Below are positions 1 to 64,000 of a stretch of 64,000 nucleotides of DNA, one piece after another. The first letter of the stretch is position 1. Every line of letters starts with the position of its first letter. A model generated the notes under the pieces. The model was not told the origin of the DNA, searched no databases, and saw only the letters and a list, made by a program, of their open reading frames with translations. Position numbers and translations under genes: made by a program. Source of the stretch: Clitopilus passeckerianus (taxonomy: Eukaryota > Basidiomycota > Agaricomycetes > Agaricales > Entolomataceae); contig CALYLX010000034.1 of the NCBI GenBank assembly GCA_944990035.1, positions 186,001-250,000 on the forward strand. Reading direction: 5' to 3'.

Positions 1-1284
1 ACGCAGGAGCTCAGCATGCATTTAACCTCTCCCAGTGCATACATATCAGCCCAAGATGTGGTGAACTATACGCGCCAACCAGAGGTCCTACGCAAACTAA
101 AGCGGCACCGCTCTGTCTCGTTAGCAACAGCCAAACAATGGCTTAAAAAGATGGAGTACCGCTGGACAGTAACACCTCGTGGCCAATATTTTGATGGCCA
201 TGAGCGTCCTGATGTCATGAAATACCAAGATTGGGAATTTCTTCTGGCCATCGCAAAAATTGAGCCTCGAATGCGTAAGTGGGGGAGTGCTGATAAGGAG
301 GAACCAGAACCTACCTTAGCTCCTGGTGAGCACGTTGTTGTGGTCTGGCATCACAATGAATCTATATTTTATGCCCATGACCATAGAATGTGACAATGGG
401 TCCACAAAAAGGAGAAGGTGGTTCTGCAGCCGAAAGGAGAAGGCTATTCATCAATGGTGGCTAATTTTGTATCAGCAGATCACGGGTGGTGCGACAATGG
501 GAAGGGTAACTCAGCTGAGGTGTATTTCCAACTGGGGAAGAATCACCAAGAGTATTTTGATAGCACAAAGATACGTGCCCAACTTGCTCGCGCGATCGAG
601 ATTGTAAAAAAGGAATGGCCAGATGAGGACCACATTTTTGTCTATGATAATGCCACCACTCACGTTAAATGCCCAGAAGGATCTCTCTCTGCAATGGGTA
701 TGACTTGTAACCCATCTGCCAATTTCGGCATCAAGGTGAACGTGTTAGGGCCTGATGGCAAGTTAATGAAGCAAAAGATTCGTATGAAGCCCAGTAAGAA
801 AGCTGATGGTACTGACCAAGATTTATATTTCAAAGACAGGCACCCTGCTTTCCCTGGGTATTTCAAAGGCATGGAGACAATCTTGGAGAAACGAGGCTAT
901 CCTTGGGAAAAGCTCCAAAACAGGAAGGCGCAATGCAGTACAGTGTTTGGGCACTGCCCCGAAGACTCGGTCAATTGCTGCTTGAGGCAAATGCTCTATA
1001 ACGAGCCAGATTTCTCAAGTGTGGCACCAATCTTGGAAGAAGATGCCCAGGAGCATAGTTACTTGGTTTTGTTCTTGCTGAAGTTCTATTGCGAACACAA
1101 TTTCATCGAACAGATTTGGGGCTATGCGAAGAGGGTGTATAGGATGTACCCGCCATCCTTGAAAGACACTGATTTAGAGAGAAATGTCCGGAATGCATTG
1201 AGTGAGATGACCTTGACAATGATGCAAAGGTATTTTCCCATTCTTCAAACTTTTCACAGCAACACTGACAGATCAGTGATTTAG
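1..1284 (+). pseudogene. Tc1/mariner-IS630-like transposase relic, 5' end outside the window
   Basis: A transposase of the DD[D/E] Tc1/mariner-IS630 superfamily type that is common in basidiomycetes. Two open stretches (16-390 and 394-1284) lie in the same frame and are separated only by a TGA at 391-393. The first half ends in a WHHNES motif, the place where this family normally has H-D-E-S, so the first catalytic Asp reads as Asn here. The second half has VYDNATTH (second Asp) and, near the end, FIEQIWGYAKRVYR (the Glu and the Trp typical of the third motif). The N-terminal DNA-binding part lies before the window. The stop together with the altered Asp argues for a dead copy. I found no convincing terminal inverted repeat downstream (1285-1423). 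The family call is fairly sure; the exact subfamily is not. Confidence 0.8.
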
Positions 1285-1423
1285 GTTCGCGATCCAGTCC
1301 CTTCGCTTTATGGACACCTATCGAAAGGGACTGAATGGCTCATAAGCAGCATGGGCAGTCAAGAAGTACCATGGACACCGCTGCATTCTCGACCGAGCCA
1401 CTTCGTTGCGAGTTTCGGTTTGT

Positions 1424-1715
1424 TAAGTACATGAGTCAGTATGACTCGATGTGAGTCAGAAAGAATCAGATAAGGTATAAGTCTCTTACAATCGTGAGAG
1501 ATTCACCAGGTTGTCAGTACAGCTGCAGCTGCTGACAAATCTCTGTCTTTGTTTATCAAAGACATCGAGCGTAAACAGTATTACCTAAGTTGTTAGGCTC
1601 TGCCCTAACAGGAGAGAGAGAAGTAGTAGATCGCAAAATTGCTGAATAAAGGGGAGGCTGTAGACTATGTAGGGCGTAAACAGTATTACCTAAGTTGTTA
1701 GGCTCTGCCTTAACA
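1424..1715 (+). repeat. Rearranged 5' LTR of the gypsy element
   Basis: The right part (about 1504-1715) matches the 3' half of the LTR seen complete at 11620-12104 and ends in TAACA at 1715, directly before the internal region. The left part (about 1424-1503) is also LTR sequence but in the opposite orientation; it matches the forward LTR only when reverse-complemented. The switch falls next to the LTR's own palindrome (TCTCTCACGATCGTGAGAGA in the intact copy). The last 43 or so bases of the LTR occur twice, once ending near 1610 and again ending at 1715, with about 60 bases between. The 5' half of a normal LTR is missing. Confidence 0.7.
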
Positions 1716-1827
1716 AAAGGTCAAGCTGTTCAGAAGGCCCGCTCATTGTTAGCGCAGGCCCACCCCACGACAACATAGCAGAAGCGCGCAACAGGCCGAT
1801 TGCCGTTGCGGCTACCACTCAGTCACC

Positions 1828-3244
1828 ATGGTCATACACAGGGCAGACCACCCGCCACGAAATACCACTCTAGTAAAAGGAACCAACAACGTCTACAAGT
1901 TCACCAACGGAAGCTACTGCGGTTTTAATCATGACAATAACCGCTGGTGCTACGCCTCTCTCTCCCTTGGCAAATTCACATTCACCACCGTTGCTGTTGA
2001 AAACAGACACTTGCACGCTCTAGACTTCCCTACCCCTGAACGACCCCATAAGACCCCTGCTATTGTCCGAGCTCAACGAGAACACGACATTGAAGTAGAC
2101 AAGGAGGAACAGCGACGCTTCGCACCGTTACCCACAGCAATATCCAGGAACCCATCACTAGTCCCGTCTACCAGCGCTTCTGTCTTTCCCGAAGAGGAAG
2201 AAGAAGAACACCAAGTACAACAACAGCTAGAGGAGAGCCCCACAGCTGAGCCAGAGGAGCGCCCCAGTGCAGAAACAATTGAACCAGAGACCGATTTCGA
2301 TTTCGACTACGAAATGTCACAAGACAACAACAACAAGAAGGACATTGGAGCCAAACCCCAGACGTTCTCCGGAGACCGATCCAAGACCAGAAAGTTCATT
2401 CAGGAACTTGAAGACTACCTCATCCTAAACAACCTCAACCAACTCGAAGATGACAAGAAGATTTGCATCGCCCTATCCTTCCTCAAAGAAGGAACTGCAG
2501 CAGCATGGGGATTAGAATTTCATGATAAATACTCAGCAGCTGAAAGGAAAGCCACCTATGTTGAGTTTATCCACCAATTCAAAGAAGCCTTTTCCCCCTA
2601 CTGACGACAAAGCTGCCGCACTTCTCCAACTCAAAGCCTTACGACAGGATGGGACAGCTGACGAATTTGTCACTGTCTTCAAGAACATTCTTGCACGAAC
2701 CGATCTCAGTAGTGACATTGCAAAGATTAAGATCTTCATGGAAGGACTTACCCCCAAACTCCGAGAGAAAATTCTCTTTTCCGATTCCCCTCCTACCACA
2801 TTCGACGATTGGGTCAAGAAAGCCGTCCAGTTTGACAACAACTGGCGACGTGCCAAGACAATCATGGGACATACCCGTATCATCAAGACATCTGATATGG
2901 TCAAAGGTGCTTACAAAACACCTACCGGTGCCCGAGACCCAATGGCTATGGATGTTGATCGTTTCACCACCAATCCACCCAAACGCCGTCTTACCCAAGA
3001 GGAAAGAGAACACCACAAGAAGAACAACTTGTGCTACTATTGCTCCAAGAAGGGTCACACGATCCAACAGTGTCTTCAAAGAAAGAACTTTGGAAGGACC
3101 TATCCTAACAACAACGATAGCCGTTTCCACAAGAAACCCGAGAAGGGAGCCGAGTTGATCAAATATGTCAGAGCAGTCCTAGCTGACATGCCCCAAGAAG
3201 AAGCCGCTGAATTCTACACCAAAGCAGAGGCTGAGGGTTTTTGA
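1828..3244 (+). pseudogene. gypsy gag (capsid/nucleocapsid), frameshifted
   Basis: Gag-like protein: an N-terminal part with an acidic, Glu-rich linker (about 2180-2330), a capsid-like region (from about 2345), and a CCHC zinc knuckle CYYCSKKGHTIQQC (about 3031-3072) of the RNA-binding nucleocapsid type. The frame breaks at about 2590-2602, where one extra base in the T/C run turns the capsid frame into a stop; the second half continues one frame over and ends at TGA 3242-3244. The start at 1828 is the first ATG after the LTR. A shorter start near 2313 is also possible, because the region 1828-2300 has no recognisable domain. The first 300 bases recur in inverted orientation at 12105-12438. 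Confidence 0.8.
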
Positions 3245-4106
3245 AGAGAAAGACTGCAAAGCCGATGTCAGTACTTCCTCGCTCGATTGATATTTCCAGT
3301 GTACTTGTAGCTACTGATTTTTATGCTGAATCTATGCATATCTCAATCTCTCTACAAGACCCCCTAGATGGAAATACAACAATCGCCAGCACAAAAGCTC
3401 TCATTGACTCTGGAGCGCAAGGGTCATTTATCGACTCTGTCTTCACCAGGACACATCGCCTCCCACTACTCCCACTCCGACAACCAATTACAGCGCGAAA
3501 CGTTGATGGCACCCTAAACAAGCAAGGAACCATTACCCACTTTACCTGGGTCATTGCAAAAATAGGGACAGCCATCATCAAGGAAAGATGTTTCGTCACT
3601 GGACTCGGGAAAGACCACCTGATTTTTGGACTACCTTGGCTTAAGTGGGTAGATCCAATCATATCGTGGAGCGATGGCACACTCAAAATTGACGAATCAC
3701 CCATTACCCAACGACTGTTGCAAACATTGATGCGAGCAGTAGACATCAAGCGGATGAGAGCCATCCGAGAACAAGCGGATGAGAGCCATCCGAGAACAAC
3801 TACTAGAGGAAAACATGCCACCTACCCCAGTGCCTGATTGTTCCGAAGAGAATTCCGGAAAATCAGAAGGACTCAGTGACTACTTCCAAATAGTCAAAGA
3901 CGGAGAAGAGATCAATGAAGACTTTCTCATCGCATACTGCCAGAACGAACCGGCAGTCGGAATATTCACCAGAGAGAAACCCCCACTTATGCAGGAACAC
4001 ACAGAGGATTACCTCGTGTACGGGCCAATCAAGCCAACTACCACGATACGACAGACGGTGACAACACACCACCCAGCAACCAGACACCACACACAACAGG
4101 TGTGGA
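3241..4106 (+). pseudogene. gypsy protease and start of pol, frameshifted by a tandem duplication
   Basis: Retropepsin-like aspartic protease: the catalytic D-S-G motif is visible in ALIDSGAQGSFID at about 3394-3432, followed by the hydrophobic strand LIFGLPWL (about 3619-3642). The frame is broken at 3748-3797, where a 25-base unit is present twice in tandem; 25 is not a multiple of three, so the following part reads one frame over (about 3779-4106). The downstream linker stops being gypsy at the TA at 4107-4108, where the DNA element inserted; coding continues at 9540 in the correct frame once the insert is taken out. Confidence 0.82.
3748..3797 (+). repeat. 25-bp tandem duplication in gypsy pol
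   Basis: Two directly adjacent, identical 25-base copies (3748-3772 and 3773-3797). The duplication explains the one-frame shift between the protease and the downstream pol frame. Likely a replication-slippage lesion in a dead element. Confidence 0.9.
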
Positions 4107-4108
4107 TA

Positions 4109-4325
4109 CAGTGGCTCAAACAATTGTCCCAATGTTTTGCACTTTTTGACTGTTTGGACAATAACTCTAGACCAAGTACAAACAAGACCAAAGTATAGGT
4201 ACATTTCTAAAAGCATTTAATTCAGCTTTCAGAATATATAAAATTATTAAAACTCCGAATGGAATTGATGGAGATATAGTGCAAACAAGACAGACCAACA
4301 TTAGGACAATTATTTGGTCTTGACC
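4109..4325 (+). repeat. Left terminal inverted repeat of the TA element
   Basis: About 217 bases matching the reverse complement of 9320-9537 with only a few mismatches and one indel. It begins at the insertion junction after TA 4107-4108. Confidence 0.9.
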
Positions 4326-5365
4326 TTCAAAATAAAGAAACCACACATTTAAATGCTTCAGATACTTTTTTAAGCCAGTATACTGGTATAGGTAGTTTTT
4401 AAAAGACTATACTAGTATATGCACAATAGCTCTAGAGGTATCTTCCTGCAGAATTCCCTTCCATGTGATTGGATTGATAAAAATACAAATAAAATTAGCA
4501 AGCTTGATTGAAAGAGGTGTTAAGACTTTTTGATAGATCAGATACCTTTAAAATGCAAAATATAATCCATATATATAGTTCCAATGCTCTAGGAATTTTT
4601 TCTTCCCTTGTAAAAAGTATCTGTTACGCTTTTATATTTTCAGAAAATAAATACTTTTTTAAAATAGCCAGATTTATGACCTAAATGCAGTAATATTTAT
4701 AGGAAACTATTATATTTCACTTGGCATTAGGCTTCATATGAGGATCTATAGAAGTTACTTGACTTTAGTAGCTGCTTTATGCCTCTAACATAGTCTTTGA
4801 TTGAGATGAAATAAACCTATTTTAATATCCCCTCTGTGATTACCCATTTTTCATCCAATAATCACTTTTCTAATCATGTAGATGCTCTGAAATAGCTGGC
4901 AGGACAGCCTATTGATTTAATGGTGTAGTTGAATTCTTGGTAGATTCAATTTCCATAGCTCCAATCAATATTTTATTGCTTTATACTAATTATACAAATG
5001 TACAATGAATATAATGGCAATTACAACTACCTCAAGCAACTATTTTTGATACAATCTAGGTGTACAATGTAAGCCAATTAGACTAATAGTTGTGGATATA
5101 ATGTACTTTTGAACAGAAATAGCATTAGTAGTTCTGCAGATACCAATATCTGATTAAATACTAATAAATTTAAATAAATAGCTTAGCAGAATGCCTAGAA
5201 AAAGTTTCTCTATCATTTAAAATACTAGCCAAAGGCTTTGTTCAAGTAATATAACCTAGCACAAAGGATTCTGACCAATTTTTCCTAAATAAATAGCAGC
5301 AAAAAGTTCAGATAAGCATGTGACATTATAAAAAATAAATATATCAATGGAGGATGAGTACTACA
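4326..5365. other. AT-rich non-coding interior of the TA element
   Basis: About 1 kb with frequent short A/T runs and no open frame with recognisable coding character on either strand. Base composition is sharply different from the gypsy and hAT sequences around it. I see no transposase remnant in it. Confidence 0.8.
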
Positions 5366-5373
5366 TTTCTGAG

Positions 5374-8300
5374 TAGTGCCCGCCACGGGTAACCCTCGGG
5401 TATTTCACGCTCACCCGCACCCTCACCCCAACATTACCCCACCCTTCATCCAAGGGTAAGGGCCACCCTTGAAGTTGGGCGGGGGTACACAAAGGGTGAT
5501 ACGGGTAGGCCACACCCGCGGGTTTACCACCGAGAGTAGGGTTAAAGCTTCATATAGACATGTTACACGTAGTAAAATAATGTAAATCTTATCTATTCAA
5601 ACGAGCCCAAGTTGGTCCCAGACCATCATCCTCACCCTCCACAAGGTCCGGTAAGCCACCTATAGCCCTCACAATGTCTTTCTCTGTGATGATGCCTGCC
5701 TGAAGCCAATCCCCCAGACACATGAGAGACCGGAAGGTAGGCGGCTTCATCCCACCCCGAAGGTGGTTGAGTAAGATCCGGCCCTTCGAGAAAAGACGCT
5801 CGACGTCGACGGAGGTAGCTAATAACAAAGGATCAGCCCACTACTTGAAATCACAAGAGGGAGTACATGCCTGGGATACTCAGATAATCGCGTGCCATCC
5901 TGGACAACCGTGGATATACCGACTCTTGCTCGACCCACCACTTTAGTGGGTCATCAACACGGTGGGCAGGGATGGATAGATAGCGGGTGACTTCATCTAC
6001 CGTCGATGGAGACACGCCAGAGAAACCGGTCTTCAGGCGGTCGAAGCGGTTTTCAGGGGGCGGTGATTCATTTGAGGGTAAATTCTACATTATGTTCGCG
6101 AAATACGTTAGTAATTCTTATAGTCTAGTCAATGGCAAACATACCTCTGCTGTAGAAACATTCTCATCACGATAAAACTCGTCAAAAACATTGCGAACAA
6201 GCTGTTCAGCAGTGTTGATCCAACCTTCAGGCCATTGGGCTGAACGCATGTAGTCGAGCTTGTAGCGAGGATCAAGAGCTACAGAAGTCCAGTGTCAGAC
6301 AGTTAATTCATGAATATAATAAAAAGTGGTGTACCAATAGCAATGCGGTACGTTTCCGACAGGTCCGTCTTGCTGTAGTACCTGTTTAGCGTTCGCTTGC
6401 CGATAGCAAGAGCAGCCGTAACTGAAATCGCGTATTTCCGGGATGCGATTGAGGTTGCCATGTCCTGATTGATCTCGTCCATGGCAGGGATGACAGAGGA
6501 GAGTTGGACCGTATTTTTTCGAGAGAAAAACTCGGTCGCTTCCTTGAAAATCTAATAACTTTTTGTCAGGTAAATTTCTTGCTGTTAAGAGGGGTTACGC
6601 ACCTTTAGAACCTCTCGAAGCTCTCTTGCAAGCCGCCACTCGGAGTTTTCCATCTCATAGGCACGTAGATTTGCCTCTTTTTGAGCTGTAAGTAGGTTGT
6701 AGACTTCTCGATATTGCACAGCAACATCGAGCATGTCATATGTCGAGTTCCACCGCGTCTTCACATCACGAGGAAGGAGGTGTTCCTTGAGACCAACCTG
6801 GTTGCAAAGACACCTCCACTTTGGCGCAAGGTTGGTGGACGAATTCTTGACGGCGTATGCAACTTTGCGAATCTGGCAGAGTTGTGGGTCCACGCGTGAG
6901 CAACCCAGCACCCAGATGTACACAAGAACAAACAAACGCCCACCTTCACCAACATTTTGCGAGTGGGCATCACACTCTTCGCCAACTCTGCTCGTTCTGC
7001 TGGCGACATCTCTAGTCGCTTGTCGACCCACCCATCGTCATTATCCTTCTCTTCACCTTCCTCGTTGACATCAATCTGGGCGCTCTTTTCCTCATCCTCG
7101 CTGTTCTTAGCAAGTGCTAGCACTTCCTTCGCTTCATCATCAAGCTCTCCACCGCCATCCAAGATGTTATCCACCTCAAGATCCTCCCTCTCAGCTTCCT
7201 TCTCCTCCTCGGCCTCTGATAAAGGCTTCATCTCGATGTCAGCATGAGCATCTACCTGATGCTTCGCTTTTTTGGCCCCTTTCTTTGCCTTGTTAGCGCC
7301 AGCGCGCTTTTTCTTGGTTGTTGGTACGTCAAACTGTGCCAGTACGCTCTTGCACACCAAGTTGATGACATGGCAGAAACAGTGAACTCTCGTTGCCTCT
7401 CCAACACGATTGGGAAGGAAATGGTGGAATCTTTCAACCATCACATCGTTGGGCGAAGCATTATCGCAGGTGCACCCAACCATCTGTTCAAATTGACACA
7501 TAAGTGCTATGTTCTACGTAGAGGGACGCAAACTGACCTTCTTAGCGATTCCGAACTCCCACAGTGTTGCTGCCATAACTTCTGCCATGCAAAGTCCAGT
7601 ATGGGAAGTCAGCAGGTCAACAATGTCGAGGCACCAGGAAAACACCTCGCCATTGACCTCGTACTGCACGGTTAAACCCATGTATGCCCGTCCGTTTGGT
7701 GAGGTCCAGCAATCTGTACCAAAGTGCAGTGCTCCTTTAACTTTCTGGTATGTTTGTCAATCATTAATTCTCGACGTAAAGGTCTAACACAGACCTTTAG
7801 GATTTCAGCTACCTTCTGTCGACAGCTTGCAAATGCTGCCTTGACATCATGGCGGACCGTGGTGGGAGATGGAATGTACTGCTGAGGCCGGCCCTCCTTC
7901 ATGTTGCGATGATAGCCTCGGTCCTTGACGATGTCGAAGGGGCGCTTATTCTCTGCAACCCAACAGACGTGATAGGCTTTGGTTTCTGCCTTGGTCTGAG
8001 GACGTGTCGAGTAAGTAACAGTTGCTACTCTTGCATGACTCTGGAATGCAGCAGTGATTGACCCATCACGCAGAGTATTATTGCGACCTTGAAGGATCTC
8101 TCGAGCTTCAGCCACCCCATCCACCCTACTGGCTGCATCCAGTGCCTCCTGCCCCCAACACCCAATGATATGTGTTCGTAAATTCTTCGTTGAGGACTTG
8201 TCGCCACCAAACGTCGCTCGATAAACATGCCGTCCGTGCTTTCCTCTAGACTTGCATGTGGGAGCTGCACACCGGAACTTGATGTATCACCTGTGGATCA

Positions 8301-9188
8301 TCTTGCCCTTCTTGAGTGGTTGCACTGTCCGCCACTCTGCCTCCGGGCGAGGTTCGAAAAATGCGTACACTGGTGCATTCCAGCGGGGTAGCATTCGGTC
8401 TGCGTATACATGAGGCGGTGCTGGAAGACGAGAACAAGATCACCTTACCTATAAATGCGACATCATCCTCCTCAGTGCTTTCTCCTCCCTCGCTGTTGGC
8501 GCTATCATTGTCTTCACTATCACTACCCTCAGGAGTTACTGACAGCATGCTGCTCTGGCTGCTGGTGCGGCTTAGCTCCGATGGAGGTGGCATTGTTCGG
8601 CTCTCGTCATCGCTGGCTTCAAGTTCATCGGGAGAGTCAATCACAAGTGGTTTGCGGGGGACTCGGCGGGTGTCAATGGGAGCATCCACATCGTCAACCT
8701 CTTCGATGGTTGGTTGGCGTGTCTTGGATGGCTGAGACTTTACTGGGAGTATACTGGCTGCTGGCCCTAGTGGTGCTGGTGCCTTTGATGTGTTGTTGCT
8801 GGATGTTGGTTTTGGTTTGGGGGGGGTTGGTCTGCATTTTCGCGAAAGCGTTGAGAGGGTTTAGCGGTCCGTTTGCCGACTGCTGCTGCAGGTGTATCCT
8901 CAGTAGCCATCAAGTAGTATGATGTAGATTTTAGAGTAATCTTGGGATATATTATGATAAAATGCAATTTTCGTTAGGATAGTTTCACCCACTGGGCGTC
9001 TACCGGCCCTGAATCAAATATTATGTAATTTTAAGTTGCGATGGCGGCATCGGTTGCACATCAAAGCTGTGCAACCCTTGAGTAGAGCCAAGGGTATGGC
9101 AAGGGTCACGAAGCAGCTACCCCCACCCCTACCCTCACCCTACCCCTTTCCCAACCCTGAGGGTATGAGCAACCCTTGGTGGGCCCTA
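5374..9188 (-). mobile_element. Complete hAT element with 8-bp target-site duplication
   Basis: Begins TAGTGCCCGCCACGGGTAA at 5374 and ends in a matching inverted terminus at 9188 (reverse complement starts TAGGGCCCACCAAGGGTTG). The 8 bases TTTCTGAG flank both sides (5366-5373 and 9189-9196), the size expected for hAT elements. Both ends carry many short subterminal repeats of GGGTA/ACCC type (5385-5540 and 9080-9180), a usual hAT transposase-binding arrangement. Length 3815 bp with one transposase gene on the minus strand. The target duplication is perfect, so this is the youngest layer of the stack at this spot. Confidence 0.93.
5589..8910 (-). pseudogene. hAT transposase, multi-exon, frameshift in exon 1
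   Basis: Transposase for the surrounding element. Start ATG at 8908-8910. In order: Ser/Glu/Asp-rich N-terminus; a BED-type zinc-finger-like stretch (Cys/His pattern about 8180-8290); the central catalytic region with CTCDNASPND (about 7475-7446); a long Lys/Glu-rich insertion (about 7330-7020); KTRWNSTYDML (about 6760-6728); and the C-terminal hAT dimerisation motif TSVDVERLFSKGR (about 5818-5780), ending at 5589. Several short introns are evident, one apparently of GC-AG type before the dimerisation exon. A run of eight C (G8 on +, 8819-8826) puts exon 1 out of frame; nine would keep it open. A one-base loss or a homopolymer sequencing error are both possible. Otherwise the gene looks whole. 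Confidence 0.82.
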
Positions 9189-9196
9189 TTTCTGAG

Positions 9197-9319
9197 AGCA
9201 TTGGTGTTGTCTATACTACTTCTATATTATTGTGTTTAGCTATTTAAAAGATATACCTGAGTTATATTATGGTTTCTAATGGTGTATAGCAAGCTATACC
9301 ACTGATGAGCCATTTTTAG
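9197..9319. other. Remainder of the TA element interior
   Basis: Short AT-rich stretch between the hAT target duplication and the right inverted repeat of the TA element. No coding signal. Confidence 0.7.
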
Positions 9320-9537
9320 GGTCAAGACCAAATAATTGTCCCAATGTTGGTCTGTCTTGTTTGCACTATATCTCCATCAATTCCATTCGGAGTTTTAATA
9401 TTTTTATATATTCTAAAAGCTGAGATTAAATGCTTTTAGAAATGTACCTATACTTTGGTCTTGTTTGTACTTGGTCTAGAGTTATTGTTCAAACAGTCAA
9501 AAAGTGCAAAACATTGGGACAATTGTTTGAGCCACTG
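9320..9537 (-). repeat. Right terminal inverted repeat of the TA element
   Basis: Reverse complement of 4109-4325, ending GTTTGAGCCACTG directly before TA 9538-9539. Confidence 0.9.
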
Positions 9538-9539
9538 TA

Positions 9540-10481
9540 CATGCAAAAACATCAATTTCACAAGCTCTGGAACACAAGCGAGAAGATAAGGAACCAAAGA
9601 AATCTCTTGACGAAATCATTCCCGACTATCTTCAAGACTACAGAAAAGTCTTTGAGAAAGCGGCATCCGAACGATTTCCACCAAGCCGACCCTGGGATCA
9701 TGCCATAGATCTGAAGACAGATTTCATGCCAAAAGACTGCAAAGTCTATCCGCTCAGCCCCTTAGAGCAAGAAAAACTCGACGAGTTTCTCAAGGAAAAT
9801 CTGGCCAAAGGATACATCCAAGAATCCAACTCCCCACAAGCATCTCCATTCTTCTTCGTTGCAAAAAAAGACTCGGAAGCCCTCAGACCATGCCAGGACT
9901 ACCGACAACTCAATGAAGGAACTATACCCAACACTTACCCCTTACCGCTGGCTAGCGAGCTCATCGATAAACTCAAAGGAGCAACTGTCTTCACCAAACT
10001 CGACATTCGATGGGGATATCACAACATCCGCATCAAAGATGGTGACCAATGGAAAGCAGCATTCAAGACCAACCGAGGGTTATTCAAACCAATGGTGATG
10101 TTCTTTGGACTAATGAACTCACCTGGTACCTTTCAAGCAATGATGAACCACCTTTTCCGAGACATGATAGACGAAGGATGGGTCATCATCTATATGGACG
10201 ACATCCTCATCTTCTCCAATGATCCAGAAAAACACCGAGAACGCACACACAGAGTCTTACAAAGACTACAAGACAACGATCTTTACCTCAAAGCAGAGAA
10301 ATGCCAATTTGACACCACAAGAGTGGAATACCTCAGGTTCATCATTGAACCAAACAAGATCTCCATGGACCCTGTCAAACTTGCAGGGATGCGTGACTGG
10401 CCCACGCCAACCACAGTAAAAGAAGTCCGATCATTCCTAGGATTCGGAAACTTTTACCGCAGGTTCATCGGAAAATATGTG
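9540..10481 (+). pseudogene. gypsy reverse transcriptase, interrupted by a solo LTR
   Basis: Continues the gypsy pol frame after the TA element. Typical Ty3/gypsy [14 protein letters not shown] (about 9879-9914), [14 protein letters not shown], the [11 protein letters not shown] turn (about 10104-10136), and the active site YMDDILIF at about 10191-10214. The end is [10 protein letters not shown], after which the frame hits the solo LTR at 10482 and stops inside it. With the LTR and one 5-base duplication removed, the frame continues at 10948. As a piece the RT itself is open and has its catalytic aspartates. Confidence 0.9.
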
Positions 10482-10942
10482 TGTTAAGCTAGTATCGCTA
10501 CTCGCTTAGACAAGTATCAAGGGTTCAGCTGCTTAGTCTTCTACCAGCCTTTGTAGAGACGAGCGAGAGTAATCAAGCAAGTCAAAGTTAAAGCAAATAG
10601 CAATGTATAGGCTTTTAGGTCAAGCTGAGGAAGCAAGACCAAAAGCGCGAAAGTATTTATACAAGATTGGTAGGGCTAAGGGTTGGGCATTGCGCAGCAA
10701 TGCTGTGTAAGTAAAAATAAGTATGACTCAGAGTGAGTTGGGGTAAGAGTCACTATGAGTCACGATAAGTAAATATAGTACAAGTATCTCACGATCATGA
10801 GACAACTGAATAATCAATGTAAGAAAGATGAATAATGTGCAGCATTGTAAAGTAATCAAGTAGGGGTAAGCGGGCCGAAGTAGTAACAGTGAATTAGTAA
10901 GAGGAAAAAGAGTCTGGGTGCGTATCCAAGGTAACTGTAACA
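10482..10942 (-). repeat. Solo LTR (461 bp) with 5-bp target duplication
   Basis: Bounded by TGTTA...TAACA and flanked by ATGTG on both sides (10477-10481 and 10943-10947). It shares short stretches (for example around AAGCGGGCC and the TCTCACGATCATGAGA near-palindrome) with the minus-oriented LTR at 12439-12893 but is clearly diverged, so it belongs to a related gypsy family and reads on the minus strand. It presumably remained after LTR-LTR recombination. Its 466-base footprint (LTR plus duplication) accounts exactly for the frame change between the RT and RNase H parts. Confidence 0.9.
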
Positions 10943-10947
10943 ATGTG

Positions 10948-11619
10948 GAAATTGCCAAACCACTGAACAAACTCACCAAAAAGAACAAGAAATGGGAATG
11001 GACCAATGAATGTCACGAAGCTTTCACTACCCTGAAAGACAAATTCCTGGAAGCACCTGTGTTGCTGATGCCTGACCCCACAAAGCCATTTGTGGTAGAA
11101 AGCGACACCTCAAAACATGCAACAGGAGCAGTTCTACAACAACATGATACCAATGGATCCTGGCACCCATGTGGTTTCATATCTAAATCGTTCTCGGAAA
11201 CAGAACAGAACTATGAAATCTACGATCGAGAACTTCTAGGCATCATCCGCGCACTAGAAACCTGGCAACACTACTTCCATAGATCCCAATACCCAGTCGT
11301 GATTCAATCTGATCACAAGAACCTCACATACTTCCGAGAAGCCCGGAAGTTGAACCGACAACAAGCAAGATGGAATCTAATGCTATCCCAGTTTAACATC
11401 AGACTCGTACACACCCCTGGTGCAAAGATGATACAATCTGACGCACTATCTCGATGACCAGACCACATTCCAGGCAAAGACACTGACAATGAAGACATCA
11501 TTCTCCTCCCCGACAAACTCTTCCTTCGCTTAATTGACATTGAACTAAAGGACGAAATTGTACACAAGATGGTCAATGACAAACTGATTGTTGACGCCAT
11601 TCGCACCGCCAAAGAAGAC
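10948..11619 (+). pseudogene. gypsy RNase H region and start of the integrase part, truncated
   Basis: Continues RT after the solo LTR. It shows the RT connection ([14 protein letters not shown]), the RNase H-like strand with [14 protein letters not shown], and [20 protein letters not shown] at 11455-11457 interrupts the conserved LSDALSR-R-P linker before integrase; the codon position normally holds Arg, so CGA to TGA is likely. The frame goes on open for about 50 codons and is then cut at 11620 by the start of an LTR. The integrase catalytic core is absent from the window. Confidence 0.85.
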
Positions 11620-12104
11620 TGTTATGATTTTGCTTACATGTTTCTCCTTACATACCACGGCCCGCTTACCTATGCACGATTACTCACATATGCTGCGCAT
11701 CACTGCGCATTTTTCACCTTTCTCCATGCTTACTCCGTATCTCTCACGATCGTGAGAGACTTATACCTTATCTGACTCTTTCTGACTCACATCGAGTTAT
11801 ACTGACTCATGTACTTACTCATCATGCTGCGCATGACTCATTACTTACTCAGCATGCTGCGCATGCGCTATATTTAGAACTACTAGATAGGTATATAAAC
11901 CTGTACCATTTGGTCAAGGCTCCTTAGCTTGACCTAGGCAATCTACCTCACTGCTTAGTTCTCTACTTCGCCTTTAAGTTCCTTGCTTTGTCAATCTCAC
12001 CAGGTCGTCAGTACAGCCGCAGCTGCTGACAAATCTCTGTCTTTGTCTGTCAAAGACATCGAGCGCAAACTGTACTACCTAAGTTGTTAGGCTCTGCCTT
12101 AACA
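11620..12104 (+). repeat. gypsy LTR, forward copy (485 bp)
   Basis: TGTTATGATTTTGC...GCCTTAACA, bounded by TGTTA/TAACA. It contains the perfect 20-base palindrome TCTCTCACGATCGTGAGAGA at 11740-11759 and a GCATGCTGCGCATG-type repeat at about 11823-11870. It interrupts the integrase region of the gypsy. Its right end joins directly to internal gypsy sequence in reverse orientation. The bases left of it (AAGAC) do not match those right of the partner LTR (GTGTG), so no target duplication is visible. Confidence 0.88.
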
Positions 12105-12438
12105 ATGAGGTTGTTCAGGGGTAGGAAAGTCTAGAGCGTGGAAGTGTCTGTTTTCAACAGCAACGGTGGTGAATGTGAATTTGCCAAGGGAGAGAGAGGC
12201 ATAGCACCAGCAGTTATTGTCATGATTAAAACCGCAGTAGCTTCCATTGGTGAACTTGTAAACACTGTTGGTTCCTTCTACTAGAGTGGTATTTTGTGGC
12301 AAGTGGTCTGCCCTGTGTACGACTGTGGTGACTGAGTGGTAGCCACAATGGCAATCGGCCTGTTGCACGCTTCTGCTATGTTGTCGTGGAGTGGGCCTGC
12401 GTTAACAATGAGCGGGCCTTCTGAACAGCTTGACCTTT
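12105..12438 (-). repeat. Inverted fragment of gypsy leader and gag start
   Basis: Reverse complement of roughly 1716-2050: the sequence just after the 5' LTR and the first part of gag are readable here on minus. It is bounded on the right by the reversed LTR (as expected for a 5' LTR plus leader on minus) and on the left directly by the end of the forward LTR. Confidence 0.88.
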
Positions 12439-12893
12439 TGTTAAGGCAGAGCCTAACAACTTAGGTAATACTGTTTACACTCGATGTCTTTGATAAACAA
12501 AGACAGAGATTTGTTAGCAGCTGCTGCTGTACTGACGACCTGGTGAGATTGACGAAGCAAGGGACTTAAAGGTGAAGTAGAGAACTAAGCAGTTAGGTAG
12601 ATTGCCTAGGTCAAGCTGAGGAGCCTTGACCAAATGGTACAGGTTTATATACCTATCTAATAGTTCTAAATATAGCGCATGCGCAGCATGATGGGTAAGT
12701 ACATGAGTCAGTATGACTCGATGTGAGTCAGAGAGAGTCAGATAAGGTATAAGTCTCTCACAATCGTGAGAGATGCAGAGCAAGCATGGGAAAAGATGAA
12801 CAATGTGCAGTGATGTGCAGCATATGTGAGTAATTGTGCATAGGTAAGCGGGCCGGGGTATGTAAGGAGAAACATGTAAGCAAAATCATAACA
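12439..12893 (-). repeat. gypsy LTR, reverse copy (455 bp)
   Basis: On minus it begins TGTTATGATTTTGC and ends GCCTTAACA; same family as 11620-12104 but with scattered substitutions and missing the GCATGCTGCGCATG duplication. Together with the forward LTR it makes a head-to-head pair around a 334-base piece of internal sequence. Confidence 0.88.
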
Positions 12894-13183
12894 GTGTGCC
12901 TCTGGAGGCAAATCACCTAAAATTTGCAACTATATCTCATTCGGTATATCAATGCTCATGGTAATCCAGAGGCAGAAGTGTGGTTCTGTTTGGGGACTAA
13001 GAAGTGTTTGGAAGAAAGTGGCAGTGCCAGACTTGGATGAATGGACGCCAACTTGTTCCCACTAACAAACACGAGGCACGGGTACTCCGGCCCGGATTCT
13101 TAGTCATAAATGCCCAGTGCTTATTGAACGCATTTAACATGTATGCAAATCTCTGGTACTTCTTAATCAAACATATCATAAAT

Positions 13184-14165
13184 CTATTTGATCAGACTCA
13201 AGAACTCCTTTCACATTCTGTGCTGGCTGCGGAAAACTCCAAGCATGCATGAAGTTGTAGTGATTGCCCCTGGTTTTTGGACACCTCGCATTGTCATGTA
13301 CATGTGCCTACATGCAAAGAAAGTGAATCGGTGAGATCATGAAGAAGTGAGTACCATAGCAGACCTACGTGGCCTCCATAACTACCGCAACACCTTGAGG
13401 TTTAATCGCACCTTGTACTGCAAGTGCAACCTGCTTGGTGAGTCGTTCTTGAACTTGAAGGCGTCAGCTAAATGTTTCCGCAATACGGGCCAGCTTTGAT
13501 AGGCCAAGGACATGTTTGTTGTGAATGTATGCAATTGATATCTTCCATAAACTAATTAGTATGCAGCAAAAAGATTATGCATCAAGGCACAAACCTTGCC
13601 TGCAAACGGAACCATGTGGTGCTCGCACAGGCTGAAAACACTAATATCTCGCACAATGACCATTTCATCATGATCTTCAGCAAATACCGCACTGTTGATA
13701 ATGTCTTGTATGAGATAAAATCAGTTTCGTGTAGATTCCAGGACGAAACGGAGGGTACCTTCAGGCTTTTATTCGTAACCTTTGGTCATCCACATAAGAG
13801 CTCTGGCATATCGCTCAGGGGTTCTTAGTAGTCCTTCACAATCTGGATCTTCTCTGATGCACTCCAGGATGGTTCGTACGGCCCCAACCATCTTCTGCTC
13901 GCGAGTATCCTTCTCCTCGGGGGTTGCTTGAAGTCGAGAGAGTGTCTGTTTAGCTACAGAGGTTGGGATCAAGGTCAGAATGGCTAGAGAGCTCGGAATT
14001 CGTACCTGGCCACCCAAGACCATTTGGGTCAATTGGTCTTGTTGCGGTTTCGACCGATGGAGGGGTATCTGAAGTCTCGGAGATAGGAGTCATAGGTTCA
14101 TCGGAGGGCTTTTCCTCGAGAGGCTGATTCGTCAAGGTGGACATACCGGTGTCAATGGAGGGCAT
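13184..14165 (-). pseudogene. FOL2: GTP cyclohydrolase I pseudogene (three in-frame stops)
   Basis: GTP cyclohydrolase I makes dihydroneopterin triphosphate, the first step of folate/pterin synthesis. Start ATG at 14163-14165. Exons show AVRTILECIREDPD, LLRTPERYARAL, then (after an intron) [14 protein letters not shown] and the zinc/catalytic stretch [11 protein letters not shown], then GLSKLARIAETFS, KQVALAVQGAIKPQG and finally TTTSCMLGVF. Splice sites GT...AG are intact. Three stops break it: TAA straight after MTKGYE (about 13766-13768), TGA at 13464-13466 between TFS and RLQVQ, and TGA at 13211-13213 near the C-terminus. The last two sit where the family usually has Arg, so CGA to TGA fits; a Cys replaces Arg in the E-D-P-D-R-E-G stretch, also a C-to-T type change. 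It lies divergently from the HPPK-DHPS gene. A working copy presumably exists elsewhere. Confidence 0.87.
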
Positions 14166-15117
14166 TTTGAGAAATATATGTTCAGCTGTCAATGGAGAGC
14201 CTTAATTTCGAGAGTGACAACCGCATGCCCTGGGGATTTAAAAGATGATAAACGTGGTGCCATGATGTTTTAAATTTAGTTGTGCCGAAACTTGAATGGA
14301 AATAGGCGAGACGGCGGACACCACATGGTAGTAATGTATTCAAATATCTGACAACCACGAAGCAATGTGACGAACATCGGCTAGACGGGCAGAAGAATTT
14401 GAGGGTTGACCTCGGAGGGTTTCCGACTTTGAAATTAGAACGCAGGACGGCTTCGGAAACAACGAACAGTACCCCCAGCGATTACAAGGTCTATACACAA
14501 GTCGGGACAAATCTCGTATGATTACCGACAGTGCCTGTGGAGATTCGACTGATATGTACATATTCGGTAGTGTTCTGGTAGTGATACCTGCCAGAGGTAC
14601 GCCCCGACTCTCAGGAAAGTTCTGAGCTTCGATGGCGGCCGAAGTTGCTCTGAAGAATAGGTTAGAGGGAAAAATACACGGTAGTGCAACGGAGGTGTGA
14701 CGCGCAGACCCACAAGAGTTCAGGAGCATAGTGAGGGTATTATGTTCTTTCAGTGTGGGCTTTCGACATCTAAAGGAAGCGTTCTGGTACTAGTAGCGGA
14801 GAGTCCAGCGCTCATCACTGCAATTGGGGAGCTTAAAAGCTGGAATTACCGGAGATTTTGACCGTGTGAATTCTCGGAATCACGTTCCATTGTGCCGGAC
14901 GAAATAACAGAACTCCCTTTCTGCCTTGTGTGACCAACATATTCGGATTCTCCACCTTCATCTTTCTGCCGTTCAGCCGCAGAGATGACCACCACGAGGC
15001 AATACAATCTCAAAATCTTGGACCAAGGAGTTGGTTCTGCCGCCATGACAAAGCGCTGTCAACCTCTTGACGTTCAGCATGCAGGTGGCATGTTGCTCAG
15101 CCGAATACAGGGTTTTA
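14166..15117. other. Region between the divergent folate genes
   Basis: About 950 bases that must hold the promoters of both folate genes. No complete gene is visible. FOL1 of fungi usually carries dihydroneopterin aldolase (FolB) domains in front of HPPK, and none is readable on + here. On minus (14730-14340) short stretches faintly recall FolB, but this is too weak to annotate. Confidence 0.5.
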
Positions 15118-17032
15118 ATGGAAATAATGGAGCCCAGTCACCGCTACGGGCTTCCTTATATTACTGAAGGCTTTCGGACTCATGAAGGCGAGATTACCCC
15201 AAAAAATAACTCTTCCGCAAACCTGAGCATGCAGGAAACAGCTCAGCTCACAACCGTTGCTATCGCCCTTGGCTCAAACCTTGGAGATCGTTTCTTCAAC
15301 ATTGAGCTCGCCCTCAGACTCCTAGAACACCCAGGGGAATTCTTGACCCAGCATGATCAAGCGCAGCATGGGTTTGAAACCCCACTCTGTCAGGTTGTCA
15401 ATACAAGCTTTCTCTATGAAACAGCGCCAATGTACGTTACAGAACAACCTTCGTTCATCAATTGTGCCTGTCTTGTAAGTAAAATGCGATTGTACTGGAA
15501 TGCCAGAAACTAACGTTGATCCTATTTGCAGGTCAAAACGAACATTCCCCCAGAATGCCTATTGATCCTACTCAAATATCTGGAAGCAGCCGTTGGTCGC
15601 GTCCCCTCTATCAGGAACGGCCCTCGAGCGGTCGATCTTGACATTCTGTTGTACGGCGACGAGGTCATCGACACACGTCCTCTTGAGCGACGATCGGACC
15701 TGTCGAACTTGGGTGGCCATTTGGTTGTTCCACATCCTCGACTCGCTGAGCGTGAGTTCGTGCTTCGCCCACTATATGAGTAAGTGATACTGCCTGGACA
15801 TTGTGCCGCCGTTGCCGATAGCTTTACAGCATGCTTCCGGACTATGTTCACCCGATTTTGAAACGGCCCATCCACGACCTACTCTGCGCCTTGCCCGAGG
15901 AGGACCCATCAATGTGCAAAGTTATCCCATTCCCGTCATACCCTGCTCCTTCGCCCATCGACTGGCCATACCCCGATATCCCTTCCGTCCCTAAAACCCT
16001 GACCCATTGGACCTACCGGATCACGGGCAAGAAGCAACCTACCAAGGTTTCCCGGAAAACGCACGTTATGGCTACTATCAACGCCACCCCCGACTCCTAC
16101 TCAAGACACAAGTCAACAGACACAGCTGTCGAGTACGCTCGCAATTCCATCCAAGCGGGTGCATCTCTTATCGACATTGGCGGATACTCGGCCCAACCAG
16201 GATCTGCGTTCGTCACTACAGAGGAAGAGACCCGCCGTGTGGTCCCCTTCGTCACCGCTGTCTCCGACGCCAGATTGCGGGACACACCTATCAGCATCGA
16301 CACCTTCCGACCTGAGGTTGCCGAGGCTGCCATCCAAGTCGGGGTCAATTGTATCAACGACATCTACGCCTTTACTGGGCGCGAGTCTTGGCCTTGTCGG
16401 GATGAGCACACACGCCAACGAGCTGCTGAAGAAACGAGGAAGATGAAGCAGATTGCTCGGGACTATGCTACGCCGTGCATAATGGTGCATTCTCGTGCTG
16501 ATGCCGGTGAAGACGAAGATTATAGCATGTATCTCAGTGGAAAAGAGGGCTCTGTCATCCGTGGCGTCCAGGTCGAGCTAGGCGCAAAGATTGACGCTGC
16601 CGTGCTGGGAGAGGGCGGTATCAGGAGGTGGATGGTCATCGTCGATCCTGGTATTGGGTTCAGCAAGAATGTCCGAGGAAATATAGAGGTTCTTCGTGAT
16701 TGCGCCAAGGTTGTCGAGGATAGCATTTTGGAAGGTTGGTGTTCTCATTTCCTATGAACGATAGCAGATTTCTCAGATCTTGACCAGGTGTCGATTTATC
16801 AAGACGGAACCCGTTACGAGGCTACCCGCAGCTCATTGCAACGTCTCGAAAAGCCTTCCTGCAGGAGCTCCTGCGAGAGGGAGATTGCGGTCGAGAGACT
16901 ACTCCAAAGGAGAGGGTCTTTGCAACAGCGGCTACGGTAGCCTGTGCGGCTCAGCAAGGTGCTCTCCTCGTTCGAGTACATGATGTGCAGGAGATGTTTG
17001 ATGTTTGTAAGATTGCGGATGCACTTTGGTAG
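15118..17032 (+). CDS. FOL1: HPPK-DHPS folate synthesis protein (FOL1-like, no visible FolB part)
   Basis: Bifunctional: 6-hydroxymethyl-7,8-dihydropterin pyrophosphokinase followed by dihydropteroate synthase. Exons by splice sites: 15118-15474, 15532-15779, 15830-16734, 16788-17032. HPPK is well kept: IALGSNLGDRF, NTSFLYETAPMYVTEQPSF, NGPRAVDLDILLYGD, VVPHPRLAEREFVLRPL. DHPS follows with VMATINATPDSYS, GASLIDIGGYS, ISIDTFRPEVAEAA, VIVDPGIGFSKN, TSRKAF and a normal C-terminus ending at TAG 17030-17032. Oddities: the DHPS loop usually reading T-P-D-S-F-S-D-G-G lacks D-G-G; the usual S-T-R-P-G reads S-A-Q-P-G; G-T-S-R-K reads A-T-S-R-K. These lie in pterin/sulfa-binding loops, so DHPS activity is doubtful although the frame is fully open. 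The start is the first ATG after an in-frame stop at 15046-15048; ATG 15229 is an alternative. Confidence 0.85.
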
Positions 17033-17175
17033 ACCTTTGTGAATTGCATACGAGAATGAATATACAGTTGAATCAATCATCAACATGTCCAATCGTGCGA
17101 TAGACATTACAGTGAGGGGAACTTGGAGGCATCAATGGACGTGGCGTAGGTATATTGTATCAAGTACATAGACCC

Positions 17176-19421
17176 TCAGTGGGCAGCTCGTCGAACGATC
17201 AAGGGCACTCTTGAGCCTTGTTCACCCGCGAGCTTGGGTCGGGGAAGGATGGAATGATTAAGCTCAAGCTTGGTATCTACCCCGTCAGGTAACTCAAATG
17301 TGAAATCCCGTGCAAGAACCGACAGAACGGCCTAACAGATGGACAGATTGAGCCTCTTTATCCTGGACAGTAGGTAAGAACTTACCTTAAACTCCGTTAA
17401 TGCGAACGATCTCCCCAAGCAAGTTCGAGGTCCATCCCCAAATGTAAGAAGATGTCTATACCCTGAAATCTCAGCGGTTCGTGCCAGGTTGTCGTCGAGC
17501 CAGCGGTCAGGATTGAACGTCTTGCTGTCGGCTCCCCAGAGGCTCTCGAGGCGATTGACGGAGGAAATTGGGATGCGAATGAGAGTGCCTTTTGCGATGA
17601 AAATTCTATCCATTGTGTTCCCATATCGGTCCGTGATTGGTTCCGTGAGAGGAAGAATGTCGTCTTCTTCAGCCTGCAGGAATCAGATTTGAGTGGCCAA
17701 ATCTTCGAGCGTAAAACACGTACCTGTCGTTCTAGCTCTGGGCCAGGGGGGTCGAGGCGCAACACTTCGTTTGTTACAGCATCGAGGTATGGAAGGCCTG
17801 AGGTTAATTGCTCGTATGTAGCATCGGTGCTGGCAAATTGAGACAACTCTGCTCTCAACTTCGCCAGCACTTCGGGATGTCGTGCGAGCTCAATCAGTGC
17901 GTACTATAGAGACGTCAGTGAATACAGACGAAGCGTAACAGTGCCGCTGACGGTGAGGGTTACTGTGCCGCGAAGAGGTCAGTCGACGAGGTGAAAACTG
18001 ATGAAAAGTATAATTCACCTGCAGTGGTCTCGTACCCTGCAATCAGGAGCACGTTCTGATGGAAAAGAATTTACTAAATCGTAAAAGATAGATGAAGAGA
18101 AAATTACCATCTATCACTATGTTAGCCAATACTCAGAGATTAGTGGGAGCTCATGGGAGCTCATGACGCACTTGAGCCACTATTTCCTCGACCGCCATTT
18201 GGAGCGCCGAACTGGCCGTTTCCGACCTGACTATTGGGACATGATCAAGAATGTCAGCCAATTGTAACACGGGGACTATCACTCACCAAGCGAGCCAATA
18301 ATTGATTTCTCAGTAGTGATATCTTTCTCCTCCTTCGCCTTCCTGAAAAGCTCCACTGCGATATTGCGAACACTCTCCGAGAGTTTGTGCATTATCTTTG
18401 CTCGTTTAGTAGGAAGCTTAGCAAGAGGTGGGAAGAGTTGACAGAGGAGAAACGAAAGCACGAATGCGAAGGACAGTTTCAAATCATTGAAAAGTTCGAA
18501 TGCGTCTTGGATAGCGGACTTATTTCCCCTGAGGGTGCCGAAGTCGTGTGAGAAGCCACCAAGTCCGACACTGTCGAGGCTGTGATCAAATGAGAGGAGG
18601 TATTAAATTTGAGGCTAGTCCACAGACTTACGCGACGCTGTTCATCCTATGAGATGAGGAGTCAGGAAAGTAATGGGGGCATGCTCTTGAACTACTCACC
18701 ACTGCTGGACCTCGATTACCTGATAATCGTTAGCACTGGCGTCGATTGCGTTCTCCCAAGCCGCCTTGACCTGTTTGGAAATTGTCAGAGCGTTAGATTC
18801 AAGTCAAATTGTTACAAATCACCTGTTTAGCGGCCTTCATGAAGACAGGAGTAATCCCGCGAATAGCAGCATTACTGAAGGCGGTCGACAGCGCACGCCG
18901 TTGACTGTTAGTGGGAAAACAAGTTTGAATCAGTTGATTCGTTCACCCGCCGATTGGATGAGTAGGCTGTTGCTACCGTTTGTGATCGCCACCTTCATTT
19001 ACGAGCAGATTCTCTCCGAACTATTCCGACTCAGTAATGGCTCGTGTTTCAAGAAAGCAAACCGTACGAAGTTCTTCACAAAGACTCTAGCCCCAGCAAG
19101 TTGGTGATAGGAGAATGTATCTTTCGAGAAGAGTGAGGCAATCGCCTTCGGGTCTGCCACCACCAAGTTCTTCCTCCGAAGGATTGACGGTATCTCGTAT
19201 ACAGCACCGTATTGTTTGATCCACTTGTCGTAATAAATACCGGGATCGAGGACTCCCAGAAGCTCTCTCATAATGCCAAACACGAGGCTGGTGCCTTTCG
19301 GCCCTCGAAGCCTAGGTGTGCGTTTCCTTGTGGCCCATTGGGTTCCTTTAACGAAGAGAACGAGAACGAATGCGCCCGTTGCCAGCGAGCGTGGATTGGC
19401 AAAGGCACTGAGGGATGTCAT
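17176..19421 (-). CDS. Cytochrome P450, tandem copy 1
   Basis: Microsomal P450 monooxygenase with an N-terminal hydrophobic anchor (SLATGAFVLVLFVKG) after start ATG 19419-19421, then the proline hinge region TPRLRGPKGTS. Many small exons. The I-helix oxygen-binding motif reads LLIAGYETTA (about 18054-18020), the K-helix E-x-x-R is in NEVLRLDPP, the PERF-type motif is FNPDRWL, and the heme-binding loop is FGDGPRTCLGR (about 17430-17398; Cys is the heme ligand). The C-terminus ends VPLIVRRAAH with TGA at 17176-17178. No stop or frameshift seen. Next to a similar P450 (20128-22354) in the same direction. One difference from its neighbour: L-R-L-D-P instead of L-R-L-H-P after the K-helix. CYP family not assigned; substrate unknown. 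Confidence 0.9.
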
Positions 19422-20127
19422 AGCTGATGGCGGTCTAGAAGATAGTTGGGGTTTAGGGTTCATGCATCGCCATTTCAAGCATTGTCGTGGCGAGTATGTA
19501 CCATGCTGGCCCGAACAGTGGGTAGATACCCGCAGGGCCTAGCAGTTTAAGCCGAGCAGAACGCGCAACGAACCGTTTGCAAGCCATCTATCAAGCGGTT
19601 CCTGGGGTCCTCGCCCTAGCGCTCAATAATCAAATCTGGAACTCGTAGGCATACTCTAGGTTTTATCTTTTATCAATCTGATGCTATTGGAAGTCTCGGG
19701 ATACAGCCCACCTCTGGTTCATTTTCTGACCCCGCTAAGAGTCAGATTCCATCGCTTCAGAAAGGGTTATAGTGAAGGAATCTCTTCCAAAACAATGGCG
19801 GCCAAAATAGCGACTCTCCAAGAGTTGTGGTTGGTGTTGCGCACCATACTGTAGCACTGGCAGATTATGTTTGCATGAGATCATCGCCCCTGGACCCTAA
19901 ATTATTATTCTCACACTTGACCTCGCTATTCTCGACTTCAAGTCCGCCTCCATAATCATGCGTAATAGACTCCAGTCTGCTTGTCCAGTTTCGTCTGCAC
20001 AAAACATCATACCCCGTGTCACTGAACTTCAAATCAATAATAATGCGATAGGCACTTAGAGAGACGGGGTTGTACATTAGAAGTGACTAGACATAGCAGT
20101 GTCGTACGGGGCATGTAGGTATCGTTC
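19422..20127. other. Spacer between tandem P450s
   Basis: About 700 bases holding the promoter of P450 copy 1 and the 3' end of copy 2. No other gene or repeat recognised. Confidence 0.6.
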
Positions 20128-22354
20128 TCAATGGGCAGCCCGTCTGATGATCAACGGCACTCTCGGACCTTGTTCACCCGCAAGCTTGGGTCGCGGAAGA
20201 ATGGAACGATGAAGCTCAAGCTTCCTATCGGCCCCACCAGGTAACTCGAACGTGAAATCCCGTGCAAGAACCGAGAGAACGGCCTGAAATTTGACAAACT
20301 GAGCCTCTTTATTCTGTAGGATAGGTAAGAACCAACCTTAAACTCTGTTAACGCGAATGCTCTCCCCAAGCAAGTTCGAGGTCCATCCGCGAATGTGAGG
20401 AGATGATGATAGCCTGAGATCTCGGCCGCTCTTTCCAAGTTTTCGTCTAGCCAACGGTCAGGGTTGAATGTCTTGCTGTCAGCTCCCCAGAAACTCTCGA
20501 GGCGATTGACGGAGGAAATGGGGATGCGAACGAGAGTGCCCTTTGCGATGAAGATGCTATCTATTGTGCTGCCGTTGCGGTCTGTGATTGGTTCTGTGAG
20601 GGGAAGAATGTCGTCTTCCTCGGCCTACACGAATCACGTTTTAGGATGATCAAAGCTTTGAGCGCGATAGAGAATACACACCTGTCGTGCCAGCTCTGGA
20701 CCAGCAGGATGGAGGCGTAGAACTTCATTTGTGACAGCATCGAGATATGGGAGACCCGAGGTCAGTTGCTCATATGTTGCATCGGTGCCAGCAAATTGGG
20801 ATAGTTCAGCTCTCAGCTTCTCTTGCACTTCCGGATGTCTGGCGAGCTCAATCATGGCGTACTATAACCGCTCGTAAATTGGATGGAAAACATGCTGGAA
20901 AAGAGGCTACGAACGGTGATTGATACTTCGCCGACAGTCAGTTATTGCAGTGAGAATTATCAGGCGATATTGACTTACTTGCGGTGGTCTCATATCCAGC
21001 AAGGATAAGCAGATTCTGACGAAGATGTTGAATATTTTTCATGCGGGTACGTGGCTAGTAGAAACATACCATCTATCACCATGTTAGTACTTTTCAAGGA
21101 CTACAAAAAAGACAACTTACTTGGGCCATAATTTCCTCTACCGACATTTGGATTGTTGAGGCAGCAGTCTCGGACCTGACTATTGTGGCGCGGTCAGCTG
21201 TCTGAATATCGGGGGAAATGGCTTCTCTTACCGAGTGTACCAATAATTGATTTCTCACTTGTGTTGTCTTTCTCTTCCCGGGCCTTCTTGAAAAGATCTG
21301 TTGCAATCTCCCGAACGCTATCGGAGAGTTTTTGCATCATCCTTGACCTTTCGGTCGGAATCTTGGCGATCGGTGGAAATATCTGAGAGAAAAGGAAAGT
21401 AACCATGATCGTGAAGGTTGGTTTCAAATTGCCGAAAAGAGCAAATGCGTCAGTGATAGCGGAAGGATTTCCTCTGAGGGAACCAAAGTCGTGCGAGAAA
21501 CCCCCGATTCCGACACTGTCAAGGCTGCACTCGGGTGGTTAGGCGTTGGTGTACGATAGTGGCATATGGACTTACGCAATGTTGTTCATCCTAGGAGGGA
21601 AACCATGAGCAGAGCACGGTGAATATATACTCTAGAAAGCTCACCATTGCTGAACCTCTATGACTGCGGACGGTTTATCATTGATGTCAATCGCATTTTC
21701 CCAAGCAGCTTTGACCTGTGGAGGACGTTAGAATGCGGTCTGCCCAGCAAACATATATACACTCGCTTGGTTAACAGCATCCATGAATACAGGAGTGATT
21801 CGGCGAATAGCAGCGACGCTGAAAGCGGTTGACATTGCACGTCGTTGGCTGCCAGCCAGAATTTTGGATTAGTCGGGGCTTTCAACAGCTAAGTTGCCAA
21901 ACTCTACCGTTTATGGTCAGCACCCTCAGTTATGAGGAGATTCTGTCCGAACTGTGGAGGACGTGAGCGACTAATTGGCCAGTCGAATGAGGAAAGAACG
22001 TACAAATCTCTTCATGAAGACCCTAGCACCATCGAGCTGGTGATATGTGGCTGTATCCTTCGCGAAGAAAGAAGCGATCGCCTTGGGGTCAGCAACCACC
22101 AAGTTTCTCCTCCAAGCGATCGATGGGATTTCGAAAACAAACCCATAATCTTGTATCCACTCGTCATAATATACTCCAGGATCCAGGCTATCCAAAAGCT
22201 CCCTGGTACTGCCGAACACGAGGCTGGTCCCTTTCGGCCCTCGAAACCTAGGTGTGCGTTTCCTTGTGGCCCATTGGGTGCCTTTAACCAGGAGAACGAG
22301 AACAAACGCTCCGAGAGCGAGCGAACGTGTATCCAGAGCACTGAAGTCAAGCAT
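20128..22354 (-). CDS. Cytochrome P450, tandem copy 2
   Basis: Close paralog of the P450 at 17176-19421 with the same exon plan. Start ATG 22352-22354 gives MLDFSALDTRSLALGAFVLV, a membrane anchor, then the shared KGTQWATRKRTPR and GPKGTSLVFG. The I-helix reads LLILAGYETT (about 21015-20985), the K-helix is LDAVTNEVLRLHPAGPE, and the heme loop is FADGPRTCLGRAFALTE (about 20400-20350). It ends VPLIIRRAAH with TGA at 20128-20130. Frames and splice sites look intact. The pair is an evident local duplication; divergence is spread through the gene, so it is not very recent. Function beyond heme monooxygenase cannot be read from sequence. Confidence 0.9.
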
Positions 22355-22752
22355 AGCTAATGGTGGTCAAGGGCAAAGCGGAGGGGTATTTTAAGGGCTG
22401 GCTGACGTCAACGGAGAAAGACCGAGCGCCTGAGTCTCAAGATCATTATCATGATGGATCTCATACTGCCCAAGGTAGCAACCAATGGGCGAAGAGGGAG
22501 ACGCCGTCAGACACGGCGGTAACGCTTCTGCAGAGCCTTGACTCTGAGAAAGATGGGCTGCGGTCAGTGATCGACACTGAATGCACACTACCTCGAGTCA
22601 TCCTTGTGGGGACGCGGCAGGGAAGACTAAATTTCCTTTACTAATCAACGAGATGTGATTGGCCACGCCCTATTACTAGACTAAGATATGCCGTGAAATT
22701 AAGAATACGAGGTAAAGTAATTGTAGTACTTGTAGTCTATCACAGATTATAA
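22355..22752. other. Spacer
   Basis: About 400 bases with the promoter of P450 copy 2 and the 3' end of the PPR-like gene. Nothing else recognised. Confidence 0.5.
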
Positions 22753-24708
22753 TTATGTGGGGTTGTCTTCCTCGGTCTCCAAACTCTCTTCTTCTAGCAA
22801 TCGGTCGTCCTTCGAAATCCGGCTCCATCCCCTCTTGAAAAGGAGTCTAGGCCGTATATCCAGCTTCGCCTGCGCAATTACGTCGGACACGGTGCCATTG
22901 AATGTAGCTTCTGGATCTCCGAGCGCCACTAAATCCATTGTCGCGTTGATGCTGCGCCGAAGAAGTCGCAGAAGTGGAACGTCAGACAACCGAAGGTCTT
23001 TTGGCACAGGTTCAACACCGGCCACCATCCCCGCAGTCGGCATCTTGTATTTGCGCTTTGTCATCTTCTGGGATCCCAGAAGATACCCATCTAATTTGAA
23101 CTCTGGAGCGCCTGCAGCTCTGAGGATTTTGGTAGCCTCGTGCCTGTCGATCGCTAACTTCTGAGCTTGGGCAAGCGTTGCCATGTCTGGGATATCCAGG
23201 AAACGGTCGGCCCAGCGAATTTCTCCATGATAGCGTAAAGACTTTATCTCGAAGCGCAGACGTCGGATAATGTGTCGGACAATGACATGATATTGGTCAA
23301 TGGTAATTGGGATCTTGAACATGAAGAATGACTTGAGGACGACATGAGCTCCGGCGTAATCGCGCTGAGCCATGAATGCTTCCAGGGCTTTGGTGAGAAG
23401 CCTGGGCGTTATTGTGACCCCATCTTGCTTCTGGAAGAAGAGGAGGTCGCGATACACCGCCCTTGGTGACATGACTTCTCGCGTGGCCAGTAGTTGAACA
23501 AAGATGGGACCCTTGAACAGCTTGACGATTGCAGTGAACAAGAGGCCGAAGGTTTCTTCATTGGGTTTGACATCCGCCAATTCATTATGGTAAATGGAGA
23601 TTAGGGCACGATAGGTGCGGAATGTTCCTCGCAGTGACCTACGCCTCAGTTCCCGCAAAAGCATAGCGTTGAAGACATGGATGTCCGGCGAAACGCCCCG
23701 CCCTTCCATGGCCTCCAAAACTTTCGTGATCCCATCTTTGTCTCGTGGGTTGACTCGAGCAAAAAGCTTCAAGACTTCGGCGTAATGTTCGGCAGTTGTA
23801 GGCTGGGATACACCTTCCTCGGTTCGCACGCCGATGTCCAATGCAGCGTCGAAATTTCCTGCGCGAAGTTGCGTTTTGACAAGTTTCGTCTTCAGAATAC
23901 GATTAGGGACGAACCCGTCGCCTCTGGCTGTCACGAAATGTTCAGCCACCCGGACGATATGGCCAAGCGGAACGTTCAATTCTCCCAATGTGTCGAGGAG
24001 GTCCATGAAGTCGTTTTCGGTGTATTCGGAGTCCTGCACAACGGACTCCAGGGCCTTAATGATGTCCTTGTCGGTTTTGCAGAGATGAGCCAGCGAGAGT
24101 GCGAGCACTTGGGCCCTTGTCTGAGGCAGTGGGATGAAGTTGTATTCGGTGACCATTTGCTGGTACCGCCATAAGGCTTCCTGATAAAAGCCATGTTCAA
24201 CCAGATGCTGGATCAAATCATGGTAAAAATGGTGGGGGGCATCAATTATGCGAATTTGACCGTCGTGCAGACGGCGAGTGAGGTACTCTCTGAGATTGTT
24301 GGGTGTCGGGGAGGTTTTTAGGAAGCTCTGCAACTGCGTAATGATAGTCGCACTGTCTCGAATAGGGAGTTGTGATGGGTTGGTATCGCTCTCTGGTGCA
24401 CAAATAGGGCGTTGTAGTGAGTTGGTATTGCGCTTTCGTGCACCAGCACGGCGGCTGAAAAACCTTTTGGCCGTGGTCTTACCCCGAGAGTTTGAGAGGT
24501 TCACATTGTCCGTGGCTTCAGAGCTCCATCCTTCAAGAGAAGGCGCAGCTTGAGAGCTAGAAAGCTGGTGCCTTTGGCTTGCAATGCCAGTAATAAGTCG
24601 CTGGGGTCGTGGTACACGACATGACAAGGGGACACGAAGGGTCGCGTCAAAATGTAGTAGTGGTCCTCGAAGAATGGAGTATAATGACGTCCTCAAGAGT
24701 TTGGTCAT
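22753..24708 (-). CDS. PPR-like, probably mitochondrial RNA-related protein (about 650 aa, single exon)
   Basis: One uninterrupted frame from ATG 24706-24708 to TAA 22753-22755. The N-terminus is rich in Arg, Ser and Leu and poor in acidic residues (TKLLRTSLYSILRGP...), as in mitochondrial targeting sequences. The middle consists of helical repeats with pentatricopeptide character, for example GFYQEALWRYQQMV, GNFDAALDIGVRTEE and GVSPDIHVFNAMLLRELRR. The C-terminal third is basic. PPR proteins usually bind organelle transcripts; the specific target is not knowable here. Being intronless is unusual beside its multi-exon neighbours. The longer frame upstream begins with a non-ATG codon, so the ATG start was chosen. 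Confidence 0.75.
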   Translation of the reverse strand: MTKLLRTSLYSILRGPLLHFDATLRVPLSCRVPRPQRLITGIASQRHQLSSSQAAPSLEGWSSEATDNVNLSNSRGKTTAKRFFSRRAGARKRNTNSLQRPICAPESDTNPSQLPIRDSATIITQLQSFLKTSPTPNNLREYLTRRLHDGQIRIIDAPHHFYHDLIQHLVEHGFYQEALWRYQQMVTEYNFIPLPQTRAQVLALSLAHLCKTDKDIIKALESVVQDSEYTENDFMDLLDTLGELNVPLGHIVRVAEHFVTARGDGFVPNRILKTKLVKTQLRAGNFDAALDIGVRTEEGVSQPTTAEHYAEVLKLFARVNPRDKDGITKVLEAMEGRGVSPDIHVFNAMLLRELRRRSLRGTFRTYRALISIYHNELADVKPNEETFGLLFTAIVKLFKGPIFVQLLATREVMSPRAVYRDLLFFQKQDGVTITPRLLTKALEAFMAQRDYAGAHVVLKSFFMFKIPITIDQYHVIVRHIIRRLRFEIKSLRYHGEIRWADRFLDIPDMATLAQAQKLAIDRHEATKILRAAGAPEFKLDGYLLGSQKMTKRKYKMPTAGMVAGVEPVPKDLRLSDVPLLRLLRRSINATMDLVALGDPEATFNGTVSDVIAQAKLDIRPRLLFKRGWSRISKDDRLLEEESLETEEDNPT

Positions 24709-25006
24709 AAAGCAGCATATGCCATAAAAGCTACCTGTCAATTAAAGTCAATGGTTGGTCGTCGACAAGCACAACGACGGCGTACCTTCCAGCAACCAGC
24801 GTGGTCAATGGCACGCTCGACTGACAAGCGAAATTTCCCTCCGCTCATTTTTGTTTGGACCTGAGGGCGTTGCCAAATATTGGCACTGCCACAATCTCAA
24901 AAACATATCGCGAACCAGGAAATTCTTGGGGGATTGTTGCAAAGAAATATGATTCCTCGTGGCCGTTACCCATACATTGTTTAGTAAGCAAGTACTATAA
25001 CAAACG

Positions 25007-28000
25007 CTACGACCGGTTAGAGAGGTTTTCTATAAGTTGTGTCCGTGCCCATTCCCCTATCTCACTACCTCCAGTTCCCACCAGCGACCTCCAAACCAAC
25101 AACCTGCTCGTCAGGCCACCCCACACAGTCGGCTTAGCCTCAGAGCGCATGCTTGCGCGCCACAGGGACTCTACCAGGTAGCCCCACAGGGAGAGCTGGT
25201 TGACCACCGGGAAAGGTGTGTGGATGTCATGGGCATGATACGGCGGATATGGTATATGGCGGAGTGGGTGAACAAGGACAGACGAAAGAGGCATCTTGAT
25301 GTCTTTTTCGAATTGCTCGAGACATCGAAGTGCTTTTGCAAGCAGATTGCCAAATGTCATGCATGATGCTCCTGGTAGGAGCGATAGCCGAAGTACTGCG
25401 GATCCAGCGAAAGGTAAAATACCTGGGTTACACGTTAGTCATGGTCACGAAGCTTGTACATCGATGGGAAATGGTACCTGAGGAATCCAGGAGTCTGCAA
25501 ATACAACGGGCAATGGTTGCACGCCACTCTCCACCTGTAGCCACCTCAAGCTTTTCGGCATCTGCTACACTCATGATGTTGTCAAGGATCCTAATCCATT
25601 CCACCGCTTCAGTACATCTTTCTTGAAGCATTTGGGACTCGATCCATGTAAGGAGAGAAGACTTGAGGAGCAAAGACATTGTCGCCTGGGCATGACAGGT
25701 TAAACTTGCAAGAACCTACAAACAATACTGGGTCAGAAATTGATCAGATGAGAGCGTTTCAAACCTTACCTCAAGCACGCCAGTGCGTAACGGCCGGTCT
25801 TCTGGACAAGCTTGATACATGCTGGCCAGCAGGTCCCAGGTATGCCTCCTCTTTAGCACCCGCCAGTCATCCGAACCGACCATCCCATCTGCCAGGAAAC
25901 GCAACATCCAACTACGTTCCTTCTTCCAGTCGTCGGAGCTGCTGTATAGCATACTGAACAGCAGAGGAACGTCGCCTGTATCCAGTTCTGGGCGTTGCAG
26001 GAGGAAGCGGGCTGTGATGGGGTAGATGAAGTTTGAAGGGTAGAATATTCCTCTGAATGCGTGAGCAAGGAGCAGGGTCGTATATGTTGGAAGGCGGATA
26101 GGTGCTTCGCCAGCCGTCGCTGGAGGAATGGCGTCTCTCAGCAAGGATAGGACATGGATGACATGTGACTTCTCGTGTAGGTCTGCGAGCTGAAATCGAA
26201 TGGAAATTAGAATCAAGAGGTTACTCGATAACTGAATACATGGGCTTACCTCGAGATGTCGCCACAGGACTGCCACTTGACTCAACGCCAGTTCCCTGAT
26301 AGCAGGATCCCTGGCCGACAAACACCTCACTACGAGCCCCACGATGTTCGAACGGAATAGCTCAACCCATGCCAGAGCTGACGTTGGCGGGTCCTCAGCC
26401 AGAACCTGGGCAAAGAGCAACAGTAGAAACACCGGGTCGTAAAGCTGCGCCTCATATGACGTGGCTTGTCCTGTCGCCAGGTCATGCAGTTGACGGCACT
26501 TAGGAAAGCTAAGGGTAGTGCGAAGCACGACGGCCGGGTCCAAGCTTTGGAGGCTTTCAAGGGCCTTGCTTGCTTCACTTGTCTTGGAGGACGACCATCG
26601 CCCAGTGAGGGAAGAGATGGACATTTTACGCTCTTCCTCAAAAAGTCGGAATATGGAGAGGATTTGACAGTCTGCAATTGAGAGTGTTCCATGATAGACT
26701 TTCAGCAGGGGCTCCACGTGTGTCGGCTGACAAGTGTTTGTTGGGTGGAGATTGAAGAGGGTGTGGAGGAGGTTGACGACGGCGTCTCTTGTGCTGGCCT
26801 TCTCGGGAGTGCTGACGGTGCAGAGCTTGAAGAAATCGGGATGCTGAATGATGCTCTGGAGATGGCGGTTGACGACAACAGGCTGCATAGTGAAGGTGCC
26901 ATGAGCGCGGTTGTTCCTTAGTGAAGGTGCCATGAGCGCGGATATGGTGAATTTACCTTGAAGTGAATGTTTGAAATCAAAGCTGTGACCAATTCGACAT
27001 TGGAGGCCGAGGACATGCGCTCTTGGATAACGACTGTCAAAAGTGTCTCGACGTGTGAGGCTTGTACGCCTTTTGCTTTGGGGACGATTATGGCTAGAAA
27101 AAACGAAATTAGGCCTTGTAATCCCTTACGAATGCACGCATAAAACCCACCCAGGCTATCCAAGAGGGCGTCCGTGAAGTCTTTGGCTGTTTCAACGGGA
27201 GTTCTGATAACCCATTGAACTCCAGTGTTGACTATTACAGCAATTACTAGTCCGATATCCGCGTTCTGCATGCAAAGGAGCTCGTGACCGAGGTCCAAGA
27301 AGACATTGCTGAAGTCCTTAGGGCGCGACTTGTTGACATACCCCGGGATGGTGTTGACAAATTCTGCGACCATTGACGGTACTAGTCGCATGAGGGGCCC
27401 GACAGACATGACTGCATCCAGTCGCAAATCGGTGGCGGCGGTCACATCAAAGGCGACATCCAATAACCTCCTAGATTGCTGCTGCCAGGCGGAAGCATGT
27501 TCAATGACGGTTCCTTGCCATGTTTCAGCGAAGGCGCGGAAGACCGGAATGAATGAGTCTGCTGGGATTGCCTGGCATACATCGGTACCCAGCCAGTCAA
27601 TGAAAGTTTGACGGGGAAGGACCCTATGGTAGATGAGGCCCTTCAAGATGGCGATCGTAGATTTTGACCAATGGCTCTGTGAGAGAAGGGAACCCATTGG
27701 TAGGTCCAAAGACGTGTTTCTTGACCTTTCCGTCCACTGGTTCTGTGCAGCATGCACTACTTTGGCGAGGCCGGCTTCCTCGAATGCATCTCGACCTAGG
27801 GCTGTCCCATCAAGATGTGGCGGGAGAGAGGCTAGAATACCTCTTGCAATAAGCTCGTCGAGGTCTTCACCATCGGGGATGATCTCTTGTAGGGGAAGAA
27901 GGTTGGACAATCTTTGCTGGATCCCTACGTCGACCTCTAGTGGCGATGACGACTTGTTGAGAATTTGAAGTATGGGTGCAAGTAGAGCAGCTGGGCGGGA

Positions 28001-31000
28001 ACCCTTGCGTTCTTCATGAACCAATGCATCCATGAGAGCAAATAGTGACGCCACAGGAAGGTAACGTAGCCAAATGGATGCAAGGGTTATCTGTAAATTC
28101 TGAATCAGAACAAGGAAGAACAACGAAGACGGTGAGACGAACTTGGTGGAGTACGTTTGGTAAATCGGCTCGAACTACCTCTAGCCAGTGTGACGCGAGG
28201 GATGATACAAGGGCTTGGTCAACAGTATTGGTTGGACTCAAGGCAGCCTCGACCAGATCTCGTATACCTGGGCCACAGTTCAGTAAAGTTGCAAGTGCAG
28301 AAAAGGGGAACCGAACCATTGATGATATCTTCTGTGGCGTGCTCTTGAGTGAAGCAGCTTTTGAACGATGCCAGGCGGGTGAACACCAGCTCTTTAAGGC
28401 TTCTCAATTCTTCAGATGAGGATTGTCGCAATGCCGCCTCAAACGCTCGAGCAGAATGGTGTAAAAGCTGGGCGATGAGATGGTCTTGTGGATCCCGTTG
28501 CAGAACTGCTGACATATGGTGACTGATGAGGAAAATGATTCTCTTGAGCTGCCGGAAGTCTGCATCGGCAATGAAGTTCGTTTGAAGTGGAATCTCTTGT
28601 TCGCGGGACTGCTTGCTGTGGCACCAATGGATGAACAACAAATCAAAGTCAATGCTGGTTACAAAATCCATCAGAACTACACCAAATAAAACAGAAAAGG
28701 AACTCACTGCTCGCGTAGCTCCTCTGAATGAATAGCCGACCACAGGACGTCAAACGAAGGATCCAAAGCATGGGCCAGATCGTTGGCTTTTGATGGATCC
28801 AGTTTCAGGAGACACTCCCATACTGCTTTCACTTCGTCTGAACCTAACTCCTCTCCGACGAGACGAACCCAGTCAATAAGCTCAACGGCGGTATTTTCCC
28901 GCCCAGACGACGTAACAGCTATATAACGGGGAAAAGTCAAGCAGAGTTTACAGCAATTAGAGGAGATATGGCTCACGAATTGGCATATCCTCCAAAATCT
29001 GGAGGAAATCGTGAAGATCATCTGAGGTTGGAGGCGGAGCTTTTGCAACGCCAGGCGCCGGCTGGATTATTGCTTTCAACAACCTGCATTCTCTCCTGAC
29101 TGCAGCCGTCATGGCAGAGAATTCTGGGAATAGATTCTCCTCCGCTAATATCAAGTCCAGCTTTCGCGAAATATCCGCCAAGAAGTTCCTTTCCTCCAGC
29201 TTCTGCGATAGTCGGAAACTGAGCTTCCGCACGAAAGTTGCAAGGGCGAGGATGGCGGACGGTGACAGAAGCTTCTTCTGCACCTTGATATTGAGCTGCT
29301 CGAGGACCGTCATGAGGAGTGCGCTAGGGTAAACATCGAGCTTTGCAGTTATCGGACGTCCATCTATGAAGCTATCTTCTCCATCGGTTGCAGTTGTGCT
29401 CCCAACGGTGTAAAGCTCCTCGATGTATTTATATGTCATCTTCAAACATCTTTGAACGCAGTCATCCAAAAACGCCACTACGCTGTCGATTTCATCTTCC
29501 AGAGGTGCGTCGTCGGGAGCTGAGGTGCCTGGGCGGCGGCGGTAGCTCGGGAGGCAGTGAAGCCATAGGGAGACCTCAGAAGGATCTTCCTGGAACATGA
29601 TGCTTTGGGAGAGTACATGCTGCAGCACGTCCGCAAGAATTGTTCGGGTCGAGGATCCGGACCGTGAGCTTGCATATGCCTTCAGTAATGTTGACAGGTA
29701 TGTGTTTCTAGAGGCGCCTGCGAGAGATGTGAGCGTTGACAATTTTGACCAGCCAGTCAAGATCACGAACCAGCTTTAGCAGACCATACGAACTGATCAT
29801 TTTCCTTCAGCAGCCGAAGGACATGCAGGTCTTTCAGGAGGCCCAGTTGATCGGATTTGTCCAAGTTGTCAGGATTTTTGTCTTCTTCTTGGTCACTATT
29901 ATCCGCCTCTTCGTCATCTTGCCCACCATCTTCTGGCACCTCACGGACGCCTCCTTCAACACCAATCATCGCCCGATCGACATCGCCATACTCATCCTCA
30001 GCGTCCTCTTCTTCGTCTTCTCCATCACCCTCGTCATCATCGGCGTCTTGTCGCCCTATGGTAGCAGCCGAATGCGGATCCGTAAACCTGCATTGAACAA
30101 GCAGCTTCCCAACATCAAACCGAGCTTCAGCGACAAGTGCAGGCAAGCAACGATGATACATCCAAAGCAGCCTATGCGCAGCCTCCGACAACATCGCAGC
30201 CTTCACCTCGTTCGGTTCTTGCTGCTTCACCGCCGCCTCTCCTTCCTCTCCTTTCGCCTTCGCAGGTGTAGCTTCCAGGCCAAACTTCTGCTGCGAGAAC
30301 GAGATGATGAGCTGGAACTCAGGTACCCTTCTCCTCGCCTCTCGTTCGACCTCTTGTCGCCGCCTGGACCATTGACCTTCGCCTTCCGTCTCCTCAAGCT
30401 TCGCCTCGACCTCCTTGAAGGTCTGCAGGATGGTTTCGTATTTTGACAGACATTTCGTCAGCGCTATCGCTGTACAGTGCTGGACAAGGCCAGATGTCGA
30501 CTGAAGCCCCTTCGTGAAGTTCAGTTTGGTTGGTATTGAGGATGGAAGGAAGTTCGGGAGGATGGTGTTGAGAGGAGGTGGGGTAGGTTTATACATGATA
30601 GCGTCCGCATTCTTCGAGCTGTCGAAGAGGAACGAGGAGGTGGGAACGGGCAATGACACCACAGTCCCGAAATAAGCGACGTTGGATATCCATTTTGAGG
30701 AAAGACGTGGTTCGAGTGTCAGGCTGGCTGACGGCCAGTAACCTGCAACCAACTCTGGGCAAGCAGCCAATATGCGAAGCGCTAGCTCCTGCTGGCGAGC
30801 ATCTTCGTTCACTTTTAGGGTTTTGAGGAAGTTGGAAAGGATCTTGTTGTAGATTTTGCCAGCCTGCCCTCCGCGGGGCTTTTCGGTGGCATCATCGTCT
30901 ACGTTGGTTTGAGTGTCGCTATCGGATTCGCGAGGGTACCATCCGCGATCCTTGAAGCAGATTCCAACTCCGGGTCGTGTACAGATAGCGAGGAGAAAGT

Positions 31001-32154
31001 GGTGTATGAGGTCGGCGGGTAGGTAGTCCGGGTTATCTTGCTCAGGCGCTGAACGCTCATATAATTTCAAGATCTATGTCAAAATGAGTATGGTGACTGG
31101 AACGTAGTTTCGGAATAACCTACATGGCCAAGCGTGCTTTCGTTAAAGAGGCTGATCTTCAAGCTTCGCTTGATTTTTGCGTCTCCCCATATTCCTGTCC
31201 AGCAAACTTCCATTATTTTCCGGACAACGGTATAGGAATCCTGGTTCAAAGCCTTGAAGACGAGTAGGAACTGGTCACGGTGCTGCTCGAGAAAGCTGGA
31301 CTTGACGGAGGATGTCGTTGTTGGCGCCACGAAGGAGAGGAGGAACAAAATATATAGTGTTCGTATATCTAAACCAGAATCAGCACAAGTCCTAATGATC
31401 GTGAAGACAAACGTACCAGGTCTCTGTATAGGATCGATATTGTCATCTCCTTTAGATTTACGGCGCATGGACATCAGCTTTGGCAGGGACTGGTAAGAGT
31501 CAGTTTTTGGTCAACAACCAGATCATAGGTCAATACCTTCAGCTCCCAGCCAAACGACTCCAGTACAAGCTTTTTCTCTCGCCCTCCTGCGAAATTTGAC
31601 ATGGAATTATATAGTTTCAGGGTAAGCAGGATGAGCTCATTTTGGGAACCACCGATATACAAATTTAATCGGCGAGTATATTGCGACGATAGCAAGACCT
31701 TGAGGAGAGCATGACCAGATATTTGGAAAGGGTAGTGGTGGGACAATAAGTCCAACAGTGACGATAGAATCGACAAAACGAGAGAGACCAGCGAGTTTTG
31801 TTTCTACAGAAATACATCGGTACATTTAGCAATCCAAATGGCTTTCGCTGTAATAGACGTACTGGTCCAGCTGCATCCCATATCTCCAAAGCATCCTTCG
31901 CGGCTGGGCTGTTTTCTAGCCAATTTTGGGCCAACAGGAGCCTCTCATCGTTTGGTGAAATGATGTCGTCGTTAGACTTGAGTGAGAGCTGATTCCGAAT
32001 GGCAACTAGATCTAAGCAAGCCTTCAGAGATAGTTCAAAAACAATAGATGTGTTATCTGACCATACTTTGCAGTAGCACCTCCTGGCTCTGTGTCCGTAA
32101 AGCCTCCCGGATTTCATGACCACTTGAGAACCTTTGAGTTGAGGATTTTTGCAT
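25007..32154 (-). CDS. URB1: URB1/NPA1, nucleolar pre-60S ribosome biogenesis protein
   Basis: Large HEAT/ARM-like helical protein of the nucleolus needed for early 60S subunit assembly. Start ATG 32152-32154 (MQKSSTQRFSSGHEIREAL), stop TAG 25007-25009; more than ten exons with short introns, all on minus. N-terminal Npa1-type region: LVAIRNQLSLKSND, ALRILAACPELVAGYWPS (about 30785-30732), VAYFGTVVSLPVPTSSF. An acidic low-complexity stretch follows (about 30050-29890, Asp/Glu-rich). C-terminal URB1 domain: YDPVFLLLLFAQVLAED, ELALSQVAVLWRHLE, DTGDVPLLFSMLYSSSDDW and RTGVLEV (about 26440-25770), then a last exon with GYLVESLWRA and LLVWRSLVGTG. The frame appears intact. The RecQ-DUF6589 transposon begins only about 150 bases upstream of the start, so it may border or replace part of the promoter. 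Confidence 0.9.
26886..26958 (-). repeat. 31-bp tandem duplication within an URB1 intron
   Basis: A 22-base stretch ending ...CATGAGCGCGG occurs twice (about 26891-26912 and 26922-26943), giving a 31-base period. It lies in the short intron between the exon ending NIHFK and the exon starting PVVVNRHLQ, and the splice sites are outside the repeat. Confidence 0.7.
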
Positions 32155-32301
32155 CCGAGGTTGGTTGGTTTGATTTGCCTTCACGTTCTTGACATTTCCA
32201 GGCATTTGTAGTTTCTAGGTCACTGCAAAACAACAAGCATACCACGGTAAGAACAGCAGAACCAGATCCCTGAAGCACTGTTCCTCGACCTTGAGCAGGC
32301 C
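32155..32301. promoter_or_regulatory. Residual URB1 upstream region
   Basis: Only about 147 bases separate the URB1 start codon from the transposon terminus. It contains the left target duplication GAGCAGGCC (32293-32301). No TATA box is evident. Confidence 0.5.
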
Positions 32302-32424
32302 CAGACTCCTAAAACCAGTCTCTCCCTGCGCTCGGCCATCCGGGGGATGCCGGTTCCCGAAGGGAACCAAACAAACAACTTTAGTTGTTTGCGAGCGCAG
32401 CGAGCGACTGGCAAACTTTCCAGT
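32302..32424 (+). repeat. Left TIR of the RecQ-DUF6589 transposon
   Basis: Inverted copy of 37987-38103. It contains two clean hairpins: GGTTCCC-GAA-GGGAACC (32352-32368) and AAACAACT-TT-AGTTGTTT (32373-32390), and the motif GCGAGCGCAGCGAGCG (from 32391). Confidence 0.9.
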
Positions 32425-32574
32425 GGAGCATCAGAGCCATCAGGCTCGCTTGTAGTCGGTAGCACGTTTTAGGAATCTCAACATATGGCCCTCGCGAAAT
32501 AAAATAGGGTTAGGTCTAAGGGCCATGTCACGCTGAATTGAGCAGTCAGACTTCCTAATTGAGTCAGTTCGTTC

Positions 32575-35312
32575 ATGCCTCAAAGCACAACGCGTCGTAA
32601 GTGGACTGTTGAGTCCATTCGCGACCTTGTGGAGCAAAGGTTCAAGAAACGAGCATGCTGGTTCCAAATTCAGGTGGCTCAGGCCCTATACGACGGCAAA
32701 GACGTTGTAGGATGTGCCCCTACAGGTGCCGGCAAGACACTTTCATTCTGGATCCCCCTTCTCATGTCCCTTGCGGATGGCGAGGACAAAATGACATTTG
32801 TTATCACGCCACTGAACATCCTGGGCAAGCAGAACGAGCAGCAACTACTCGAGGCTGGACTCCCTGCTGTGGCAGTTTCAAAAGAGAACGCAAACGACCG
32901 GATATTTGCAGTGAGTTCAAACGAGATAAACATTTTACATGCGGCTCATAGCTAGTAGGATATCAAAGACGGCAAATTTCGAGTGATTGTCATGAACCCT
33001 GAAATTGTCATGGTTAATGAAAAGGTTGTTGCATGGTGGAAGCAGCCTACCTTGACCAAGAGAATACTGAACTTCATCCTTGATGAGGGCCACTGCGTCA
33101 GTCAATGGAGCACATTTCGCAAAGAGTATGGACTCCTTGGTCAACTCAGGCTCCTGATACAAAACCGAGTTCCCTTCTATGTTGCCTCAGCCACCCTCCC
33201 TCCTCCCGTGCTCCGAGAAGTTGAAGGAATACTCCGCCTCCGCCCAGAGACAACCGAGCATCTCCTGCGCTCGAATGACCGCCCAGATATCCACCTGATG
33301 GTCCAACCCTTGGTTCACCCAGCTAACAGCTTCCGCGATCTCGACTTCCTGGTATCCCCTGAAATACAGGAAGGTAGAGCATCCCCACCAAAGTTCCTTG
33401 TATTCTTCGACAACACTAAAGAAGCGGAGGCAGCGTGTCATTACCTCCGAGCCAAGCTTCCAGAGTCAGAGGCGTCCAAGCTTCGATATTTCCATTCAGT
33501 CATGACACAGAGTTATCGGGAGAAAAATGTTGAAGAGATCCAAAAGATGATAGCTGTCGGTTTTTGTTGTACCGACGCGTTTGAAATGGTAAGTGTCTGC
33601 TCCAACACCCATGGACACTGCTGACTTGTATTTGCAGGGAATGGACGTGTCGGACATTGAGATTGTGGTCCAATATAAGGCGACGTGCGACTTGTGCACG
33701 TTGTGGCAGCGATGGGGACGTGGAGCTCGAGGCGCAGATTATACGGCTGTTGCAATTCTGCTTGTTGAGAAAAAAGACACGAGGGAGGAGAGAGAGGCAA
33801 AAACTAAGCGTGCCGAAAAACGGAAATCCTCAAAGACGCCGACAGGACAGATGAGAGGGAGGAAGCGTAAGGCTCCGACTTCAGAGCCGGATTCCCAAGC
33901 CAAATCACCCAAGCGTCCCGCGCTCGCTCAAAGAAACTCCAACCTCAATAAAGATCCACCGGAAGCAGGTGCAGAAGAGGTCGACGGAGGTGCAGAGGAG
34001 GTCGATGCCGCTGTTGATGACCCCGAGACGTTCAACGTTACAACGTGGTTGGCGGAAAGGCGGATTGAGTATGGAAAGGGAGATAAGACGGTAGGTGATG
34101 GGCGTAAAGACCGTGGTGTTGTGGAAGGCAGCGCGATAGATGATTTCATCAACCTAGCATCGCTGGCGAAGGGCTCAGAGGACGTCGTTTGCAGGAGGTT
34201 GGTGATGAAGGCATATATGGGAAGTGACAGACCCGATCGACTCGGTAAGCGCTCGAACTGTTTGTTGGCAACTCGCTCACACGCCCTACCTTGGTTAGGG
34301 CTGCAGGATCACCTTCTCTGTGATCCTCTTACCACTGGCGGTTGTTCTCGCTGTCGCCCACGAACGCCCACAATCTGCTGCGACCAGTGCAGCCCAGATT
34401 ACTTCCAAAAGTTCATGGTTGGGTCCCAGAAGAATGTCACACGGAACACCAACGGCAAATCCCAGCTACCGAAGAACTGGACGAAAACTAACACCGACAA
34501 TCGCCTCACCAACGCTCTCATTCAATGGCGTGACGCCATGGCACTGGAACGGTTTGGATGGGGCGTATACAACACCCTCGGCAGCCGCCTGTTAATGACG
34601 GACGACACCGTCGACGCTATCGTTGCGTATGCTCACAACGGCAAGATACATACCATTGAGAGCATCACGAAGGAGACTGGTTGGACACACGAGGCTCACT
34701 GGCTCAAGGACCATGGCCAATCTCTTCTGGCGCTCATTCATGAGCATTACCCGCCACCTGCTAAGGATTCTGCGCCAGCCTCTGGTTCTCAACGGTCATG
34801 CAAGATCTGTGGACAGCCAGGTCATAATTGTAAGTAGCATGCTTCCTCAAGTCTTTATGCACCTCATTTCTATGTTTCCAGGAGCTACCTGTCGAATTTA
34901 CTGCAAGTACTGCGAAGCCTCTCAAGAGAAATGTGGGCACAGCTCACAGACTTGCCCATCCCTCAACTTGTCCACACCCTATCGATCATCCGCTATTTGC
35001 TCACCTGCAAAAGGTATACCAAACACCTCACAAACGCCTCTGCGCTCTCGCGTAACAAATGACGAAAACATACCGCCCGTCGACCCACCAACAGTCGCAA
35101 TTCCACGTCACTATCAATACCTAGTGGATCGAACGCCCACGACTCCTTCCGCACCTACAACAGCCAACCGTTATTTATATTCGCCATATCTACTCGCTCG
35201 TCCATCGTATTATCTACCTACAGGTCCGCCATCAAGTCAGCATCATCATACGCCTCACGATCAAGGACATCTTCCACCGCATCCTCCCTCTCCTCTGTAC
35301 CGTCGCTCGTAA
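32575..35312 (+). CDS. RecQ-like DEAH-box helicase with zinc-binding tail (transposon gene)
   Basis: ATP-dependent helicase of RecQ type. Exons 32575-32910, 32959-33588, 33638-34829 and possibly 34882-35312. Motif I is APTGAGKT (about 32716-32739), motif II reads DEGHCVSQW where RecQ has D-E-A-H-C-V-S-Q-W, motif III VASAT, motif V GMDVSDIEIVVQY, motif VI QRWGRGARG. A Lys/Arg-rich linker follows, then a Cys-rich segment (CDPLTTGGCSRCRPRTPTIC) like a RecQ zinc region, and near the end CKICGQPGHN, the first part of a CCHC knuckle whose remaining Cys residues lie in exon 4. The exon 3-4 junction would create T|GA, a stop, where Arg (C|GA) is expected; without splicing translation stops at 34835-34837. 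The core helicase looks usable; the tail is probably lost. Confidence 0.83.
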
Positions 35313-37841
35313 GTGTTACATTTGACGTGTCTTTGAATGGCTTGCTCATGCCAATTGCCATTGCGTCAGGTAATGCATAATTTGTAGTTCGTCCAGGAAT
35401 ATATTCATTTGGTCTTGCCTCGTGTATGTGGAGTTGGAGCCTCTTGAATGTCGCCTCCATGTTCGGTGATGAGTGGCGGATAGTTCTGTTATCAAGATGG
35501 AACATATTTTCAAACTGGAGCCGTAAATTCTTGTACACCTCAATGAGCACTGACTCCTCAAGAATTCGACTTTTCTGGTGGTTAGAATACTTTCCGCCAT
35601 GTATTCTCTAGCCAAAGTGTGAGTACATCATTTCCCTAACCCTGAATGATTACTGACCTTGATAAAGAGGTTGTTGTGTTCGACGAGCCAGTCTATGCCA
35701 CGAAAGCAACCTTTTCGCCCCGTCGGATTGCAAAGAATGTTCATTCGGATGGCACGACTGAGACCCTTAGGATAATGAAAGTGTACGTTCTCCAGATATC
35801 GTCGCATCTCCAAGGCATACTTATGTTTGCCGCAGCCTTGAAAGATATACATCCACGGGACAAATAGGACTTCAACACGCCCAATGTCACCATGGTTGAG
35901 TGCGTAAGACATTTCCTCATACCAGAGAAAATAGTCGTGCAGTAGCAGCGTGTTCTCCTGTTGCATGTCTCTGTCATCGTCGTCCTTTCGGCGTAGAGAC
36001 GAGAGGTGATGAGGTGGCGGTGCATACTTGCGAGCGAGCTCGTCTGCAAGTTTCTCAACCTCTTCCCAGGTTGGTTCCGAGGCTGCAAACTCCTCGAGAG
36101 ACTTGTGTTTCTTTTCCGTAGCCGTGATGATCCGTGTCCATGCGTCGAGACGGAGCACTGTCCCCACATGCTGAATGACTTCGTGCATCTGTCGGAAGGT
36201 GGGTTTGCTTTCTATCTTCCCCGTTTCTTTTGGTCGAAGTTTACTGACATAATCTGCCAGACTAGTGGTGTCCTTTCGAGCATCCTTTGGGAAGATGCAT
36301 ATCTTCCAGATGGCAACCACACACGCCATCTTGAGATGAAATAGGCCCATGACGAAGACAATAGCCTGGAGGCGATTCCAGTCTGATGTATCCTCAGTAC
36401 GCGAGTTGATGAGGCTCCGAGCATGCTGACCGGTGAGCAAGTCCCCAACCACGAGCATCACCATATTAACCGGGTTGACAACTCCAGGAGTCTCCTCGGG
36501 ATCGCCAACTGCCGCTTGCTGGAAAATGTGGTCAAGGGCATTTGCGTTGTCTCCAGGGGTACTGGGCTTGATATCCATGGCACTCATAGGTAGCTGCTCG
36601 GTCTTCGTGATGGGTATCGCTTCTATGACTTCAGGATCCCCTAGGGTGCGTCAAAACTTCACGCGAAAATACCCAGGACCGTGGCTGATCAAATCCTCTT
36701 TGAATTTGTAGGACACGTAACGCTGGCGACGCGTTAGCCCAGACGGGTGCTCCTTCTCGGGGTGTATGGCTATGAGCTTGTCAATTGTCACAGCGGGGCG
36801 ATTGGGCAGGTTCATCGAAGGGTTGATGGCGGTCTTCTCCCATACTTCCTTCGCACAGTCAAGGTTTTCTCGCTTCACTCCGTGATTCAAAGGAAGCATC
36901 GTGGCTGATGTAAGATGGATGAGGGTGTCGGCTGAGGTCTCAACAGTAGGTGTAGAATGCTTCAAATCCATGTCAAGATTGTCGTATGCGTACATGGTGA
37001 GTAAACCGCGCCCTTTTGCTCGTATAGCATGTAACGCTGACTTGGACAGATTCTTGATTGAAGAGTTAATTGAGGTGGACGACACAGAGAGGCCTGCATG
37101 TGCCAGAAATTCTCGAACGGTCTCTGGGGTGCCGCAAGAATGAAGAAAGACCCCAATAAGCCCCTGAAGGGCATTGCATTGTCGGTTTGTGCTATTCGCC
37201 ATGATACTGATACATATGACCTTTTTCTATTGCTATCGGTGAGCAACACGTATACCAGCTTGGGACAGTATCAAACTCACGATTTCAAGCAGTGAATCAT
37301 ACAGCATGGTTGAAGAACTGTAGCTGTCTTTGTTCCCTTCCTCGGCATCTGTTTGCTCGTCGTCGTCGCCTCCAATTGCTTCAGCAAATCCCTCTCGGCG
37401 TCTCCTCTTTGATGATGCACCTGATGTCTGCCCGTTTGCGCGTTTTCTTTTCCACTCCCTCTCCTGATTGACGTCTGAATCAGCAGAGAGCAGCGAGTCC
37501 ATCAGCCGCCACAAAGTAGGTGTCACCCCCCGCATCTTCTTGGCAATCTGGCTGATCTCAATCTCTTTCAGCCTCTTTTCGGTGACATCGTCGGCAATAA
37601 ATCGAAGTTGGTGCCTCTCCTTTGTGAGCTCGGCGACTTCAGCCTTGAGTTTGTCCTCGAATTGTGCGACAGTTCGGCCGTCCTGCAGCAAGGTACTACC
37701 CCAGATAACATCAAGCAGAGGGTTGATTCGTTCAGGGAAACTTTGGCTGTCCAACAGAGAGGTGATAAACTCCTCTGGAGTGGTACCCTCTCGGTCAAGA
37801 AATCCAAGGATAGCTCTAATTTTCGAGTCGGCGAGTGGCAT
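35218..37841 (-). pseudogene. DUF6589 protein, candidate transposase, one nonsense codon
   Basis: DUF6589 family protein, widespread in Agaricomycetes, function unknown. Start ATG 37839-37841; exons 37841-37281, 37220-35658, 35607-35218. The N-terminal part is helical and Lys/Glu-rich with a nuclear-localisation-like KRRRR stretch (about 37410-37396). Family landmarks: QCNALQGLIGVFLHSC, MYAYDNLDMDLKHSTPT, VMLVVGDLLTG, YEEMSYALNHGDIGR, GKHKYALEMRRYL, NPTGRKG, GGKYSNHQKSRILEESVL. Acidic residues in YDN-LD, GDLLTG and GDIGR-VE could be a DDE/RNase H-like set (inference). A TGA at 36651-36653 interrupts the frame just before LGDPEVIE; Arg is expected there, so CGA to TGA fits. Convergent with and slightly overlapping the helicase's last exon. 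Confidence 0.85.
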
Positions 37842-37986
37842 GGAGAGAGTGGCCCTCCCTTTGTGACAGGCAGTCTGTATTAGGTAGTTTTCTATCACGT
37901 GGATGCTATTTTATTCTAAATAATAAACGCGTGGCCACCTTTTCCGACTGCCAAATGTGGTCGAATCTGATGTCCGTGATCAACGG

Positions 37987-38103
37987 ACTGGAAAGTTTGC
38001 CAGCCGCTCGCTGCGCTCGCAAGCAACTAAAGTTGTTTGTTTGGTTCCCTTCGGGAACCGGAACTTCTGCCGAGCGCAGGGAGTGGCTGGTTATAGGAGC
38101 CTG
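37987..38103 (-). repeat. Right TIR of the RecQ-DUF6589 transposon
   Basis: Reverse complement of 32302-32424 with a deletion of a few bases near the GGGGGATG part; followed by the second GAGCAGGCC duplication at 38104-38112. Confidence 0.9.
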
Positions 38104-38592
38104 GAGCAGGCCCGAATTTTTGGCAGTTATGCGGTTCGGAGTCACGTGGCAAACTGGCCTGAAATGTGCTTGGCTGTGGATTTTGAACCAAACATTGAGG
38201 TATGTAATGTTGGCTCCGAGTCACGGCTGGCGTCAGATGCTGTTTCAGGCGAGAATCGTGTCAAAGTGGCCGGTTTCTATGATAAAAAGGCAGGGTTTCT
38301 CGCCTTTTTCTGAGGGAAAAACGTGCCAGAAGGAGTATGACGGGTTTCTTTCGCCGGTTTCCCAAGGCGTTCCGTTGGAAAAAGATCCCGGCGCCAGAAG
38401 TGAGTGCCAAAGGCCTTTGCACTCGTCAAAGCTCATGAAATGATTGGTTTCTGATTTCATCGCTGCAATGGTAAAAATCTGAGGCCTCCGCGATCCGCAC
38501 AGCCAGTCCGCAGCTCGTACACCTTGCTTTTAGGCCACATCATTGTTTATATATCTTCGAGTCTTCCTCGAACTTCGCCAACATCGTGAACC
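38104..38592. other. Region upstream of the F-box gene
   Basis: Holds the right target duplication of the transposon and the promoter region of the F-box gene. No other gene recognised. Confidence 0.5.
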
Positions 38593-39966
38593 ATGGCCGA
38601 GCTACCTGAAGACATCATCCGAGAAATCATCGACCACCTTCTCCATGACAATGCTGGAGATATGCAGACCCTCCGATCATGCAACGCTACCTCGAGGTTG
38701 TTCAGTTCCGTTGTCAAAGAGTACCTCTTCTCCGATATGTACCTTCTGGCAAATCCCCCACTTGACCAAGTGTGGCGCTTTCGGACACTCCGGGAAATTC
38801 TCGATGCAAACTCAAGCATCGGTTCGCACGTGAAGAAGTTAAGGCTTGGCTTCCGTGTTCGCGAACCTCCCGAACATGACAAAGTTCCACCAAGCCACCA
38901 GTCGCGAAGATACAATAAATGCTACATCACTCTAGAAGACATGATGCGTCCATGGATACCCAGCAGAGCGATAAACCTCTCTCTAATTGTATCCGACATC
39001 TTATCCAGGCTGACGCGTGTACAGCATCTGGTATTTCAGTCCCACCCGACGAAGCATCCACAGACATGGGTGTGGGACTTTCCGTACTGGGACAGGTTCG
39101 ATGCAAGGCTGCAGGACATTATCGTCCACTTGATTCGGCGGCCAACTATCCAGAGGGTGGATCTGAGCCCTATTGTGGACTTACCGACGCACCTTCTTGG
39201 AGAAATCGGCCTTAACGTGGAGAAAGTCGAGGTTATTGCGATCGAAAGTGAAAAATCCGCCCTCAGGCGAAACGATGGCCCCAAGATAGCACCCTTGGCC
39301 AAACGTCCGCTTCCTTCTTGCAGTATATCGGGCCATACAGCACGAGCCACCCGCAGCCTGTGTGCAGATCTATTTACTGCGCCCCACGCTTTATTCTCCC
39401 TTCGGAGCCTCGTGCATTTTGAATTCGACTCCACGTCCTGGCCTCACGCATATGGCGGCAACGCCTCGGTCATCCAACAAATTTTGACAAATGCACCTCT
39501 GCGAACTTGTAGCCTTCGAGCCAAGGAGACTGAACTTGGTACGCCTTTCGAGGATAATCTCGTCCGACTTATGATACTGAACTGCACCATAGGATCGAGT
39601 CTTGATCTCTCAAAGACGACCACGCTTACCGAGTTCACTTTGAGTAACCAGTCTTCACTCCCATGGATTACCACGACACTTCAATCTTTTCCCCCTGAAA
39701 ACATGCTACGGGTCCTAAACTTACACCTTGACATGCCAAACCAGGAGGACAACTACCTCGAGGACTTTGATAAAGAGCTCACGCTACCCATAAAATATGA
39801 TGACTGCCGCATTTTCCTTCGTTCAGGAAATGCTCAAGGGTGGCTTGGGATACAACTTCACAGAGGAAATCTGAGGGGTCTGAGACTGGCAAATAATGTG
39901 GTTGTCTCTTTCGACCCCGAGATAATTCATATTCTTGGAAACGCTATTATGTGCGAACTTCGATAG
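38593..39966 (+). CDS. F-box protein (457 aa, single exon)
   Basis: F-box proteins recruit substrates to SCF ubiquitin ligases through SKP1. The N-terminus MAELPEDIIREIIDHLL, followed by TLRSCNATSRLFSSVVKEYLF, is the typical F-box start and the conserved helix seen across mushroom F-box families. The rest has leucine-rich segments (for example LVHFEFDSTSW, LDLSKTTTLTEF, MLRVLNLHLDM) probably forming a substrate-binding solenoid. It is open from ATG 38593 to TAG 39964-39966, unlike the two-exon F-box genes at 50-57 kb, with which it shares the N-A-T-S-R block. No lesion seen; substrate unknown. Confidence 0.85.
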   Translation: MAELPEDIIREIIDHLLHDNAGDMQTLRSCNATSRLFSSVVKEYLFSDMYLLANPPLDQVWRFRTLREILDANSSIGSHVKKLRLGFRVREPPEHDKVPPSHQSRRYNKCYITLEDMMRPWIPSRAINLSLIVSDILSRLTRVQHLVFQSHPTKHPQTWVWDFPYWDRFDARLQDIIVHLIRRPTIQRVDLSPIVDLPTHLLGEIGLNVEKVEVIAIESEKSALRRNDGPKIAPLAKRPLPSCSISGHTARATRSLCADLFTAPHALFSLRSLVHFEFDSTSWPHAYGGNASVIQQILTNAPLRTCSLRAKETELGTPFEDNLVRLMILNCTIGSSLDLSKTTTLTEFTLSNQSSLPWITTTLQSFPPENMLRVLNLHLDMPNQEDNYLEDFDKELTLPIKYDDCRIFLRSGNAQGWLGIQLHRGNLRGLRLANNVVVSFDPEIIHILGNAIMCELR

Positions 39967-41298
39967 TTAATGCAGTCAGGTTCGAAAGTGGCTGAAGGTT
40001 ACATAGATAGGTAAAGGCATGTACACCTCCGTCGTCAGTACTCTTGTGCTCTTGGACCCAAATTGATGTCATAATGTACAGAAATACAAAGAGGGAGCTC
40101 GAAAACGAGAGAGAAAGGAAAACATACGAAAAAGATAAGCCTTGAACGAATTCGGGAATACCTCTGGATGACGAGTTCTGGGGAATTTCTCGAAGCGATG
40201 GGAGTCACGTAGGCATGCTGCGGTGCAGCACCTTTTACACGTCCCAGGACTCCCTTCAGCACTCGTCCATCAGGTGTTGACTGTATAGGACAGTGTAATT
40301 AGCTACAGAATAGAAAAGAAACATATTGTTTGTCTCGAGAGTCCTTAACCATATCCTGCAAAGAATATGATGCGGCTTAAAGGATGGGATAAAAATCTTG
40401 ACCATGGAGAAGCGCAGAACATAAGAATGAATGAAGTGAATAGCGATCTTGAAGAGAAATACAAGATTTGCCGCGAATACCGGGAAAGCTTGATGGTGCC
40501 CAGATGGTGCCGAGGGAATACCGATTTGCCGGGGAATGATCTTCCTCCTCCTACTTCTGTACAATCCCTCTGTACGTCAGGAATAACGCTAAGATTGATA
40601 ATTATCCCGAGAATTTTGGGCCGGTTGATTGTGGCGGATGTTGTTCAAACATTCCCTATGTGCCTCCTGCCAGTGCTTGATCAGTCGAAGTCAGTTGACT
40701 CTGCAGAAAAGCTGTACGGGGGCTCTGTCGTTGATGGCGATGCTTACCGGCGTCGATTCCCGTCGGCCAATGGCCGAAGCCTGATTATTCTGTTCCCTAT
40801 CACTTCAAAATGGCTAGATCAAGGAAGATGGAGCTCCTATGATTGATTTTGTAAAAGATTAGATGACATTTATCATTGGCTAGGTCGGTGCAGAGAAGTG
40901 AGAAATCATGGAGGCTCCGAAGGTGTCGCTTACCAGTTCTTGGCGACGTTGGCATCCAGCGTCGAGGCTCCGGGAGTCCTCTAAGTTCTTTCCCGTTCAC
41001 TCGGGTAACTCCGATGATTGAGCTCTGACGACGCTTTTACCACCCTTCGTCCGCAAGTCCAGCCATAAGGTAGCCCATCACCTCAAAAACAAACGTAGCT
41101 TTGATAGCCTGAGCACACCTGGTCAATCTTGCGAAAGTGGGCCCAATATCTCGCTGTTGATCGTCGTACGCCTTCAAATCGCGTCTTGAAAAAACAGACA
41201 ACGATGGCAGTCAATGATTTCTGTATTTTCAAAGTTTGTACGGTAAATACGTCATCATCGATGTCAAAATGTAACAAGCTCTATCCATCGTAAAAACT
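39967..41298. other. Intergenic stretch without a recognisable gene
   Basis: About 1.3 kb between convergent genes. Only short open frames without domain signals or consistent splice structure. Nothing supportable found. Confidence 0.5.
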
Positions 41299-42453
41299 CT
41301 AATCCAACTCATCGACCTCGAAGTCAAAGGCACGCATCTCCAATAAATCTTCGATATCAAACTCGCGGGCATCAAGTTCGTCAGCAAGTTCCCTCTCAAG
41401 AAGTTCGGCCTCCTCTGTGAAGGGTATTGTGAGCAATTTGTTCGAGAAAGAACGCATCTAAAGAAACATACCATTGGCAACATCGCGGCGGTAGTAGCCA
41501 GGGTAGCCGCCATAAGGCCTGTAACCGCCGTAAGCAGGAGCAGGAGGCGCATAGTAAGCAGGCGCGGGCCTCCTGTAAGCGTTCACGGCAGCGCGGTGCT
41601 CCCAGGTGTTCTTCTCGCGCTGAAGGCGTTGGATAGTGCCGTCGTTTTTGCGGAGTTTCTGCCGGGAACCCTGGAGCTGGTGCTGAAGGCGGCCGTTGGC
41701 GTCTTTGAGGTGCTCTGCGTGTTGGTGCTCGAGCCTCTCACCAGCCAAAGACTGCTGGTGGTTGGCGTGAGGCTTGCCTGGGATAGTGGACTTCTCGCCA
41801 GGCTTCCTCAGTCCCGTGTTGGTTTTGTGGGCAGGACCTTTGCCTTCGGCAGGGGAAAGAAGTTTGCCTCCAGGAGTTGGCTTGCCGTTATTTGTCTTGC
41901 CGTGCGTGGGATGCTCCTGGTGCGACAGAGGCTTCTCGGCGGTGGAAGGGTGCTGGGCGCCAGTGTTCGTCCCACCGTTCGTGGCAGTGGAAGGATGTTT
42001 GGCACCAGGGGTGGTCTTGCTCTTCGGAGACTTAGCACCAGGCAATTTCTTGTCAGTCGAAGCGTGATCCTTGATTAGAGCGTGGTGGCTAGATCCTGTA
42101 GTGTGCTTGGTGGCGGTCTCGCCATGGGTGGTAGACAAGCCTTTAGCATGCGTAGATGGCGCCTTGGCCTTGGGAGCCGCCTTCGCGACCGCACGGAGTG
42201 CAAGCTCGCTATACTCCTCGAAAGCCCTAGCATTTAGGTCGTTCTCGAAGAAGTCGCGCAAGGAGAGGAGGTCATCTACATCAGAGCTACGTCGCTGCGG
42301 GGCGCCATAGAGCTCGTCGACAGATCCGTGTCTCGGAGCGGGCTTCGGAGCGCGCATGACATCTGGGTCACGGAGCCTGGCACTGGCTGGGCGCGCTGAG
42401 GCGAGGGTAGCAGCACCAATGCAGCCAAGAACAACGGCTTGAGTGTACTTCAT
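41299..42453 (-). CDS. Small secreted low-complexity protein, Lys/His/Pro/Thr-rich
   Basis: About 370 aa, two exons (42453-41474 or so, then 41415-41299, intron GTATGT...ACAG). Start ATG 42451-42453 gives a clear signal peptide MKYTQAVVLGCIGAATLASA with a likely cut after A-S-A-R-P-A-S-A. The mature part is hydrophilic: an acidic/Leu segment (DLLSLRDFFENDLNARAFEEY), a long Lys/His/Thr/Gly/Pro region with repeated H-P-S-T-A and P-G-(A/K/G)-K words, a short amphipathic coil (LQHQLQGSRQKLRKND), a Tyr/Gly/Pro-rich stretch (YYAPPAPAYGGYRPYGGYPGYYRR), and a C-terminal acidic end with LEARD-like words (DELDAREFDIEDLLEMRAF). No known domain. It could be a wall-associated or secreted structural protein; this is a guess from composition. 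Confidence 0.75.
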
Positions 42454-42598
42454 GATTTTATGGAAATGTGATGAATGAAATGCTTAAGAGAAGGCGAGAA
42501 AGAGAGCCAAAGATAGACCTGCTACGATGTTGGAAGAGCTGTTGTGAGTTGTTCAGACCGGCTGAGGAACTGGGGAATTGGAATCGGGGGCGCACCCT

Positions 42599-42607
42599 CT
42601 TATATAT
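42599..42607 (-). promoter_or_regulatory. Possible TATA box of the secreted-protein gene
   Basis: GATATATAA-type motif on minus, about 150 bases before the start codon at 42453. It is the only TATA-like motif noticed in the upstream stretch. Confidence 0.4.
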
Positions 42608-43999
42608 CACCCCCTCGGACATTTTGCTACAGCCCGGGCCCGGGAAAACCAGCCCGTCCGCAGAATGGAGCGTATTAGTGCTTGATGTCGCGTCTTGAAA
42701 GTCATGGTATCCAGGGGGGACTTATCCTTCGCCTGCGTTCCATCCTTTTTGATCGTCAGAACCACTGCCAGACGAATTGATCATCATGAAAAAGGCCGAC
42801 GGCTCTCAGAATCTGGCTCCAGACTAGGCCGCGACGAAACTGCGATGAATCACAGAACGGCCATCCCGATTGATGGACAGATGGCGGGGAGCATCAAACT
42901 TCGGAAGAGAGTATTCATCCGTGCTCAGTGCGTTGTGGCAGGCTGTGGGCTAGGAGAACCGGAATGGTCAGATGGCCATGGTGGCTGATGGTGAATAGCA
43001 CAGCACATGCGGTCAGCGCGCAATATTGCGAGCGATTGTACACTCCATGTGTGGGCAGACAAATGGGACTGGAATGCAAGGGGTAATAAGTCGCTGTTAT
43101 GAACAGAGCGCTCTCCCGGAAGTTGCCATATTGAAAAGCTCCATACACCGATATGAGCACATGCATTCATCGGCGATGCAAATTACGCTGAGCCAAAGAT
43201 TGTGCAGCAAATTTGTCCGCAGTCACTGGCAGTTCGATGTAGGGTTTGATTAGAGGTGGCAGCCAGCCGCATTTAGCTGAAAAGATTGATGCTGCTTGTA
43301 TTTAGCCATATCTTCCGTTTCCGTCACATATTCCTTGGGTACATAAACCACACTTACTGAGCGTCTCGCCACATTAATTGGGAATCGTGAAAAGGGCATC
43401 TGAACTTGAAGAACGACTTCGAAAGCAGATGATGAATAACTCCGGGCTTTCGGTTCGTGGTTGTCCTAGAGTACCACCGCAAGTTTCTTGGCATTGGTGA
43501 GCGCTCAGATACGTCTCGATATTCCGTGAAACGCGCCATATGCATGTGGACAGGATTCGTCGTGGAGAGAATGTGGCTGTGAAGCGCTGAGCATGGGTAC
43601 AAACAAACACGGCCAGGCATAAACGATCGACAGAATTGAGGCCAGACTGAGAGAATGAGAGAAGTACTTTCATTTATGGAAGTGACTCATCGACCTTAGC
43701 CCCTTAGAGGCAGACTCTTAGGTTCATTCCGTCAACTTCTCCAATAGACCATACTCTAGCAATTCCACGGCAAGCCTGTCGCTCTTGATCCTTGCTTGAT
43801 CCCCGCCATAGTGATCCGCAATCCACCAGTCCGTGTCCATATCACCCCACTAAACCAGATGCATCCATCGTCACTCCTTGGCAATACTTGATCTCGTCAG
43901 ATGGTGTAGCCAAAAAGGGCCCCAGGCCTCTCATATCTAAGATGGCCCCCAGCGAAGTTAACGACGGCTTTGTCGTGCAGCGGGTTGGACCTACAGCAA
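42608..43999. other. Intergenic stretch without a recognisable gene
   Basis: About 1.4 kb upstream of the secreted-protein gene. Only short frames without domain signals. Nothing supportable seen. Confidence 0.5.
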
Positions 44000-44001
44000 T
44001 A

Positions 44002-44511
44002 GGGTTGTTCAAAGTTTGCCATTCTCGATCCCATTCTTGATCCCATTATGGCTGATTTGGCGCTAAATTTGCCAAAATGGACGTGAGAATGAGTATCCAA
44101 ATGGAGTCATGATGGACAACTTTCAAACCCCCCTCCGGAAAAGTGGCCGTAATCGGATCAGAATGGGATGAGGCCAATTTCCCATTCTAAGCTTGCGGCA
44201 TGATGACGTTTGATATATTTAATAGTCCGCAGCGTTTTCCCATCGGAACCGGCTAATTGGTGTGATCTCTCACTTCGGGATTTCAATATATTTGTAATTC
44301 TATCAATTCTCCACACAGCCATGCCGAAAATGAGAACCACAATGAAACCCCAAATTGGCCATTCGGATCAAAAGGAGCCCCCTACCGTCATTCCGGCGAG
44401 AATGACCATTTTCGGATTTCATTCTCATCCCATTCTATATCCCGGAATGAAACCAGAATGGGATCAGAATGAGACCGAGAATGAGACCAAAATGGAAACT
44501 TTGAAATACCC
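44002..44511. mobile_element. MITE-like non-autonomous element (510 bp)
   Basis: Inverted ends: left GGGTTGTTCAAAGTTTGCCA, right (reverse complement) GGGTATTTCAAAGTTTCCA. TA on both sides (44000-44001 and 44512-44513) is compatible with a TA target duplication. Inside both arms the words ATTCTC, GATCCCATTC and GAATGAGACC recur many times in opposite orientation, so the ends can fold on themselves. No coding sequence. The ends differ from those of the TA element at 4109-9537. Confidence 0.7.
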
Positions 44512-44513
44512 TA

Positions 44514-44928
44514 ACGATCGCAAGTGTTACACCATCGGGTTATCGACCACTGCCGCGGCTGAATACGGATACTCTCGGTGCTATTCTTGCTCCCACTCAT
44601 GCATCGCCGTCATGGAAAGCTTGCGTGGAGGAAGGGGTGATGAGCGTCGGTCAGTTAGCCTCAGACAAGAAATAATAACGATAACAAAGCTGTCTATCCG
44701 TTTAGGAATACACGATTAATACATAGATATCAAGCGAGCAACGGGCGATAGCAAGGTTACGACGAATGCAAAATAAAACATGGTAACACAGAGAGCGAGA
44801 ATTTTGTTCTCTCCTCAAAAATATGTGTCATGCAATAAGAAAAATGGTATGCAACAGAATAATAGAACCGTGTCCCAGAATGAAAATACGAGGAGGAAGT
44901 AATTCCACGGTAGCCATTATGGCCGGCT
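44514..44928. other. Spacer downstream of the zinc-finger/coiled-coil gene
   Basis: About 400 bases between the MITE and the stop codon of the next gene. No feature recognised. Confidence 0.5.
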
Positions 44929-47900
44929 TTAGCTCAATACAAACCCGCAGAACCTGCTGCTCTTCAGCTGTTGCTTCAGCTCTGCAACCTGCGCAGCACT
45001 GAGCTTTTCGAGGTCTTCGCAGGATTTAGGATGCGCAGTCTGGTAGTGACCTGCAAGGTCAGGCCAACCAGCGTTCTTTGGGAAGGTGACGGGAGGGGTC
45101 GTCGGCGATTGATGGTCCCTTGAGCTTGGTTGCCTGGAGGAAGGAAAGAAGGCGTCAGAACCATTCACGGGAAACATACGAGAAAAGAGCAGAAACGTAC
45201 TTGCAAACTCGACAATGATATTTCTCATTTATCGTCTCGTAAAGCAAGTCGAGGTGCTTGATACCAAGTTTGTTCTTCGAGGTTGGGCTCGGACCGTTTC
45301 CATCGGTCGGCGAGATAGGAGAGCTTTTCTGTTGCCCATTGACGTTGAGTGACGTCGTCAACGGTTTGCGAAAGGGAAACGCTACTTTAGCTTTTGAGGA
45401 TCCCTGACTATCGCCAGCACTTCCTGCAGAACTAGGTCGAGTTTCTCTTGGGGACTGTGCTGAAGAGGATGACGATGCCCAGTGATGAGTAGGTGCTGTG
45501 GGATATGGTCTCCAACAGGTCGGCCTTGCATCGGTATTTGGGTTGGGCGAGGGTCTCGATCCGTTCGGTGAGTTAACGATAGGTTTGCGGTCGACGGGAG
45601 AGGGATGTTGCAAAGGCGGCAAGCTGCTCGGAATAACATTGCTCCAGCTACCACGGTGGTCAACAGTTCTTGATGGATTCGAATTCGTGGCTGCTGGTAC
45701 CCTCGGTGACGGCGATGACGAAGGCTGCCTTGCCGAATTCCTATCTGCTCGATCATGATCCTCGCTGATAGGCTCAACCTTCACCCTCTGCCTCGCTCTC
45801 TCCTCTCCGGGATGGGTGTTCGCTCTCTGATGCTGAGAACCCGACCCAGAGAACCTGTCCCAACCCGCCTCCTGCTCAAACTCTTCCCTGCCTCTCTTTC
45901 TCGCCGTCATGTCGCTGACACCTGCTCCATCTCCGCCACGATAATCTGACGCCCGAATCGGCGAAGAGAACCTCGTGAGACGAGCTCTCGGTGATGAAGA
46001 GGGATTTACGAGGGACCTATTATGCTGCTGCTGTGAAGGCGTCCTGGACCGAACGTCTGAAGGGGAAGACGTTGCCGATGATGAAGAACTCGGCTTGGCT
46101 TGAGAGACCTGTGATGGTGGTGGCAGAGGTGGTGTGCCTGTCCCATTCGGCCTCGCAACCCTCGGAGTAGCAGGCCGCGACCTCGAACCGGAACCCCTCC
46201 TCTTCCATCCCTGTTCAACGAATGGACTGGGTTCGGTGAATGCCTGGGCAGGCTGAACAGGTCTACTGGTGGTACTCCTCCCTCTACCGCCAAGCCCGCT
46301 GCCAGGTCGTTCAATCGACTTCGATCTGAATGAAGGAGCCGGTGAAGAGGGTGTCAAAGGTCTTGCACCCGTGTTTGCCATTTCCGTATCCCTTGAAACA
46401 TCAGAGCCTTCACCACGCCTGCCTAATGTTCCCTGGATGAGCGTAGGCGACGCAGGCCTTGACAGTGACTTGGGTGTATGCGCGACTGTCGAATGGGGAT
46501 GCGGCTGAGACGGCTGAACAAGAGCTGTCAAAGGGCTAGCGCTAGTGCTTGAAGACGCGTGGTCTGCATGAGGCCCATGTCGCCCCTGATCACCATTAAT
46601 AGGCATTAATGACGAGAACCTTGTTTCAACGTCGGTCGGAGGCAGAGACCCTGGAGACCCTGGAGGCACGTTTTCATCCCGATCGATATCCATATTCTGG
46701 TCGTCGGTCGTAGGTCCCGAAGGGGCATTCTGCAAAGCCGTGGATGGGCCAGGCGATGTCCTTGTGCTTGACGTGCGTGTGCCATGTCCAGACGAGGCTG
46801 GCACTGGGGAGGAGGATGTAGGACGAACTGTTATAGGCGAGGTGGTCCTCGACTCGACCTACGTTTAACTGTGAGTTAAAACGCTGGAAAAGTGGCTATA
46901 TGCGCGCCATACCTCTCGAGAACGCATCCCTTTTTCAAGGATGTCCTTCATCTTGATCTCCATCTCGCGCTGCAACTGCTCCTTCATTTTCGCTACCTCG
47001 AGTTGGAACTGGGAATGGCCTTCTTGCGCTGGCGACTCGGGCTCCCCCTTCGGCTGGGGCTGATCGACCTTAGGTCGAAATTCAATCTGGCCTCCCGCAA
47101 GTCTGAAGCCCTCGTCAACATCGTCATATTCCTCCTCAGTCAGACGTCTGACGGTATTCGGCAGGTTGGCGTGACCCTCCTTCAACTTCTCATTCTCCAT
47201 CCTCGACCGATCCAACTCATTCCTCAACCTCTCAACCTCTTTTCGCATATTGTCCATCTCCACCTCCTTATCCCGCGCAGTATTCTTCGTGAGGTTCCCA
47301 TAATGCGCCAACTCATCCCGGAACCTGTTCCTCTCGTCCTTATATCGATCGCACTTGTCGCCGACCCTCCTCAATTCCTCCCCCAGTCGATTAATCTCCT
47401 CGCGGCCCCGGTTTCTCTCATCGCGAAGTCGAGAGACATCATGTTCAAGGCCCCGGATACGTTCGTCGAACTCTCCGACCATCCTTCCCATCTCGCGTTG
47501 AACATTCGTCACGGTTTCCAGCCAGGCCTGCTCGAATATAGGACGGACAGGAGCAAGTGCCTGCGCAGCTGAATGCTGAATGAGAGTCTGTGCCAGGCCC
47601 AAGTTCGAGGTACCATTCGCATGTTCAGGAGGAGTATGGGAATCCGGGCGGGCAGAAGGTTGGCCTCCAGCAGTAGCAGGAGCGCCACTAGTGATAATAG
47701 GTGCAGGTTTACTGCCCGCCGTTGCTGGGGAAGTTAATGCAGGCGGAGGCAGCGCTACCGGCGGAAGAGCCCCAGCAGAAGCTAGCGACAATCTCTTTAG
47801 CTCCTGCTGTCGTAGAAGGGCCATGTGGTGCTGCTGGTGCTGCTGCTGCTGTTGAATCTGTCTGAGCAGTTCGGGTGTAGGGTGGTTGATCGAAGGTCCG

Positions 47901-48625
47901 GGCTGATGAGGCTGGTGGTGAGGATGGGATCGAGGAAGTTGGTGGTGGCCTTGAGGTTGGGGAGGCTGAACGATGGTAGTCTGTGGTCCTGATTGATGGC
48001 GAGTGTCACGATGGACGACGTTAGGCTCGCTCTGAGTACGCGTTTGGCCTGAGGGCCGGGATTCTGAGGGTGTTGCAGGCTCGGGAACTTGGGCAGGGGA
48101 AGAATTGTACGAAAAGTGGGTTTGCTAGGTGATGATCGCGTCAATATTCAAAGGAAACGAACGAAGAAAGGATGATATTTACCTGGGTAGGCGAAGAGGG
48201 ACGATGTTGTTGATTCTGAGGGTATCTCCTTTGTTCGTGTCCATGAGACAAAGAAGCCATTGGTGATTGGACGGAGCCGTTCATCTGACTCGGCCTATGT
48301 CCATTCTCTTGAACGGGCGTTTGTTGGTGAGAAACATGATTCATTGCTGCTGCCACAGAGCTTGGAAGTCTGCCAGACGTTGGTTGTTGCGACTGCAACG
48401 GTTCAATGAACTTCTGAATTGCGCCATCAGTGTCAGAAATGGCGCAGCCTTCAAGACGCGTATACTCACTCCCAGAATATGCGGTGGTACTTCTTGAATT
48501 CTTCTCTGGCCTGACCTCAGGTTCTGCTCAGGCGAACGCGTATCTGACTGGTGATTCATCTCAGTCAAAGGGGGGCTGGGATAAACAGGTTGGTGTTGTT
48601 GATTCGGTTGCTGAGGCCCGCTCAT
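44929..48625 (-). CDS. Large Pro/Ser/Gln-rich coiled-coil protein with C-terminal zinc-finger-like motif
   Basis: Start ATG 48623-48625 (MSGPQQPNQQHQPVYPSPPL), stop TAA 44929-44931; roughly 1,000 aa in several exons. The N-terminal third is rich in Gln, His, Pro and Ser, including a run of Gln (about 47855-47830). A predicted coiled coil of Arg/Glu/Asp heptads (FDERIRGLEHDVSRLRDERN and onwards) covers about 47480-47170. Then a very long disordered Ser/Pro region with a basic patch (TARKRGREEFEQEA). The last exons join YHCRVCKQ to FPKNAGWPDLAGHYQTAHPKSC, that is C-x2-C ... H-x4-H, compatible with a single zinc finger. No lesion seen. The composition suggests a nuclear, regulatory or scaffold role, but I do not recognise the family. 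Confidence 0.75.
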
Positions 48626-50437
48626 AGTTACAGTTGTTCGTCGTCAGTCTCGTCGTCGTCGTCGTCGTAAAAGCCAGTCTTTTGTGGCGCATATAAAGCA
48701 AAGAGCCAAGCAGAGGGAGCGGGGCGATAAACGAAAAGTGGAATTCCTTCCGCTTCCCGAGTTCTTTTATATCGTCGGCAAGCAAAATGTGATCGGCTAC
48801 TTTTGAGTTTTCTCGGAACTTACCCCATTTAGGCATTTCCCCGCCGTTTAGTCCTGGACAATGCCACGATGCTAAAACTCGCGGCCACCGCGTTTCGTAA
48901 ATTTATTGGGGACACGCCTTGAACATGCTTTTAAAAATGCAAGCGTTAAACTGCATCGGGCCACGTTTTTCTGCCAGCCAAGAAATTTTAGGCGTTCACA
49001 TACGTAACGTGGCAGTCCATGGTCCTTTGAACCCTCGAGAGCGTCCCCATGAGGTTGACAGCGGCTACAGACTGGATAACCCCGCATTCAATCTCGCATA
49101 TTCGCGAAAGCTCTCGGAGGCAAAAGATAACGAGATAACGATAAGACGTCTTCGTCATGACAAGTGACATGACAAAATATAAACCGAGGTTATCTCCGTG
49201 CCCAGGGCTCTGAATCGAACACCCATCATAGAGATAACGGAGTTTGCCAGACCATAAATAGTCTTGGGTACTGAATTCTCTCACTCTTCGCACAGATACG
49301 TCGCTGGCGAGCTGTTGATAGTGCATGATATGTCCAGTCCGTGACCCTCAGCTGATTTTGCGGGCGGTTCTGTGAACTAGCTTCTTTTGGGGACGTCCGT
49401 ATTTTCTGTTCGTCCTAGAGATAAAGTGGGAAGGTCCACGAGGGTTCATACTGAGGCCAAGACGCGTATCATCATGGGAGCATCATCAACGAAGAATCCC
49501 CGCGTTGCCAACGATAACTGAATTTTCACGGGGGTCGATGGCGCCAGGAACACTCGTGATGTTGGTCGTGTGTCCATGATACATACCATTCCCAGATTCG
49601 TCGCCTTTGTGTGAGGAAGGCCTTATGGTCTCTTATGATTCATGGACTGAAAGTCACCGATAGGTCATAGGTAACCGGAAAGTTTGGTCCCGGGTCTTCT
49701 TATCTACTCAGTCAATTTCGGTGGTCGTCTGATGATTTGTGGTGCGGTAATTAAGAGTAATTTGGGCGGCGTTGAAGGATGATGACCTCATACGTATCTC
49801 TCTGCAGGAAATGTGCTAGCAATAGCCACGATAGTGAAGGGTCGAGGATATCTGGTTCCGACTTGAACCCCATATAGTTGTATCTGTTATCAGGCGGATA
49901 ACCCGCAAACAGGAAACTCGCAGGCATTCAAGCTATATTCAAGGAAGACGTTGCTGTCGGGATCTCGCAGAAGCCCTAAACGCTTCAAACCATGATCAAA
50001 CTTGCTTTTAAGCATGGGGCCTGGGTTAAGGACGAGGTCGACCTTCGAAAAAGCAGCATCTAGAAGAGTCTTCGGGTGCTGCGAGGCTGCATTGAATCCC
50101 TTGCCTTGACAACTTCATCTATAATGGTGCAGGTAACATTGGATGACATGAGCATCATCGAGTCCGGCTACTGAGAATGCATAGAGATGCGCACCCGGTG
50201 ATAGTGGGTGTTTCAACTGTGAACAATAACGCCTACTCGTAGTATTAAAACCATGACTTCGGTTCGACGACGTTGAGGAATGAGCTCTGCGTCGTTCCGG
50301 ATCGCGTCTCACCCAAACCAACTTGCTTTTGTATGAGGTATGAGTGTGCAGCCAGAACGATGCGGGTGCAACTTGAACACGATGGGTATCTAACAACAGG
50401 ATAACGCCCCACAAGCTCGCAGACCCAAGCCTGTCCC
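48626..50437. other. Intergenic stretch without a recognisable gene
   Basis: About 1.8 kb. Short open frames on both strands lack domain signals and splice-compatible continuation. It includes the promoter of the coiled-coil gene at its left. Nothing else supportable. Confidence 0.5.
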
Positions 50438-51731
50438 CTACTCTTGTGCTACTGTCATATTATGCTCCTGTATAGCTGTAGTTAAGAACTCCGTAGCCTG
50501 TGCCAGACTCTCCACACCAAAGTTGGGCCCAAAAAAGTCAGGCCCATATTTTACTTCGATGATGGCCTTTTTGAGCCACGGTGCATCTAAAACATTGTCA
50601 CAGAAGCTTTCGATGAACTCTTCGTCGTATCTTGTAAGCTCGGCTTTAATCCACCCAATGTTAACAACAAGCTTCTCAAGTTGGTTGGGTGTAGGTAATG
50701 TGCGAATTAATTCGATCACATATGGGACCGAAATTTCTGGATATGGAATCTCTGTCTATTCTATCTCCAGGTGTTTGAGTTTTTTTTAATAGGGAGAGAT
50801 CGGGTTCTGAAAGCGAGAAGTGTCAAGCTAGCCTTCCACTGAAATTCATATGAGATGGAGACGCACCATTGAAGCAACTTGGTTTTACAACCAGGTTCTC
50901 TAAAGTATTCGATGCTTCTTCGGCAAGTTCTTGGATGCCATACTCGTCTACAAACATCGTATTATTGCAAATCATACTCAGAATTCTGAGCTTGCAGGGA
51001 GAAAATAGTCCTCCAAGCCCTGATTTGTCTGGGAATAAAGCATAGCCCAATCTGACCAAGTCTTCCCCATCGTTCAGTGTAATTCGGCAGTTTTGGAGGG
51101 ACGGGATCAATTGAAGGGCCGGTGCGCGGCTCGACATGGATTTCTCCGCATCTACCTTGAAGGAGAAATTGATGCCCTCAAGGATGACGAGTTGTGTGCA
51201 TAAGCGCAGTGCATTTATGGGGAAATCCTCCATCCAGTCGATTGTGATGTGAACGAGTGACTTTTGGCTGAGGAGCGCGGAAATCGCCTTCCGTAGCACG
51301 AACGTTTTTAAAGAGTTCCAACTACAGCTACCTTCGTTAGTGGTAACTGTAAGGTGTTTGATACCAAAGATCATCCCCAGGACGCTCGCAGAAAACTCTT
51401 CTGCCTCCGGACTCTTGGCCCGCGCATTCATCAACTCTAATGTTAATCCTTTGATGTGACGTCCAATGGAAGGTGTTGCTGTCAGGATATCGTGAAAAAG
51501 TTCTAAATGTCCCATTATATCCACAGAGTCGTCGTAGCGGTCGGGATCTGAGTTAAGAACGAGGTACACCTCTGAGAAGAGGTGGTGCTGGACGAGCGTT
51601 CGGGTATTGTGAGAGGTGGCATTGAATGCTCGAAGAGTGACCATATCTCCAGCTTTGATGACCTCGTTTATGACACTGTGGACAACATCGAATGGTATGA
51701 AAATCCCTGGGTCTTGCTGCTGAGAAAACAT
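50438..51731 (-). pseudogene. F-box gene, broken (cluster member 1)
   Basis: Two-exon F-box gene paralogous to 51979-53258. Exon 1 (51731-50867) is open: MFSQQQDPGIFIPFDVVHSV, TLRAFNATSHNTRTLVQHHLF, and leucine-rich segments. The donor GTGCGT and the acceptor before 50806 match the paralog's intron phase. Exon 2 has two lesions: a run of eight A on minus (T8 at 50780-50787) where seven would keep frame, and a TAG at 50756-50758 where the paralog has CAG (Gln). After these the frame is open again to TAG 50438-50440 (IPYPEISVPYVIELIRTLP ... HNMTVAQE). The homopolymer shift could be a sequencing error; the TAG is independent evidence for loss of the C-terminal third. Confidence 0.8.
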
Positions 51732-51978
51732 AACGATGTCGATGGATAATGAACGTCAACAACAAGAAGCCCCTAATATTGCACCAATTCATATTAATCA
51801 AACTTCGAGGCGATCGCCGATGATCATAAAATTTGGGTCACCTAGTGAAATACCAATTTCCTGTAACTTTGAGAGGAGTCTGCTCAACCAGAATAATGTA
51901 TATGATTAACATCTAGGTGACACGCATTTTACGATCACACAACGGTAAACAGGCCTGGAGCTGCAGGGTTCATAAACC

Positions 51979-53258
51979 CTACTCTCGTACCACTGACATA
52001 TTATGCTTCCGCGTAGTTGCATCCAGTGAATCTAGCAAGTTCCGTGCAGGGCTCCCTGCCTGTTGACTTGCTCTTAAATCCGCCTTGATCCTGCACCTTC
52101 TAAGGCTCGGCGCGTCTACAACGCGTGCACAGAACTGTTCGATAAACTGCCCGTCCCGTCCGTCGTGGCCGCTTTTCGTGTGACCCAGATGAATGACAAA
52201 TTCTTCAAGTTGGTTCTGTAGAGGCAGGGTCTGGATTAACTCGATCACATACGGAACAGAATACTCTGGGTATGGAGGATCGATCTGGTGTATATCGAGA
52301 TATTTGAGTTTAGTGAATTGGGAGAGATCAACGCCTTCACGGAACAAACCATTTCGAGTCATGATCTTATCGGGGAAACTTTAAGAACATCCGCACCTTC
52401 AAAGTAGCCAGGATCTAGCTCCAGGCTTTGTAGGGTTTCCGAGGCTTCATCGACAATTTCTCTAATGCCAGTGTTGCCTCCATTGGTCGCGTCATCGCAA
52501 AAGATGCTGAATGTTTTAAGCTGGCGAGCTGAGAATATTCCTCCGCGCCCCCCAGGGCCTGGAAATATGACGGAGCAGAGATTACGCACATCCGATGCAC
52601 CCCAGGCTTCGATTCGGCAGGTACAGAGGGACGTGAGCGGCTGAGGTGGGTCTGTTGCGGGTACGGATTCCTCGACATTCTCGTCAAAATTGGACATGTA
52701 GATTTCAATGATGTTGAGTTGCGAGCATACGCGCAGCACATTGACAGGAAAGCCATCTATTCCCTCGATTCTAACGTGGATCAGTGACTCTTGGCTGAGA
52801 AGCCTGTAAATGGCCTCTCGGATCTCCAACGTTTCTAAGCTGTCCCACCCGCAGCTCATATCTTTTGAGCAAATGGTGAGGTGTTTGACTCTAGAGATGT
52901 TTTGCAGGACGCTCGTAGCCACCATTTCTGCCTCTTGATTTTCATCGGGAGGAACGGTGATCTCCAAGGTTAACTTCTCAACGTGATGTCCGATGGCAGG
53001 TGTAGCCGTGATGATGTCATGAAGAAGCCGTAAACGTAGCATCTGGTCGTCGTAGTCATCATCTGCATCCGGATCCGGATTGAGGGCAAGATCCACTTCT
53101 GCGAAGAGGTGTTTCTGTACGAGCGTTCGGGTGTTGCGAGAGGTGGCATTGAACGCTCGAAGAGTCGGTGAATCCTTTGCTTTGATGACTTGGTTTATGA
53201 TGCTGTGGACAACATCAAACGGTATGATGAGCTTTGAGTCGAGTGTTCGGGAGTCCAT
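51979..53258 (-). CDS. F-box protein (cluster member 2)
   Basis: Intact two-exon gene: exon 1 53258-52397, exon 2 52334-51979, intron GTGCGG...GAAG. Start ATG 53256-53258 (MDSRTLDSKLIIPFDVVHSI). The F-box helix TLRAFNATSRNTRTLVQKHLF is followed by leucine-rich solenoid segments (HLTICSKDMSCGWDSLETLE, FSARQLKTFSIFCDD) and a C-terminal block shared with member 1 (YPEYSVPYVIELIQTLPLQN ... HNMSVVRE). Presumably an SCF substrate receptor. Same strand, spacing and intron phase as its neighbours, so the cluster arose by tandem duplication. Confidence 0.87.
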
Positions 53259-53443
53259 AAGCTGCCGTTGAATGGTAGTGGACGTCTGAAGGCAAGAGCT
53301 GAAAACAACAACTGGCAACCATCAAACTCGGTTGATCTGCAAGCCCAAGCGCCAATCGAGCGCAATGTGCGGCCAAAATCACGAAATGTCTGGTTGTTGA
53401 AAATTTGGGTAGTAATAATGTACATGGGGTACCTAACTTCAAG

Positions 53444-54708
53444 CTAATCAAGGTCCGTGATAATCCGAACACGTAGGGCCTCGAGATCCATTTCAACATT
53501 ACGATCATATATCGTCGTATTGCGCCTTTGTACCAAATCCTTCACATGCGTAATGAGAATAGTACCGACGTCGGATTCGAAGCTGAAAGTATATAACTCG
53601 ATCAAGCAAGCATCATACTTTCCTTTAGCAGTGAGTTCGGCATTCAGAAGTGCCAATTCGTTGCCACACGAGCCATCCAGTCCGAACTGTAAAAGGAGGA
53701 ATTTCAATTGGCATGATGCAGGTAAAGTCTCCAGGACACGAAGGAGCCAGGGGATGGTGTCGAGCGGAGCTCCTTGAGGACCAAGGCGTAAGACCACGAG
53801 GTTGGTAGCTCGCGACAAATCGAGTGATTCTAAAACGCGAGGGCTTAGCTTTTTGAGCTGAGAAACGAAAGAAAGGTAGATCATATACCGGCGTTATCCG
53901 CCAAGGCTGTAAACAGACTAAACGTTTCCAGACACGGGGTCGAGCCGTCCAAGAGTTTCTGAACAGTCAAAATATCCAAGCATTCGTGGTGGCCGCCGGT
54001 GCCCACTTGTAAGTTTTCGAGGCCGAGAAGGGGATACTGAAGCAGTGCTCGGGCAAGGATGTCGAAATCACGCCGAGTCTCTCCTATGAGCCGGCAAGAC
54101 TTGAGTGATGCCTCCTTGCGGCCATCGGAGACACTCGCGTCATTATGGGGAGGCTCTTCTTGATCATCGGGGCTCTGCAAATGCAGGTCAATGTCCCGGA
54201 CTCCCTTGCAACATGTGCGTAGAACACCAATCGGAAAATCCATGATTCCATGAACATCCAAGCGAAATAAACTGTTCAGGCGCAGGAGAGCACTAATCGC
54301 TTTCCACAGGCCAGGATCAGGCACTTTCCAGGCTGGAATCCGCATCCACAGGCGTCCTTCCCATGTCTCTACACCTTCCAGAGTGAGCTGCTCGACGTTA
54401 GGCATCATTTCTAGAACAACTCGGCATGTCGGAGCTACTCCTGGATTACCTCCCTGAAAGCCAAGAACCAGCTGCTTAACGAGATGGCCGGCTATGGGCG
54501 ATTTGGTGAAGATCTCGCGCAGGCTTTGCAGCCTCCCCATCTGATCTGGGTCTGGGTTTATGACGATGTTGATGCAGTTGAACAGGTGTTTCTGCGCGAT
54601 AAGTCGAAATTGCCGTGAAGTAGCATTACAGGACTGAAGAGTGGCCATGTCATAGGGATGGCCTGCATGATTGACAACCAAATGAATGATTTCTGGGGGA
54701 ACTTCCAT
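53444..54708 (-). CDS. F-box protein (cluster member 3)
   Basis: Two exons: 54708-53889 and 53829-53444; the acceptor GTTTTAG before AATCACTCG gives the same split codon phase (g|aa) as in members 1 and 4. Start ATG 54706-54708 (MEVPPEIIHLVVNHAG), then TLQSCNATSRQFRLIAQKHLF as F-box core. Leucine-rich stretches follow, ending RVRIITDLD with TAG 53444-53446. More diverged from members 1 and 2 than those are from each other. Open frame throughout. Confidence 0.85.
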
Positions 54709-55436
54709 CCGAAGACCGAACTTGGGGCTTGAAGCAGTGTCGTATTCCCTGAGCCGGATGTGGTTGACCCAAAGGAGGATGCACAAGTAGGCCAGCTGAC
54801 ACGCACGGAAGTATCCGAACTCAAGCGCCCATCAAGCACACTGATTGAATAATTTCACAGTTGACTCGACGATTCGTTCTAAATGTGAATTCCAATAAGG
54901 GACACGCGAAATATAAACCAATCAGGATACGTGGCAATCCGAACCCGGGGGGAACACGTGCCAGTGGTAGGTCGACCGTCGTACCGTTGTGTTTCTGCAG
55001 ATAACTAGTTTCTCATACAAGCATAATCTAGTGATTCAAGAAAAAATTCTAGGAGAAAGAGGTCGGTGGACACCGTAATTTGTCGCCGATTTTACTAGGC
55101 AGGAACTATATGGAACCAACTTTCGCCCTCAAAATGACCTCTCATAGCCGTATGTTTGAAAAACTGACCGACGATTTGATTCGACGAGAAGGGAGGAGTC
55201 GAGTTGAGGAAATTGATTGTCACGGTAGTTTTACCAAATCCGGGCCCGGAAAGCTCTCTATCCAGGTCGGCGAGGCAATCATCTTGCATAGTAATTCCGC
55301 CAATGTTAAGGACCAATCCTCGCAGTAGAAGAGATGATACACATGTTTATAACAGTGCTATATCAAAATCATAGATCTGTATCAATGCGATAGATTAGGG
55401 GTAAGTTACATTGAGTAAGTGACGAAATCGGATTCC
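54709..55436. other. Spacer within the F-box cluster
   Basis: About 730 bases between members 3 and 4. A short open frame (55080-55328, +) has no family resemblance and is not called. Nothing else seen. Confidence 0.5.
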
Positions 55437-56750
55437 TCAAAGTCCCATCCTAATCCGAGAACGCGCCTCTGATAAATCGACTACCTCTTCCCGGTTAAAA
55501 ACTGTAAAATTAGCCCTTAGGACACACTGTCGCAGCAACCTTGCCAATATCAACGGTATATGATCAGGATTGGTGAAGATTGTAAGCACAATTGCGCAAT
55601 TTTTATACTTCTCTGTTGAGGCGAGTTCCTCATCGAGTCGAATCATGTCCTCATGCTCGGGTAAAACGGCGCCAAGTGCAATGGAAAGCGTCCGGAGCGA
55701 GTTTGGAGATGGTAGTGAGGACAAGCAGTTTGAAATCCACGTAATAGCTGATGAAACGGACCATCGGGGGTCCAGGAGGAGCGACTGCAGGTGGGTGGCA
55801 GCAGAAAATTCGAGAGGCTCTGTCAGAAATTGTTATGCGTCCGGTCCCGAAGCAATCAAAACCTTGCACGAACCTGAGGGAGCATCGACTTGAAGTGAGA
55901 ATTTACGCAGGCAACACGGCAACGATGCACTCAGCATACGCTGTATCTCCCGAACGCTGTGCGAATCCTCAAAATCACCCAAACAGCAGTGGAGATCTAC
56001 CTCCCCCAGATTCTCAAAGATAAAGGGCCGATGCAGGTCGAAGAATAGGAGCGATAGAGTCCCTTCCATTGTCGCGGAGCTATTTGCCCTCAGTCTCAGA
56101 ACCTGGGGTGATGTTTTCTGAGGCTCTGCATACCCAGCTGGAGGCTGATGAGTGACCTCCGGAAAGTCACGTTGGTCAAGCTTAACCTCGTGAAGATGAT
56201 GCACTTGGGACAGTGCCGATAGTGGAAACCCGGAGATATTCCGTATTCGGACGCTCTTCAATGCCGGGTGGGTGAATAGGTTAAGGATAGAAAGCTGCAT
56301 TCGTGGATGAAGCAATGGCCAAGATGACGAGGGGCCAAACCACCCATATCTCCAGGTGTCACTGTTTTCGACCGTGATACGTTCGATACAGGGGAACATG
56401 TCCAGAACCATGAGGGAGGTCGGCGTCCCGCCGGGTTGGCTTGTAGCGAGACCAAGAGTCAGATCCTTGACATAGGACCTGATGTTCGGTGATGCGAATG
56501 CAATTTCGCGAAATGATTGAAGGCGCCGGATTCCTGCGGTGTCTGGATTCAATATAATGCGTATTGCCAAAAATATCTGTTTCTGAGCCGCCGAACGGAA
56601 GAATCTTGATGTCAGGTTGCAGTTCCGTAATGTTTCATGGTCGTTCAAAGCCCCAACTTGGCCTACTACGCAGTCGATTAGGTCTACCGGGATGCCTTGC
56701 ATATCGAAAGATGAGGAAGCTGGGGAACTGTTTGGTCCAGGATATTCCAT
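55437..56750 (-). CDS. F-box protein (cluster member 4)
   Basis: Two exons: 56750-55874 and 55819-55437, intron GTTCGT...GACAG. Start ATG gives MEYPGPNSSPASSSFDMQGI; the F-box region is IPVDLIDCVVGQVG with TLRNCNLTSRFFRSAAQKQIF. Leucine-rich middle, C-terminus SLPSPNSLRTLSIALGAVLP and VVDLSEARSRIRMGL. Split codon g|ag at the intron as in the other members. No lesion seen. Substrate unknown. Confidence 0.85.
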
Positions 56751-58639
56751 TTCAAGTTATAGCATGGTACGACTGTACAGCGTGAGACGTTTGACCGTGA
56801 CATTCCAAGTTGACGCGGCCTGCCCTAAAGTCACGTGCAACTCCTATTGCCGGTTCCGAAGTCCGAAGCGTTCACTTACACTCTGGGACGCGGCAACGCT
56901 GGCCAAGCCAGTGTCGCTATTAGTATTAGTAAGAGTACTGTGCTCGATTCACGTAACGGGCCACTCCGCGCCAGAATGTCATAGCTCAACGCTAGCTCAA
57001 CCTAGCCTTCCAGTATTTTTTGTGTAGATGGTGATCTGTCTTGAGTATTCCACTGTCTACAACGGTGCCCCAGAAAAATTTATAGAAATTCAGAAAAATC
57101 ATATGCCGAAAAGATTGCCGAATCTGACAATGCAGGGTAACGGGTCACTCGCATTTCATAGCTCAAACTGCCTTATAACACTATCTTGTCTGTATCGTGA
57201 TATGTTCTACGGAAGTATACAAGGATACTCGAAGTTGCTCGGGACTGGAATATCTGATGAAGGCTGTCAAATAAGTAGCTGAATTTGGATTATATAGGCT
57301 GGAATAGGGATTTTCGGCAATAAATCAGAGGGAGAATCACCAATACCTGGGATATCAACACTGTGTTGTGTTTTATTAGTATCTAGCAAGCGAAAGTCAA
57401 GTTTTGTAGCAGCTTACTATGGCCCTCGACGCTGTATAGATCTCCCAGTGCGGCTGGTTTGTCGGATTGACAGGCCAAATCTAGGTCGGTCACTGTGCCC
57501 CGCTCGGTCCCATTCTCACTACACACAGCTTGTCACCCAATTTTCGCTGGATCGTATAGCTCTCATTTGTAGCTCCAGAATGCGGTATGGAGTTGGCCAC
57601 TGCGTGCTGTGGTTGTCGAGAAAATGTCGATTGACCTGTTACATGGTGTGGCCCGTTACGCGTTACGTGATCCACATCAGGACAGCCACAAGAGAGCTAT
57701 CCAGCCGATCGAGAGAGATTGAGCCAGATTATGCCATCAATCCACTGAGCTCCTCATTCTCGACCTCCCATGGCTTCACCACCTCAGCTCCTTTGTTCGA
57801 GATGCTGAATTATGAACGAATACCTACATATATGCTGGAAAATTCAAGTATTTAGGGCTGATAGGTGCTGATAATCTTCCTACATGCGCCAGAAGTTGCA
57901 AACTTCTGGATGATGGTTGGACTTCCTCACACCACCGATTGCCTCAACTCGAGTTGTATCGTGTCAGGAGAGTTGAATACAATATTTTAAACCTATCGAA
58001 TTTTTTCTACCATATTATAATTTTGAGCTATCAAGTGATTTCTACCTCAACAAGCATGGTAAATCGCTTTCGGGGACCGAAATAAAAAATCTGATAGGTT
58101 TAAACGATATATAATACATTTTATGACAACTCTCTCATACAAAACTTTGTCCCAAAATGCGCGAGCGAGCGAGTTCATCATCCGGACACTTGCGTCGAGC
58201 CCTATGGCCATGCAAAGAGATGCAAACAGTCTCCCGCTTTGGCTGGCGTTACCGCGTCCCATACACTCTGCCATTTATCAGTTCGCAGCCCCGCGGGCCG
58301 CAGACGAATACTGAACGCCGCAAGTCCATAACAATCCCGCAGCATCTCTATAGTTATTGGATTCTTACGCAGCGGAGGAACATTGTTCTGTTGGCTTATT
58401 TGCTACAATTGCTGGTGCCTACACCCAGTTTGTGCAATGTCTCTCGACGACTTGTGGGCAACTGACTGCGCCTGACTGAAGTACTGCGCTCGTACCAGCA
58501 TCGTCGCCGGTGCTAAGCCGCAGGCCCTCACTCATGGGCTAGATAAATAGCGAGGGATGGAATGCTGGAAAGACCAACCAAACTCCAAACCCAATCTGCA
58601 AATCACTCCTGCGAGTCATTCTAAAGTTCTCTGATTCCA
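56751..58639. other. Intergenic stretch, one foldback sequence
   Basis: About 1.9 kb with no recognisable gene. It contains a small inverted repeat at 57986-58104 (TTTAAACCTATC ... GATAGGTTTAAA, arms of about 20 bases, loop about 80). Confidence 0.5.
57986..58104. repeat. Short foldback / candidate mini-MITE
   Basis: Arms TTTAAACCTATC and GATAGGTTTAAA followed by T- and A-runs, 119 bases in total, AT-rich. No clear target duplication, so assignment as a mobile element is only tentative. Confidence 0.4.
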
Positions 58640-60029
58640 ATGTCTTCCATCCTTGTAGGCCTTCTCCCGTCCCTTTCCTCATGAATGGCTAACAAGAACT
58701 TCTCAGGTTACTGGCGCTAATGGCTTCCTTGCCTCTCACGTCGTGCTCCAGCTCCTTCAAGCGGGACACAAGGTCAAAGGGTGCGCTACTCACTTTGATC
58801 GACTTATTCAAACAGGGTCTCAAAGCTCGTCTTTTGTAGCACTGTCCGTGATGCCAAGGCCGCTGGACTTCGCGATGCCATTGGCGACAAATATCCCAAC
58901 CTTGAGCTCGTCGCCGTCAATGACGTAGCTTCGGCTGATTTGACGGACGCGATGAAGGGTGCGTTATGGCGTTAGCTTTAATGAATCAAGACTAATTTGA
59001 ATATGCAAAGATGTTTCTGCCGTCATTCACGTTGCCGTTCCCTTGCCATTCGGAGGCTCGAACCCGGAGGAGAATCTCAGCGTGAGTCTTTTCCCCGGAT
59101 TTTTCAAGAGTCTGTTGGGCTGAGGATCGATAGAACGTCGTTGAAGGTGTTATCAACGTGCTCCGTCAAGCGGTGAAGAATGGGATCAGCAAGGTCGTTC
59201 TCACCAGCAGCTGGTCTGCAACTATCGATCGTCAGTCGTTCTCCTCTTAGTCGTCTTTAACATACCAAAATTTCTCCTTTTCAGCCACCTTCAAACAGGC
59301 TTTTGAAGGTTTAGTTACCACGGAGAAAGGTGAGCCGGTTTCTAAATCAGCCTTCGCACTAAGCCTAAAGTTCGACTTCGCAGACTGGGGTAATGTCACC
59401 AAAGAAGAGTTCGTCAACGGTGAACACGATCCTTCCTGGTATTATCTTGCGTCCAAGGTTCTTTCCGAGCGTGCTGCCTGGAATTTCGCCAAGAGAGAGC
59501 CGAAGTTGGATCTCTCCGTCAGTAAGTTGCTAATTCCACCACTTTTCTGGTCAACATCTCATGAACATTATTAGTCGTTCCTCCCTTCATCTTCGGCCCA
59601 TACGCGCCTGGCTTCCCCCTTCCTAATGTCGCCATGCTTGGTTCCAATGCGCACATCTACGGCCTCTTGAACGGCAACGTCCCTCTTCCCCTTCCGCCTT
59701 TGATGGTCGACGTTCGCGATGTCGCCAAGGCTCACATTCTTGCTTTACAAGTCCCTCCCGCGAACCCGGAGAGCCTTGAAGACAAGCGCTTCCTCGTCTG
59801 TGGAGGCATCCTTCCCTGGAAGGACATGGTCGAGCGCCTGCGGGTCCTTCATCCTGAGTTGGCGAGTCGCCTTCCCGCTCCCAAGGTGGCCTATGCTGCC
59901 CTTCCTGGTCCCATTACTACCATCAACAGTTCCCGCGCCGAGAAGGTTTTGGGATTGAAGGACTACATCAAAGTAGAGACCACGTTCCTCGACACTGTGG
60001 AGTCTCTCCTCAAGGCCGAGAAAGCCTGA
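58640..60029 (+). CDS. NAD(P)-dependent reductase, dihydroflavonol-reductase/aldehyde-reductase type (extended SDR)
   Basis: Extended short-chain dehydrogenase of the kind that reduces aldehydes/ketones (DFR, cinnamoyl-CoA reductase and GRE2-like group). Several short introns. Start ATG 58640 gives MSSILVTGANGFLASHVVLQ, the Rossmann T-G-x-x-G-F-x-A motif for NAD(P). Then VIHVAVPLPFGG, VINVLRQAVKNG, VVLTSSWSATID, and the catalytic YYLASK (Y-x3-K), followed by FGPYAPGFP and LPPLMVDVRDVAKAHILAL, which is the usual order in this family. The end is LLKAEKA with TGA at 60027-60029. No lesion seen. It lies between F-box genes and P450s; a role with the neighbouring P450 in a common pathway is possible but unproven. 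Confidence 0.88.
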
Positions 60030-60822
60030 GGTGTCATGGTAGAGACGATTGCGCGCTCGAGGGGCTAGTCACGAGTCGAATGGAGGTTTACTAGATTCCT
60101 ATAACGAACGAATTGGTAGTCTGTATGCTTGGCCATACTAACACCCCATGTTGAAGCAAAATATATCTGTTGACAGAACATTCTCACTTGTAGCGAGTTC
60201 GAGTCGAACCATTTTCCAAAAAGTCAAGTACGGATGCCAAACGTGTACACTTGGCCCTGACTGTGTATGGCGCCGGGCCCCGTTCACCAACCCAAGGCTA
60301 ATGAAGATTGCGTGTTGTACGGTACATGGACCGAGCAAATACGATTGTATATAAAGTAACTGCGGACTGACTGCGGAACTCGTACGACATTGCGACAGCT
60401 TCGAAGTTGTGCCAAGCGCCCCGGGACGAGAACCAATCATGATATGAGCATTACCACTGACAATGACTCTCCACGCGGGCTGGGTAACAGCGCCGAGGAG
60501 CGTCGTCACCACCGGCGGTTCGGTGAGTTTTATCTCGATCAATAAGCGGACTCTCACTTTGAAGCTCAGAAATTTACTCGTTCCATATCGATATTGTAGA
60601 GTTTCAAATGCTCACTTACTTCCTGTGTGGTACAACCGTTAAAGTCTGAGGGAAAGACAACCTTTTTTTCCGCGCGCCCTCTGGGCCTATTTTTGTCTCT
60701 AGGGACCTGCTTGATGGTTTGCCTTTTTGAGCGCCGACTAAAAGTGATTATCTATAGCACCTCATGTTCAAGCCGCCAAACACGGTGAGTGCTCTAACCG
60801 ATTCAATTACCCCAAGCGTGAG
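60030..60822. other. Intergenic stretch
   Basis: About 800 bases downstream of the reductase. No gene recognised. Confidence 0.5.
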
Positions 60823-60926
60823 GGTTTCATAGCATCATGTAAACGCCGGGTAATCGTGTCAACCCAAATAGATGTGGTACGAGTACAAAAGGGATTATCG
60901 ACCTTAATATAGACCGGCTTCTTCTC
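60823..60926 (+). promoter_or_regulatory. Promoter block, copy 1 of two
   Basis: About 100 bases upstream of the complete P450 that recur at 63791-63900 before the second copy: GTTTCAT-GCATCAT, GGTAATCG, AATAGATGTGGTAC and TTAATATAGACCG. At the place where copy 2 has TATAAAA this copy has TACAAAA (60884-60890), 67-73 bases before the ATG. Confidence 0.7.
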
Positions 60927-60956
60927 TCAGTCTCCTCACTCTCCTGCTCAGTGGCC

Positions 60957-63234
60957 ATGGATTTCTTGAACGACCTTTCAACGCGGGTTGCGGGCCTGGC
61001 TCGCCTATATTTTGACCAGCATCCTTATCTTGCTATTGGCGCCTCAGTTTTTGTCGCTACATATACATTCTCGATCTTGAGACGCTTCCGTCGCCGACAT
61101 TTCACAAAGCTAGCCGGTCCTCCCTCGACAAGTTTCATACTCGGACATTTCCTGGAAGTCTTACAGTCGGATGAGCAAGCCAATCTCTACGTCAATTGGG
61201 CATCCAAGTATGGTCCTGTGTACCACGTTCCAGCAGCACTGGGATCTCAGGCAACTGTACTATGTGATCCCGCAGCTGTGGCGTCAGTACTATCAAGAGA
61301 TACTTGGGCCTTCCGTCAGGCTCCGAGCATGTCTGCCTTCTTCGAAGCCTACGTGAGTCTCACTCTCATGTCCACCCTAAGTCGCCCAGCTAACCATTCC
61401 ATAGTTTGGCAAGAACCTTCTCATAGTGGAGGGTGAAGATCATAAACGGTTCCTACCAGCGGCACTTCTTCTCAACTCCACTCCAACTAATGAACGATTG
61501 CAGACAGAGAAGGGCACTATCAGCTGCGTTCAGCGTAGCTGCAATCCGGAATGTTACGCCTGTTTTCTATAGCTCAGTACACACGGTATGTATAAATGGT
61601 GCCCTGCCATGCCATGGTCTCTTACCCGATGGTGTAGGCTATAGAGCGCTGGAATTCCGAGATTGAGTCTACGAAGGAAGGGACGGCCACAATTGACGTG
61701 CAAGCATGGTATTTATGCTTCACATCTGCCTCCTATTGTTTTCTGACATCACGTTCATAGGATGAATAGTATAACGTATGTGTTACGGCCCTTGCCGTTT
61801 CGTACGCGGTGATCTCACTTCAGCCTGCAGTTTGGATAGCATTGGGAATGGCGGTTTCTCTCACGACTTCGGCACCACGAAAGGCGAACACTCAAATGTC
61901 GCTGAAATGTTTGAGGCCTTCGCCGACTTGGAGACTGGCTTCATACAACTGGCAGTCTTCTTGATTGGGCCAAAATTCCCCGCACTCTTCCAACTTCCGA
62001 CATCGAGGAAGAAGGTTATTACATCACTTGCCGATAGCTTCGAGGAGATTGCGACGGCTTTGTTAGAGAAGGCCCGAAAGGAGAAAGCCACAGGTATCAC
62101 TGAAGGGATCGAGAAGTCTATCCTTGGAGCTCTATGTACGTCTACCTTCTCTTATATAAATACGATTGCTCACGGCTCTGCAGTGCGATCAGAGACTGGT
62201 AGCTCTAACGTTCGAATGAACTTGGACGAAATCCGAGCGCAGGTGAGTTATTTGTAACAATGTGATAGAGAGTCATCTAATCCCTCCCAAACAGATCGTG
62301 AGTTTTTGCATAACACCTCACAACCATTCTCATCCCGCGACAGAGCCTGTTCATGATCGCAGGATACGAAACAACATCTAGTACGTTGGAGCTTTTGCTT
62401 GTTACGGCCCTTACTAAATAAACCCCATTCAGTTACACTCACTGTAAGATCATTCTGCCCAGGATCCCGACTTTGATACTGACGTACACCCAGTGGGCTT
62501 TAATCGAACTGTCGCGGAAACCCGAGATCCAGCAGAAACTCAGAGCCGAACTCTCGCAGTTTGCAGACGAGGATCCATCCTTCGAGCAGCTGGGATCCGA
62601 CAGCCTCCCATATCTCGATGCCGTCGTTCATGAGACCCTACGACTCCATCCCTCTCTGCAAGAAATTCAACGAAAGGTTTGTACCATCACACGAACTACC
62701 AGTTTACTCGTTTCTAAATATTATTCTAGGCGGTCGAGGACGACATAATACCTCTGAGCGAACCCACCAAGGACCTATACGGAAGGGATATTGACACACT
62801 TGTTGTCTCCAAGGGCACGGATTTCATCATACCATCCAATGCTATCAACCGTTTGGAAACGCTCTGGGGCGCAAATGCTCGTACCTTCGACCCCGAACGA
62901 TGGATCAACGATAGCATCTCCTCAGAAAAGGCTGCCAAGATTCAAAGCTATCACCATTTGCTGACGTTCGCGGATGGACCGCGTACCTGTCTCGGAAGAA
63001 TGTTTGCTGTTACGCAGATAAAGGTAGGCTCGTATCAGACGCCTTTGTTGTCGTACAGCGCTGACTCATTGTACACCATAGGCTGTTCTCAACGTCCTCA
63101 TTCGAAATTATACGTTTGAGTTGCCTGGCGGACCTAATACGAAGTTCGAGGCGCATTTGGGATTGTTGACCAGGCCTAAGGTGGCAGGAGAGAAGAAGGC
63201 TCGAGTTCCACTCCTCGTACGAAAGGTTGATTGA
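60957..63234 (+). CDS. Cytochrome P450 (complete, tandem copy 3)
   Basis: Start ATG 60957 (MDFLNDLSTRVAGLARLYF), an N-terminal anchor HPYLAIGASVFVATYTF and a basic stop-transfer RRFRRRHF. Many small exons; one is only 11 bases (62424-62434). Landmarks: QRRALSAAFSVAAIRNVTPVF, LDSIGNGGFSHDFG, the I-helix SLFMIAGYETTS (about 62341-62377), the K-helix ETLRLHPSL, FDPERW, and the heme loop FADGPRTCLGRMFAVTQ (about 62968-63015). It ends RVPLLVRKVD, TGA 63232-63234. Same family as the two P450s at 17-22 kb (shared QRRA, GGFSHDFG and heme-loop wording) but on the opposite strand and more diverged. No lesion seen. Substrate not inferable. Confidence 0.9.
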
Positions 63235-63790
63235 TAGGACGGTGGGGGCTCTCGCAGAACTCTACATACTACATACTGAATGCATTAGATGTTCTCCTAC
63301 GGGCGTCAAATCCCTTCCTCTTCGCTCACTGTATATATCTCTGCACTAATTTAATACGTATGCAACTACTTGGAATCATTGAGGCAGGGTTTCTTCGGAT
63401 AGTGGTGTTCCATGGCAACAAAGAACTCTCAGGCCCAGGTATACAAGCCTAATTTTCGTAATTACCGCACATCTTCAATTACTCTCCGAACATCCCCTTC
63501 GGAATTCTATAATACCGTACCATTTAGATCAGTTCGGCAGGAGGACATGGGACACTTATGACGAATTTTGGATTTCAGTAAGTTACCTAATCGGGAAGCA
63601 TATTTCATCTTCCCTTGCAAATTAGGACCTCAAGGGTCTAGATATTGGGGCATGGGACAAAGGTCTCGACTTCGGCTTCGGCACTGGTGACCGTCATGGG
63701 CCACAGGACAGCCGAACTGATCGAAATGGTACAGTATCTCAAGCTGGTGGCGCTTGGAGCCTGACGTTGAACGGATCGAATTGCCCGTTA
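63235..63790. other. Spacer between tandem P450s
   Basis: About 550 bases with the 3' end of the complete P450. No other gene recognised. Confidence 0.5.
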
Positions 63791-63900
63791 CAGTTTCATG
63801 GCATCATCTAAAGCCAGGTAATCGTTTCAACCAAAATAGATGTGGTACAAGTATAAAAGGGATTGTCGACCTTTAAGTTAATATAGACCGACATCATCTC
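63791..63900 (+). promoter_or_regulatory. Promoter block, copy 2 of two, with TATA box
   Basis: Near-copy of 60823-60926. It has TATAAAA at 63852-63858, 55 bases before the next ATG, where copy 1 has TACAAAA. It also has a small insertion (TTTAAG) before TTAATATAGACCG. Confidence 0.7.
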
Positions 63901-63906
63901 TCACCC

Positions 63907-64000
63907 ATGGATTTCTTAAACAACCTCTCGTCGCAAGATGCCGGCCTTACTCACCAACACCCTTATTTTGCTATTGGTGCTTCAGTTTTCGTCGCTGCAA
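63907..64000 (+). CDS. Cytochrome P450, N-terminal fragment running off the window (tandem copy 4)
   Basis: ATG 63907 starts MDFLNNLSSQDAGLTHQHPY, close to the start of the P450 at 60957 but lacking about five residues before QHPY; the hydrophobic anchor FAIGASVFVAA follows. Only 31 codons are in the window. Together with the copied promoter it shows a tandem duplication of the whole unit. Confidence 0.85.
   Translation, partial: MDFLNNLSSQDAGLTHQHPYFAIGASVFVAA

Follow-up and report, generated by a model that had tools for sequence, protein, structure and literature searches.

The window, that is the whole stretch of 64,000 nucleotides of Clitopilus passeckerianus DNA that was analysed, harbors an element of 5802 bp (32302-38103, sequence read directly at 32293-38112) filled by two convergent genes, one for a RecQ-like helicase and one for a protein with a DUF6589 domain. 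The element starts with CAGACTCCT at 32302 and terminates with GGAGCCTG at 38103 (CAG...CTG), and the same 9 bp, GAGCAGGCC, directly abut both ends as a perfect target-site duplication (32293-32301 and 38104-38112, direct reading). The left terminal inverted repeat comprises 123 bp (32302-32424, + strand) and the right one 117 bp (37987-38103, - strand); each is also self-complementary. The two repeats are distinguished by one 6-bp gap and scattered changes, and the complementarity between them reaches 97% in a block of 75 nt and 89% in one of 36 nt. An earlier note on this DNA had described inverted repeats of these lengths with CAG...CTG ends, a direct repeat of 9-10 bp outside them and two convergent genes within. 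Direct reading and repeat comparison bear out the repeats, the length of the duplication is now fixed at exactly 9 bp, and both genes are present and convergent in the gene models.

The helicase gene (32575-35312, + strand) is modelled with five exons (32575-32910, 32959-33588, 33638-34244, 34299-34829 and 34885-35312), separated by introns of 48-55 bp, and would encode a superfamily 2 (SF2) helicase of 843 aa. In this model, as in that of the DUF6589 gene, GT-AG borders that keep the frame open were picked by eye (introns of 48-60 bp over both genes); at their modelled 3′ ends the two genes share 95 bp (35218-35312). Pfam recognizes DEAD (2.8e-22) and Helicase_C (5e-12) domains in the protein, and a Cas3-like C-terminal match stays below its cut-off. 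The NCBIfam model recQ_fam matches at 8.4e-36 with 123.7 bits, under the family cut-off of 219.8, and for the first 725 residues the top match in the PDB is a RecQ structure (4tmu, 3.9e-23). At its C-terminus the protein has a zinc knuckle of the CX2CX4HX4C pattern.

The DUF6589 gene (35218-37841, - strand) is modelled as 837 codons in three exons (37841-37281, 37220-35658 and 35607-35218). Its match to Pfam PF20231 is strong (3.5e-97, 326 bits, residues 353-753), and besides the helicase domains DUF6589 is the sole other family that Pfam finds in the two gene models at E 0.001 or better. Candidate catalytic residues were picked by eye: D267 (YDNLD), which precedes the Pfam match and lies outside it, D447 (GDLLT) and E701 (DWLVEH). 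The resulting D-D-E reading is tentative, the residues having been chosen in a single unaligned sequence. AlphaFold2 run on the same single sequence gave no usable fold (mean pLDDT 34, pTM 0.22), and no solved structure was matched by sequence up to E 10. Queries with DUF6589 exon 2 or a helicase ORF found no relatives in IMG/VR, and none turned up in prokaryote contigs or phages, collections that do not hold fungi as such and in which single queries reach close relatives only.

When the whole element was used as a query against its own genome (64.8 Mb, 160 contigs), two further complete copies were found, at C83:163297-175831 and C156:187386-200447, bringing the number in the genome to three. 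Both terminate at the same bases as the window copy, and the 9-bp duplications are perfect and all different: GAGCAGGCC in the window, CGTAGACCC at C83 and CGGAATCGA at C156. With two more full copies that share its end bases and carry other perfect duplications, the element is not due to chance; it is a real DNA transposon with two genes, and it has recently been mobile. The copies are 99.5-99.6% identical to the window element over aligned bases, with 21 differences in 5811 bases for C83 and 30 in 5808 for C156 (overlaps counted twice). Across all three, only 40 of 5802 positions are variable, and at 32 of these the odd copy out has C>T or G>A, from which we conclude that the copies are young. 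Inserts of about 6.7 or 7.3 kb split the C83 and C156 copies (C83:166967-173690 and C156:190040-197293). These inserts are bounded by direct repeats, 414 and 485 bp long and 100% identical, as in LTR retrotransposons, and both are probably very young members of that class. By comparison of match coordinates with the gene models, it is the DUF6589 gene that is interrupted at C83, and at C156 the insert lies within the last exon of the helicase.

Leaving the inserts out of account, the helicase has no in-frame stop in any of the three copies and departs from the window copy at 11 (C83) and 12 (C156) residues. The DUF6589 protein departs from it at 3 residues in each of the other two copies, and its frame contains a TGA at codon 377 (36651-36653, - strand) that is common to all three, located between the candidate residues D267 and D447; C156 has a second stop at codon 223. 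With the standard code and this splice model, the shared TGA breaks the DUF6589 protein in every copy. The copies were therefore probably moved in trans by a further copy beyond these three, or else translation reads through the stop or splicing removes it. Splicing of a 39-nt stretch with GT-AG borders could take out the TGA in frame, but this stretch is very short and lies inside the Pfam match.

To look for element-free counterparts, the two flanks of every insertion were fused around a single target copy, and the resulting sequence was compared with similar places elsewhere in the genome. The earlier note had proposed looking for an empty site with a single-copy target, and such counterparts exist for all three insertions, although that of C156 extends over 139 columns only. 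For the window flanks the counterpart is at C36 (88% over 520 alignment columns), where the element is absent and the target present once as GAGCACGCC (one change). For the C83 flanks it is at C82 (93% over 704 columns), where CGTGGACCC (one change) occurs once, and for the C156 flanks at C53 (94% over the 139 columns), where CGGAATCGA occurs once and is directly followed by a 6-base gap. The C53 counterpart may be a dispersed repeat rather than an allele. Many helicase matches to the RecQ model are paired, with similar scores on two different contigs, which suggests that the assembly may hold two haplotypes. For a stretch about 180 bp long immediately to the right of the window element (38221-38403), full or partial matches (71-88%) lie at 21 other places in the genome, and the C36 counterpart lacks it; this stretch is a short dispersed repeat.

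A search of the genome for DUF6589 gave five matches, four within the three copies and one at C152:465088-465276. An open stretch of 164 aa on the - strand of this locus matches DUF6589 with 48.3 bits, and within about 1 kb a 72-aa stretch on the + strand matches DEAD with 25.2 bits (cut-off 26, E 1.5e-5). The best PDB match of the 72-aa stretch is RecQ5, at a weak E of 0.1, and the element helicase resembles the stretch with 30% identity in an alignment of 56 residues (E 0.001). The next helicase-like ORF contains IDEAQ, which we take to be helicase motif II; this ORF has no Pfam match, and its PDB matches are weak and unrelated. The decayed pair (positions 2437-3487 of the piece C152:462000-468000) is convergent, with the helicase on the + and DUF6589 on the - strand, and is located beside an ORF of the beta-lactamase family; no pair of terminal repeats was recognized within the 6 kb inspected. 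Judging from this single case, the convergent helicase/DUF6589 arrangement is probably older than the element family of the window. By eye, the C152 fragment has Q where E701 aligns, which fits a dead relic or argues against the choice of E701.

Viewed as single-stranded DNA, both terminal repeats fold far better than shuffled sequences (z -7.4 and -6.8, equalled by 0 of 200 shuffles each), but since the repeats are near-copies of one another this counts as one observation, not two. In the lowest-energy fold of the left repeat, 18 pairs form an outer stem that encloses three hairpins; in that of the right repeat the outer stem has 19 pairs and likewise encloses three hairpins, the third with only 3 pairs, and the centroid fold of the right repeat is less complete. 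This strong self-complementarity of the inverted repeats is new here and could provide a substrate for the helicase. As a predicted property it is compatible with a helicase role and stops short of demonstrating one.

Terminal inverted repeats are general for DDD/E transposons, including the AcademH type, which occurs in fungi and animals, and are present here at 123/117 bp. AcademH, the designation for Academ transposons with a helicase, was reportedly described in print by Kojima in 2020 (Mob DNA 11:15), a work known here through the papers that cite it. According to the relevant passages of those papers, AcademH duplications measure 9 or 10 bp and those of AcademX 3 or 4, in relation to the encoded helicase and nuclease (PMC10045372), and AcademH comprises low-copy elements in Basidiomycota, Ascomycota and Mucoromycota (PMC10799480). 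Compared by description, the window element shares with AcademH a duplication of 9 bp and a helicase, here a RecQ-like one, and the three copies in this basidiomycete genome may fit the low-copy occurrence; no difference from AcademH is apparent in these accounts. The element differs from AcademX of the same superfamily in duplication length and in carrying a helicase instead of a nuclease (PMC10045372). The earlier note had proposed a candidate undescribed family; that this make-up lacks a name is not borne out in view of these accounts of AcademH (PMC10045372, PMC10799480). We consider it highly likely that the element belongs to the AcademH type, as a DNA transposon with two genes that moves by cut-and-paste, DUF6589 being an RNase H-like transposase of the DDE class and the RecQ-like protein an accessory helicase. 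It would most likely represent a new family of this known kind, its membership resting on anatomy rather than on an alignment of DUF6589 with an Academ transposase. That DUF6589 is an AcademH-type transposase is proposed here for the first time; neither this name nor self-complementary repeats appear in the passages on AcademH available from the citing papers. The account of the A mating-type locus of Agaricus bisporus describes non-autonomous elements that share the 9-bp duplications (CTAAAGTCC, GTCTGGGTG), have inverted repeats of 93-96 bp and likewise possess element-free sites, in another strain, but differ in having no intact transposase gene (PMC10051438). Putative non-autonomous Academ elements are reported from Marasmius oreades in the part of that study concerned (PMC8290104).

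Cut-and-paste movement by a DDE-type transposase is inferred from the inverted repeats, the fixed-length duplications and the element-free sites. The DUF6589 protein would recognize the long terminal repeats and cut at CAG...CTG, and joining of the element to target cuts staggered by 9 bp would generate the 9-bp duplications. The RecQ-like helicase would act as an accessory, opening or resolving the self-complementary repeats or gapped intermediates during excision and integration. The division of roles suggested in the earlier note is supported: DUF6589 is the best candidate for the transposase and the RecQ-like protein for the accessory helicase. A further-reaching possibility is that the repeats are more than recognition sites and fold into a stem with three hairpins that the RecQ-like helicase handles, DUF6589 then being a family of transposases that act jointly with a helicase able to resolve such structures. 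We regard this coupling as rather unlikely; if true, it would explain why helicase-bearing and nuclease-bearing Academ lineages differ in the length of their duplications.

Other affiliations were weighed against the AcademH assignment. The long inverted repeats (123/117 bp) and 9-bp duplications would also suit a Mutator-like element (MULE) that had captured the helicase and DUF6589, since MULEs typically have long inverted repeats and duplications of about 9 bp, but these features are not specific to MULEs. Pfam detects no MULE domain in either gene model at E 0.001 or better and, at the same threshold, gives only DUF6589 in the transposase candidate, so that a Mutator-like element, the type for which the earlier note called such repeats and duplications typical, is not borne out; moreover, the inside of the element is taken up by the helicase and DUF6589 genes, and a decayed pair of the two is found again at C152. 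Capture by a MULE is accordingly very improbable. Kolobok elements duplicate TTAA and have a C/DxxH motif between the second D and the last E. Here the duplications are 9 bp long and none is TTAA in any of the three copies (GAGCAGGCC, CGTAGACCC, CGGAATCGA), and the corresponding site, picked by eye in one unaligned sequence, reads GLFH (residues 479-482 of the window copy). The helicase of the window is, in addition, a separate gene on the opposite strand and not downstream of the transposase domain. What speaks for KolobokH, a Kolobok transposase with a RecQ helicase, is precisely the association of such a helicase with a transposase in fungi, the only group from which KolobokH is reported in the passage concerned (PMC9587614); even so, we give this identity next to no credence. 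DEAD and Helicase_C domains as such are attributed, in the relevant part of one survey, to AcademH, KolobokH or Helitron elements (PMC10799480).

A more serious competitor is a distinct, unnamed superfamily in which a DUF6589 transposase unrelated to Academ gained the helicase and the 9-bp duplications independently. It draws on the fact that the likeness to AcademH is one of description and not of alignment with an Academ reference sequence, and that a search of open-licence PMC papers found no mention of DUF6589. On the other side, the combination of a helicase with 9-10-bp duplications in basidiomycetes is what the citing papers, in the passages concerned, call AcademH, and two independent origins are less economical. 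We therefore judge a separate superfamily clearly unlikely.

DUF6589 is listed in Pfam as a domain of unknown function. If it is indeed the AcademH transposase, genes with this label could be reclassified as belonging to transposons, and neighbouring RecQ-like genes could be distinguished from host repair helicases. Young copies and their element-free counterparts in one assembly also make this a suitable system in which to test the role of a helicase in a cut-and-paste transposon.

Short relatives of the element were also sought. A 130-bp query from the left end found only the six ends of the three copies in the genome, and the whole-element query additionally matched 51 bp at C138 (E 5.4e-8). 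When up to 2 mismatches are allowed, the end motif occurs no more often than its reversed control (316 vs 325). In 12 regions selected among the end-motif matches listed, paired ends 53-108 bp apart occur at seven places, none with an exact flanking duplication of 3-12 bp. Six of the seven lie in two regions, C53 and C138, which are 85% alike along 4.35 kb and contain small near-palindromic units of 53-72 bp with termini-like ends (CAGGCTCCT...AGGAGCCTG) that are not bounded by exact duplications. We do not claim the paired-end units as MITEs of the family.

Elsewhere in the window, Gag-like ORFs (weak, below cut-off) and a reverse transcriptase ORF, located at 1828-3241 and 9726-10484, represent other retroelements. 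To the left of the transposon, ORFs with NopRA1 and Npa1 domains (25719-31070, - strand) probably belong to a ribosome-biogenesis gene of the URB1/Npa1 type.
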